DNA from: a bacterium | Lineage (GTDB): Bacteria; Hydrothermota; Hydrothermia; LBFQ01; DSFT01 | Assembly: GCA_030550205.1 (NCBI GenBank) | Contig: JAUQPS010000005.1 | Location: forward strand, 1-43,821 | Direction: 5' to 3' | Length of the DNA: 43,821 nt | In this document: one piece after another, positions 1 through 43,821 of the stretch | How positions within the stretch are numbered: the first letter of the stretch is position 1 | Layout: the number at the start of each line of letters is the position of its first letter | Translations under genes and position numbers: made by a program | The notes under the pieces: generated by a model | The model's input: only the letters and a program-made list of their open reading frames with translations | Databases searched by the model: none | Told to the model about the DNA's origin: nothing

Positions 1-2
1 AA

Positions 3-119
3 GGTTATAGATTAGGTTTTTCTTTTTTTAAAGCCCAAAATCCTTTAAAATTTTATAATCAAATTCTTGAAAGTTTTAATAAGTTATATAATGCATTTCC
101 AAGATGTCAAGGTTTATAA
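3..119 (+). CDS. C-terminal end of an unidentified protein (partial)
   Basis: An open frame enters from the left edge and runs 38 codons to a TAA at 117-119. It ends in the residues NAFPRCQGL. No start is visible, and the remaining tail is too short for me to name a family. It overlaps the next gene's ATG by 16 bases, which matches the 16-base overlap between the following two genes and suggests one tightly packed operon. I see the frame directly; that it is a real gene is an inference from the absence of stops in very AT-rich DNA and from the overlap pattern. Confidence 0.5.
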   Translation, partial: GYRLGFSFFKAQNPLKFYNQILESFNKLYNAFPRCQGL

Positions 120-697
120 TTTTTTTATTTCTTTTTGCTTGTTCTAAAATAATTGATATTGAAGTTTCAAATTATTTACCATTTAAAAAGTTTTCTACAT
201 GGATTTATTTAGATCAAAATAATCAGGAATTTCAAATAAAAGCAATTAAAGATGATAGTTTATTTATAATTTTGGATTTTGAAGGAAATTTGGAAAAATT
301 ATTATATACTGGGGATATGATTTTGATAAGAAGAACCATTGAATATTCTAAAAATGACCAACTTATTATTGCTTATGACGGTTATTTACCTTATTTCCCA
401 TATCCATTTGTAAATGGTTTTAATAGGGAGTTTATAATTTCTGGTAATGATTATTTTTCAAGGACATTAATAAGTGTTGAAAAATCTGAAAATCTAAGAT
501 ATGCCATAAATTATTATTACTTTGAAAAAACACCAAACTCTCAAAAAATCATAAGAAGATATTATATATTTGCTCCTGATAGTTTTATTGTTTATGCTAA
601 ATTGGGACCAGATACTATAATGGTTGGGGATTATAAAGATATAAAGGATGAGAAAATTTTAAGAATAAAAGAAATTCTTCCATGGACAGAATTTTAA
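104..697 (+). CDS. Short-signal lipoprotein of unknown function
   Basis: A 197-residue protein opens with a very short lipoprotein signal: one Arg, a run of Phe/Ile/Leu, then the lipobox-like FLFAC with Cys at residue 13. This predicts lipid attachment and envelope location. The mature part is rich in Tyr, Phe and alternating hydrophobics, as in small beta-rich envelope proteins. I do not recognise a family. It overlaps the unidentified upstream frame by 16 bases and the M24 peptidase gene downstream by 16 bases, so it is probably cotranscribed with both. The start follows from the signal sequence; no clear ribosome binding site is seen. Confidence 0.7.
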   Translation: MSRFIIFLFLFACSKIIDIEVSNYLPFKKFSTWIYLDQNNQEFQIKAIKDDSLFIILDFEGNLEKLLYTGDMILIRRTIEYSKNDQLIIAYDGYLPYFPYPFVNGFNREFIISGNDYFSRTLISVEKSENLRYAINYYYFEKTPNSQKIIRRYYIFAPDSFIVYAKLGPDTIMVGDYKDIKDEKILRIKEILPWTEF

Positions 698-1842
698 AAA
701 TTCAAACATTATTAAAGGATTTTAATTTAGACGGATGGTTATTTTATGATTTTCAAAATAGAAATTATATAGCTCATTGGATATTAAATATAAATCCAAA
801 GGAGCATTTTACAAGAAGATGGTTTTATTTTATACCAAAGGATGGAGAACCAATAAAATTATTGTCAAGGGTTGAACCACATAAACTTGAACATTTACCT
901 GGAAAGAAAATATTATATTTAACATGGATTGAATTGAGAGAAAAATTAAAAGATATTTTAAAAAATTATAAGTTAATTGCTATGGAATATTCCAAAAATT
1001 GCTCAATTCCATATATTTCTATATTAGATGCTGGAACTTATGAAATTTTAAAAAGCTTAAACATTGAAATTGTTTCTTCTGCAAATTTAGTTCAAATGTT
1101 TTCTTTAATTAGTGAAGATGAAATAAAAACTCATTATGAAGCAGGTGAAATTATAAAGAATGTTTTATTTAAAACATTTGAAAATATCAAGTACTTTAAA
1201 AATGAATATGAAGCTCAACAATTTATATATAATGAGTTAATTTGTAATAATTTAACAACAGATGGTGATTATCCAATTTTTGCCATTTCTGAAAATTCTG
1301 CAAATCCACATTATATGCCTACAAAATCCAATTTTAAGAAAATTGAATATAATAAGCCATTTTTAATTGATATTTGGGCAAGAGTTAATAAAGAAAATAG
1401 TATTTATTATGATATTACTTGGGTTGGCTTTTATGGAGATAAAATTTTTGAGAAATATAAGGAAGTCTTTGAGATTGTTAAAAGTGCAAGAGATTTAGCG
1501 GTTGAATTTATTAATGAAAAATTAAGTAAAAATTTACCAATTTTTGGATATGAAGTAGATGATGTTGTAAGAAGCTATATTGAAAAGAAAGGTTATTTAA
1601 AGTATTTTATTCATAGAACAGGGCATTCTATTGGGAAAAATGTTCATTGGATAAATGTTAATATGGATAATTTTGAAACACATGATGATAGAAGAATTTT
1701 AAATGGTTGTTTATTTTCAATTGAACCTGGCATTTATATTGAAAATGAATTTGGTATTAGGTCAGAGATAAATGTTTATATTAAGGATAATCAAGCTATT
1801 ATTACTACTATAAAACAAGATGAAATTATAATTATTGTCTAA
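682..1842 (+). CDS. M24-family metallopeptidase (Xaa-Pro aminopeptidase/prolidase-like)
   Basis: This 386-residue protein has the two-domain shape of the creatinase/prolidase family: an N-terminal domain of about 150 residues and a C-terminal pita-bread catalytic domain. The five metal ligands of M24 peptidases can be placed: Asp230 (LIDIWA), Asp244 (YYDITW), His315 in HRTGHSIG, Glu348 in SIEPGIY and Glu362 in RSEINVY. The two Asp are 14 apart, a little wider than usual, because of a small NKENS insertion. By family it should be a cytoplasmic dinuclear-metal peptidase acting at Xaa-Pro bonds; the exact substrate cannot be read from sequence. The start overlaps the lipoprotein gene by 16 bases, and the end overlaps the convergent znuB-like gene by 11 bases. 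Confidence 0.88.
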   Translation: MDRILKIQTLLKDFNLDGWLFYDFQNRNYIAHWILNINPKEHFTRRWFYFIPKDGEPIKLLSRVEPHKLEHLPGKKILYLTWIELREKLKDILKNYKLIAMEYSKNCSIPYISILDAGTYEILKSLNIEIVSSANLVQMFSLISEDEIKTHYEAGEIIKNVLFKTFENIKYFKNEYEAQQFIYNELICNNLTTDGDYPIFAISENSANPHYMPTKSNFKKIEYNKPFLIDIWARVNKENSIYYDITWVGFYGDKIFEKYKEVFEIVKSARDLAVEFINEKLSKNLPIFGYEVDDVVRSYIEKKGYLKYFIHRTGHSIGKNVHWINVNMDNFETHDDRRILNGCLFSIEPGIYIENEFGIRSEINVYIKDNQAIITTIKQDEIIIIV

Positions 1843-2599
1843 AAATATAAATTAAAATTAAATAAGCAATTGAGCTAATAGCAATAATAGTTGAACCTGT
1901 TGGAATATCAAAAAGATAAGATATTGTAATGCCGATTGTTGTAAGGATAAATGCTATAATTGGTGAAAAAATGATGTTTTTTATTATTCCTTTTAATAAT
2001 CTAAAACTAATTGCAGAAGGTATTACTAAGAAAGCAGTTGCAAGAATTATTCCAAGGAGTTTAACAGATAAAATTATTCCAAACGAAAGCATTATAAAAA
2101 ATAAGTAATCATAAAGTTTTACATTTATTTTATAAGCTAATGCTAATTCTTTATGGAAGGCTATAAAAATAAGCTTTTTGAAAGTAAGAATAATAAAAAT
2201 AATTACAATTATTGAATAAGTTAAAAAAATTATGAAATCTTCAATTGTAATAAAGAATATATTTCCAAATAGATATGACCAAATGTCTTGATAATTTTTT
2301 GAAAATTTTGAAAGAATAATAATTCCAATTGCCATAGAGAATGGATAAATAATACCAATTGCAGTATTTTCTGATTGTTTATATGAACTTTCTACAATTA
2401 AAATAGAAATGAGAATTGCAAAAATTGTAGCACTAATTAAGGGATTTATTTTTAATGCAATACCAAGAGCAATTCCTCCAAATACCGCATGTGATATACC
2501 AGTTCCTGCAAATTCTAAATTTCTTGAAACTACAAAAAAAGATAATATTCCTAAAATAATTGATATAATCCCACTAAATATAATAGCACTAATGAGCAT
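1832..2599 (-). CDS. Metal ABC transporter permease, ZnuB/ABC-3 family
   Basis: A very hydrophobic 255-residue protein with about seven or eight membrane spans matches the ABC-3 permeases that carry Zn, Mn or Fe. The N-terminal stretch with the motif ISHAVFGGIALG is the family's recognisable region, and a second conserved segment, FLVIPSAISF, lies near residue 195. It follows the ATPase gene with an 11-base overlap (2589-2599), so the two are translated together. No substrate-binding protein (ZnuA/TroA) is encoded nearby, so the metal is unknown and the binding protein must lie elsewhere or be absent. Its 3' end overlaps the convergent M24 peptidase gene. Confidence 0.87.
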   Translation of the reverse strand: MLISAIIFSGIISIILGILSFFVVSRNLEFAGTGISHAVFGGIALGIALKINPLISATIFAILISILIVESSYKQSENTAIGIIYPFSMAIGIIILSKFSKNYQDIWSYLFGNIFFITIEDFIIFLTYSIIVIIFIILTFKKLIFIAFHKELALAYKINVKLYDYLFFIMLSFGIILSVKLLGIILATAFLVIPSAISFRLLKGIIKNIIFSPIIAFILTTIGITISYLFDIPTGSTIIAISSIAYLILIYIFRQ

Positions 2600-3263
2600 G
2601 GAATATAATTTTTATTTCATTTCCATATAATTCACAAAGCAATTTTTCATTTAAACTTGGTTCTCCATGATAATACATAACTTTATTTAAACATAGGACA
2701 TTATCAGCAATAGCACTTACAATCCCTATATCGTGACTTACCATAATTGTAGATATTTTAAAATCTTTTTTTAATTTTTTAATTAATTCATAAAATTCAC
2801 GCTGTGCATTTAAATCAAGATTATTCGTAGGCTCATCTAATAATAGGATATTACTTCCTGTTAATATACTGAGTGCAATTAACGTTCTTTGTTTTAACCC
2901 CCCAGATACATTTTTAAATAACTCATTTTTATAATTTTTTAATTCAAAAATTTCCATAATTTCCTCAATTTTTGATTTTTTTACATTTGTAAAGAATTTT
3001 AAAATTTCATAAATGGTGATTGGGATATTTGATATATTCTCTATGTTTTGTGGTAAATAACCAATTTTATAATTTTCTTTAATATAAACTTCTCCTTTAT
3101 AAGGTATAATTTTTAAAATTGCTTTAAGAAGGGTTGTTTTTCCACCACCATTTGGACCAATTACAATTAATAACTCTGATTCATTTAGCGAAAAATTAAT
3201 ATCTTTTAAAATCTCTTTACCATCTATATAAACACTCAAATTTTTTACTTCAAGAACTTTCAA
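2589..3263 (-). CDS. Metal ABC transporter ATP-binding protein, ZnuC-like
   Basis: This ATPase of about 224 residues has all core ABC elements: Walker A GPNGGGKTTLL, the signature VSGGLKQR, Walker B ILLLDEPTNNLD and the switch His in VSHD. Order and length fit ZnuC/TroB-type ATPases that energise the adjacent ABC-3 permease. I place the start at the TTG at 3263 (MKVLEVKN), two codons inside the longest frame. That TTG lies 7 bases after a TAAAAT box, the spacing seen at other operon heads, and forms a TTGA overlap with the stop of the restored methyltransferase frame. It may therefore be reached both by its own promoter and by translational coupling. Confidence 0.87.
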   Translation of the reverse strand: MKVLEVKNLSVYIDGKEILKDINFSLNESELLIVIGPNGGGKTTLLKAILKIIPYKGEVYIKENYKIGYLPQNIENISNIPITIYEILKFFTNVKKSKIEEIMEIFELKNYKNELFKNVSGGLKQRTLIALSILTGSNILLLDEPTNNLDLNAQREFYELIKKLKKDFKISTIMVSHDIGIVSAIADNVLCLNKVMYYHGEPSLNEKLLCELYGNEIKIIFHAH

Positions 3264-4794
3264 GACCAAAATTTTAAAGTTATAAATTTATTTATTATGT
3301 TATCCATTTCATTTTCTAAATTACTTATATCATTCTTATTTTTCTTATCTAAAATTTCCAAAGTAATTTTTATTATTTCATCTTTTAATTTATTTTCAAA
3401 TATCGGAATTTTTGCATTTTCAAGAAATTTTTGTGTAAATACTATGCGTCCTCCTCTTCTTCCTCCATTTTCAAGATAGTATTTTCTAAAAAAGAGCTAT
3501 TAAGATAACCAAGTAAAAAATATAAATTTTCTTCATCAAATGGTTGTATAAATAGCACATCACCTGCTGGTAATAATCCTTCTTCTCCTAAGCTAAATCT
3601 ATTATAATTATGTCTATCTAAGGTGGGCACATAAATGCGTTTTTTATTATAATTTTTTAATAAAAATTCATAGTTTCTTAAAGCTTGCCAATTAAACCAC
3701 ATCTTATTTACCAAATATCTATTTTTCATTTCTTCCTTATAAACTTCAAGTTTTAAATAAATGTTTGGATAATTTTCTTTTAAATATTCTTCACTTTTAA
3801 TGCTATCATCAATAAGAATATATTTTGTATATCCATCTACAACATATCTCTTACAATGTTTTGCTTTCACAAACTTTTTTATAAGTTTTCCTTCTTCAAA
3901 AGTAAATTTACTATCATCTTGTATTATAAATGCTTTATCAAATCCTGATACCATTCCTACACCAACTTTTGCAATTTCTTTTAATAGAATATATTTGAAA
4001 TTAGGAATATAAAAAAATAGTGAAGACCATTGATTTGTATTTGTATAATGGGGGATTATGTTATATTCAAATAAATCGTTTGAATTTTTTGTTTCTAATG
4101 AATTTTTTGCTTTTATGTATATTTCATAAGGTTTTGAATTTTTCCTCTTTATTCTTAAAAGGATTATTTTCTCTTGATTTAAGTTGAATTTTCCCTTTTT
4201 AAATTTAAATATAATTGTTTCTGGATTTTCATTATTAAAAATTCTTGCTTCATCTAAATCAATAATTATCTCTATTTTTCCATAATTAAGTATAAATTCC
4301 CTTACTATTTTTGCATAAGTGTTATAAAAAAAGGAGTAGGGGACAATGTATATAAGTTCCCCACCATTTTTTAAAAGTTGTATTGACCTTATAATAAAAG
4401 CATAATAAATATCTCCTTCGCTTGTTTTGATAATTTTTCTTACATTGTTTCGAATTTGTGTAGGTATTTGATTAAAATGAATGTATGGCGGATTTCCTAT
4501 AATTAAATCAAATTTCTCATTAAAACTATAAGTTAAGAAATCTCCCAAAATTATCTTATATTTATCTTTGAATTTCTTTTTGCATAATTCATAAAGCTCT
4601 TTATTTATTTCTATACCATAGCAATTTATATATCCTTCTTTTTCAAGCTCTTGCAAAAAAATACCTTCTCCACAACCCGTATCTAATATATTAGAATTTT
4701 TATCAACTGTTGATAACATAATCATTAACTTAGCTATTTCTGATGGGGTTTGAACAAAGCCAATTTTTTCATTTAAAATGTTATTCTTTCTCAT
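3260..4794 (-). CDS. Adenine-N6 DNA methyltransferase, Eco57I/TaqI-like, interrupted by a frameshift near 3465
   Basis: The first 450 codons encode a gamma-type N6-adenine methyltransferase: GFVQTPSEIA at the start, SAM motif I LDTGCGEGIFL near residue 38 and catalytic NPPYIHF near residue 103. The frame then ends early (TAG at 3442-3444) after an odd Glu-rich tail. If one G is added to the GG at 3465-3466, the protein continues through GGRRGGRIVFTQKFL, a segment typical of these enzymes' C-termini, to a TGA at 3260-3262, giving about 511 residues. The restored stop makes a TTGA overlap with the ABC ATPase start. Either the gene is mutated or phase-variable at the G-run, or the base is missing from the read. 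ATGA overlap joins it to the gene upstream. Confidence 0.82.
3271..3276 (-). promoter_or_regulatory. -10-like box before the znuC-like gene
   Basis: The minus strand reads CTTTAAAATTTTGGTC then TTG. TAAAAT is 7 bases before the TTG at 3263, matching other operon heads and supporting that start. The box lies inside the restored C-terminal frame of the methyltransferase gene. Confidence 0.55.
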
Positions 4795-5223
4795 GTTAGA
4801 TAAGCAATTTCGGTTTTAGTTGTATTTAAACTCTTTGTAAGGGACTTGATAACCGAATTGGTTAAGTTCATTATGAATGAATAGTAGTCAATGGGTTTTC
4901 GAAGGAAAGGATTATATTTTACCTGGAACATTGTGTTTCTTGGATTTACATAAAAATCTTCATCAATTTCTTCTAAAAGAAAGAAGTTCGATCCCCTTTT
5001 TTCATTATCAACAACAAATACTCCATAAGAAACTATCTCTTGACCACTTATTCTTTTATAAATAATTTCTTTGTCAATAGTAACTTTCTGTTTTATTCTT
5101 TGTTCTGTGAGCCCCAAATATAGTAGTAATATCATTTCGTGCATTACTATATAGATTACCGAGTTTGTTGCCATATAAGGCCTCAAACACTTCCTTAAAT
5201 ACTTCAGAAACAGTATAATCCAT
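4791..5223 (-). CDS. Putative restriction-modification partner, frameshifted at a G-run (5112-5115)
   Basis: No family is recognised. A frame starting at ATG 5223 reads sensibly for about 37 codons (MDYTVSEVFKEVFEALYG, later NARNDITTIFG) and then loses phase at a GGGG run at 5112-5115. Removing one G joins it to the frame that continues LTEQRIKQKVTIDK through FFLLEEIDEDFY to a stop giving ATGA overlap with the methyltransferase. The restored protein would be about 143 residues. The unshifted alternative, starting at GTG 5228, has an implausible Cys/Met/Leu-rich N-terminus. Position directly before a DNA methyltransferase suggests a restriction endonuclease or accessory subunit; this is inference from context only. 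Confidence 0.55.
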
Positions 5224-5224
5224 T

Positions 5225-5305
5225 TCACTTAGCGCTTTTAACAATAGGCTTTAAAACCCAGTAAAGTGCTATAAATAACAAAATTGAAAAATAAATTACA
5301 TCCAT
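5225..5305 (-). CDS. 26-residue single-span membrane peptide coupled to mnmG
   Basis: A tiny frame starts at ATG 5305-5303, sharing one base with the mnmG stop (TGATG), the classical arrangement for translational coupling. It encodes one hydrophobic helix (VIYFSILLFIALYWVL) followed by a basic tail ending KSAK, so it would insert in the inner membrane with the positive end inside. Its TGA at 5227-5225 is almost joined to the ATG of the following restriction-associated gene. The Shine-Dalgarno-like AAAGGAGT lies just upstream, inside the mnmG end. No family is recognised; the coupling and the membrane-helix composition are the evidence that it is real. Confidence 0.45.
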   Translation of the reverse strand: MDVIYFSILLFIALYWVLKPIVKSAK

Positions 5306-7164
5306 CAATTTTTACTCCTTTGTAAATAGTAATAAAGATTTATAACATCCGTAGGTTTTATGCCTGGAATTCTTAGTGCTTGCCCAATTGTTTTTGGTTT
5401 ATATTTGTTAAGTTTATCTTTTCCTTCGTTTGATACATTAACTATTGCATAATAATCTATTTCATCTGGAATTATTACTTTTTCTATTCTCCTCAATTTT
5501 TCTGCTTCTTGTAAGAGATTTTTAATATATCCTTCATATTTAATTTCAATTTCAATTTTTTCAATCAATAATTTATCTTCAATTTTACCATATCCCCACT
5601 TTAATAAGTGCTCATATTTAATTTCAACTCTTTTTAAAAGATCTGCTAAGGTAATGCTTTCTTTAACTTCTGAGCTATTTAACTCTTTAAGTTTTGGATT
5701 TATTTCACTTGCTTTAATTCTTGTATTTTTTAATCTTTCAATTTCCTCTCTCACAATATCAATTTTTTCTTTTATAATTTTATAATCTTCATATTTTAAA
5801 AGTCCAAGTTTATATCCATATTCTGAAAGTCTATCATAAGCATTATCCATTCTATGAATTAATCTATATTCATTTCTTGCGGTTAGCATTCTATATGGCT
5901 CATCTGCTCCTTTTGTAATTAAATCATCAATTAAGACTCCAATATAACCATCTTGTCTTGTAAGGAAAAATGGTTCTTTATTCATAGCCCTTAATCCTGC
6001 ATTAATACCCGCTATTATACCTTGTGCTGCTGCTTCTTCATAACCCGTTGTTCCATTTATTTGTCCAGCTAAAAATAGATTTTCTATTTTCTTTGTTTCA
6101 AGCCAAGGATATAATTCTCTTGGATCTACATAATCATATTCTACTGCATATCCTGGTCTTAATATTACTGCATTTTCAAGTCCAGGAAGTGTTCTTAACA
6201 TTTCATATTGAACTTCTAATGGTAATGATGTTGAAAAGCCATTTAAATACCACTCATTTGTGTCTCTTCCATCTGGTTCTAATACAATTCTATGACTTTT
6301 GACTTCTTTAAAGAATTCTACAACTTTTGTTTCAAAACTTGGACAATATCTTGGACCTTTACTTTTTATTAATCCATTATACATAGGAGCTAAATGTAAA
6401 TTTTTCATAACTATTTCATGTGTTCTTTCATTTGAATAAGTTACATAGCAAGGTAATTGTTCTATGTTTAAGTAAGGATTTCTAAATGAAAAACCTCTTG
6501 GTGGATTATCAGGTTCATCAATTTTTAATTTTGAAAAATCAATAGTTCTCCCATCTATTCTTGGAGATGTTCCTGTTTTTAATCTTGATATATTAAAAAT
6601 TTCTCTTAATTGCTTAGATAGTTCAATAGATGGGGATTCTCCAAGCCTTCCAGCCATTTTAGTATTATATCCTATATAAATTTTCCCTCCAAGAAATGTC
6701 CCAGTTGTTAGAACAATTGCTTTTGCATAAAATTCATATCCAAGTGATGTAATTACACCTTTTGCCTTATATCCATCAATTATTAATTTTACAACTTCCT
6801 CTTGAAATACACTTAAATTCTTTGTATTCATTACAACTCTTTTCATCCTTTCTCTATAAGCTTTTCTATCAACTTGTGCTCTTAAAGACCATACTGCTGG
6901 ACCTTTTCTCACATTTAGCATTTTTGTAGATATTGCGCATTCATCTGTTGCCACTGCTATCTCTCCACCAAGTGCATCAATTTCTTTAATTAAATGTGCT
7001 TTTGCAATTCCCCCCATAGCTGGATTACAAGACATCTGACCAATTTTATCAATATCAAGTGTTAATAGAAGAGTTTTCAAACCCATTCTTGCACTTGCTA
7101 AACTTGCTTCAATACCTGCATGTCCTCCACCTATTACAATTACATCAAAATATTCTTTTATCAT
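5305..7164 (-). CDS. mnmG: tRNA uridine-5-carboxymethylaminomethyl modification enzyme MnmG
   Basis: This 619-residue protein is MnmG (GidA), the FAD protein that with MnmE installs the cmnm5 group on U34 of tRNAs reading split codon boxes. The FAD-binding [10 protein letters not shown] begins at residue 11, followed by the family signature [11 protein letters not shown] near residue 45. Further conserved blocks are [28 protein letters not shown] near residue 367 and the C-terminal GQALRIPGI tRNA-binding region. Length is normal for the short form. Its ATG overlaps the stop of the isochorismatase-like gene as ATGA, and its own stop is coupled (TGATG) to a 26-codon frame. No mnmE is in the window. 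Confidence 0.97.
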
Positions 7165-7754
7165 ACAAATTCTATAAATTCAACTTTCGTTAAAATACCT
7201 TTATATAAAAAGTCTATTTGCCTTAAAGCAATATAATAATCAAATTCATTTAAAGCAGAAATCCCATCAATAGGAACAATTATATTATACCATCTTAAAG
7301 CAGCACTTCCAGCAGTATGGAGAACACATATATTAGCAACTGTTCCAACTATTACCAAGTTCCTTATATTGTAGATTTTTAAATAATGATCTAGGCTTGT
7401 TCCATAAAATCCATCATATCTTAATTTCCTTATAATAATATCATTTTCAGTAGGTTTAAGTTCGGGTATAATTTCCCAACCCCATGTTCCTTCTACTACA
7501 TGAACAGGCCATATTTCAAATTCTTTATCATCTTTTTTGTGAGTGTCTTGAGTATAAAAAATTTTCACATTCTTTTCTCTTGCTTTTTCTATTAGTTTTT
7601 GAATGGGTTCTATTGTTTTTCTACTTTCTGGAACAAATAAACTTCCTTTCTCATCACAAAAATCATTTTGCATATCCACTATTATTAAAGCGGTTTCTTT
7701 ACTATTTAATTTAACATTTTCATTCAATTTAATTTCAGGCACTTGAACAGTCAT
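7161..7754 (-). CDS. Isochorismatase-fold cysteine hydrolase, nicotinamidase-like
   Basis: The 197-residue protein carries the catalytic triad of the isochorismatase/nicotinamidase superfamily: Asp27 in [10 protein letters not shown], Lys110 in RKLRYDGF and Cys143 in ANICVLHT. Metal-site residues of nicotinamidases are partly present (Asp70 and His72 in TQDTH, His85 in WPVHVVEG), but the third His seems replaced in KKDDKEF. Nicotinamide deamidation for NAD salvage is the likely role; a related amidase is possible. It heads a transcription unit with mnmG: a TAAAAT box lies 6 bases before the ATG with no Shine-Dalgarno, and the stop overlaps mnmG by ATGA. Confidence 0.85.
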
Positions 7755-7760
7755 ATTGAA

Positions 7761-7766
7761 ATTTTA
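7761..7766 (-). promoter_or_regulatory. -10 box of the nicotinamidase-like/mnmG unit
   Basis: The minus strand reads GCTTTAAAATTTCAAT then ATG: TAAAAT with a 6-base spacer and no Shine-Dalgarno, implying a leaderless mRNA. Confidence 0.65.
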
Positions 7767-7786
7767 AAGCACAAACTAAAAGGTTA

Positions 7787-8347
7787 TTAACTCATCTTCC
7801 TTAAAGTTGCTATTTGCAATATACTAAATAAATCTTCTCCTTCTTTTAGCTTTTCAATTAGCTTTTGAAAAATTTTTCCTTTGGGATAATTAGTTTTTTC
7901 TTGAATCATTAAAAGTTTAGCTAGAAGTATTAAGAATTTAATATTATACTCCCCATATTTACTTAGTTCCCGAAATTCATTTAAAATTTTATTATCATAT
8001 TTAAATAAGTCTTCTAATTTCAATTTATCCCTTGTTTTTTCATTTAAGGGTTTAAGAGTATCCCAGATATTCATTAATGTATCTAAAAACTTTTTGGTAA
8101 GTTCTGGTTCCCTGCTTAATTTCATTAAAATATCAACAATCCAGTGAATATGTTTCGGTGTTCTTATATTGCTCCACTTGTTATTTTTTAGTTTTTGCCT
8201 ATAACGAATTAAAATGTCAGCTTTACTCTTTTTACCCTTATATATCGCTAAAATATAATTATCATTAATTTTCACAACACTTAAAGGTTTTTCTAATGAA
8301 TTTCCTCTTTTAAAAGACATAAACTTTTCCAAGTCAACTTGCCTCAT
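7787..8347 (-). CDS. Unidentified protein paired with a DNA methyltransferase (candidate restriction enzyme)
   Basis: A 186-residue, Lys-rich, mostly helical protein with no family I can name with certainty. Visible blocks are KADILIRYRQK and RTPKHIHWIVDIL near residues 38-72. An acidic residue followed by a basic segment would suit a nuclease, but no clear PD-(D/E)XK core can be drawn. Its ATG overlaps the stop of the methyltransferase gene as ATGA (8344-8347), so the two are made together. On that context it is the best candidate for the cognate restriction enzyme; this remains inference. It is followed by 32 bases holding the promoter of the nicotinamidase-like gene. Confidence 0.6.
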   Translation of the reverse strand: MRQVDLEKFMSFKRGNSLEKPLSVVKINDNYILAIYKGKKSKADILIRYRQKLKNNKWSNIRTPKHIHWIVDILMKLSREPELTKKFLDTLMNIWDTLKPLNEKTRDKLKLEDLFKYDNKILNEFRELSKYGEYNIKFLILLAKLLMIQEKTNYPKGKIFQKLIEKLKEGEDLFSILQIATLRKMS

Positions 8348-9252
8348 TTTTCAAATACAAATAAGTGTTCGTATTGAAGAAGAAGGAAATTAAGCTCTTT
8401 ACTTCTCTTTACCCATAAAGGTGTTGTTTTCATTCTATGCTGAATTTTTATTATATCCTCCTTTAATTTAAATCCTACTTCAAGAAAAACATTTAAAACC
8501 TTGAAAGATATCGGAATATGATATTTTTTCCTTCTTGTATCACCTATCAAAATAGCACAAAATTTATGTGGTTTCAGAACTCTATACATTTCCTTAGCAA
8601 CTTTTTTCATTTCTATGCAAAAATCTTCTACAGAATGTATTTTTGATAAATCTCCATCTATTTTGGAATTTGAATTTTTACTATAACCTATTATATCCAC
8701 ATATGGAGGATGGGCAGCAATAAAGTCAATAGATTCATTCTCTATCTTATCTAAATTTCGTGCATCGCCAACATAAACTTCTATTATTGGTTTTTTATCA
8801 TTTTCTAATAAGTTAGGAGGCATATCAAAATTTAATCTATCCAAGGTAAGTATTACCGCTTCATAATTAATATCTATACCAATAGCATTTCTTCTGAGGA
8901 GTTTTGCTTCTATTAAAGTTGTGCCCGAACCAACGAAAGGATCTAAAACCCAATCCCCCTCCTTAGTGTATCTTATAAGTAGATTTCTAACAACCTGAGG
9001 TGCCCAATTACCTCTATATTTTGAGTTGAGATAATGCGTTGCCCATTTACCTCTATTGGGAAAGGACCAGACATTGGTAGTTTCTAATTCAAAATGTTTT
9101 GGTTCGAATTCTTTTATTTTCCAATTTCTCCCAATTTCCAATTTCACATTTTCAACTATAACATAATTGCGATTTTTTAAAAATTCTTTATAGTTATTAT
9201 AATCAACTTTTGTCATAGATATAAAATTTTCTATTTTTTCAATTTCAATCAT
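8344..9252 (-). CDS. SAM-dependent DNA methyltransferase with DPFVGSGTT and HPPY motifs
   Basis: The 302-residue protein has the motif order of N4-cytosine/N6-adenine methyltransferases of the permuted type. A region resembling ATHYLNSKYRGNWAPQV near residue 71 leads into the SAM-binding VLDPFVGSGTT near residue 103, and the catalytic tetrapeptide HPPY (AAHPPYVDIIGYS) follows near residue 181. HPPY rather than DPPY or SPPY leaves the target base undecided; RNA methylation in the TRM11-like group is an alternative. A TAAAAT box ends 6 bases before the ATG, so it heads its own leaderless unit with the downstream partner gene (ATGA overlap). The pair looks like a compact restriction-modification module. 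Confidence 0.82.
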   Translation of the reverse strand: MIEIEKIENFISMTKVDYNNYKEFLKNRNYVIVENVKLEIGRNWKIKEFEPKHFELETTNVWSFPNRGKWATHYLNSKYRGNWAPQVVRNLLIRYTKEGDWVLDPFVGSGTTLIEAKLLRRNAIGIDINYEAVILTLDRLNFDMPPNLLENDKKPIIEVYVGDARNLDKIENESIDFIAAHPPYVDIIGYSKNSNSKIDGDLSKIHSVEDFCIEMKKVAKEMYRVLKPHKFCAILIGDTRRKKYHIPISFKVLNVFLEVGFKLKEDIIKIQHRMKTTPLWVKRSKELNFLLLQYEHLFVFEK

Positions 9253-9258
9253 TTTTAA

Positions 9259-9264
9259 ATTTTA
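9259..9264 (-). promoter_or_regulatory. -10 box of the second methyltransferase module
   Basis: The minus strand reads CCTTTAAAATTTAAAA then ATG: TAAAAT with a 6-base spacer to ATG 9252. No ribosome binding site fits between. Confidence 0.62.
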
Positions 9265-9280
9265 AAGGGGGAATAACCCT

Positions 9281-12133
9281 CTATTGTCCTTCCATCTCTT
9301 TTATAATTCTAAATTCAACTCTTCTATTTAATTGGTGCTCTTTTTCTGTTTTTGCTCCTTTTATAACTGGTTGAGTCCAACCATAACCTTTTGGAATTAA
9401 TCTATTAGGATCTATTCCTTTCTTTACAAGATAATCAACAACTGCATTTGCTCTTGCTTGGGTAAGTCTTATATTGTATTCATAACCACCTCTTTCATCA
9501 GCATGTCCTGCAACTTCTACAACAATTGTTGGATTTTCGGCTAAGAATTGATATATTGAATCTAAGACAGGATAAGATTCCTTTCTAATAGTAGCTTTAT
9601 TAAAGTCAAAGTAAATATTTCTAAATGTAAATACTTGTCCAACTTTTGTAAGTAAGAAATCCCTTCTATATTTTTCACCATTATTTAAACGAATATCGGC
9701 TATTCTTGGAGCATAATCCTTGGCTCTTACTTCAAAAACATAATCCCCTGCATCTAATTTTACATAATAACTATCTCCTTCAATTGTATTTATAACATTA
9801 TTTTCCTTCTTAATATCAATTTTTGCTTTTACTCTAAATCCTTTTTCTGCATCAAGAACAAGTCCATATATAATAGCAAATTTTGGTGTTAATGGAATCA
9901 CTATCCTGTTTCTTGAATCTCTTTCAATTTGAACAAATTCTGAATTTGGTATATATTCTTCTTTTTGAGCAATTACTTTATATAAACCTTTACCAAGTGA
10001 TGTTTCATATTTGCCACTATTATCAGTAATAGCTCTTGAAGTAGTATCTCCTTTTTCAGAAATTATTAAAATTTGAGCATTATTTAGATGCTCTCCTGTC
10101 ATCTTATCTATTACTTCAACAAGCAAATAACCAATATCGCTTCTTAAATAAACTTCCTTCGTTAAATCAACTCCTCCTTTCATCTCAAATACATCACTAT
10201 ATTGTGCATATCCTTCCTTATTTACAAGCAATTTATAATTTCCATCTTCAAGTTCTATACTTAATGTTTCACTTTGAACACTTGCAATAATGCTATCATT
10301 CTTTACTAATTTAATGTTTGCTAAAAGAGGTTGCTTAGTCTTTTCATCAAATACTTTAACAAAAAGCTTAGCAAATTTTGGAGACATTAAAATTTCCTTA
10401 TTAATACTATCTCCAATTTTTACATCCAAAACACTATAATAATCTTTATATCTATCTTTAAATGCTCTAATTTGTGCAGGACCTTCCTTTGCAAAAGCTT
10501 TTAAAATTCCACCATTATATTCATAAGAACTGTCATTTATTACAACTTTTACATTCTTTAATGTATCTCTACTAATACTATCAAGAACAACGATATTTAA
10601 AAGACCACCAGCAGGCATTAGTTTTATTATTTTTGTATTTATTGTTTTTGGTATAACTTCAATAGAATCAATTTTAGAAATATAATTTCTTGCCGAAACT
10701 TCAATTTTATATTTATCTGGTTCTAAATTTAAAGTTACTAATCCTTCGTAATTTGTGAATAATTTTCTCAAACTTTTTGTTCCTCTTAATATATTAACCT
10801 CAGCATTTGCTATAACTTTATTTGTTAAAGAATCTATAACTTTAATTTCAAGCTTTCCTTTAATTGGAGATTTAAAAGCACTTTCTAAATAAACTCTATG
10901 TCCCTTTGCAGAATAACTAAATCCTCTTGACCAATCCCATCCCATGTTTAATATCCAATAATTAAAATCAAGTCCTCCATTAAGTCCAAATTCAAATTTT
11001 TCTCTACCACCTAAGGAAATATAAAATCCAAGGGGTAAAAACTTGAAAATTTTATAAAATGCACTTGCTAAGAATTTTGGTTTTTTAGTAGATATAAAAC
11101 TTTCAGAAAATCCTTGAATATAAGCAAAATTAAATCCATATTTATTTGTTAAATCTCTATATCCAAAATCCAAGGCAAAAACAGGTGGAATTCTATAATT
11201 TTTTATAACATTTCTATTATAAATTGCATCATTTACAATTAAGCTTTTATTAGATGTATCTGCGAAGATAAGTCTTAAAACATTTATACTATCAAGCATT
11301 CCAATAAGTTGTAATTCAAATGCTTCTTCTGGCGAAATATATAATAAAAAGCTATCTGTTTTTACAAATTCAGCGGTTGTATCTGATGTTTTTTGATAAT
11401 AGCCCTTTATAACCCAAATACTATCTCTTTGAAAATCTGGTTTATAAAATGGAAATTTCCAATTATTTGAAAAGTTTATATTGGATAACAAATTTCTTAT
11501 ATTAAATCCTAAAAACCAACCTTTTCCTTTTGGCTCATATAAAAATCCTAAATCCGCAGATAATCCATCACCTCCTGCATAATATTTAATGTTTATTGTA
11601 TCAAAACTTGCCAAATAATGCTTAGCATTATCTAAATTTATATTGCTATTTACTTCTAAATATGGAGTTGTTTGTAAATAATTTAATCTTAACCCAAAAA
11701 TAACATCTTTATATCTATAAGCATAGCCTAAGAAGTATTGAATATAGCTTAAACTTTGAAGTTTGTCTATGGATAAGTCATAGATTTTATCTACTTGATT
11801 ATTAGCATTTAATAGAAATTCAATGGGGTCATTTGTTCTTGTAGCAAAGTAAGAACCACCAGAATTTTCAGCACCAAGATAAAATCCCTTATAATTTATA
11901 AAAACTGACAGATCACTATATCCCCATAAGAAAAAGTTTCTTCCATCTATCTCTGATAATAAATAGCTCTTATCATTATCAGTTATAAAGCTATTTACAT
12001 AAGTATTATATATGTTTAGATTTAACCAATTGTTCGTAATTTGGGCTTTTAGGTATGGAATAGAGAAGTAAAAGTTTGGGAAATATAAAAGTCCTGGATA
12101 AGCAGGATTAAAGTATGTTAAAATCACTAACAT
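9281..12133 (-). CDS. Large OmpA-family envelope protein with N-terminal barrel-like region and five Ig/carboxypeptidase-regulatory-like repeats
   Basis: This 950-residue protein has three parts. Residues 1 to about 430 are Tyr/Phe/Asn-rich with alternating hydrophobics, like the DUF5723/PorV-type outer-membrane barrels of FCB bacteria. Residues about 430-825 hold five successive modules of about 80 residues resembling carboxypeptidase regulatory domains, beginning around KLEIKVIDS, LLNIVVLDS, LFVKVFDE, LLVEVIDK and IYGLVLDA. The C-terminus is an OmpA-like peptidoglycan-binding domain (FDFNKATIR, then VAGHADERGGYEYN and LNRRVEF). It would anchor the outer membrane to the wall. The signal is very short (MLVILTYFNP). 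A Shine-Dalgarno GGAGGT lies 6 bases before the ATG, and it follows the lipoprotein gene by 11 bases, so it is an internal operon gene. Confidence 0.88.
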   Translation of the reverse strand: MLVILTYFNPAYPGLLYFPNFYFSIPYLKAQITNNWLNLNIYNTYVNSFITDNDKSYLLSEIDGRNFFLWGYSDLSVFINYKGFYLGAENSGGSYFATRTNDPIEFLLNANNQVDKIYDLSIDKLQSLSYIQYFLGYAYRYKDVIFGLRLNYLQTTPYLEVNSNINLDNAKHYLASFDTINIKYYAGGDGLSADLGFLYEPKGKGWFLGFNIRNLLSNINFSNNWKFPFYKPDFQRDSIWVIKGYYQKTSDTTAEFVKTDSFLLYISPEEAFELQLIGMLDSINVLRLIFADTSNKSLIVNDAIYNRNVIKNYRIPPVFALDFGYRDLTNKYGFNFAYIQGFSESFISTKKPKFLASAFYKIFKFLPLGFYISLGGREKFEFGLNGGLDFNYWILNMGWDWSRGFSYSAKGHRVYLESAFKSPIKGKLEIKVIDSLTNKVIANAEVNILRGTKSLRKLFTNYEGLVTLNLEPDKYKIEVSARNYISKIDSIEVIPKTINTKIIKLMPAGGLLNIVVLDSISRDTLKNVKVVINDSSYEYNGGILKAFAKEGPAQIRAFKDRYKDYYSVLDVKIGDSINKEILMSPKFAKLFVKVFDEKTKQPLLANIKLVKNDSIIASVQSETLSIELEDGNYKLLVNKEGYAQYSDVFEMKGGVDLTKEVYLRSDIGYLLVEVIDKMTGEHLNNAQILIISEKGDTTSRAITDNSGKYETSLGKGLYKVIAQKEEYIPNSEFVQIERDSRNRIVIPLTPKFAIIYGLVLDAEKGFRVKAKIDIKKENNVINTIEGDSYYVKLDAGDYVFEVRAKDYAPRIADIRLNNGEKYRRDFLLTKVGQVFTFRNIYFDFNKATIRKESYPVLDSIYQFLAENPTIVVEVAGHADERGGYEYNIRLTQARANAVVDYLVKKGIDPNRLIPKGYGWTQPVIKGAKTEKEHQLNRRVEFRIIKEMEGQ

Positions 12134-12144
12134 ATTCTACCTCC

Positions 12145-13209
12145 TTACTGGTTTATCCCTATAATTGCTTTAATATCTCCCCAAACTTCGAGGGAATCTT
12201 TGCTTCTAATATAAGCTCTTTCAGGATAGTTTGTATATATTGGAGCAATACCCAATAAAGATATTTTTAATTTTCCTCTTCTTTGATTATAGTAATTTAA
12301 TTGATTTGTATCTAAAACTACAATTATTGTATCATAAACGTAACCTGTTGAATAGCCTGTATTGGGGTCTTTTGGAGCACTCTTAAAGTATTCGTTTGTA
12401 ACAAAAATTGAATCATTTAACACTGTATCTTTAATCCAAACCTGAGATAAAATTTTTATAGGTAAGGAATGCCTTGTATAAAGTTCAACCCAAACTTTTT
12501 TAAATTTAATACCAGATGTTTCTGCTGATATTGGTTGATTTTGGTCAAATTCTTGTAGTTTATAAGCAATTACAGTATCGTATGCTTCAAAATGAGGAGG
12601 AACCCAAAATTGACCTATTGCGCTATCTAAGGTAGTTGTTAAGTTTGGATTTGAAGAGCTATTTGCAATAAAGTCCATATGAACAATTGTAGTCTCTGCT
12701 TTAATTCTAAATCCATCCTTTTCATAAATATATGGATTTGTCTTATAATTTCCAGGTGGAATTACAATATTTGGAATTATAAAGAAGTCCTGATTTCCAC
12801 TTTCTTTAAACAGAATAGTGATTTTTAAATATCCATATATTGTATCATTTAAAGTATTACTAAAATAAAGCTTAATTCTTGCTTTACAATCATTTATATA
12901 AACCTTATCATAACCTCTTATAATTTCCTTTGGTTTATTAAAATCTATTACAAATAGTGAAACGACTGTATCTGATGGTAAGCTTATAGTATCATTATAT
13001 CTTTTATCTTCCTCTATCCAATAAAACCAATTATCATCAATTCTTACAACCTTTAAGGAATCTTTGCCGGCAGATTTTCTTGCTATATCATATGCAGAAG
13101 AGATGGAGTCTCCAATTGGAAATCTTGGATATACATCCCAACTTGGTCCGGTTTCTGGTTTTTTTACATTACAAGCCAAGAGAGTTAAAAATATCAAAAG
13201 TTTTTTCAT
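12145..13209 (-). CDS. Lipoprotein of unknown function preceding the OmpA-like gene
   Basis: A 354-residue protein starts with a short lipoprotein signal (two Lys, a Leu/Ile/Phe core, LLAC with Cys at residue 13). The mature chain is rich in Asp, Ser, Thr and Tyr with repeated VSLFVID- and VWVELYT-like strands, suggesting beta-sandwich or extracellular-type domains. I do not recognise a family. It is followed after 11 bases by the OmpA mosaic gene, so the two probably form one envelope unit. A TATAAAAT box lies 11 bases before the ATG, in the 21-base gap after rlmI, suggesting its own promoter. Confidence 0.75.
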   Translation of the reverse strand: MKKLLIFLTLLACNVKKPETGPSWDVYPRFPIGDSISSAYDIARKSAGKDSLKVVRIDDNWFYWIEEDKRYNDTISLPSDTVVSLFVIDFNKPKEIIRGYDKVYINDCKARIKLYFSNTLNDTIYGYLKITILFKESGNQDFFIIPNIVIPPGNYKTNPYIYEKDGFRIKAETTIVHMDFIANSSSNPNLTTTLDSAIGQFWVPPHFEAYDTVIAYKLQEFDQNQPISAETSGIKFKKVWVELYTRHSLPIKILSQVWIKDTVLNDSIFVTNEYFKSAPKDPNTGYSTGYVYDTIIVVLDTNQLNYYNQRRGKLKISLLGIAPIYTNYPERAYIRSKDSLEVWGDIKAIIGINQ

Positions 13210-13220
13210 AACTATGGAAA

Positions 13221-13226
13221 ATTTTA
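13221..13226 (-). promoter_or_regulatory. -10 box of the lipoprotein/OmpA unit
   Basis: The minus strand reads GCTATAAAATTTTCCATAGTT then ATG: TATAAAAT with an 11-base spacer, in the 21-base gap after rlmI. Spacing is longer than at most sites, so a very short leader is possible. Confidence 0.5.
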
Positions 13227-13230
13227 TAGC

Positions 13231-14358
13231 TTATATTTTTCTTAATAAAAATCCTTTTAAATATAAGCTTTCAGAAAACTTTAAAGTCCAAGGATGGTCT
13301 TTTGATTGATATAAGGTTTCTAAAATAATAAAGTTTTCCTTTGAAACTTTTTTTATACTTTCTAATAAATGCTCTTCTTTTACATAGAATGAACAACTAA
13401 ATGTTGCTAAATATCCATTATCCTTTAATAAATTTATTGCTAATTTATGCATTCTATCATAAGCCCTTAATGCATTTTCAAGTTTTTCTTTGCTTTTTGT
13501 AAATGCAGGTGGGTCAAGAACTATAAAATCAAATTTTTTATTACAACTTTTTAAGTAATCAAATACATCCGAACATGCGATTTCATAACTTCCTAATATA
13601 TTATTTATTTTTAAATTCTCTTGAAGTATATTTAAAGCATCTTTTGAAATATCCAAAAATGTAACATTTACATTTTTTCTTAAAAAGTGAATTCCAAATC
13701 CTCCTACATAGCAAAATGCATCCAAAATTTCAAATCCATCTTTAACATAATTTAAAAGTTTTAAATAGTTTTCAGATTGGTCTAAAAATAATGAAGTTTT
13801 TTGACCTACAAAAAATTTAAAATTAACATCATTAATTTTTACAATGTAATTTTCAGGAATCTCACCATAAACTGTTCTATTTATATAAGGAAGTCCTTCT
13901 AATTTTCTTAGATGACCTGTGCTTTTTTCATGAATAAATAATGGATCAAATAATTCAATTAATGCTTTAATAATAAGCTCTTTTCTTACTTCTATTCCTA
14001 TGGAAAATACTTGAAAAACAAATCCATCTTGATATTTATCAATAATTAAACCAGGCATAAAATCTACTTCTGAATAAACAAGTCTAAATGAATTTTCAAA
14101 TCCTAAACTTTTGCGATAATCATAAGCTCTTTTCATTGTTCTCTTAATATATTCATAATCAAAGTCTTCTTCTTTAAATGAGAAAATTCTTAAATTTATT
14201 CTAGAATGTGGATTATAAAAAGCACTTCCTATGAATTTCCCACTCTTATGATATACAAAAACAACATCCCCAGGACCAGGACCACCTTCTCTACTTAAGA
14301 CCAAATCATCATAAACAATAGAATACTCTGGAAATGTTTTTATATAAACTTTCTTCAT
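13231..14358 (-). CDS. rlmI: 23S rRNA cytosine-5 methyltransferase, RlmI family
   Basis: From ATG 14358 the product has 375 residues: an N-terminal PUA-like domain (LVLSREGGPGPGDVV, then SRINLRIFSF), a linker, and a Rossmann methyltransferase with EILDAFCYVGGFGIHFL as SAM motif I, VLDPPAFTKSK as motif IV and a catalytic-region FSCSFYV. RlmI-type enzymes methylate C5 of a cytosine in 23S rRNA. The longest open frame runs 39 codons further upstream, but that extension would cross the whole efp promoter and part of the efp gene, and the MKKVYIKTF start is where homology-like sequence begins. A TAAAAT box lies 10 bases before this ATG. The gene diverges from efp across 39 bases. Confidence 0.9.
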   Translation of the reverse strand: MKKVYIKTFPEYSIVYDDLVLSREGGPGPGDVVFVYHKSGKFIGSAFYNPHSRINLRIFSFKEEDFDYEYIKRTMKRAYDYRKSLGFENSFRLVYSEVDFMPGLIIDKYQDGFVFQVFSIGIEVRKELIIKALIELFDPLFIHEKSTGHLRKLEGLPYINRTVYGEIPENYIVKINDVNFKFFVGQKTSLFLDQSENYLKLLNYVKDGFEILDAFCYVGGFGIHFLRKNVNVTFLDISKDALNILQENLKINNILGSYEIACSDVFDYLKSCNKKFDFIVLDPPAFTKSKEKLENALRAYDRMHKLAINLLKDNGYLATFSCSFYVKEEHLLESIKKVSKENFIILETLYQSKDHPWTLKFSESLYLKGFLLRKI

Positions 14359-14368
14359 AAATTTTGAA

Positions 14369-14374
14369 ATTTTA
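14369..14374 (-). promoter_or_regulatory. -10 box of rlmI
   Basis: The minus strand reads GGTATAAAATTTCAAAATTT then ATG 14358: TAAAAT with a 10-base spacer. A TTGAAA, possible -35, lies 16 bases upstream and overlaps the efp -10 region on the other strand. Confidence 0.58.
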
Positions 14375-14384
14375 TACCTTGCTT

Positions 14385-14390
14385 TAAAAT
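14385..14390 (+). promoter_or_regulatory. -10 box of efp
   Basis: GCTTTAAAATTTTCAAT then ATG: TAAAAT with a 7-base spacer. TTGAAA at 14364-14369 may be a -35 with a short 15-base spacer. The whole rlmI-efp gap is 39 bases. Confidence 0.68.
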
Positions 14391-14397
14391 TTTCAAT

Positions 14398-14958
14398 ATG
14401 GCGGAAATAAGAAAAGGAATTGCTATAAAATATAAAGATGAGCCTTATTTGGTCCTTGATTTTAAGCATGTTCATAAAGCAAATGATATTACTACTTATT
14501 CATTAAAAGTAAAACATTTAAAAACAGGCAATGTTTATAACTTATCTGTAAAGAGAGATGAACCAATTGAAGAAATAACACTTGAAAAGCATTCGGGTAT
14601 ATTTTCTTATAAGTTAAATGAAGATACTTATGTATTCTTTGATAATCAAACATATGAAGAAATTCACTTTAATAAACAAGATATTGAAAATAGTATAGAT
14701 TACTTAAAAGAAGGACTTGAAATTTTTATTTTATATATTGATGATAGACCAATAGGAATAGAATTACCGAATTTTGTAGAGCTTGAAGTTGTTGAAACAG
14801 AACCTAATTTTAAGGGTGATACAGTAGCAGGTGGTGGTAAGCCTGCAAAATTAGAAACAGGAAAAGTTATTAAAGTTCCATATTTTATTGAAGTTGGAGA
14901 TATTATAAAGGTAGATACAAGAGAAGATAAATATATTGAAAGGGTGGGAAGAAAGTGA
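14398..14958 (+). CDS. efp: Elongation factor P with an atypical tip loop
   Basis: The 186-residue protein has the normal EF-P length and three-domain layout: KOW-like N-terminal domain, then [14 protein letters not shown], and a C-terminal OB domain with [16 protein letters not shown] and [14 protein letters not shown] rescues ribosomes stalled at proline stretches. The loop that normally reads KPGKG, whose Lys (or Arg in another subfamily) is modified, reads HKAND here when aligned without gaps to the flanking LKTG, so Asn29 sits at the functional tip. No EpmA/EpmB/EarP gene is near. The ATG is 7 bases after a TAAAAT box, with no Shine-Dalgarno. GTGA overlap joins it to accB. Confidence 0.95.
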
Positions 14959-15425
14959 AACTTAAAGATATTGTTAGGATTATAAAAATTTTTAGAAGGA
15001 GTGGATTAAGTGAGCTTGAAATTGAAATGGAAAATCCAAAATTTAGAATAAAATTATCAAAAAATAATCAAGTTCAAATTCCCGTTATATCAAGTCCAAT
15101 TACAACTTCTCCTGTTATAGAACAAAAAATTGAACAAAAAATAGAAAAAGAAGAAAAAAGAGTAGAGGAGAAAAAGGAAAATATCCATATAATTAGATCT
15201 CCATTAGTTGGAACATTTTATAGAGCACCTTCACCAGGGGCAGAACCTTATGTGAAAGAAGGAGATTTTGTAAAAAAAGGACAAGTATTATGTATTATTG
15301 AAGCTATGAAAGTTATGAATGAGATTGAAAGTGATGTGGATGGTATTGTTGAAAGGATATTAGTTGAAAATGGAAAGCCTGTTGAATATGGGCAAGAATT
15401 ATTTTGGATTAAAATAAACACTTGA
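14955..15425 (+). CDS. accB: Biotin carboxyl carrier protein of acetyl-CoA carboxylase
   Basis: This 156-residue protein carries biotin for acetyl-CoA carboxylase, the first step of fatty-acid synthesis. An N-terminal region of about 40 residues is followed by a Glu/Lys/Pro-rich flexible linker and a biotinyl domain with the biotinylation motif [12 protein letters not shown], whose first Lys is the attachment site; [15 protein letters not shown] precedes it, as in bacterial AccB. It begins at a GTG overlapping the efp stop (GTGA), and its own stop overlaps the next gene (TTGA). The usual neighbour accC is not here; the gene that follows is a VWA-like membrane protein. Confidence 0.95.
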
Positions 15426-16897
15426 AAATTTTAACCTTTATTTTAATCACAATTATTATTCTATTTTTTACAAAACCATTATTTTCAAAAATTATAAGAA
15501 TGCTTGCAATTATTCTTTTGAGTATAATTATCATAAATCCAAAAATTACTACATATGAAGAAAATAAAAAAATTGCAATTGTTTTTGACCTTTCAAAAAG
15601 TTCAAGTTGGCTTTTAGATTTTTATAAAAGCATAGATACAAAGAATTTTGATAAATTTGAGCTTGGAGATAGTATTTATAAATTCAAAAGCCTTGATTTT
15701 AAATATAACATTACAAACTTAAATGCTTTAAGTTATTTAAAAAATTATGAAAAAATCGTATATATAGGAGATGGTTGGCACAATTATCCACAAGAAATTG
15801 ATTATAACAATTTCAATATCCCAATTTATGTAATTTATCCAAATATAAAGATAGAACAAATATCAATTAAGAATGTTATTTATCCTAAAAGTGTTTTTCC
15901 AAATGAGTTATTTCAAACTTATTTTGAAATTTTTTCAAATAAAGATACAACTATAAATATTGAAATTTCCCTTGATACTTCAAGAATTTCAAAAAATCTA
16001 AAAATTAATAAGGGTTTAAATTCATATACATTTTTATTAAAATCACCAGGTCAAGAAGGGTATTATAAGATAAATGTGAAATTTCTTAATAGACAGAAGG
16101 CTTATGCTTTGAATGTAAAGGAAATTCCTAATAAAATTTTAATTAATGTTTATAAAGTTACACCTGAAATTGGATTATTAAATAGAGCTTTGAAGGAAAT
16201 GGGATATGAAGTAATTTTAAATTTAAAAGGTGAAAAAATAAATAAAGAATTTATTTTGACAATTGGTTATGGTAAAGATAATGGAGAAGATTTGATATTT
16301 TTAGATAACAAAGATATAAATTTTAAATGGGATGAAAGAATTAATCAAATTAGTGGAATTTATAAAAATAGAGTTTTTGTTTTATCAAGTGAGCTTTGGA
16401 AAAGGGGAAGATATGAATTTAATGAATATAAAAATGTTATTCTTCCTATTATAAATACCGCAATAAATTTAAAGCCTATGATTAGTGTAAATTATAATGT
16501 TTTTTTCAATAAGGTTTATATGAGAATTTCTTCAAATAATCCAGATGTTAAATTTTACGCTAAAAATAAAGAAATTCCAAATTATTATGTATTTGAAATA
16601 AAAAAGGAAGAGACTTTACAAATTTTAGGGATTTTAAATAATAGGAAAGTTTATCAAAAGCAATTTATTTTAAAACCAGATACATTAAGTCTTGAAAATG
16701 AAGAAGGCATTGATAGTTTAACACTTTCAAGTATTGTAAATAAAACAGGTGGAAAGTTTATAAAAAGTTTAAATGAGATTGAGATTGAAAAGAGAAAAGT
16801 TGAAAAAGAAATTTTTAATAATTTATTTTGGGGTTTTCTTGTAATTTTTTTACTTTTAATTGATTTTACATTAAGGAGAATATTCGGTTTTAGATAA
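15422..16897 (+). CDS. Membrane-anchored VWA-like protein
   Basis: The 491-residue protein starts with two membrane segments (residues about 2-18 and 25-40) and ends with one ([13 protein letters not shown]), framing an exported domain of over 400 residues. Residues 52-61 read [10 protein letters not shown], an intact DxSxS metal-ion-dependent adhesion site beginning at Asp56, as in von Willebrand factor A domains. Overall layout resembles BatA/BatB-like or 'glutamine amidotransferase-like' membrane VWA proteins of FCB bacteria; the function is not established. It starts with TTG, overlapping the accB stop as TTGA, so it is translationally coupled. Its end overlaps the convergent hpt gene by 27 bases. 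Confidence 0.7.
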
Positions 16898-17395
16898 TTC
16901 TCTTACATAAGGTAAATATCTAAATTTTTCAGCAAAATCTAATCCATAACCTACCAAAAACTTATCAGGAACAACAAAACCTACATAATCCGCTTTAATA
17001 TCTACTTTCCTTCTTTCTATTTTATCAAGTAATACTGCAATTTTTAAGGATTTAGGATTTCTTGCTAAAAATAATTCTTTAATATATTTTAGGGTTAATC
17101 CTGTATCAAGAATATCTTCAACAATAATAACATCCTTATTTGCAATATCAATACTTGTATCAAGCTCAATCCTTACAATTCCTGAACTTTCCGTAGATTT
17201 ACCATATGATGAAACTTTTATAAAATCAATTTCACAATTTACTTTCAATTCTCTTACTAAATCTGCCAAAAATATAAAAGCCCCCTTTAACACCCCTATC
17301 AATACTAATTCCTTACTATCCTTATAATCCTCTGATATTCTTTGAGCAATTTCCTTAACTTTTTCCTTTATCTCTTGCTCACTTATGATGAACAT
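16871..17395 (-). CDS. hpt: Hypoxanthine(-guanine) phosphoribosyltransferase
   Basis: The 174-residue protein fits type I purine phosphoribosyltransferases of the HPRT group. The PRPP-binding motif is VIIVEDILDTGLTL near residues 90-104. LIGVLKGAFIFLADLVREL near residues 32-50 and DFIKVSSYG near residue 59 are also family blocks, and the C-terminal PDKFLVGYGLDFAEKFRYLPYV contains the purine-binding end. It salvages hypoxanthine and guanine to IMP and GMP. The ATG is 7 bases after a TAAAAT box that also contains the khtT-like stop codon. The 3' end overlaps the convergent VWA gene by 27 bases. Confidence 0.95.
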   Translation of the reverse strand: MFIISEQEIKEKVKEIAQRISEDYKDSKELVLIGVLKGAFIFLADLVRELKVNCEIDFIKVSSYGKSTESSGIVRIELDTSIDIANKDVIIVEDILDTGLTLKYIKELFLARNPKSLKIAVLLDKIERRKVDIKADYVGFVVPDKFLVGYGLDFAEKFRYLPYVRELSKTEYSP

Positions 17396-17402
17396 AATGA
17401 AA

Positions 17403-17408
17403 ATTTTA
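17403..17408 (-). promoter_or_regulatory. -10 box of hpt, containing the khtT-like stop codon
   Basis: The minus strand reads AGTTTAAAATTTTCATT then ATG 17395, a 7-base spacer. The TAA of the box (17406-17408) is the stop codon of the preceding gene. Confidence 0.66.
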
Positions 17409-17891
17409 AACTATGACTAATCCCTTTAAATATTTAATTGCTTTTTCTATGTTTTCTAAATTTCCAAGCAAAACAACAATATCATTTAATAAAATTTTTT
17501 CAGAAGGTTCTGGCATAATAATTGGTTTTTCATCTCTTATAATAGCAATAATATAAGTTTGAGTTATTGTTCTAAATTTAAGCTCTCCAATTGTTTTATT
17601 TATACATTTAAAATCTTCTTCAATTTTCACATTTTCAATTCCCAAATCTTTAAAAATTATATCTATTCGCTTTTCAATAAAACCTTTCAAAAATACACCA
17701 GATAATATAACCGCTAATTGATCTGCTTCATCTTCATTTAACTTAATTGGTCCTATGGTTTGTCCATCCTTTAATAAATAAATCTCCTTAATACCAGAAA
17801 AATAATCTATTAGAACAAATTTAGAATTACTTTCTGTTATAAAATCATAGCGTTTTCCAATAGAAGGCAACTCTATTGTTTTGATTTTCAT
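17406..17891 (-). CDS. Cation/proton antiporter regulatory protein, KhtT-like, with TrkA-C domain
   Basis: The 161-residue protein begins KTIELPSIGKRYDF, resembling KhtT N-termini, and ends with a TrkA-C/RCK-C domain (TYIIAIIRDEKPIIMPEP, then LNDIVVLLGN). KhtT-type subunits gate CPA2 K+/H+ antiporters by binding nucleotides such as c-di-AMP in known systems. No antiporter gene (KhtU) is in this window, so the subunit is an orphan here. It appears to have its own promoter: the TAAAAT box 8 bases before its ATG also holds the stop codon of the upstream glycosyltransferase. Its own TAA in turn lies in the hpt promoter. Confidence 0.8.
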   Translation of the reverse strand: MKIKTIELPSIGKRYDFITESNSKFVLIDYFSGIKEIYLLKDGQTIGPIKLNEDEADQLAVILSGVFLKGFIEKRIDIIFKDLGIENVKIEEDFKCINKTIGELKFRTITQTYIIAIIRDEKPIIMPEPSEKILLNDIVVLLGNLENIEKAIKYLKGLVIV

Positions 17892-17899
17892 AACTTAAA

Positions 17900-17905
17900 A
17901 TTTTA
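17900..17905 (-). promoter_or_regulatory. -10 box of the khtT-like gene, containing the glycosyltransferase stop codon
   Basis: The minus strand reads GCTTTAAAATTTTAAGTT then ATG 17891, an 8-base spacer. The TAA at 17903-17905 ends the glycosyltransferase. Confidence 0.66.
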
Positions 17906-18805
17906 AAGCATTTCAATAATTTTTTTAAGTCTTAAATAATTTCTTTCAAAATCAAAAAGCTCATTAAATAAATAATCTATCTTATAATCTTCAATTTCAT
18001 TATTTTTTATAAATTCTGCCATTTGATATATATCATCAAAAATCCACTCATATTTATTTAAAATTTGTAAAATTTCAAAAACTCCACCTGCACTCTTTAA
18101 GCTTAAAACAGGAACTCCATAATATAAACTTTCTAAGGTTACATAAGAAAAAGCTTCATAATAACTTGTTATAACTACTGCTTTTGCTTTTGAAATATAA
18201 TTATAAACATCTTTTTGATAACCAAAAAATTTTATATTTTTATAATTTTTATTTTCAACCCCCAAAATCCATCCCTCATATTCTGGTAATAATTCCATTA
18301 ATTTTAAAAAATTATCTAAACCTTTAATCCAAGCAGACCTTCCAATCCATAATAATACTTTATCATTTCTTTCTCTTTTTATCTCAGGCATACTTTTAAA
18401 ATCTAAACCATTATAAATTACAAAACTATCTACATTATAAAACTTTTTTACTAAATTACTCAAAGAAAAGCTTGCACTTATAAAGCAATCAAAGTTTTTA
18501 AGCCAATTTTTAAATTTATAAAATTTATATAAGTGTATTGGATTAAATTCAAATTTATTAAATAGCATTCTTCTTGAAATTGCTCTAAGTCCATGAAAGT
18601 AATATATTTTCTTTTTATTTTTAAATGGTTTAAAATCAAAATGTTCAATATAACCATACATTACAATTGCTTTTATTTCATTTAATTTTATTGGTAATTG
18701 TTTTTGTTTTGATATTTCCCAAACTATTTCACCTTTTTTTTGAATGTTTCTTAAAAATGTTCCACTTCCACCACCTATGTTATTTATAATATGTATCACC
18801 TTCAT
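17903..18805 (-). CDS. Glycosyltransferase, GT4-like
   Basis: The 300-residue protein has two Rossmann-like halves of a GT-B enzyme. The start (VIHIINNIGGGSGTFLRN) resembles the glycine-rich acceptor-side loop of GT4 enzymes. VLLWIGRSAWIKGLDNFL near residue 149 marks the nucleotide-sugar half, and EAFSYVTLESLYYGVPVL near residue 218 is the E-x7-E donor site. It is shorter than most GT4 proteins (350-400 residues), with a compact N-terminal half. Probably a cytoplasmic enzyme of cell-surface glycan synthesis; the sugar is unknown. The ATG overlaps the Slt stop (ATGA), so it belongs to the bactofilin-Slt operon. Confidence 0.85.
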   Translation of the reverse strand: MKVIHIINNIGGGSGTFLRNIQKKGEIVWEISKQKQLPIKLNEIKAIVMYGYIEHFDFKPFKNKKKIYYFHGLRAISRRMLFNKFEFNPIHLYKFYKFKNWLKNFDCFISASFSLSNLVKKFYNVDSFVIYNGLDFKSMPEIKRERNDKVLLWIGRSAWIKGLDNFLKLMELLPEYEGWILGVENKNYKNIKFFGYQKDVYNYISKAKAVVITSYYEAFSYVTLESLYYGVPVLSLKSAGGVFEILQILNKYEWIFDDIYQMAEFIKNNEIEDYKIDYLFNELFDFERNYLRLKKIIEML

Positions 18806-20481
18806 TTGAAGTTTGAAAATATATATTTATACATAAGATAGCTTCTCATAACCCTTCTATAATAATTTCTCGTTTCTCTATATGGAATTAGCTCAAAAAA
18901 TAAGTCTGTATCATTATAATCTAAAACACTTAACCATCTTTTAACAGCATTAGGACCAGCATTATAAGCACATATTGTAAGGTTAATATCATAATTAAAC
19001 ATTTCTAAGAATTCTTTAAAGTGCATAGCTCCAATTAATAAGTTTATTTTAACATCAAAAGGTTTATATGGTAAATTTAGTTTTCTTGACCAGCGTTTAA
19101 AATCTTCTGGCATAACTTGTGCTATTCCCATAGCTCCTGCTCTTGAAACTACATTCTTATTAAACTTACTTTCTTCCCTTACAATTGCATATAATAATTC
19201 TATTTCAATTCCACTTTTATTACTAGCATTTAAAAATTCTTGAAAATATGGTGTAGGATAAGCCATAAAAATAATATCTTTTGGAATAAAAGGAGATATT
19301 AAGTTTTCAGCTAAATCAAGAGCAAGGTCATATGAGCCAATTTTATTTAACATATATATAAGATAAATTCTATTTTCTTCGTTCAAAAATCTCCAAAATT
19401 CACTTCTAAATCCAAGGATTTCTAAAATTATTGGCTTTTGATATAATTGAAATTTGCTTTCATCATAAAATGTAGTATCTATAATTTTTGGATAGAAGTT
19501 TGAATATAAAGCATAATAACCATTTGGATGAGTTTTGTAAATTTTCATTAAATAATCATTATTTCTTGTTAATTTATAAAGCCAATAATATGCTCTTGAA
19601 ATTTCAAAGTTATCATTTGTAATTTTGGGAATTTTTTCAAGGGTTATAATCGTATTTATATAATCTCTTTTAACATAATAAACAAGTGCTTTCATAAATT
19701 GAACTTCACCAATGAGTGTATCTTTTAATGTATTAAAGAATAAGTCATATCTTTTTGAAACAATTGCATTATATCCTCCAAGCCTAACCGCTATATAAGG
19801 ATTATATTCATATAAGCTATCAATAAATTCAAAAGCAGTTATTGTATCACCATATTCTAACAAATTTAATGCACATTCAAAAAAATAATCTGATTTTTTA
19901 AAATTTGTATTTTTATAATTTTTACATATCTCACTAGCCTTTTTAAAATCACTTAACTTTGATAAAGCATCTACATAAAAATAAAGTGCAGATTCTGGTT
20001 GAATTTGTTCTATTAAATCCTTATATTTCTCATTATAATATAAAATTTGTGCTTTTGTAAGTTGAGATAATTTCAACTCATTTATAGATTTATAAACTAT
20101 TTCAGAGCTTGGAAAATTATTAGCAAGCTCTAAAAGGATATTTTTGTCTTTTAAAATTGAATATAAAATTTCATAGCTTTTTGCATTAAAATAATTTTTA
20201 TATTTTAAATAAATACTTCTTAAACTATCTTTTAAATTCCTTTTGCTTAAGCTTTCAAGATACATATTTAAAATTGCTGTTATATATTGCTTTTTGGCAT
20301 TAAGTTTTATTAACTTTTCAATATCAAATTTTTTAAAATCCCTTTGATATAAAAATTCAAATACCCATTCTATATCTGGATATTTCTTCTTAAAATCAAT
20401 TAAAATTTGACTATCTGGTTTTGAGTTGTAAATTAAGGCTTTTTCTATATCTGATGGCATTTGAATTATATAGAGAATCAT
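18802..20481 (-). CDS. Soluble lytic transglycosylase-like protein with helical-repeat N-terminal region
   Basis: The 559-residue protein ends with an SLT (lysozyme-like) domain: LLYAIVREESKFNKNVVSRA with catalytic Glu437, then GAMGIAQVMPEDF and the AYNAGPNAVKRWL block. The preceding 400 residues are helical and TPR-like, as in the Slt70 superhelix. Such enzymes cut glycan strands of peptidoglycan to 1,6-anhydro ends. The N-terminal MILYIIQMPSD stretch could be a very short signal, in line with others in this window, but export is uncertain. ATGA overlaps link it to the bactofilin gene upstream and the glycosyltransferase downstream. Confidence 0.9.
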   Translation of the reverse strand: MILYIIQMPSDIEKALIYNSKPDSQILIDFKKKYPDIEWVFEFLYQRDFKKFDIEKLIKLNAKKQYITAILNMYLESLSKRNLKDSLRSIYLKYKNYFNAKSYEILYSILKDKNILLELANNFPSSEIVYKSINELKLSQLTKAQILYYNEKYKDLIEQIQPESALYFYVDALSKLSDFKKASEICKNYKNTNFKKSDYFFECALNLLEYGDTITAFEFIDSLYEYNPYIAVRLGGYNAIVSKRYDLFFNTLKDTLIGEVQFMKALVYYVKRDYINTIITLEKIPKITNDNFEISRAYYWLYKLTRNNDYLMKIYKTHPNGYYALYSNFYPKIIDTTFYDESKFQLYQKPIILEILGFRSEFWRFLNEENRIYLIYMLNKIGSYDLALDLAENLISPFIPKDIIFMAYPTPYFQEFLNASNKSGIEIELLYAIVREESKFNKNVVSRAGAMGIAQVMPEDFKRWSRKLNLPYKPFDVKINLLIGAMHFKEFLEMFNYDINLTICAYNAGPNAVKRWLSVLDYNDTDLFFELIPYRETRNYYRRVMRSYLMYKYIFSNFK

Positions 20482-20831
20482 TCAACCTCTTGATATTTCA
20501 TATCCATCAATCCGTTTACATATCCCCCTTCATCCACAACTAATACTTTACAATGTAATTCTCCATCTATTTTTCCTGTATTTTGAACTTCAACTCTATT
20601 TTTAATGTAAACTTTTCCCTCAATCTTGCCACTAATTATTAAATCACTTGCCCAAACCTCCCCAATAATATATCCTTCCTTTCCAACAATTAAAATTCCA
20701 TTTACTTTTACGTTTCCTTCTATTTTTCCATCTATTAAAGCTCCTCCATCTACTTCTATATTTCCTCTAAAAATTCCTTTACTCCCAATAATTGTATCTA
20801 CGCTATTATGCTCATTTTTTTTCTTAAACAT
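20478..20831 (-). CDS. Bactofilin (polymer-forming cytoskeletal protein)
   Basis: The 117-residue protein is a single bactofilin domain: a right-handed beta-helix written as short Gly/Ile/Val repeats (GSKGIFRGNIEVDGGALIDG, then GKIEGKVYIKNR and GKIDGELHC). Bactofilins polymerise without nucleotide and often position cell-wall enzymes. It sits directly before a lytic transglycosylase, a common and meaningful pairing, with ATGA overlap. Its ATG overlaps the end of pgk by 8 bases. There is a short charged N-terminal tail (MFKKKNEHNSV) and almost no C-terminal tail. Confidence 0.92.
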   Translation of the reverse strand: MFKKKNEHNSVDTIIGSKGIFRGNIEVDGGALIDGKIEGNVKVNGILIVGKEGYIIGEVWASDLIISGKIEGKVYIKNRVEVQNTGKIDGELHCKVLVVDEGGYVNGLMDMKYQEVE

Positions 20832-22014
20832 TGCTTAAAACCTCTATTCCAGGCATTTCTTCACCAGATATTAACTCTAAGGTTGCTCCCCCACCTGTTG
20901 ATACATGACTAAAATCCTCATCTTTTAGATTAGCACTATGAATTGCAGATACTGTATCACCCCCTCCGATTACTGTAATTACACCTCTTTTTGTAAGCTC
21001 ACTTAAAAATTTAGCAATTTCAAATGTTCCACTACTAAATTCCTTATCTTCAAATTTTCCAAGTGGTCCATTAAAGAATATCATTTTTGCATCTTTCAGC
21101 TCTTGCTTAAATAATTCAATTGTTTTCTTACCAATATCCATTCCTATGTATCCTTCCATTATTTCTTCAACATTCATAATTTTAGAATTCTTTACAATAT
21201 GGTCAATTGGTAAAATAATTTTTTCACTATATTTATCCAAGAAACTTTTAGCAAAATCTAAGCTTTTTTCATCAATTATTGAACTTCCTACATTTATTCC
21301 TTTAACTTTTAAAAATGTATATGCCATAGCTCCACCAATAAGAATTTTCTTTGAAACTTTTATAAGATTTTCAAGCACTTTTATTTTATCAGAAACTTTA
21401 ACCCCACCAATAATACTATAAAATGGTTGAATAGGATTTTCCTTTACTTTATAAAGATATTCAATTTCATTTTTCATTAATATTCCTGCAAGTCTCAAAT
21501 TATATCTTAAAGCAAGACCATAAACAGATGCATGTTTTCTATGGCTTGTTCCAAATGCATCATTTACATAAATTTCACCAAAATTATATAATTCATTTAT
21601 TAAATTTTCATCATTTTTCTCTTCCCCTTCATCAAATCTTATATTTTCTAAAAGCAAAATATCACCTTCCTTTAATTTTAAAACTTCTGATTTTATCCTT
21701 CTTAAATAATCACGATAATTATTTTCTTGAATATCAAAGAACTTTACCTGTGTATTTAATAATTTACTTAAATGCTCTGAAACTGGTTTTAGGGAATATT
21801 TTAACTCAATACCTTTTGGTCTTGAAAGATGAGAAGCTAAAATTAAAATAGCCCCACTATCTTTTAAATAATTTATTGTTGGAAGAGTTTTTTTAATTCT
21901 ATAATCATCTACAACTTTGTTATTTTCAATAGGAACATTAAAATCAACCCTTAAAAAAATTCTTTTGTTTTTTAAACTTTCCTTTGGAACATCTATAATT
22001 GAAAGTTTTTTCAT
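20824..22014 (-). CDS. pgk: Phosphoglycerate kinase
   Basis: The 396-residue protein is full-length PGK, which interconverts 1,3-bisphosphoglycerate and 3-phosphoglycerate with ADP/ATP in glycolysis and gluconeogenesis. Family blocks in order: RVDFNVPIENN near residue 22, SHLSRPKG near residue 61, LLENIRFDEGEEKND, NDAFGTSHRKHASVYG, GGVKVSDKI, FFNGPLGKFED and the C-terminal GGGDTVSAI and STGGGATLELISG. No fusion to triosephosphate isomerase. A TAAAAT box ends 9 bases before the ATG, so pgk heads the unit pgk-bactofilin-slt-glycosyltransferase despite only 22 bases separating it from the upstream gene. Confidence 0.97.
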   Translation of the reverse strand: MKKLSIIDVPKESLKNKRIFLRVDFNVPIENNKVVDDYRIKKTLPTINYLKDSGAILILASHLSRPKGIELKYSLKPVSEHLSKLLNTQVKFFDIQENNYRDYLRRIKSEVLKLKEGDILLLENIRFDEGEEKNDENLINELYNFGEIYVNDAFGTSHRKHASVYGLALRYNLRLAGILMKNEIEYLYKVKENPIQPFYSIIGGVKVSDKIKVLENLIKVSKKILIGGAMAYTFLKVKGINVGSSIIDEKSLDFAKSFLDKYSEKIILPIDHIVKNSKIMNVEEIMEGYIGMDIGKKTIELFKQELKDAKMIFFNGPLGKFEDKEFSSGTFEIAKFLSELTKRGVITVIGGGDTVSAIHSANLKDEDFSHVSTGGGATLELISGEEMPGIEVLSNV

Positions 22015-22023
22015 AGTTTGAAA

Positions 22024-22029
22024 ATTTTA
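22024..22029 (-). promoter_or_regulatory. -10 box of pgk
   Basis: The minus strand reads CCTTTAAAATTTTCAAACT then ATG 22014: TAAAAT with a 9-base spacer in a 22-base intergenic gap. Confidence 0.64.
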
Positions 22030-22036
22030 AAGGACT

Positions 22037-22774
22037 TTAAATATAAACTTTTACCTTTTCTCCAAAACTTACATTTAACACTTTACTTGCATTTCCTTCA
22101 ACTATACTAATTTCCAAAAATTCATAAGAACCCTTTAAAAATACTAATTCTCCCTTCTTTGCATCACTATAAGTTCTAACTTTTTTACTAATTTTAATTT
22201 CATTAATCTCCACATATTTAAAATTCTCATTAAATTCAATGTTTGTTATCAAATTTCCAAAATCATCTACGAATACAATTTCACCAATTATATAATTTTC
22301 AAAAACTTTAACTTCTCTAAAATCTAATTTAATGATATCTTCAATAGGTTTTGCAATATCTTCTATATTATAGCCTTTTGATAATTTTGCACAAAAAGGT
22401 GCAAATACATCTCTTGCATGAAATGTATAACTTGCATTCTTTGGGATTTCTATTTCATATGCTTTGTAATTTTTCAAAAAACCAAATAATCCATTATCTG
22501 GACCTACAAAATAATAATTATCACTTTCAATAGCAATTGCCTTCCTATTTGAACCTACACCAGGATCAATAACTACTAAAAATATTGTCCCCTTTGGAAA
22601 ATACTTATATGAGCTATATAATACAAATTGACCTGCTTTTATATTAAATTTTGGAACATTATGAGTAATATCAATAATTTCAGCATTTGGATTTATTGAT
22701 TTAATTACTCCCTTTACTTGTCCTACATAAAAACTTTCTCCAAAATCACTAATAAATGCTATTTTCCTTTCCAT
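22037..22774 (-). CDS. SAM hydroxide adenosyltransferase (DUF62 SAM hydrolase)
   Basis: The 245-residue protein matches the fluorinase/chlorinase-related family that hydrolyses S-adenosylmethionine to adenosine and methionine. Diagnostic blocks are ISDFGESFYVGQVKG at the start, VVIDPGVGSNRK near residue 87 (Asp and Arg of the triad), FVGPDNGLF, HARDVFAP (His of the triad) and VDDFGNLITNI. It is not a halogenase, since the family's characteristic halide-binding insertion is not evident. The physiological purpose in bacteria is unclear. Its start overlaps the FlgT-N-like gene by 16 bases, so it is the last gene of that envelope operon. Confidence 0.9.
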   Translation of the reverse strand: MERKIAFISDFGESFYVGQVKGVIKSINPNAEIIDITHNVPKFNIKAGQFVLYSSYKYFPKGTIFLVVIDPGVGSNRKAIAIESDNYYFVGPDNGLFGFLKNYKAYEIEIPKNASYTFHARDVFAPFCAKLSKGYNIEDIAKPIEDIIKLDFREVKVFENYIIGEIVFVDDFGNLITNIEFNENFKYVEINEIKISKKVRTYSDAKKGELVFLKGSYEFLEISIVEGNASKVLNVSFGEKVKVYI

Positions 22775-23790
22775 CTTACATATATATTCATTCCTCCTAT
22801 TTCACTAATTTCAACATTTTTAAAATTACTTTTTATAATTTGGGCTATTGAAGTTGGATTTTCAGGAGTTATTAATTCTAAAATAGCATTATTTTCTAAA
22901 AATTCCCTTAAAATAATTTTATCAACCTTTCTAACATTATTAATTAGCACTTCTCTTAATTTTCCAACATCATCAAAACTAACATTATAAACATAAATTT
23001 TTACTATATTATTTTCTTGAAATTGCTTTATTGTTTTTGGTAATAATACACTAAATAATGAATCTACTAATTGATTTTTAATAGTTTGGGTTATATTTGG
23101 ATAAGATTTGTCAATTCTTGTAGAAGCTAATACTTCTGCGGATCTTGGATCAATTAATCTTGCAGATATAGAAACTTCTTTTAAATCTATATTATACCCC
23201 TCAACTTTTTTCTTATTCTCATTATATTTAGCAATTAAAATAATTTCTGCTCCCTCCCTTAATGCATATCTTGCTAATAAACTATCTTTTGCTCCTTCTA
23301 ATATAAGTCTTATCTCTTCCTTTTTTAATTTTTCTTTCAGTTTATTTTGATCTACAATTGGAAATTCCTTATCCCTAAATTTTTCAATTAAAATATCTTC
23401 TAAGAATTCCTCATTTGCAAGAATTAAAATTCTTGGTCTTTCTTTTTGTAAAATAAGAATTTTTAATGATGATAAATCATCTTCAATTTTCTTATTATCT
23501 ACAATTGCTATTATTTTTACTCTATAAAGTCCATCCTCTTGTTTTTCAGAAATAATTTTATAATTCTTAACATAGCCTTTTGATTTTGAAAGTATATTAT
23601 CTTCAATAAGATTATAATTTTCAATAATAGTTTGACTTTCAATATATGTTCCAAGTGCTTGTTCAACAGCATTTCTAAGAGCATCGGAAATTGCTCTATC
23701 TCTTGCTACATCTAAGCTAACATTATTTGTAGATGAAACTCCTTCTACAATTATACTTTTTTCTGTTTGTAAAATCAAAAAAATTAACAT
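22759..23790 (-). CDS. FlgT-N/LPP20-like envelope protein
   Basis: The 343-residue protein begins with a short hydrophobic segment (LIFLILQ) and a domain resembling the flagellar assembly protein T N-terminal region: ARDRAISDALRNAVEQALG, then IESQTIIENYNLI and SKGYVKNYKIISE. The centre (RPRILILANEEF and AEIILIAKYNE) looks like the TolB-N/CsgG-type alpha/beta fold seen in FlgT middle domains, and the C-terminus (FKNVEISEIGG) is a further small domain. No flagellar genes are present, so a flagellar role is unlikely here. A Shine-Dalgarno GGAGGT lies just before the ATG. It is the fifth gene of the cluster beginning at 26614. Confidence 0.7.
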   Translation of the reverse strand: MLIFLILQTEKSIIVEGVSSTNNVSLDVARDRAISDALRNAVEQALGTYIESQTIIENYNLIEDNILSKSKGYVKNYKIISEKQEDGLYRVKIIAIVDNKKIEDDLSSLKILILQKERPRILILANEEFLEDILIEKFRDKEFPIVDQNKLKEKLKKEEIRLILEGAKDSLLARYALREGAEIILIAKYNENKKKVEGYNIDLKEVSISARLIDPRSAEVLASTRIDKSYPNITQTIKNQLVDSLFSVLLPKTIKQFQENNIVKIYVYNVSFDDVGKLREVLINNVRKVDKIILREFLENNAILELITPENPTSIAQIIKSNFKNVEISEIGGMNIYVRWKGK

Positions 23791-23802
23791 AATTACCTCC
23801 TT

Positions 23803-24585
23803 TTAAAATAATGTTAATACAATTTTTTTGCCAAGCTCCCAAGCTTTTTTAAGCCACTTTATTTTATTTGCACTATCTTTATCAACTACAATATCCCTTC
23901 CATTTAAAACAGATTTAATTTTGATTACAAGTGGATTATCTTTAAGTTCTGGGTCATTTAATATCTCATTTAAATTTTCAACAAATTTAATAACTCTTTG
24001 AGCTTTTGGATTATTTTCATCAATAAGCCAGGCAGTATCAAAAATTAAGTTTCCATTTTCATCATAAATTTTAGGAAATAGTGATGGCTTTATATTTGTT
24101 CCTGAACCATCTAAAACAAGTGCAGAAAAGCTTGGATTATCCTTAATATCATCTAAGTTTTGTTTTTTTGTATTTTTTATAATTTCTGGAAGAATAGCAC
24201 TTACTAATCCATTATCTCCATATAAATCAACAGCAAGCTCAACTTCTACAATACCATTTTGTCTATCAATTTTAGGCTCTCCTATCATTCTTGCTCCTTT
24301 TACAATTCCATTAACCCTACTAACTATAAGATCACTCTTTAACATATAATCTTCAACAATTGTTTCAGAATTTATATAAACACCCTTTATTGTTTCAAGT
24401 AAGTTCCTTTGAGCGACAACAACTGCTACTCTTTGCGCTTTCAAAATTTCAGCATTTACGTTCTTTGCATTTATATCAAAAACTCCATATCCCTTAGCAG
24501 TTACAATCCCCTTTGACCAATCTACTTTCCCATCCTTTATTGTTTCAACTGCCTTGCTCATTTGAAAAAATAAAAATAACATCAT
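23803..24585 (-). CDS. LPP20-like exported protein
   Basis: The 260-residue protein opens with a minute hydrophobic segment (MMLFLFF), then WSKGIVTAKGYGVFD and a repeated Ala/Arg-rich helix, AQRVAVVVAQRNLLETIKGV, leading to VNGIVKGARMIGEPK. That combination is the signature of LPP20-family proteins. There is no Cys for lipidation, so it is probably periplasmic or held by the short N-terminal segment. The C-terminal 60 residues are charged and helical. The GGAGG that overlaps the stop of the upstream gene is its Shine-Dalgarno. Adjacent genes encode CsgG/LpoB-like lipoproteins and a FlgT-N-like protein. Confidence 0.72.
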   Translation of the reverse strand: MMLFLFFQMSKAVETIKDGKVDWSKGIVTAKGYGVFDINAKNVNAEILKAQRVAVVVAQRNLLETIKGVYINSETIVEDYMLKSDLIVSRVNGIVKGARMIGEPKIDRQNGIVEVELAVDLYGDNGLVSAILPEIIKNTKKQNLDDIKDNPSFSALVLDGSGTNIKPSLFPKIYDENGNLIFDTAWLIDENNPKAQRVIKFVENLNEILNDPELKDNPLVIKIKSVLNGRDIVVDKDSANKIKWLKKAWELGKKIVLTLF

Positions 24586-24588
24586 GGC

Positions 24589-25125
24589 TTAACCTCCTTC
24601 TAATTTTGACATAACTTCATCTATTGCACTTTTTATACAATCATCTAAATTATAAGCTTTTGAGCTACCTGAATTTGCATATATAACTTTATATGTCTTC
24701 AAGTCTATAATTTTAAAGCTAATTGTTATTTCAAATACATCTTCATCTTTACAAATAATTTCATGATGAAATATTACTGGAATGCAAACTTTTTCCTTTT
24801 TCTTAACAAAATCATCAACATTATATATTCCCAATAGTTCAGCATTTATTACTTTTCCAAATTCCTCAAATGATAATGTATCATTTGTAAGTGTAATTTC
24901 ATTTAATACTTTTTCAAGCTCTTTCCTTTCTATTACTTCAAATATTTTAAGTTCTAATAGTTTTTGAGCAATTTCATTTTCAACTATATTTAAAATTGAG
25001 CTATGATTTTTTGTTGATGATATTAAAGCAATTCTATAATTCTTATTATTTTCTAAATAATTTAATTTTTTTGTTTTTGTTTGACTTGCACAACCTAACA
25101 CTAATAATAAAATTAAATATTTCAT
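24589..25125 (-). CDS. CsgG/LpoB-like lipoprotein (second of two)
   Basis: A 178-residue lipoprotein with Cys at residue 12 (LVLGCAS). The mature part follows the CsgG/LpoB alpha-beta pattern: YRIALISS, then a helix ending LKIFEVIERKELEKVLNEI, then FGKVINAELLGIYNV and the strand ITISFKIIDLKTYKVIYANS. It is far shorter than the pore-forming CsgG and lacks its transmembrane hairpins as far as can be seen, so an LpoB/PBP-activator-like periplasmic role is more plausible than secretion. It is a diverged paralogue of the preceding gene, with which it shares an ATGA overlap. Confidence 0.75.
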   Translation of the reverse strand: MKYLILLLVLGCASQTKTKKLNYLENNKNYRIALISSTKNHSSILNIVENEIAQKLLELKIFEVIERKELEKVLNEITLTNDTLSFEEFGKVINAELLGIYNVDDFVKKKEKVCIPVIFHHEIICKDEDVFEITISFKIIDLKTYKVIYANSGSSKAYNLDDCIKSAIDEVMSKLEGG

Positions 25126-25643
25126 TTCTTAAAAGTTTGTTTTAAAGTATGTAATGAATTGCTAACAGCCATATCTATAATCGTAATTTTATCATCATAT
25201 CCTTCACCTCTTCCCCTTCCAATATAGGCTATTTCTCCCGTTTGAACATTTATTATTTTAATTGAAATTACAATTTCACGAAAACCATCCATCTCCTGTT
25301 TTGCTGAAATTACTTCATAACTTGCTATTAAATCTGCACCTGTTAATTTACCAAATTCCTTTGCTGTTGAAATATCTACAAGTCCTGAATACTGAAAATT
25401 CAATTCTTTTAATATCTCCTCAACTTTTTCTCTTTCAACAATAGTAAAATTCTTAATCCTTGATAATTCTAAATAAAATGCTTCATAAACTTTTCTTAAA
25501 TCATCTTCATTCAAATAATTACTTTTTAATTGTGGAATTATTGATACTTTATAATTTTTTGAATAATCTAAATTCACATTTGAACCTTTTGCATAATAAC
25601 CAGAAACACAACTACTTAAAAACAAAAGAATAATTTTCCTCAT
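25122..25643 (-). CDS. CsgG/LpoB-like lipoprotein (first of two)
   Basis: A 173-residue lipoprotein starting at ATG 25643 (MRKIILLFLSSC, Cys at residue 12). I prefer this ATG over the one two codons upstream because it overlaps the preceding stop as ATGA and lies about 7 bases after AGGAGG, whereas the upstream ATG almost touches that site. The fold is CsgG/LpoB-like: YKVSIIPQL, a helix ending IKNFTIVEREKVEEILKEL, then FGKLTGADLIASYEV and VISIKIINVQTGEIAYIGRG. As in the neighbouring paralogue, CsgG pore hairpins are not evident. It sits between the DUF4476-like gene and its paralogue. Confidence 0.75.
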   Translation of the reverse strand: MRKIILLFLSSCVSGYYAKGSNVNLDYSKNYKVSIIPQLKSNYLNEDDLRKVYEAFYLELSRIKNFTIVEREKVEEILKELNFQYSGLVDISTAKEFGKLTGADLIASYEVISAKQEMDGFREIVISIKIINVQTGEIAYIGRGRGEGYDDKITIIDMAVSNSLHTLKQTFKK

Positions 25644-26614
25644 TTCCATCCCTCCTTTTCAACATTACCACTATCATAATTTTCAATCCATTCCCTTATA
25701 TTTTCTTTTGAAAGGGATGAAGTAAATTTTGAGAAAATTTGATGTATATTTTCCTTATCTATAATTTTTGGATAAACAATTTTTACAACCTCCTCTTTAT
25801 TAAGCTCAGAAGTAAATTGGTCAAGTATCTCTTCTAAATGTCTTACAAGAAAATAATTTTTACTAACAGCGGTTTTTAAAATTTCTATTCTTGTAAATTC
25901 AGATATTTCACTTTTTAGATTTTGAATAAGGCTTTTGAAACTTTCTTCACTTATTGGTTTTAAAGTGGGTTTTGAAATTGGAGCCAGATTTTTTACATAT
26001 AATATATTCTCATAATTTTTCTTTACTTCTACCTTTCCTTCCCACTTACTACTTTCATTTGTTACAATAACTTTATAATATCCACTTTCATTTAATGATT
26101 TGCTTGTTGGAATATCACTTTTATGAATAGGGACTGTGGAATTTTCTTTATAAATTTCAGCATTTGCTCCTTTTGGTTCTACTATTTTTAAAACTGTCTC
26201 TGATGATGGTTTTCTTATAATATAATAATCATTATATTCTTCTTTTTCTTCCTTTGTAGATAGTGATTTTACATAAAGAGTATATTCATACCCAGATTTA
26301 ATTTCAAATTTCTTAGACCAGCTATAATTTTCTTTACTTACAATAATTCTATAAAATCCTTCATCACGCGAAGATACTTTAGTTTTTGTATATGTTGTAG
26401 GAATATCAGCTTTATAAATTGGATTTGGATTATTTTCTTTTTGAATTTCAACAATAGCTCCTTCTGGTTGAAGAATTCTTATTGAGATAGTATATTTCTT
26501 ACCTTTCTTCCACAACCATAAGTAATCATTTGTTTCTTCCTTTCCTTCATAATTAGATTCTTCTTGAGATGAATATATTTCTATACTCTGAGAAATAAAG
26601 AATAAAGTTAACAT
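25640..26614 (-). CDS. Exported protein with two internal repeats and a C-terminal DUF4476-like domain
   Basis: A 324-residue protein with a very short hydrophobic start (MLTLFFIS). Two beta-rich repeats follow, one with PEGAIVEIQKENNPNPIYKA at about residue 55 and one with PKGANAEIYKENSTVPIHKS at about 150, each ending in a ...EYTLYVKSL or ...ENILYVKNL strand. The last 100 residues (FKSLIQNLKSEISEFTRI, then NYFLVRHLEEIL, KIVYPKIIDKENI) resemble DUF4476 domains of Bacteroidota. It heads a five- or six-gene envelope operon. A TAAAAT box lies 8 bases before the ATG in the 21-base gap after nusB, and the stop overlaps the next gene as ATGA. Confidence 0.72.
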   Translation of the reverse strand: MLTLFFISQSIEIYSSQEESNYEGKEETNDYLWLWKKGKKYTISIRILQPEGAIVEIQKENNPNPIYKADIPTTYTKTKVSSRDEGFYRIIVSKENYSWSKKFEIKSGYEYTLYVKSLSTKEEKEEYNDYYIIRKPSSETVLKIVEPKGANAEIYKENSTVPIHKSDIPTSKSLNESGYYKVIVTNESSKWEGKVEVKKNYENILYVKNLAPISKPTLKPISEESFKSLIQNLKSEISEFTRIEILKTAVSKNYFLVRHLEEILDQFTSELNKEEVVKIVYPKIIDKENIHQIFSKFTSSLSKENIREWIENYDSGNVEKEGWK

Positions 26615-26622
26615 AGTTGATA

Positions 26623-26628
26623 ATTTTA
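26623..26628 (-). promoter_or_regulatory. -10 box of the DUF4476/CsgG-like envelope operon
   Basis: The minus strand reads ACTTTAAAATTATCAACT then ATG 26614: TAAAAT with an 8-base spacer within the 21 bases after nusB. Confidence 0.62.
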
Positions 26629-26635
26629 AAGTTAT

Positions 26636-27127
26636 TCAAACCTTTAAACCTTTTACAATTCCATCTAATATTGCATTTATAAGTTTAACTGCCTCCTGGG
26701 AAACGAAATAATCTCCTATACTTAAAGCTTCTGAAATTATTACTTTATAAGGGGTATTTAATGCTAATAGTTCAGAGACAGCGGTTTTTAAAATTGACTT
26801 TTCCAACAAAAATATCCTTTCATAATCCCAATCTCCTTTAATATTTTCTCTTAAAATCATCTCAATTTTTTCCTTATTTTCTTTATAGCTATTTATAATT
26901 GCTTTTGAAAAATTTAAAATTTCATCCCAATTCTCCAAGTCTTTTATAAATTTTTCCCTTATTTTTTCTTTCTTAATTTCATTTATTATAGACATAAAAT
27001 ATTCTTTTTTCATCCTTGAAATACTTTCAAATACTTCATCTATATTTAAATTCAATAATTCTGCATTATATATTGTTTCAACGACAATAGCCCTCGCAAG
27101 TCTTCTGCCATGAAAAGGATAAATCAT
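26636..27127 (-). CDS. nusB: Transcription antitermination factor NusB
   Basis: The 163-residue all-helical protein matches NusB, which binds boxA RNA with NusE for rRNA antitermination. Blocks: GRRLARAIVVETIYNAEL at the N-terminus (the Arg/Ala-rich RNA-binding helix), then ERIFLLEKSILKTAVSELL near residue 105, TPYKVIISEALSIGDYF near residue 125 and a C-terminal INAILDGIVKGL. The middle helix segment is longer than in E. coli. It is preceded by a small membrane-protein gene with a 3-base gap, so the two are cotranscribed. Its end is followed by the promoter of the envelope operon. Confidence 0.93.
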   Translation of the reverse strand: MIYPFHGRRLARAIVVETIYNAELLNLNIDEVFESISRMKKEYFMSIINEIKKEKIREKFIKDLENWDEILNFSKAIINSYKENKEKIEMILRENIKGDWDYERIFLLEKSILKTAVSELLALNTPYKVIISEALSIGDYFVSQEAVKLINAILDGIVKGLKV

Positions 27128-27130
27128 AAT

Positions 27131-27571
27131 TCACACTACCTCAACACTTGTATATTTACTAATTTGAGATAAAATTTCTTCAATTTGCTCATTTCTTAAA
27201 CCTACTAAGGGAATAGGGATTTTAATTTTGCTTATTAAAACTAAATAAATTATATGATTTTCACTATCATATTGGACATTTTTTATTTGTCTCCATAGAT
27301 ATTTACCCTTTTGAACTTCAAGTTCAAGTTCTTCTGCAATGGGCTTTGGAATTTTAAAAAATATCCCTTCATTATCAATTTTTATATCAAAATCTGAAAG
27401 GATTCTATATTTTCTATAAAGAATGGAAACAACAATTGTTGAAACAACAGCTAATGCTATTGAAATCATTATAAGTATATTAAATTTCTTAAATAAAATA
27501 AAGTAAAGAAAGTCAAATATCAAAACAAGAATTGTAAATATCAGAAAAGATAAAAAATAAAATTTCATCAA
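27131..27571 (-). CDS. Small two-span membrane protein of unknown function
   Basis: The 146-residue protein has two membrane helices (about residues 3-27 and 32-50) followed by a soluble beta-rich domain ending in a short amphipathic helix (NEQIEEILSQI). It looks like a PH-like or YcxB-type membrane protein but no family is certain. The start is either TTG 27571 or ATG 27568, the next codon. The TTG is 7 bases after the TAAAAT box, the modal spacing in this window, which favours it. It diverges from copA across only 18 bases that hold a perfect 16-base palindrome. Confidence 0.65.
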   Translation of the reverse strand: MMKFYFLSFLIFTILVLIFDFLYFILFKKFNILIMISIALAVVSTIVVSILYRKYRILSDFDIKIDNEGIFFKIPKPIAEELELEVQKGKYLWRQIKNVQYDSENHIIYLVLISKIKIPIPLVGLRNEQIEEILSQISKYTSVEVV

Positions 27572-27587
27572 CTTTAAAATTTTAAAG
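27572..27587. promoter_or_regulatory. Perfect 16-base palindrome serving as divergent promoter
   Basis: CTTTAAAATTTTAAAG is its own reverse complement and fills almost all of the 18 bases between copA (ATG 27590) and the divergent membrane-protein gene (TTG 27571). A TAAAAT box can be read on each strand: 27575-27580 on plus, 9 bases from the ATG, and 27579-27584 on minus, 7 bases from the TTG. Confidence 0.68.
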
Positions 27588-27589
27588 CT

Positions 27590-29863
27590 ATGACAAAAAT
27601 AATAAAACTTCCTGTAAGAGGTATGACTTGTTCAAATTGTGCAAGAACAGTTAAAAATGTAATTAAAAGTTATGAAGATGTGAAGTTTGTAGATGTGGAT
27701 TTAGCAAGTGAATTGCTAATTGTTGAGTTTGAAAAGAATTTTAATTTCAAAAAGGCAAAGCAAGAATTATCAAGCATAGGATATGAAATTTTAACGAAAA
27801 ATGTTGAAATTTATATTCCAATGTTTGATAAAAATTTAGAGAATTATTTAATAAATGAAAGTTCTATTTTATCTTATTATTATGATTTTGAAAGCAAAGT
27901 TTTAAAGTTAGAAATTTCTCCATTAAAAGATATTAATGATATTTTAAGGGATATTAGAGAACTTGGATATAAGGCTCATTTATTAAGTGAGGGTAAAAGT
28001 GCATTTGATATTGAATATGAAGAAAGGAAGAAAGAGTTAAATGATATAAAAAGAAGGGCTTTATTTTCTTCAATTCTTTCAATTCCACTCTTATTACATG
28101 AATTTTCAATGCCTTTACATCCTATTATTCAACTTATTCTTACAATACCTATTCAATTTTATTTTGGTTTATACTTTATAAAAAATGCTATAAAATCTTT
28201 AAAAGCTAAAAATTTAGATATGAATGTATTAATATCCCTTGGAACCCTTTCTGCATTCTTTGGTTCATTTTTACATTTTATAAATCCACAAACTTTTCAC
28301 CACGTTTATTTTGCAACAAGTGGTATTATAATAAGTGTTATTTTAATTGGAAAATTTTTTGAAGAAAGGGCAAAATTTAAAGTTTTTGAAAATTTAAGAA
28401 ATTTATATGTTCAAAAGCCTAAAAAAGTTATTATTTTGGATAATAATAAGGAAGTAGAAATTGATATTAGTGATTTAAAAGAAGGAGATATTTTTATAGT
28501 AAAGGAAGGATTTTTAGTTCCTGCTGATGGGGTTATAATTGAGGGAGAAGGTTATGTTGATGAAAGTGCTTTTAGTGGAGAGTTTAAACCTGTTAAAAAA
28601 TCTAAAAATGATGAAGTTTTTCAAGGAACTATTCTTAAAGAAGGATATTTGAAAGTAAAAGCATTAAGAGTTGGAAGTAATACATTATTTAATGAGATTT
28701 TAAAAATTTCAAGGTATGCTCAAAGGGAAAAATCAGTTCTTGAAAGTTTAGCGGATAGAGTATCAGCGATATTTACTCCAACTGTTGTTATATTTTCAAT
28801 AATTGTATTTATATTTTGGTTTATAAAAGCTAATTTTGAGATTGCACTTTTGAAATTAATATCTGTTCTTGTTATTGCTTGTCCTTGTGCAATTGGAATT
28901 GCTATTCCACTTGTTATAGCAGTTAGTATTAATAAAGCTCTTAAAAATGGTATAATTATTAAAAATTCCGCTTCTCTTGAAAGAGCTAATAAAATTGATA
29001 TTATTATATTTGATAAAACAGGAACACTTACAGAAGGAAAATTAACATTAAAAAGTAATATACCTTATGAGCATTTAATTTATTTAGCATCAATTGAAAA
29101 ATTGAATGAGCATCCTATCTCAAAAGCAATTTTGAATAATTATAATGGAGAATTTTACGAGGTTAAAGAATTTGAATATATAAGAGGGGAGGGGATTAGA
29201 GGAATTGTGAATAATAGAAAAGTAATTGTAGGAAATAGGAAATTATTTGAAAGAGAACATTTAAATGTTAATTTTGATATTGGTTATTATATTGAAGGAT
29301 ATGGAGCTTTTGAGCTTGTTTTTGAAGATGTAATAAAAGAAAATGCTAAAAAGTTAATAGATATTCTTAAAAAGAAGAATTATAAAATAATTGTTTTAAG
29401 TGGTGATAGTTATGAGAATGTTAAAAAGGTTTGTAATGAACTTGGAATAGAAGAATTTTATTCAAATTTAAGTCCATTTGATAAATTAAAATTTGTAGAA
29501 AATTTAAAGGAAAAGGGGCATAAAGTGTTATATATAGGAGATGGAATTAATGATGCTATTGTTCTTTCAAAAGCAGATTTATCAATTGCAGTTTCAAATG
29601 CTCTTGATATTGTAAAAGAGAGTGGAGATATTATTCTTATTAAGAGTGATATTGATGGAATTTTGAAAGCTTTTGAAATTTCTAAAATTGCAAGTAGTAA
29701 AATGAGATGGAATTTATTTTGGACATTTTTCTATAATATCGTTCTTATACCTTTTGCAGGTTTTTATATTTCTTTTCATCCAATATATTCTGCTTTTGCA
29801 ATGGCTCTTTCTGATATCTTTGTAGTCTCAAATGCTATTTATAATTGGAAAATAAAGCTTTAA
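27590..29863 (+). CDS. copA: Copper-type P1B ATPase
   Basis: The 757-residue protein has an N-terminal HMA domain with MTCSNC at residues 10-15, a second HMA-like domain that lacks CxxC, and eight expected membrane spans. The metal site CPC is at 431-433, the phosphorylated Asp475 is in DKTGTLTEG, and HPIS follows near residue 505. GDGINDA is near residue 650. These mark a Cu(I)-type exporter. Three features are off-consensus: SGE instead of TGE in the actuator (ESAFSGEFKPV), GDGINDAI where Pro is usual, and MALSD where MxxSS is usual in the last span. No CopZ or CsoR is near. It is leaderless, with a TAAAAT box 9 bases before the ATG. Confidence 0.92.
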   Translation: MTKIIKLPVRGMTCSNCARTVKNVIKSYEDVKFVDVDLASELLIVEFEKNFNFKKAKQELSSIGYEILTKNVEIYIPMFDKNLENYLINESSILSYYYDFESKVLKLEISPLKDINDILRDIRELGYKAHLLSEGKSAFDIEYEERKKELNDIKRRALFSSILSIPLLLHEFSMPLHPIIQLILTIPIQFYFGLYFIKNAIKSLKAKNLDMNVLISLGTLSAFFGSFLHFINPQTFHHVYFATSGIIISVILIGKFFEERAKFKVFENLRNLYVQKPKKVIILDNNKEVEIDISDLKEGDIFIVKEGFLVPADGVIIEGEGYVDESAFSGEFKPVKKSKNDEVFQGTILKEGYLKVKALRVGSNTLFNEILKISRYAQREKSVLESLADRVSAIFTPTVVIFSIIVFIFWFIKANFEIALLKLISVLVIACPCAIGIAIPLVIAVSINKALKNGIIIKNSASLERANKIDIIIFDKTGTLTEGKLTLKSNIPYEHLIYLASIEKLNEHPISKAILNNYNGEFYEVKEFEYIRGEGIRGIVNNRKVIVGNRKLFEREHLNVNFDIGYYIEGYGAFELVFEDVIKENAKKLIDILKKKNYKIIVLSGDSYENVKKVCNELGIEEFYSNLSPFDKLKFVENLKEKGHKVLYIGDGINDAIVLSKADLSIAVSNALDIVKESGDIILIKSDIDGILKAFEISKIASSKMRWNLFWTFFYNIVLIPFAGFYISFHPIYSAFAMALSDIFVVSNAIYNWKIKL

Positions 29864-29866
29864 AAT
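29861..29866 (+). promoter_or_regulatory. -10 box of the coiled-coil/panC/trpS unit, containing the copA stop codon
   Basis: GCTTTAAAATTTTCTTT then ATG 29874, a 7-base spacer. The first three bases of the box are the TAA stop of copA. Confidence 0.66.
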
Positions 29867-29873
29867 TTTCTTT

Positions 29874-30974
29874 ATGATAGAAAAAATAAACAAGATATTA
29901 GAAAAACTTCCAGAAGAATATAGAGATTCCATAAGAGAAATTGTAGAAATCATAATAAAGGAGGAGATCGAGCAAAATAGGAGAATGATACAAGAGCTAT
30001 GGGATATAATTAGGGAGGGAAATAGAGCTCATAATGAAAGGTTTGACAGGTTAGAAAAGGCCTTAATTGAGCTAACCAAAGTAAGTAAGGAGCAGGGTGA
30101 AAGGATAGATATATTAGAGAAAGCTTTGATTGAATTAACTGAAAGAGTAAATGTTTTAGCACAAGCAGTTAGTGAATTAAGAGAAGTAAGTAAAGAGCAT
30201 AGTGAGAAAATAATTGAGCTAACACATGCAGTAAATGAATTAAGACAAGCTATTAAGGAAAGCAATCAAAGAATGGATAGAATGGAGCAAAGAATGAATG
30301 AAGAATTTCAAAGAATATGGCAAGCTATTGAAAGTTTAACAAAGTCTGTAAATGAATTAAGAGAAATAACAAAAGAACATGGAGAAAGAATAGAAAAATT
30401 AGAAAAAGCGGTAATGGAATTAACACAAGCAGTAAGTGAATTAAGACAAGCAGTAAATGAACTAAGACAAATAACAAAAGAACAAGGTGAAAGGATAGAT
30501 AGATTAGAAAAGGCTTTAATTGAACTAACTGAAAGAATAAACAACTTAACAAAAGCTTTTGAAAGGTCAGAAAAAGTTAATAAACAAACAAGGAAAAAAC
30601 TTGAAACATTAAGTGATAATTTTGGATATTTACTTGAAGATAGAGCAATCAGATATTTGCCAAAACTTCTAAAAGAAAAATATAACATTGAGATAATTGA
30701 ACCACTTAAAAGAGGATATATAAAATTAGGAAAAAAATATATAGAGGTGAATATATATGGAAAGGGCAAAAGAGATGGAGAAGAATTTATAATTATAGGT
30801 GAAGCGAAAACGAGATTAAGTCAAAAAGAAGTTAATAAATTTATAGAGAAGTGTAATGAGATAGGTGGGAGGCAATTTAGAATTTTGATTAGTTATCTTA
30901 TTCCACCACAATTAGAAAACATACTTTTGAACAATAATATAGAATTTATAAATTCTTATGAACTTGAGATATGA
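29874..30974 (+). CDS. Long coiled-coil protein with PD-(D/E)XK-like C-terminal domain (DUF3782-like)
   Basis: The 366-residue protein has a helical N-terminus, then about 180 residues of heptad coiled coil (residues about 50-235) built of repeats such as [17 protein letters not shown] and [19 protein letters not shown]-terminal domain of about 110 residues follows. It contains Asp301 and Glu310-Ala-Lys312 (GEAK), a good match to the D...ExK catalytic core of PD-(D/E)XK nucleases. Proteins of this shape are known in archaea and thermophilic bacteria but lack an assigned role. It has its own promoter, whose -10 box includes the copA stop codon, and ATGA overlap with panC. Codon use is richer in GAG/AGG than its neighbours. 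Confidence 0.72.
30035..30570 (+). repeat. Degenerate in-frame repeats coding the coiled coil
   Basis: Near-identical blocks recur in frame, for example GAAAGGATAGATATATTAGA near 30098 and GAAAGGATAGATAGATTAGA near 30490, each followed by codons for [10 protein letters not shown]. They encode heptad-based units, with intermediate copies near 30185 and 30380. The pattern suggests growth of the coiled coil by internal duplication. Confidence 0.6.
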
Positions 30975-31840
30975 AAGTTATTAAAAGCATAGGTGAAATG
31001 ATGGATTTGTCAGAAGTTTATAGAAGGGAAGGTAAAACCATAGGATTTGTTCCTACTATGGGTTATTTACATGAAGGCCATTTATCATTATTTAGAATAG
31101 CACGAAAAAAATCACATATTTTAGTAGTTTCTATTTTTGTAAATCCATTACAATTTGGACCTAATGAAGATTTTAAGGAATATCCAAGAGATTTGGAAAG
31201 AGATTTAAAATTATGTGAAAAGGAGAATGTTGATATTGTATTTGTTCCTGATGAAAAAGAAATGTATTTAGAAGATTTTTCAACATATGTTGAAGTGAAA
31301 AATTTGGATGAAGAGCTTTGTGGAAAGTTTAGACCAGGGCATTTTAGGGGAGTTGCAACAGTTGTTCTTAAATTATTTAATATTGTAAAACCTCATATTG
31401 CAGTATTTGGTTTAAAAGATGCACAACAATATTTCATAATTAAAAGAATGGTAAGAGATTTAAATTTAGATATTACAATTATTCCAGGACCAACTATTAG
31501 AGAATCTGATGGACTTGCAATGTCTTCAAGAAATGTATATTTAAATCCAGAAGAAAGAAAACAAGCAACAGTTTTATATAAATCTCTAATGCTTGCTAAA
31601 AATTTAATTGAAAATGGTGAAAGAGATAGTAATAAAATAATAAGTGAGATGGAAAAATTTATAATAGAAAATGCACCACTTGCTAAAATTCAATATATTC
31701 AAATTGTTGATACAAAAAATTTAAAACCAATAAGCGAAATTAAAGGGGAAGTTTTAATAGCCTTAGCGGTTTTCTTTGGAAAAACAAGATTAATTGATAA
31801 TATTATAATTTCTTTAGATGGGAGCACAAATATAATATGA
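30971..31840 (+). CDS. panC: Pantothenate synthetase (pantoate--beta-alanine ligase)
   Basis: The 289-residue protein is PanC, which joins pantoate and beta-alanine with ATP in CoA biosynthesis. Motifs in order: [14 protein letters not shown] near residue 28 (HxGH nucleotide site), [14 protein letters not shown] near residue 56, [16 protein letters not shown] near residue 147 and the KMSKS-equivalent [11 protein letters not shown] near residue 178. Length is normal. Start and stop overlap the neighbours as ATGA, so it is translated with the coiled-coil gene and trpS. No panB or panD is in the window. Confidence 0.96.
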
Positions 31841-33021
31841 TAGTGCTTTCTGGAATGCGCCCAACAGGTAAATTACATATTGGACATTTAGTAGGTGTTT
31901 TAGAAAATTGGAAAGAATTACAAAATAAATATAATTGTTATTTTTTCATTGCAGATTATCATGCTCTAACAGATGATATAAAAATAGCTTTTGAAATAAA
32001 ATCTAATACTATTGAAGTTTTAAAAGATTGGTTAAGTGTAGGAATTGACCCCAAGAAAAGTGTTTTATTTGTTCAATCAAAAGTTAAACAACATTCAGAA
32101 TTTCATATCATTTTATCAATGTTAGTCTCAATAAGTAGATTATTTAGAGTTCCTACATATAAAGAGAAAGTTGAAGAGTTAAGAAAAAAGGGAATAGAAA
32201 CAAAATTTCATCTAAATATAGATGAAGAAAGAGTTGAACATATTATTAGAAGTGATGTGGATTTTATAATGAAAACATTTGATATTGAAGTAGATAAGCA
32301 GAAGATAAAAGATCAAATATATAGGAAATTAAAGGGAGATTTTTTAGAGTTATTAAGGGAATTTATGAAAACTTCAATAGAATTAGAAGAAATACCTGTT
32401 AATGCAGAAATAAGTTATGGATTTCTTGGTTATCCAGTTTTACAAAGCTCAGATATTTTAATTTATAGAGCAAATTATGTTCCAATTGGTCAAGATCAAT
32501 TATCACATTTAGAACTTACAAGAGAATTGGCAAGAAAGTTCAATAATATATTTGGAGAAATTTTCCCAATTCCAGAACCTTTATTAACGGAATTTCCAAA
32601 AGTTCTTGGTATAGATGGAAGGAAAATGAGTAAAAGCTATAATAATGCTATTTATATTTCTGATGATAGTAATACAATAAAAGAGAAATTAAGAAAATAC
32701 TATACTGACCCTCAAAAAATTAGAAAAAATGATCCAGGAAGACCAGATATTTGTCCAATTTATTATTTACAAAAAATTTTCAATAAGGAAGAAAGAGAAG
32801 AAATTTATAATGATTGTAAGAGTGGAAAACTTGGATGCGTGGATTGTAAATTAAAGCTTTTTAATAAGATGGATAAATTCTTAGAACCAATAAGAGAAAA
32901 AAGAGAAAAAATTAAAGAAGATGAGATTTTGAATATATTAAATGAAGGCTCACAAAAAGCGAGAAATAGGGCAGAAGAAACGATGAATTTAGTTTTAAAG
33001 TCAATGAATTTAGAATTCTAA
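31837..33021 (+). CDS. trpS: Tryptophanyl-tRNA synthetase, probable [4Fe-4S] type with an insertion
   Basis: This class I synthetase charges tRNA-Trp. HIGH is at residues 14-17 ([10 protein letters not shown]), [15 protein letters not shown] is the Trp pocket and KMSKS is at 263-267. At 394 residues it is longer than the usual 330-350. Much of the excess lies between Tyr108 and Asn189, a Lys/Glu-rich helical insertion between TYKEKV and the GFLGYPVL block. Cys306, Cys327, Cys334 and Cys337 form C-x20-C-x6-C-x2-C in the C-terminal domain, close to the C-x22-C-x6-C-x2-C cluster site known in the Thermotoga enzyme. ATGA overlap with panC; it abuts a convergent recF-like gene with one base between stops. 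Confidence 0.95.
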
Positions 33022-33022
33022 A

Positions 33023-34027
33023 TTACATATAAGTATTCAAATTTATAACATGGCCTTTTAAATGTGATACAGGTTTTACAGATGTAATTATAAATTGTAA
33101 GTTCATATCTTTAACACTATCAAAAAATGATTGAAGTTTATATTCATCTAAAACATTAAAAGGATCATCAAAAATTACAATAGGTTCTATATCTTTTGTA
33201 GATTTAATTAATTTAATCATAGCAATTGCAAGATCAAGGAAAATTTTTCTTCTTTCACCTTCTGAAGCAAAAATTTTCGCATTATGCTCCTTATAATAGA
33301 AATTATAATCATCTCTATGAGGACCTACTATACTAAATCCCTTTTCCATCTCCACTTCTAAAAATTCATCAAAAGATTTATCTTTTAAGGAATTGTAATA
33401 ATCCATTTTAACATCCTTATCTATTTCATTTATAAGGCTATTTAACTTTTTAATATATTCTTCACGCATTTTTATAAGGTATTGTGCATATTGTTCTAAT
33501 TGTTTATTCCAGACGGATACATCACCTTTTTGTTTTAATGCTTCATTTTTTTGCAATAATATCTTTCTATATTTATAAAGATTTGAATAATATTCATAGT
33601 TTAGAGTAGAGAAGAACCAATCAAAAAATTTTCTTCTCATACTTGGAGTTTGGTCAATTAAAGTATAGTTATTTGTGTAAAATGTTAAAATTGGAAATTC
33701 TTTAATAAGATGTGAAAACAATTTAACTTTTTTACCATTTAAAGTTATAGTTTTTAATCCTCCTTTTTGATATGTTATAAGTATGTCATTTTCAATTAGA
33801 TTTTGGATTTTTGCTTTTATTGAAAATCCATTCTCATTAAACTTAATTAGGTGTTCGTCTTTTACTTTCCTAAAAGATTTAGGAGTAGAGATATAGCTAA
33901 TTGCCTCAATAATGGTGGTCTTTCCAGTTCCATTTTTACCAATAATGAAGTTTATTCCATCATGGAAGTTTAACTTTATATAACTAAACTTTTTAAAGTT
34001 TATAAGCTCAAGCTCTTTTATCCTCAT
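33023..34027 (-). CDS. RecF-like ATPase, downstream copy of a tandem pair
   Basis: From ATG 34027 the protein has 334 residues. It shows the RecF/SMC-type ATPase layout: KELELINFKKF and Walker A GKNGTGKTTIIEAISYI at the N-terminus, then RRKFFDWFFSTLNYEYY, the RecF-like VGPHRDDYNF, signature SEGERRKIFLDLA and Walker B IVIFDDPFNVLD. RecF loads RecA at gaps with RecO and RecR. The longest frame adds 11 codons upstream, but a TAAAAT box ends 7 bases before ATG 34027, which fixes the start. It is clearly related to the next gene along its whole length, so one ancestral gene was duplicated. Which copy, if either, is the working RecF cannot be decided. Confidence 0.82.
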   Translation of the reverse strand: MRIKELELINFKKFSYIKLNFHDGINFIIGKNGTGKTTIIEAISYISTPKSFRKVKDEHLIKFNENGFSIKAKIQNLIENDILITYQKGGLKTITLNGKKVKLFSHLIKEFPILTFYTNNYTLIDQTPSMRRKFFDWFFSTLNYEYYSNLYKYRKILLQKNEALKQKGDVSVWNKQLEQYAQYLIKMREEYIKKLNSLINEIDKDVKMDYYNSLKDKSFDEFLEVEMEKGFSIVGPHRDDYNFYYKEHNAKIFASEGERRKIFLDLAIAMIKLIKSTKDIEPIVIFDDPFNVLDEYKLQSFFDSVKDMNLQFIITSVKPVSHLKGHVINLNTYM

Positions 34028-34034
34028 ACTGAAA

Positions 34035-34040
34035 ATTTTA
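34035..34040 (-). promoter_or_regulatory. -10 box of the downstream recF-like gene, containing the upstream recF-like stop codon
   Basis: The minus strand reads CCTTTAAAATTTTCAGT then ATG 34027, a 7-base spacer. The TAA at 34038-34040 ends the upstream recF-like gene. This spacing fixes the start. Confidence 0.66.
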
Positions 34041-35027
34041 AAGGTTAATAATATGGGCATTAATTTTAATTGGTCTTATAGAGGTTATTATTACTTGTAA
34101 GTTTAATTTTTCAATTTTATTTAATAAATCAATTAGTTCATTTTCATCTAAAACACTAAATGGGTCATCAAACATTATAATAGGTTCTTCATTTTTAATA
34201 ATTTTACTTAATTTTATCATAGCAAGCGAAAGCTCTAAGAAAATTTTCCTTTTTTCACCCTCTGATGAAAAAAACTTTGAATCATAGTTTTTATAATAAA
34301 ACTTATAATCATCTCTGTGAGGTCCTATTATACTAAATCCTCTTTTTATCTCAAATTCTAAAACACTTTCAAATGTTTTATCTTTTAAAGAATTTACATA
34401 TTCAATTTTTATATTTTGGTCTTGTTCTTTTATAATAGAATTTAATTTTTCAATGTATTCTTCCCTTTTTTTGATTATGTAATTTGAAACTTCTTTTAAT
34501 TGTCTATTCCATATTAAAACATCACTTTTTAGTTTTAAGGCTTTATTTTTTTGTTCTAAAATTTTCTTATATTTATAAAGACTTACAAAATATTCATAAT
34601 CCAATATAGAAAAGAACCAATCAAAAAATTTTCTTCTTATTTCTGGGGATTGTTCTATTATATTGTAATTATTTGAATGGAATGTTAAAACTGGAAATTT
34701 TTCAAAAAGCTTTAAAAATGTCTTAACTCTTTTATTGTCAAGTGTTATTATCTTAAATCCATTTTTCTTATAAGTTATTAAAACATAATGTTCTGTTAAG
34801 TTAGAAAATATTGCTTTTACTGAAAATCCATTCTCATTAAACTTAATTAAGTATTCATCCTTTACATTTCTAAAAGAGCGAGGAATAGAAATATAACTAA
34901 TTGCTTCAATAATAGTAGTTTTTCCAGCTCTATTTTTACCTATAATTAAATTGATATTTTCAGAGAATTGAATTTTTAAGTGGGAGAATTTTTTAAAATT
35001 GATAAGTTCAAGTTCTCTTATTTTCAT
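34038..35027 (-). CDS. RecF-like ATPase, upstream copy of a tandem pair
   Basis: The 329-residue protein from ATG 35027 parallels its downstream neighbour: RELELINFKKF, Walker A GKNRAGKTTIIEAISYI, RRKFFDWFFSILDYEYF, IGPHRDDYKFYY, signature SEGEKRKIFLEL and Walker B IIMFDDPFSVLD. Both copies have SEGE and FDDP where typical RecF has SQGQ and LDDV, so the divergence preceded duplication. The start is fixed by a TAAACT box 7 bases upstream. The longest frame adds two codons (TTG GCT), which would place the start inside that spacer. Its TAA at 34038 is part of the -10 box of the second copy. It diverges from a barrel-protein gene. Confidence 0.82.
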   Translation of the reverse strand: MKIRELELINFKKFSHLKIQFSENINLIIGKNRAGKTTIIEAISYISIPRSFRNVKDEYLIKFNENGFSVKAIFSNLTEHYVLITYKKNGFKIITLDNKRVKTFLKLFEKFPVLTFHSNNYNIIEQSPEIRRKFFDWFFSILDYEYFVSLYKYKKILEQKNKALKLKSDVLIWNRQLKEVSNYIIKKREEYIEKLNSIIKEQDQNIKIEYVNSLKDKTFESVLEFEIKRGFSIIGPHRDDYKFYYKNYDSKFFSSEGEKRKIFLELSLAMIKLSKIIKNEEPIIMFDDPFSVLDENELIDLLNKIEKLNLQVIITSIRPIKINAHIINL

Positions 35028-35034
35028 AGCCAAA

Positions 35035-35040
35035 AGTTTA
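35035..35040 (-). promoter_or_regulatory. -10 box of the upstream recF-like gene
   Basis: The minus strand reads TTAAACTTTTGGCT then ATG 35027: TAAACT, a one-base variant, with a 7-base spacer. Confidence 0.58.
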
Positions 35041-35061
35041 ATGGTTAAATTGTTATTCCTT

Positions 35062-35067
35062 TAAACT
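35062..35067 (+). promoter_or_regulatory. -10 box of the barrel-protein/dxr unit
   Basis: CCTTTAAACTTTCAACT then ATG 35075: TAAACT with a 7-base spacer. It shares the TAAACT variant with the divergent recF-like promoter 22 bases away. Confidence 0.58.
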
Positions 35068-35074
35068 TTCAACT

Positions 35075-35797
35075 ATGCTACACTTTTTAATATCAACTCT
35101 TATAAGACAAGAAGGCTTAGGATTTTTTAATAAAATTATATCTGATGAAAGTGAAAGGTTCTATTTCCCAGCATCTCAAATATTATTTTATAATGCTTTG
35201 CAATTTGATATAACTTATAAAAAAGCCTATTTTACATTCCCCATTTTAGAAAACTTTGTTTATAGTTTTTATTTTGATACAATATATGGATTGGGTTTGG
35301 GTTATAAATTTAATAAAATTGATGTTGGTTTTAATGGATTTTATATTGGAGATAAAATTAATTTTAATGTTGGCTCTAATTTTAGTATTTTCGATAAACA
35401 TCAAATAAAGCTTTCAGTTGGATATATTAAAGATAGTTTTGAAATAAGGGGATTTTTTAAAATTGCTTCATTTGAGCAAGCAAGTTTTAGATTTTATGGA
35501 GAGTATAGAAATACATTTAATGGAATTTTAGCTATTTCATATGAACCAACAATTTATAGATTTTTAACATTTGGAATTTCAAATATAGATACTACATTTT
35601 ATGCATTTAGTAATGTTGAATTTTTTATATATAGGGAATATTTGATGTTAAGGGGTGGAGTATGGCAAAACTTAAAAACAAAGGATTATAATATGATTTA
35701 TGGATTTTCAGTATCTTATAATAATATCAGAGGGGATTTTATAATAAATGAAAAGGAATTTAAAATTGGTATTTATTATGCTTTTAAAATTTTTTAA
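35075..35797 (+). CDS. Predicted small outer-membrane beta-barrel protein
   Basis: A 240-residue protein almost entirely made of alternating hydrophobic strands rich in Tyr, Phe and Gly (IYGLGLGYKFNKIDVGFNGF, then GFSVSYNNIRGDF), ending in the aromatic terminus YYAFKIF that suits recognition by the BAM machinery. The N-terminus is a short hydrophobic segment (MLHFLISTLI), again a minimal export signal. I recognise no named family; strand counting suggests 10-12 strands. A TAAACT box 7 bases before the ATG makes it a leaderless head gene, divergent from the recF-like pair. It is followed by dxr after 3 bases. Confidence 0.65.
   Translation: MLHFLISTLIRQEGLGFFNKIISDESERFYFPASQILFYNALQFDITYKKAYFTFPILENFVYSFYFDTIYGLGLGYKFNKIDVGFNGFYIGDKINFNVGSNFSIFDKHQIKLSVGYIKDSFEIRGFFKIASFEQASFRFYGEYRNTFNGILAISYEPTIYRFLTFGISNIDTTFYAFSNVEFFIYREYLMLRGGVWQNLKTKDYNMIYGFSVSYNNIRGDFIINEKEFKIGIYYAFKIF
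35785..35790 (+). promoter_or_regulatory. Possible -10 box before dxr
   Basis: TTTTAAAATTTTTTAAAAT then ATG 35801: one TAAAAT with a 10-base spacer and a second (35795-35800) touching the ATG. The first lies inside the end of the preceding gene, so it may be chance in AT-rich coding DNA. Confidence 0.4.
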
Positions 35798-35800
35798 AAT

Positions 35801-36943
35801 ATGAAAAGAATAGGTATAATTGGAGCTACTGGTTCAATAGGCATTCAAACAATTGAAGTAATTAGAAAGTTTAAAAATTTATATAAAATTGAATTTTTGG
35901 TTTCTTATTCAAATTATGAGAAATTATTTGAAATTGCAAAGGAATTTAATGTTAAAAAAGTTGGATTTATAAATGAGAATTTAGATATTAAGAGTGAGGA
36001 ATTTAAAATTTATAAAGGAAAGGATGAAATTTTAGAGCTTATAGAGAATATAGATTTATTATTTGTTTCTACGACTGGAACATTTTCTATATTTCCTGTT
36101 TTAAAGGCAATAAAAAATAATATAAATATAGCTCTTGCTAATAAGGAAGTTCTTGTTTCATTTGGAAAAATAGTAAAAAATCATTTAAAAAATTCAAATT
36201 CTATTATAATACCTGTTGATTCTGAACATTCTGCTATTTTTCAACTTATAAATCCATATAAAGAAGAATTTGAAAGAATTATTTTAACTGCATCAGGAGG
36301 TCCATTTTTGAACTTAACAATTGAAGAGATGGAAAATGTTAGTGTTGAAGATGCTTTAAAGCATCCTACATGGAAAATGGGTAAGAAAATTACTATTGAT
36401 TCTGCAACTTTATTTAATAAAGCTCTTGAAATTATTGAAGCCTATTATTTATTTGATACTAAAAACATAGATGTTGTAATTCATCCCCAAAGTATAATTC
36501 ATTCATTTGTTCAATTAAAAGATGGTTCATTATTGGCACATTTAGGATTTCCAGATATGAGAATACCTATTGCTTATGCTTTAAGTTATCCTCAAAGACT
36601 TGAAAAACCATCAACTATTACACATCCCTATGATTTTGAAAAATTAACATTTTTAAAACCAGATTTTGAAAAATTCCCATCTTTAAAAATTGCTTATTTT
36701 TGTTTAGAAAAATTATCATATTATCCTACAATTATGAATGCTTCAAATGAAATTGCAGTTTATAGTTTTTTAGAAGGGAAAATTAAGTTTAGAGATATTT
36801 TTAAAGTTGTTGAAGAAACTTTAAATAGAATTCAAAAGGAGGATATAAAAGATGAAACACTTGAAGACTTACTTTATGTTGATAATTTATCTCGGACTAT
36901 TGCAAATTCTATCGTGTCAGAAATCCAAAGAAATTGCAAATAA
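35801..36943 (+). CDS. dxr: 1-deoxy-D-xylulose 5-phosphate reductoisomerase
   Basis: The 380-residue protein is DXR (IspC), which makes MEP with NADPH in isoprenoid synthesis. Motifs: GATGSIGIQTIEVI at residues 7-20 (NADPH), LANKEVLVSFG near residue 112, PVDSEHSAIFQ near residue 142 (metal and substrate), TASGGPFL near residue 165 and PTWKMGKKITIDSATLFNKA near residue 190. The length is normal, and a C-terminal helical domain follows. Two TAAAAT boxes lie upstream, 10 bases and 0 bases before the ATG, inside the end of the preceding gene. The last 92 bases also encode the signal peptide of the next gene in another frame. Confidence 0.96.
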   Translation: MKRIGIIGATGSIGIQTIEVIRKFKNLYKIEFLVSYSNYEKLFEIAKEFNVKKVGFINENLDIKSEEFKIYKGKDEILELIENIDLLFVSTTGTFSIFPVLKAIKNNINIALANKEVLVSFGKIVKNHLKNSNSIIIPVDSEHSAIFQLINPYKEEFERIILTASGGPFLNLTIEEMENVSVEDALKHPTWKMGKKITIDSATLFNKALEIIEAYYLFDTKNIDVVIHPQSIIHSFVQLKDGSLLAHLGFPDMRIPIAYALSYPQRLEKPSTITHPYDFEKLTFLKPDFEKFPSLKIAYFCLEKLSYYPTIMNASNEIAVYSFLEGKIKFRDIFKVVEETLNRIQKEDIKDETLEDLLYVDNLSRTIANSIVSEIQRNCK

Positions 36944-37691
36944 AAAATTAACATCATTTTCATCTTGTGATAGCTCTTTTGTAGATGGGATTTATTATAA
37001 AGAAAAATTCATTATTTTAACATTAAGTTGTGGGATATTTGAATATGATAAAAATTTAAGAAAGATAAATAGTTATAATTTTTATGGAAAATTTTCAATA
37101 AGCAATGATAGTTTATTTTTAATTTCAAAAAGCAAAATTTATTTTTATGATGGAAAAAGTTTTATTCAATTTAAAGAAAAGGATGGAATAATAGGTTATG
37201 TAAATGGTTTTTATTTGTTTAAAAATGGAATTTTTAGAAATAATGATACTATTAAAATTTCAGAAATAGAAACTTATAAATTTTATAAAAACAAGCTTAT
37301 TATTGGGACAAATGGCTATGGATTGTATATTATTGAAAATTCAAAAGTTAAACACTTTATACTTGGAAAATTACCTTCTAATTTTATAAAATCCATTTCA
37401 ATTTATAAGGATACAATAATCATTGGCTTTTCAGAGCCATTTTCAAAAAGTAAAGTTGGATTTTTTTATCAAGATAGAATAATAAAAGTATTTGAATTTT
37501 CAGAAGATTATATAACTGATATTTATTCAAGTGATAAGCTATTTATAGGAACTTCAAATGGATTATTTGAATATAAAGATGGTGAATTTCATAAAATTTT
37601 AGATGGTTATATTTCAAGAATTTTACATTTTGAAAGTGAAAATTTATTTTTGATATTAAATAGTAAAATTAAAAAGTTGAAACTTTCTTAA
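36852..37691 (+). CDS. Lipoprotein with beta-propeller-like repeats, starting inside dxr
   Basis: The 279-residue protein begins 92 bases before the dxr stop, in a different frame. The start is well supported: a strong Shine-Dalgarno AAAGGAGG lies 9 bases upstream of ATG 36852, and the overlapped part encodes a complete lipoprotein signal (MKHLKTYFMLIIYLG... ending LQILSC, Cys at 22). The mature part has blade-like repeats, for instance LIIGTNGYGLYIIENSKV and LFIGTSNGLFEYKDGEF, as in beta-propellers of the two-component-regulator type. Function is unknown. The end overlaps the convergent rodA gene by 23 bases. Confidence 0.75.
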   Translation: MKHLKTYFMLIIYLGLLQILSCQKSKEIANKKLTSFSSCDSSFVDGIYYKEKFIILTLSCGIFEYDKNLRKINSYNFYGKFSISNDSLFLISKSKIYFYDGKSFIQFKEKDGIIGYVNGFYLFKNGIFRNNDTIKISEIETYKFYKNKLIIGTNGYGLYIIENSKVKHFILGKLPSNFIKSISIYKDTIIIGFSEPFSKSKVGFFYQDRIIKVFEFSEDYITDIYSSDKLFIGTSNGLFEYKDGEFHKILDGYISRILHFESENLFLILNSKIKKLKLS

Positions 37692-38802
37692 CCCACATTA
37701 TTAAAAATAAGCAAATATAATCTATAAGCATATGACTTCCTCCATAACTCATAAAAAGTAATGGATAGCCCTTTGCAGGTAATATCGCTAAATTTACCGA
37801 GATATTTATAATAAATGAATATATAAAAAACAAAATTAAGGTTAATGTAAATCTTTTCAATTGCTCATCTTCAACTTTTAAAAATACAAAAAGCATTCTT
37901 AAAATTAAAATAAAAATTAAAGTGATTATAGAAAATCCTCCAATAAAACCAAAATCTTCACATATTGAAGAGAATATAAAATCTGTATGAGAAGCGGGCA
38001 AGAAATCATATTTTTTTTGAGTTCCTTTATCATAACCCTTTCCAAAAATTTTTCCACTTCCTATTGCTATTTGAGCTTGATAAATTTGATATGCTTCACT
38101 TTGCTTATAAGCTTCTGGATTTAAAAAAGCTATAATCCTTGCTCTTTGATATGGTTTTAAAACATTATACCAAATAATAGGTGTTATTACCCCGATAAAT
38201 ATAAATGTTAAAATTGAAGTTATTGACCAATACCACTTTGATTTCAATAAATAATTTATTAAAATTAAGACTAAAAAGCTAAAAAAGAACATAATGATAT
38301 TAAACGAGCTAAATATCGCAATAATTGAGAATAATAAAAATAAAAGTAAATTTCTATTAACATTAGCATAATAAAATATCATAAATGAAACAAAGACAAT
38401 TGAAAATGCAAACCCTAAATCTGGTTGAGTTAAAATGAGTATAAACAAAATCAATATTATGAAAGATACCTTAAAAAATTTTTCAGAAGGATTATATAAA
38501 TAAAACATAAATGCCAATAAAATTTTTGATAATTCAGAAGGTTGAAAATAAAAAAACTTTAAATCAATCCATCTATTTACATCTGAAGGTGAGAAATGCA
38601 CTAAAATAAGTAAAATAATTGTAAGAAATAAAATTGGATAAAATAGCATTCTTATATAAGCAACTTTAAAATATCTATATATTAAATAGCCAAATAAAAC
38701 CGAAAAAATCAAATATGATATTTGTTTATATGCTAAATTTTTATCTATGGTAAAAATTTCAAGAATGCCAATTATTGATAATAATAATGCAATAAACACC
38801 AT
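37669..38802 (-). CDS. rodA: Rod-shape determining SEDS glycosyltransferase RodA
   Basis: The 377-residue multi-span protein belongs to the SEDS family that polymerises peptidoglycan glycan strands from lipid II. Family blocks: DVNRWIDLKFFYFQPSELSK near residue 73, LLTQPDLGFAFSIVF near residue 125, IGSGKIFGKGYDKGTQKKYD near residue 245 and PASHTDFIFSSICEDFGFIG following it. It partners with PBP2, encoded directly upstream with a 31-base overlap. RodA rather than FtsW is chosen from that partner. The last residues overlap the convergent lipoprotein gene by 23 bases. No mreBCD genes are in the window. Confidence 0.93.
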   Translation of the reverse strand: MVFIALLLSIIGILEIFTIDKNLAYKQISYLIFSVLFGYLIYRYFKVAYIRMLFYPILFLTIILLILVHFSPSDVNRWIDLKFFYFQPSELSKILLAFMFYLYNPSEKFFKVSFIILILFILILTQPDLGFAFSIVFVSFMIFYYANVNRNLLLFLLFSIIAIFSSFNIIMFFFSFLVLILINYLLKSKWYWSITSILTFIFIGVITPIIWYNVLKPYQRARIIAFLNPEAYKQSEAYQIYQAQIAIGSGKIFGKGYDKGTQKKYDFLPASHTDFIFSSICEDFGFIGGFSIITLIFILILRMLFVFLKVEDEQLKRFTLTLILFFIYSFIINISVNLAILPAKGYPLLFMSYGGSHMLIDYICLFLIMWVKKVSTF

Positions 38803-40382
38803 CTTAAAATTTCAAGAGCTATTGGAACTGCAACATCACTTCCATGTCCCGCTGTTTCTACTACAACAGTTATTATAAATTCAGGGTTTTCATATGGAGC
38901 AAATAATGTAAAAAGTGAATGGGTTTTTTTACTATGTGGATTTTCAGAAGAGCCAGTTTTTCCGGCAACATTTATATTAAATCCATATTCATAAAGCTTC
39001 CAATTAATATAACCTGCTGTTGCTCTCGGACCTTTCACAACTTGTAGCATTGCTTCTCTTGTAGTTTTAATAACAGAATCAGAAAATTGCAACTTAAAAG
39101 TATCTTTAATAATTTGACCAAAATAAAATTTTGGATATGGCATTTTCCCATTATTAGCTATTGCACCAGTTAGCATTGATATTGCAATTGGTGTAAGTAA
39201 TAATTCACCTTGACCAATGGCAAGATTAAGAGCAGCTCCACCAGGTATAAATTTATAATTTTTCATATACCAACTACTATCTGGAACAAATGAAATTTTC
39301 TCTTGGGGTAAAAATGTAAATTTTTTATTAAATATATCGAGCTTTTTTAAATAATTTGTTAATTTTACAAGTCCAACAAATCTCCCAAGTGTATAATAAT
39401 AAACATTACAAGATACTTCAAGTGCTTCCTTAATATCTGAAATATGATAATGAACAGTCCAATCTTTAAAGACATTACCTCCATAAATTGTATATCCATA
39501 ACAAGGCATTGAATTTTTCCAATTCCAACCATTTTCGAGCGCTATTAAGGTTGTTAAAACTTTTCCAATAGAACCTGGTGGATATAAACCTGAGATTGCT
39601 CTATTTAATAGTGGTGCTAAATCTGGATTATTAATATATTCCCATTCTGCCCTTGTTAAACCTCTTGAAAATATCTGAGGATTATACGTTGGCTTTGAAT
39701 ACATTGCCAAAACTTCTCCATTTGTTTTCATTACAATAACAGCGGATTTTTCATAATTTTTTACCAAACTATCTATAAACATTTGAAGTTCAATATCTAA
39801 GGTTAATTTATAGTCTTTACCTTTTTCTGGAAAATTATAAATAATTTTATTTTTATCTACAATATTCATTCTTACATCAACAGGTATAATTATTTTTCCT
39901 TCCTTCCCCCTTAAACTATCTTCAAATACCTTCTCAAATCCTTCAACTCCAATTCCATCCTTATTTACATAACCAATTAAATGGGGTGTTAATTCTTTAT
40001 AGGGATAAATTCTACTTGTAATTGGAACAAAGATAATGTTTTTTAGTAGTTCTCTTCTTGAACTAATACTTGAAAAATCAATATAATCCATTATATCAGA
40101 ATAATAACCATTTAAAGAGGCAATATAATTTTCATATTCTTTAATTAGCTCTTTTTCCTTTGAAACAATAAATATCTTTGTATTTACTATATTTCCTGCT
40201 AAAATTTTACCATTTCTATCGTATATATTACCTCTTGCTGGTTTTAAATTTATTGTATAAAAATGATTTTCAATTGCTTTTTTAGAAAATTCTTCACCTT
40301 TTAAAATTTGAAGTTCAAATAATTTTATTATGAATATAACATAAAAAATACTTGGAATTAAGAAGAATAAAACATTTTTCAC
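38772..40382 (-). CDS. mrdA: Penicillin-binding protein 2 (elongasome transpeptidase)
   Basis: The 536-residue class B PBP has an N-terminal membrane anchor (VLFFLIPSIFYVIFIIKL), a pedestal with ARGNIYDRNGKILAGN near residue 53 and a transpeptidase domain. The active-site motifs are intact: Ser271-x-x-Lys274 in PPGSIGKVL, Ser324-Cys-Asn326 and Lys475-Thr-Gly in AGKTGSS. It crosslinks side-wall peptidoglycan with RodA. It is somewhat shorter than the E. coli protein (633). The start is GTG 40382, immediately after the hpf stop (TAA-GTG), so it is cotranscribed with hpf. The end overlaps rodA by 31 bases. Confidence 0.94.
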   Translation of the reverse strand: MKNVLFFLIPSIFYVIFIIKLFELQILKGEEFSKKAIENHFYTINLKPARGNIYDRNGKILAGNIVNTKIFIVSKEKELIKEYENYIASLNGYYSDIMDYIDFSSISSRRELLKNIIFVPITSRIYPYKELTPHLIGYVNKDGIGVEGFEKVFEDSLRGKEGKIIIPVDVRMNIVDKNKIIYNFPEKGKDYKLTLDIELQMFIDSLVKNYEKSAVIVMKTNGEVLAMYSKPTYNPQIFSRGLTRAEWEYINNPDLAPLLNRAISGLYPPGSIGKVLTTLIALENGWNWKNSMPCYGYTIYGGNVFKDWTVHYHISDIKEALEVSCNVYYYTLGRFVGLVKLTNYLKKLDIFNKKFTFLPQEKISFVPDSSWYMKNYKFIPGGAALNLAIGQGELLLTPIAISMLTGAIANNGKMPYPKFYFGQIIKDTFKLQFSDSVIKTTREAMLQVVKGPRATAGYINWKLYEYGFNINVAGKTGSSENPHSKKTHSLFTLFAPYENPEFIITVVVETAGHGSDVAVPIALEILRWCLLHYYYQ

Positions 40383-40670
40383 TTATTTTCTATGGTCTTT
40401 TAGTTTTTCTTCATATTTTTTAAGCTCCCTTATTGCTATATCCTTTAATTCATCTACTACTTTTAATATATCATTACTTTTTGTTTCTGCTTTTATTGTT
40501 CTTCCTTTTACTTTTATAATTAACTCCCCTTTATATTGTCCTCTTTCCTCATGGAATATCATTTCACTATCTATAATATGATTAGAATATCTCCCAAGAT
40601 AACCTAAGCGCTTGTTTATATATTCTCTCAGCGTCTCCGTTATCTCAAAGTTCCTGGCAGTTACTCTCAT
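40383..40670 (-). CDS. hpf: Ribosome hibernation-promoting factor, short form
   Basis: The 95-residue protein is a single HPF/YfiA (RaiA) domain: RVTARNFEITETLREYINKR at the N-terminus, GYLGRYSNHIIDSEM and ELIIKVKGRTIKAETKSND, with a basic C-terminal helix (LKKYEEKLKDHRK). It binds the decoding centre and silences or protects ribosomes in poor growth. The extra C-terminal dimerisation domain of long HPF is absent. A TAAAAT box 6 bases before the ATG makes it leaderless; the box contains the stop codon of the upstream glycosyltransferase. It heads a unit with mrdA and rodA. Confidence 0.93.
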   Translation of the reverse strand: MRVTARNFEITETLREYINKRLGYLGRYSNHIIDSEMIFHEERGQYKGELIIKVKGRTIKAETKSNDILKVVDELKDIAIRELKKYEEKLKDHRK

Positions 40671-40676
40671 ATGAAA

Positions 40677-40682
40677 ATTTTA
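40677..40682 (-). promoter_or_regulatory. -10 box of hpf/mrdA/rodA, containing the GT2 stop codon
   Basis: The minus strand reads GCTTTAAAATTTTCAT then ATG 40670, a 6-base spacer. The TAA at 40680-40682 is the stop of the glycosyltransferase. Confidence 0.66.
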
Positions 40683-41705
40683 AAGCTTTAAATTTCTTCC
40701 TTTCCAGTAAAGCTTACCCTTTAAAGAAAAATACCAAGACCTTAACATTATTAATCCAAATATAAAAAAGCTAATTGGTGTTAAAAAAGTATATTTTATT
40801 GAAAAGCCATATTTAATATCGCAAATAAGCTTATCTAATAGAATAATTAAGCAAATTAAGTAAAATGGATAAATTGGAAATAAAATAAATGGAATTAGAA
40901 AAGCAAAGTAAAATAAAATAACCATTATTGGTGTAAATTTCTTACCAAACATACTATATGCATTTTTTGTAAGCCCTTCAATCATTTCATAAAAATTATC
41001 ATACATTTTTACCTTAAATACATCTTTAAGATCAAAAAATTCCACTTTTAACCCTTTAAATAACAAATAAATACCAATTTTTACATCTTCAAGAACTTCA
41101 TTTTTAAATTTAAGGTGTGGCTCATATTTTAAATAGTTTTCTCTTTTAATTGCCCAAAATTGTCCATTCAATCCTAAATTTATAGGAATTTGTGAAAACA
41201 GAAATGTTATTATAGATAATATAGCTTTTCCACCTCCTTCAAATTTCCCAAAACCCGTAATAACATTATTTTCATTTATATTATCTACAACTTTAAGAAT
41301 AAATTCCTCATCAATAATTTCAACATCCGCATCTAAGAATATTAAAATTTCACCCTTTGAAAATTTTACTAAATTATATAAAGCAAAGTTTTTTCCAATC
41401 CAGTGAAAAGGTTTTTCTTTCCCCTTTATTACTTTAATTTTTTCATTTTCAAAGCTTTTAGCAATTTCATAAGTTCTATCTTCCGATAAATCATCATAAA
41501 TTAGAATCTCTACGTTTTCATACTTAACTTTCAATAAGGAATTTAATAAGATAGGCAAATTTTTTTCTTCATTTCTTGCAGGAATTAAAATTGAAACAAA
41601 AGGTTGTTTTTCTTTATAATTTCTTTTGAGTTTTTTTATTGAAGCAAATTTATATAAAGCAATAAGAAAAATTAAAATATGAAATAACAATAGAAGTTTT
41701 AACAA
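40680..41705 (-). CDS. Membrane glycosyltransferase, GT2 family
   Basis: The 341-residue protein has an N-terminal membrane span (residues 2-17), a GT-A catalytic domain and two to three C-terminal spans. The GT2 blocks are SILIPARNEEKNLPILLNSL near residue 40, LIYDDLSEDRT near residue 72 and the donor-site ILIFLDADVEI near residue 116. The topology resembles CrtQ/HpnB-like GT2 enzymes that glycosylate lipids; the acceptor is unknown. I accept TTG 41705 as start. A TATAAAAT box lies 13 bases upstream, wider than at most head genes. It diverges from the secreted-protein gene at 41766. Confidence 0.85.
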   Translation of the reverse strand: MLKLLLLFHILIFLIALYKFASIKKLKRNYKEKQPFVSILIPARNEEKNLPILLNSLLKVKYENVEILIYDDLSEDRTYEIAKSFENEKIKVIKGKEKPFHWIGKNFALYNLVKFSKGEILIFLDADVEIIDEEFILKVVDNINENNVITGFGKFEGGGKAILSIITFLFSQIPINLGLNGQFWAIKRENYLKYEPHLKFKNEVLEDVKIGIYLLFKGLKVEFFDLKDVFKVKMYDNFYEMIEGLTKNAYSMFGKKFTPIMVILFYFAFLIPFILFPIYPFYLICLIILLDKLICDIKYGFSIKYTFLTPISFFIFGLIMLRSWYFSLKGKLYWKGRNLKL

Positions 41706-41718
41706 TGTTGGATTTGAA

Positions 41719-41724
41719 ATTTTA
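41719..41724 (-). promoter_or_regulatory. -10 box of the GT2 glycosyltransferase
   Basis: The minus strand reads CTATAAAATTTCAAATCCAACA then TTG 41705: TAAAAT with a 13-base spacer, so a leader of a few bases is likely. Confidence 0.48.
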
Positions 41725-41736
41725 TAGTGAAGACTT

Positions 41737-41742
41737 TAAAAT
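41737..41742 (+). promoter_or_regulatory. -10 box and Shine-Dalgarno leader of the secreted-protein gene
   Basis: ACTTTAAAATTTTC at 41733-41746 carries TAAAAT. It is followed by a leader with GGAGGGG at 41756-41762, just before ATG 41766. Unlike the other heads this gene has a real leader and ribosome binding site. Confidence 0.62.
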
Positions 41743-41765
41743 TTTCAAAATAAAGGAGGGGAAAT

Positions 41766-42605
41766 ATGAAAAAGTTAAGTTCATATTTTCTTCTTCTTTA
41801 TAGCTTTTCTTTCTTATATGCTCAAAAGCTTATAGAAGATGTAACGGGAGATAAGGTTGATGATGAGATAATATGGGGGAAAAACAGTGTTGTTGTAGTT
41901 GATGGTGCAACCGGTAAGAGAGAAGTGATATTTAAGGTGCAAAGCGAGGAGGGTGGTAGTCAAATAGGAGATGTAACTACTATTCCTATTGGAGATAAAA
42001 TTGGAATAAAAATTGTGGAATCAGTTTCTGCTAAAATTGGAAGGATAGTTCATGTGTTTTTATACAGAAATGGGAAATGGATAGAAATTGAAGAACCCGG
42101 TGAAAAAACTGATATTTATATACAGGGACTTGGTTATCTCTATTATAAAGATGAAGAAGTCTATGATTCTGATTTTGATATGTATGTCAGTAATTATATT
42201 ATAGCACACTCTTCTAGACCTGTTCCTTCTCTCTTATACTGGGATGGTTCTAAATTTAAGAAGTTAGAAACGAGGTTTCATAAAGGAGATTATAATCTAA
42301 AAATAGGCACTAAAAGTTCAATTGAAACCTTTTATGTAGTTGATGAAAATGATATCTTAGTTCTCTATATATACTTACTAAATGATGTTAATACAAGAGC
42401 TAAAATTTACGATTCAAAGGGATATGTTTATTATGATGGCATGTTAAGTGGTGGTAGGCAATATTGGTTGATTAAAGGTTCAAGAGATGAAAATGGAGAA
42501 GGTTCTCGACCACTTATTGTGTATGTGTCGTTTGATAATAGAGCATCAAGTCCTTCTCATGTATGGTATGAAGGATTTATTTTTACAACAAAAAAGGATA
42601 AATAA
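41766..42605 (+). CDS. Secreted protein of unknown function
   Basis: The 279-residue protein has a conventional-length signal peptide (MKKLSSYFLLLYSFSFLYA, cleavage probably after YA). It begins its mature part with DVTGDKVDDEIIW, reminiscent of FG-GAP/calcium-binding repeat starts, then a beta-rich body with many Gly, Ser and Asp (LLYWDGSKFKKL, LSGGRQYWLIKGSRDENGEG). No family is recognised. It differs from its neighbours: a leader of about 20 bases with a strong GGAGGGG Shine-Dalgarno, a normal signal peptide and more GC at third positions. This may mean high expression or recent acquisition. Confidence 0.7.
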   Translation: MKKLSSYFLLLYSFSFLYAQKLIEDVTGDKVDDEIIWGKNSVVVVDGATGKREVIFKVQSEEGGSQIGDVTTIPIGDKIGIKIVESVSAKIGRIVHVFLYRNGKWIEIEEPGEKTDIYIQGLGYLYYKDEEVYDSDFDMYVSNYIIAHSSRPVPSLLYWDGSKFKKLETRFHKGDYNLKIGTKSSIETFYVVDENDILVLYIYLLNDVNTRAKIYDSKGYVYYDGMLSGGRQYWLIKGSRDENGEGSRPLIVYVSFDNRASSPSHVWYEGFIFTTKKDK

Positions 42606-42614
42606 CTCTTGCTT

Positions 42615-42620
42615 TAAAAT
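42615..42620 (+). promoter_or_regulatory. -10 box of tRNA-Leu
   Basis: GCTTTAAAATTTTCAAACTT precedes the first G of the tRNA by 10 bases after TAAAAT. The same element in front of an untranslated RNA shows it is a transcription signal, not a translation signal. Confidence 0.72.
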
Positions 42621-42630
42621 TTTCAAACTT

Positions 42631-42717
42631 GCCCGGGTGGCGGAATAGGAAGACGCACAGGACTTAAAATCCTGGGCCCCCAAAAGGGGCGTGAGGGTTC
42701 GAGTCCCTCCCCGGGCA
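42631..42717 (+). tRNA. tRNA-Leu (anticodon UAA)
   Basis: An 87-base type II tRNA. The acceptor stem GCCCGGG pairs with CCCGGGC at 42710-42716, followed by discriminator A. The anticodon stem is CAGGA/TCCTG with loop CTTAAAA, giving anticodon TAA for Leu UUA/UUG codons. The long variable arm (GCCCCCAAAAGGGGC region) is the Leu hallmark, and the T arm contains GGTTCGAGTCC. All seven acceptor pairs are G-C, which suggests a thermophile. CCA is not encoded. A TAAAAT box ends 10 bases upstream, and the next gene starts 2 bases downstream. Confidence 0.97.
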
Positions 42718-42718
42718 T

Positions 42719-42973
42719 TTGAAATCCCTTAAATCTTATTTCTTTGTATTAATTTTAGGTTTTATTATGGGAACAATTACAGATTGGGCAATAACGAAAT
42801 ACCTTCCACCACATCCTGCAAGTGAATTTATAACCCATAAAATTAAATTTGGAATAGAAAATGTAAAAATTGATTTAGTTACTTTTAACTTCTCATTTTC
42901 ACTAATTTTCAATTTTTCTCTTTTAATGCTTATTTTTGGAATTATTTTTGTTATACTTTATAGACAGCTTTGA
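42719..42973 (+). CDS. DUF4321-like small membrane protein
   Basis: The 84-residue protein has two membrane helices (about residues 8-26 and 60-80) separated by KYLPPHPASEFITHKIKFGI and a strand-like VKIDLVTFNFSFSL, closely resembling the DUF4321 layout known mainly from Firmicutes. It begins with TTG only 2 bases after the tRNA-Leu 3' end, with no Shine-Dalgarno possible outside the tRNA. The tRNA and this gene therefore share a transcript, and tRNA processing would leave an almost leaderless mRNA. Its stop overlaps the murE start as TTGA, so it is translated with murE. Confidence 0.7.
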   Translation: MKSLKSYFFVLILGFIMGTITDWAITKYLPPHPASEFITHKIKFGIENVKIDLVTFNFSFSLIFNFSLLMLIFGIIFVILYRQL

Positions 42974-43821
42974 AACTATCAGAATTATTTAGTGAATATA
43001 AAATTGAAAATTTCTTTGATTTTGAAGTAAAGGGATTAGCTTATAATAGTAAAGAAGTAAAAGATAATTTTGTCTTTTTTGCTATAAGGGGTGAAAAAAA
43101 TGATGGGCATAACTTTGTAGAAGAAGCAATTAAGAATGGAGCAAAAGCAATTGTAGTTGAAAGAAAATTCAATTTTAATATAAATCAAATAATTGTTCAA
43201 AACACAAGAGAAGTCCTTTCAAAAATTTCAGCAAAATTTTATAACTATCCTTCTAAAAAAGTTTTCGTAATCGGAATAACTGGAACTAATGGAAAAACTA
43301 CAACATCTTATATAACATATCAGGCTTTGAATTATTTAAATTATAAAACAGGTCTTCTTGGAACAGTTATAAATGATTTAATTATAAGAAAAGAAACACC
43401 TACATTAACAACTCCCCAATCCTTAGAGCTACAAAGATATATTTTTGAGATTTTTAAGAATGGTGGGAATTTTTTAGTTATGGAAGTTTCAAGTCATGCA
43501 TTGGCATTGAATAGAGTAGATGATGTTGATTTTAAAATTGGGGTTTTTACAAATCTAACAATTGACCATTTGGATTTTCATAAAACATTTGAAAATTATA
43601 GAGATGCAAAAGCTAAATTATTTAGAATGTTAAATAAAGATAGCATAGGAATTATAAATGTAGATGATGAGAATAGTGATTACTTTATAAATAGTTGCAA
43701 TGGGAAAGTAATAACTTATGGTTTTTATAAAAAAGCAACATTTAAAGGTGAAATTATTGAAAATTCTGCAAATGGGCTTAAAATAAAAATTTTTGATAAA
43801 ATTATTGAAAATAGAAATTTC
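42970..43821 (+). CDS. murE: UDP-N-acetylmuramoyl-tripeptide synthetase MurE (5' part)
   Basis: The first 284 codons are in the window; the frame is open at the right edge. The N-terminal domain (KGLAYNSKEVKDNFVFFAIRG) is followed by the ATP-binding VFVIGITGTNGKTTTSYI near residue 99, TTPQSLELQ, EVSSHALALNRV near residue 175 and FTNLTIDHLDFHKTF, which together identify MurE among Mur ligases. It adds the third amino acid to the peptidoglycan stem. The DNP(R) or other motif that would tell meso-DAP from Lys lies beyond the edge. It starts at TTG 42970, overlapping the upstream stop (TTGA). Confidence 0.95.
   Translation, partial: MKLSELFSEYKIENFFDFEVKGLAYNSKEVKDNFVFFAIRGEKNDGHNFVEEAIKNGAKAIVVERKFNFNINQIIVQNTREVLSKISAKFYNYPSKKVFVIGITGTNGKTTTSYITYQALNYLNYKTGLLGTVINDLIIRKETPTLTTPQSLELQRYIFEIFKNGGNFLVMEVSSHALALNRVDDVDFKIGVFTNLTIDHLDFHKTFENYRDAKAKLFRMLNKDSIGIINVDDENSDYFINSCNGKVITYGFYKKATFKGEIIENSANGLKIKIFDKIIENRNF

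Follow-up and report, generated by a model that had tools for sequence, protein, structure and literature searches.

A recurrent gene module encoding FlgP-like and FlgT-like proteins in WOR-3 bacteria and other phyla

Periplasmic rings of the FlgP/FlgT type are usually discussed as add-ons of the flagellar motor. For the H-ring of Vibrio, the genes for FlgP, FlgO and FlgT are neighbours, consecutive as VF_1883-1885 in V. fischeri (PMC6375700). The basal disk of Campylobacter jejuni involves FlgP and FlgQ, its FlgP being a small lipoprotein of the flagellar motor, and a segment of FlgP with a hairpin has been tied to ring formation (PMC12222027). We have analyzed a stretch of 43,821 nucleotides from a bacterium of the candidate phylum WOR-3, hereafter the window, in which genes for FlgP-like and FlgT-like proteins stand beside a DUF4476 gene and two genes for CsgG/LpoB-like lipoproteins. 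No description of this gene combination was found in the papers searched, none of which names DUF6175 and just one of which, on animals, names DUF4476.

As evidenced by ORF inspection, the five genes are co-directional minus-strand reading frames that overlap or are separated by gaps of at most 12 nt, and both the genes and their order in the original prediction are real. Their products carry export signals or lipoboxes, in line with the claim that they are exported. The same prediction had placed them under one promoter, and this was not borne out: they sit within a longer co-directional run that extends from a PH-like gene and nusB to pgk and a bactofilin gene, and a promoter scan of this AT-rich region returned 56 sites versus 43.5 ± 6.6 in shuffled sequences, so that no specific promoter can be named. 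Downstream, a SAM hydrolase gene (22037..22774, minus strand) with both SAM_HAT domains over the Pfam curated cut-off shares 16 nt with the end of the FlgT-like reading frame. The original prediction had noted it as following the set. It is not a conserved neighbour, lies away from the module in the relatives G003 and G028 and is present without it in G001 and G002; we place it outside the module. The same applies to nusB (26636..27127, minus strand), which borders the block, itself inserted or lost, on the upstream side, is not a conserved neighbour and occurs without the module.

The LPP20/FlgP-like gene (23803..24585, minus strand) encodes a protein of 260 residues with an SHS2-like N-terminal and a Tp0624-D2-like C-terminal domain. 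The protein itself has no Pfam match to LPP20 (PF02169), although this family is hit by 8/12 of its close relatives and, at E ≤ 0.001, by 34/74 in the wider set. The family profile A1 retrieved C. jejuni FlgP (9hmf, 1.1e-13), Vibrio FlgP (8z5n, 4.5e-6) and Treponema pallidum Tp0624 (5jir, 3.8e-5, D2 region included), and for the window sequence alone 9hmf was the best single-sequence match in the PDB (E 1.3e-8). The AF2 model (pLDDT 82.5) gave 5jir and 9hmf as top Foldseek matches, with Tp0624 matched across 283 columns (E 1.8e-6). By profile, single sequence and fold a FlgP-type SHS2/LPP20 domain is present, and on sequence and model we regard the protein as a FlgP relative. Like Tp0624 it contains the tandem D1-D2 unit; Tp0624 however has a third, OmpA-like domain (D3), whereas the window protein stops at residue 260, past the D2-like domain. 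In contrast to C. jejuni FlgP it is longer, has no lipobox in its own genome and is paired with an FlgT-like partner.

This partner (22759..23790, minus strand) comprises 343 residues in FlgT_N, a CsgG/TolB_N/PelC-like middle domain and a C-terminal beta-alpha-beta-beta-alpha-beta domain. FlgT_N scores over the Pfam curated cut-off, and the best Foldseek matches of the AF2 model (pLDDT 90) are FlgT (3w1e, 1.1e-11) and FlgT in the Vibrio LPHT ring (8z5n_0, 2.8e-10), followed by GNA1162, CsgG and PelC. The N domain of FlgT is thus recognized by Pfam and the M domain by fold; FlgT_C was found neither in the window protein nor in the set of families that its relatives hit. Judged by its domains and predicted fold the protein is a relative of FlgT, and it and the LPP20-like protein are paralogous in their N-terminal domains. 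The labels 'LPP20-like' and 'FlgT-N-like' in the original prediction can be sharpened to relatives of the ring proteins FlgP and FlgT. Note that a scan of genome contigs with the single FlgT-like sequence found no relative; the conserved LPP20-like alignment, as contig-scan query, succeeded in finding relatives. The likeness to the Vibrio H-ring set lies in the domain and fold matches of these two proteins. The Vibrio set differs from the present locus in that here there is no flagellum, the lipoproteins are CsgG/LpoB-like without an FlgO match, the FlgT-like protein ends in another C-terminal domain, the FlgP-like protein has the added D2-like domain, and a DUF4476 gene is extra.

Between a helix and a strand, both proteins contain an element of fixed length, 24307..24387 (minus strand) in the LPP20-like protein and, as its counterpart, 23575..23655 (minus strand; LGTYIESQTIIENYNLIEDNILSKSKG) in the FlgT-like protein. 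It is exactly 27 residues long in 74/74 relatives of the LPP20-like family and in 53/53 of the FlgT-like family. In the LPP20-like protein it aligns with C. jejuni FlgP without gaps across the hairpin segment, both by profile and by single sequence, and judged by this alignment it corresponds to the FlgP segment holding the ring-forming hairpin. In the AF2 monomer models the element is of low confidence and no clean hairpin is drawn; a hairpin insert between the SHS2 helix and the next strand is thus seen at the level of sequence only.

The two lipoproteins are short. Lipoprotein 1 (25122..25649, minus strand; 175 residues, lipobox LSSC) scores over the Pfam curated cut-offs for CsgG and LpoB, and its orthologue occupies the same place in G028, G003 and G002. 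Lipoprotein 2 (24589..25125, minus strand; 178 residues, VLGC at the acylated cysteine) exceeds the cut-off for CsgG and is 29% identical to lipoprotein 1; this extra copy was not seen in G028 or G003. A genome-wide CsgG search gave a single match over cut-off, the window's own, and the original prediction had seen no curli genes in the window. Of the 210 positions of CsgG, the two proteins match no more than about 38-95 and 43-93, and Pfam found a full CsgG domain with pore hairpins in neither; the claim that they are too short for the CsgG pore thus stands, and a curli pore was rejected for the window proteins. The LpoB equivalog TIGR02722 reached 36.5 bits versus a cut-off of 110.55, and FlgO (PF17680) had no Pfam match in the window lipoproteins and a single weak, sub-cut-off one among related lipoproteins (L041). 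At the head of the block, the DUF4476 gene (25640..26614, minus strand), an accessory member, encodes an exported protein of 324 residues with two PEGA/Ig-like repeats, the PEGA match being weak in Pfam, and a C-terminal DUF4476 domain (PF14771; 62.3 bits versus a cut-off of 22.5, E 5.5e-17). Its orthologues also head the cluster in G028 and G003, and a sequence search of the DUF4476 alignment against solved structures gave no match at a useful E-value.

We studied the distribution of these genes in 60 WOR-3 genomes, our own included, comparing 14 pair-positive with 45 pair-negative relatives. The LPP20-like and FlgT-like genes occur in an identical set of 15/60 genomes from six families; since this co-occurrence is exact (14/14 versus 0/45 relatives; p = 8e-14 by genome, 6e-6 by family), it is not attributable to chance. 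CsgG-like genes accompany the pair in 13/14 relatives versus 4/45 without it. DUF4476 is tied to the pair only loosely across WOR-3 genomes, being found in 9/14 versus 13/45, with p = 0.02 and without significance by family. Of the original prediction, both the co-occurrence and the order of LPP20-like, FlgT_N-like and CsgG/LpoB-like genes are upheld, joined by DUF4476 in part of WOR-3 and in Bacteroidota. The scatter among relatives that the prediction had named as counting against it is seen in part: in the neighbouring WOR-3 family f2 the two genes are unlinked, yet they are always both present. In the genus-mate G001 an inverted SAM hydrolase gene comes immediately after nusB, with none of the five block genes between them, and a species of a sister genus is missing the pair alone at a shared site. 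Gene trees group our genome, G003 and G028 against taxonomy, and we describe the gene set as transferable.

Across phyla, the two genes stand next to each other in 52 of the 80 loci compared, with examples from WOR-3, Bacteroidota, Deltaproteobacteria, Nitrospirota, KSB1, Calditrichota and Myxococcales. The pair is joined by DUF4476, CsgG-like, TPR-SLH or FecR genes, and four of the families recur together as a module. DUF4476 is the third gene in 17 of 20 Bacteroidota loci and is fused to FlgT_N in one locus (L168), and a TPR-SLH lipoprotein is encoded in 33 loci. In Deltaproteobacteria and related loci, the surrounding genes include some for CsgG proteins of near full length. In most Nitrospirota loci the linkage is broken, and a second LPP20-like gene often takes the place of FlgT. 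A broad prevalence in Bacteroidota was considered and rejected: the 148 sampled yielded no more than the centre genome itself and a single match that was weak and partial.

The predicted independence from flagella held up. The draft assembly as a whole (completeness 86%) contains neither flagellin nor FliF, FliF is absent from all 15 pair-positive WOR-3 genomes and from 40/50 named operon-positive genomes, and the two FliF-positive genomes among the 60 both lack the pair. Omp85 is found in all WOR-3 relatives, and diderm, non-motile cells are described for the cultured WOR-3 strain (PMC12285271).

We infer ring formation and function for the module proteins, and give about an even chance to the reading that the block is related to the flagellar H-ring/basal-disk set (FlgO/FlgP/FlgT type), works independently of flagella and builds rings under the outer membrane. 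In its favour are the homology to ring formers, the position of the invariant 27-residue element in the ring-forming segment of FlgP (PMC12222027), exact co-occurrence with CsgG-like genes alongside, cross-phylum adjacency, the DUF4476-FlgT_N fusion, presence or absence by block and pair, the gene trees, the FliF distribution, the wall-linked partners (TPR-SLH lipoprotein, OmpA-like domain in Tp0624), Omp85 and the diderm strain. Once exported, the two SHS2 proteins would use their hairpins to polymerise side by side, giving one or several rings or discs beneath the outer membrane. As the FlgO analogue, the CsgG/LpoB-like lipoproteins would anchor the ring to the inner leaflet of that membrane, while the DUF4476/PEGA protein, and elsewhere TPR-SLH, FecR and PEGA proteins, may be interchangeable adaptors to peptidoglycan or a client. 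Its most probable role would be that of a scaffold or collar, either stiffening the outer membrane or serving as a seat for another envelope machine. A link from outer membrane to wall, as originally predicted, is plausible from the SLH domains of the partners and the OmpA-like domain of Tp0624, and we word it as an inference; the proposed role in stress sensing found no support. Counting against this reading are the low confidence of the element in the models, the missing FlgO match and FlgT_C, the broken linkage in f2 and most Nitrospirota, and SHS2 domains in proteins not known as such ring formers, H. pylori Lpp20 and dodecin.

The two small lipoproteins and the FlgT-like protein, in its middle domain, share their fold or family with PelC, CsgG, GNA1162 and LpoB. 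One rival reading is an export collar of the PelC/CsgG type, in which CsgG/LpoB-like and FlgT-like middle domains would form a lipoprotein ring gating an outer-membrane channel for a polymer or protein, with the SHS2 proteins as guides in the periplasm. The fold match to the PelC dodecamer, CsgG and GNA1162 and the near full-length CsgG proteins of other loci speak for such a collar, but the window proteins lack the pore part, no cognate export genes were seen, and no beta-barrel, secreted-substrate or polysaccharide gene is prominent when the recurring families of the 80 neighbourhoods are compared, so that we consider it doubtful. Less probable still is a regulator of peptidoglycan synthesis, with the LpoB-like lipoproteins activating a class A PBP and the SHS2 proteins as its periplasmic partners. 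The original prediction had noted that PBP1 genes are absent, which is true of the window; elsewhere the genome however encodes a class A PBP (GT51, G000:C93), and the absence was dropped as an argument. This enzyme, the LpoB match over the Pfam cut-off and the wallward SLH partners of other phyla favour a regulator, but class A PBPs are as common without the module (12/14 module-positive versus 41/45 module-negative), none is linked to it, and the LpoB equivalog cut-off is missed.

The homology to FlgP and FlgT and the persistence of FliF in 2/60 WOR-3 genomes would fit the idea that a flagellar H-ring was lost and left this remnant, now retained for other use or decaying. This is very unlikely, as neither FliF-positive genome has the pair, and the module is intact, well conserved, found in Bacteroidota and gained or lost as a block. 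We give the least credence to a chance operon of paralogous SHS2 and TolB_N-like periplasmic proteins with separate uses: the unlinked pair in f2 and the weak genome-wide tie of DUF4476 in WOR-3 agree with it, but co-occurrence that is exact even without linkage, synteny across phyla, the fusion and the pair-wise presence and absence do not.

A bolder version of the ring reading, which we hold only tentatively and think rather improbable, sees a self-contained, horizontally moving outer-membrane ring system without need of flagella, and in this module or its ancestor the source of flagellar FlgP and FlgT in H-rings and basal discs. If both ring components recur in flagellum-free diderm phyla, the ring-building unit would exist in its own right, and how H-rings and basal discs arose would become a testable question. 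The module would also offer an initial setting in which to interpret several families that lack an explanation, namely LPP20, FlgT_N/DUF6175, DUF4476 and Tp0624 D1-D2. A further likeness of the FlgT-like protein is to Leptospira LipL46 in NCBIfam, weak and far under the cut-off (33.8 bits versus 400), with about the first half alone aligned.

The original prediction placed five genes for exported envelope proteins in tight order, and this order was found as claimed, on the minus strand: DUF4476 (25640-26614), CsgG/LpoB-like lipoprotein 1 (25122-25649), CsgG-like lipoprotein 2 (24589-25125), an LPP20-like protein (23803-24585) and an FlgT_N protein (22759-23790), here termed FlgT-like. Genes for a SAM hydrolase, phosphoglycerate kinase and a bactofilin follow on the same strand. 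The predicted family names agreed with Pfam except for the LPP20-like protein, whose family was recognised through its relatives and not by a Pfam match of its own.

The LPP20-like and FlgT-like proteins, the pair hereafter, are paralogous in their N-terminal domain, as genomes in which a search with one gives a match also yield the other. The profile built from LPP20-like relatives matched FlgP from C. jejuni (9hmf, 1.1e-13), additional chains of FlgP type and the FlgP subunit in the Vibrio LPHT ring (8z5n), spanning approximately residues 31-129, and Treponema Tp0624 (5jir) across the C-terminal half; the window sequence on its own matched 9hmf at 1.3e-8. The AlphaFold2 model (pLDDT 82.5) yielded just two PDB matches at E <= 0.001, Tp0624 over 283 columns and FlgP with a TM-score of 0.70, normalised to target length. 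Domains 1 and 2 of Tp0624 have been described as a previously uncharacterised tandem unit, found only together and followed by an OmpA-like domain (PMC5104382), and the LPP20-like protein of the window resembles a free-standing version of this unit. Note that proteins from two WOR-3 genomes other than the pair carriers (G041:C10:33270-33620 and G046:C8:57842-58183, loci L065 and L066) match the D2-like C-terminal half of the profile alone, so that D2 may also exist where no FlgP-like domain can be recognised, against the older Tp0624 survey.

For the FlgT-like protein (AlphaFold2, pLDDT 90) the best fold matches were FlgT (3w1e, 1.1e-11) and Vibrio LPHT-ring chain 8z5n_0 (2.8e-10), judged to be FlgT from its match and chain length; GNA1162, CsgG and PelC came next, all matching the middle domain. 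Whole-chain TM-scores to FlgT were low, about 0.28, and the likeness is therefore one of domains in order rather than of overall shape. The C-terminal domain (approximately residues 261-340, beta-alpha-beta-beta-alpha-beta) gave no FlgT_C match. Near full-length CsgG proteins at two loci (L042:10287-11201 and L175:13570-14466) among those of Deltaproteobacteria, Nitrospirota, KSB1 and Calditrichota described below carry a weakly matched FlgT_C-like C-terminal stretch, at 3.6e-5 and 0.0056, both below cut-off, as if a pair of genes there shared out the FlgT domains.

Each ring of C. jejuni FlgP has a continuous sheet made by a beta-hairpin that is inserted after the SHS2 helix and before the strand following it; the authors state that, across the family, forming rings goes along with this insertion (PMC12222027). 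The corresponding stretch (24307-24387 in the LPP20-like and 23575-23655 in the FlgT-like gene) comprises exactly 27 residues in 74 of 74 LPP20-like and 53 of 53 FlgT-like relatives, and the LPP20-like one aligns with FlgP without gaps. As it is of low confidence in both monomer models, we infer the hairpin itself from the sequence.

Among 60 WOR-3 genomes from 25 families (the host and 59 relatives), the pair was confined to an identical set of 15 genomes in six families. Co-occurrence was 14/14 versus 0/45 among the relatives (p = 8e-14) and 6/6 versus 0/19 by family (p = 6e-6), the latter being safer as these Fisher tests ignore kinship. CsgG-family proteins accompany the pair in 13/14 relatives versus 4/45, the single exception being a 57% complete genome. 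Conserved co-occurrence held for these families, with DUF4476 only loosely tied (9/14 versus 13/45). In family f2 the LPP20-like and FlgT-like genes are unlinked, in part the scattering in relatives that would speak against the original prediction, yet both are retained in the same genomes.

In the genus-mate of the host (G001, locus L195), a P-type ATPase gene, a PH-like gene and nusB directly precede the inverted SAM-hydrolase gene, with none of the five genes between the last two. A genome of genus g2, G003, has the order GlyA-like gene, DUF4476, CsgG-like, LPP20-like, FlgT-like (split across two contig ends) and a convergent gene; its congener G002 shares the flanks (the convergent genes are 51% identical), DUF4476 and CsgG-like, and lacks the pair. 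Gene trees group the host with G003 and G028 (support 97/98 for LPP20-like), G028 belonging to a different family, whereas f2 lies in the host's own order. This fits horizontal transfer, with differential loss of old copies as the alternative.

A single conserved motif of the LPP20-like protein, scanned against 84,980 species genomes, returned 80 loci, which by record title belong to WOR-3, Bacteroidota, Deltaproteobacteria, Nitrospirota, KSB1, Calditrichota and Myxococcales; coming from one motif, these counts are not prevalence. A same-strand FlgT-like gene lies within 7 kb in 52 of the 80 (11/11 WOR-3 outside f2, 20/20 Bacteroidota, 12/20 Deltaproteobacteria). In Bacteroidota the third gene has DUF4476 in 17/20 loci, and one Cytophagales genome joins FlgT_N and DUF4476 in a single protein, both over cut-off; within this phylum the set is rare and unevenly spread, since 148 evenly sampled genomes yielded nothing beyond the centre genome and a single match that was weak and partial. 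The LPP20-like gene is commonly followed by one for a TPR-SLH lipoprotein (33 loci) in Deltaproteobacteria, Nitrospirota, KSB1 and Calditrichota, where genes for FecR-domain (20 loci), PEGA and CsgG-like proteins also lie close by, each family being named by Pfam from one representative; WOR-3 families f19 and f25 have a similar TPR-SLH protein. Eight Nitrospirota loci (L148, L149, L155, L156, L159, L161, L166, L171) carry a second LPP20-like gene where others have FlgT-like, several with a transglutaminase-like gene between both copies. Long proteins adjoin the LPP20-like gene in Deltaproteobacteria (L131, L140, L141, L178; about 900 aa in the last three), one combining a GNA1162-like domain with a right-handed beta-helix.

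Presence of the module does not follow host motility, one of the dependencies raised by the original prediction. Neither flagellin nor FliF was found in the host draft genome (1.89 Mb, 210 contigs, 86% complete; the window is contig C161); FliF occurs in 2/60 WOR-3 genomes, neither with the pair, and among 50 named operon-positive genomes 40 lack it, most of the ten carriers being Deltaproteobacteria. Nor can presence vary with the diderm state, the other dependency, within a phylum where all genomes searched carry Omp85; strain sy37, the WOR-3 bacterium in culture, has two membranes and pili, and motility was not observed (PMC12285271). As the searches for a flagellum in the host draft genome and for FlgO and FlgT_C in the window proteins were all negative, we do not class the module as an H-ring, although it may nonetheless work like one.

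The homology, fixed-length element, co-inheritance, gene order and independence of flagella demonstrated here are best read as a module in which SHS2 proteins would form rings or discs under the outer membrane, CsgG/LpoB-like lipoproteins would anchor these in the position that FlgO has in the Vibrio H-ring, and interchangeable adaptors would attach the ring to wall or client; we infer ring formation, the membrane and wall contacts and the purpose. The main rivals are a PelC/CsgG-type export collar and a regulator of PBPs, the latter opposed by the class A PBP control, which showed no association with the pair in the WOR-3 relatives. The component families are already known, and no description of their flagellum-free combination was found in the literature searched.

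Several predicted exported proteins of the window (25640-26614, 23803-24585, 22759-23790, 18802-20481) and relatives (L044-L048) start with a very short hydrophobic stretch of about 8-10 residues, such as MMLFLFFQ, MLIFLILQ or MMWVFVLSA. No upstream in-frame start codon was present in the window cases checked, and signal peptides of WOR-3 may be unusually short. Elsewhere in the window (25.6% GC), a 450 aa DNA methyltransferase-like ORF immediately after a 145 aa ORF (3442-5228) is possibly a truncated restriction-modification gene, and two similar RecF-like genes in tandem (33023-34060 and 34038-35033) share the near-identical start ELELINFKKFS...GKNxxGKTTIIEAISYIS.
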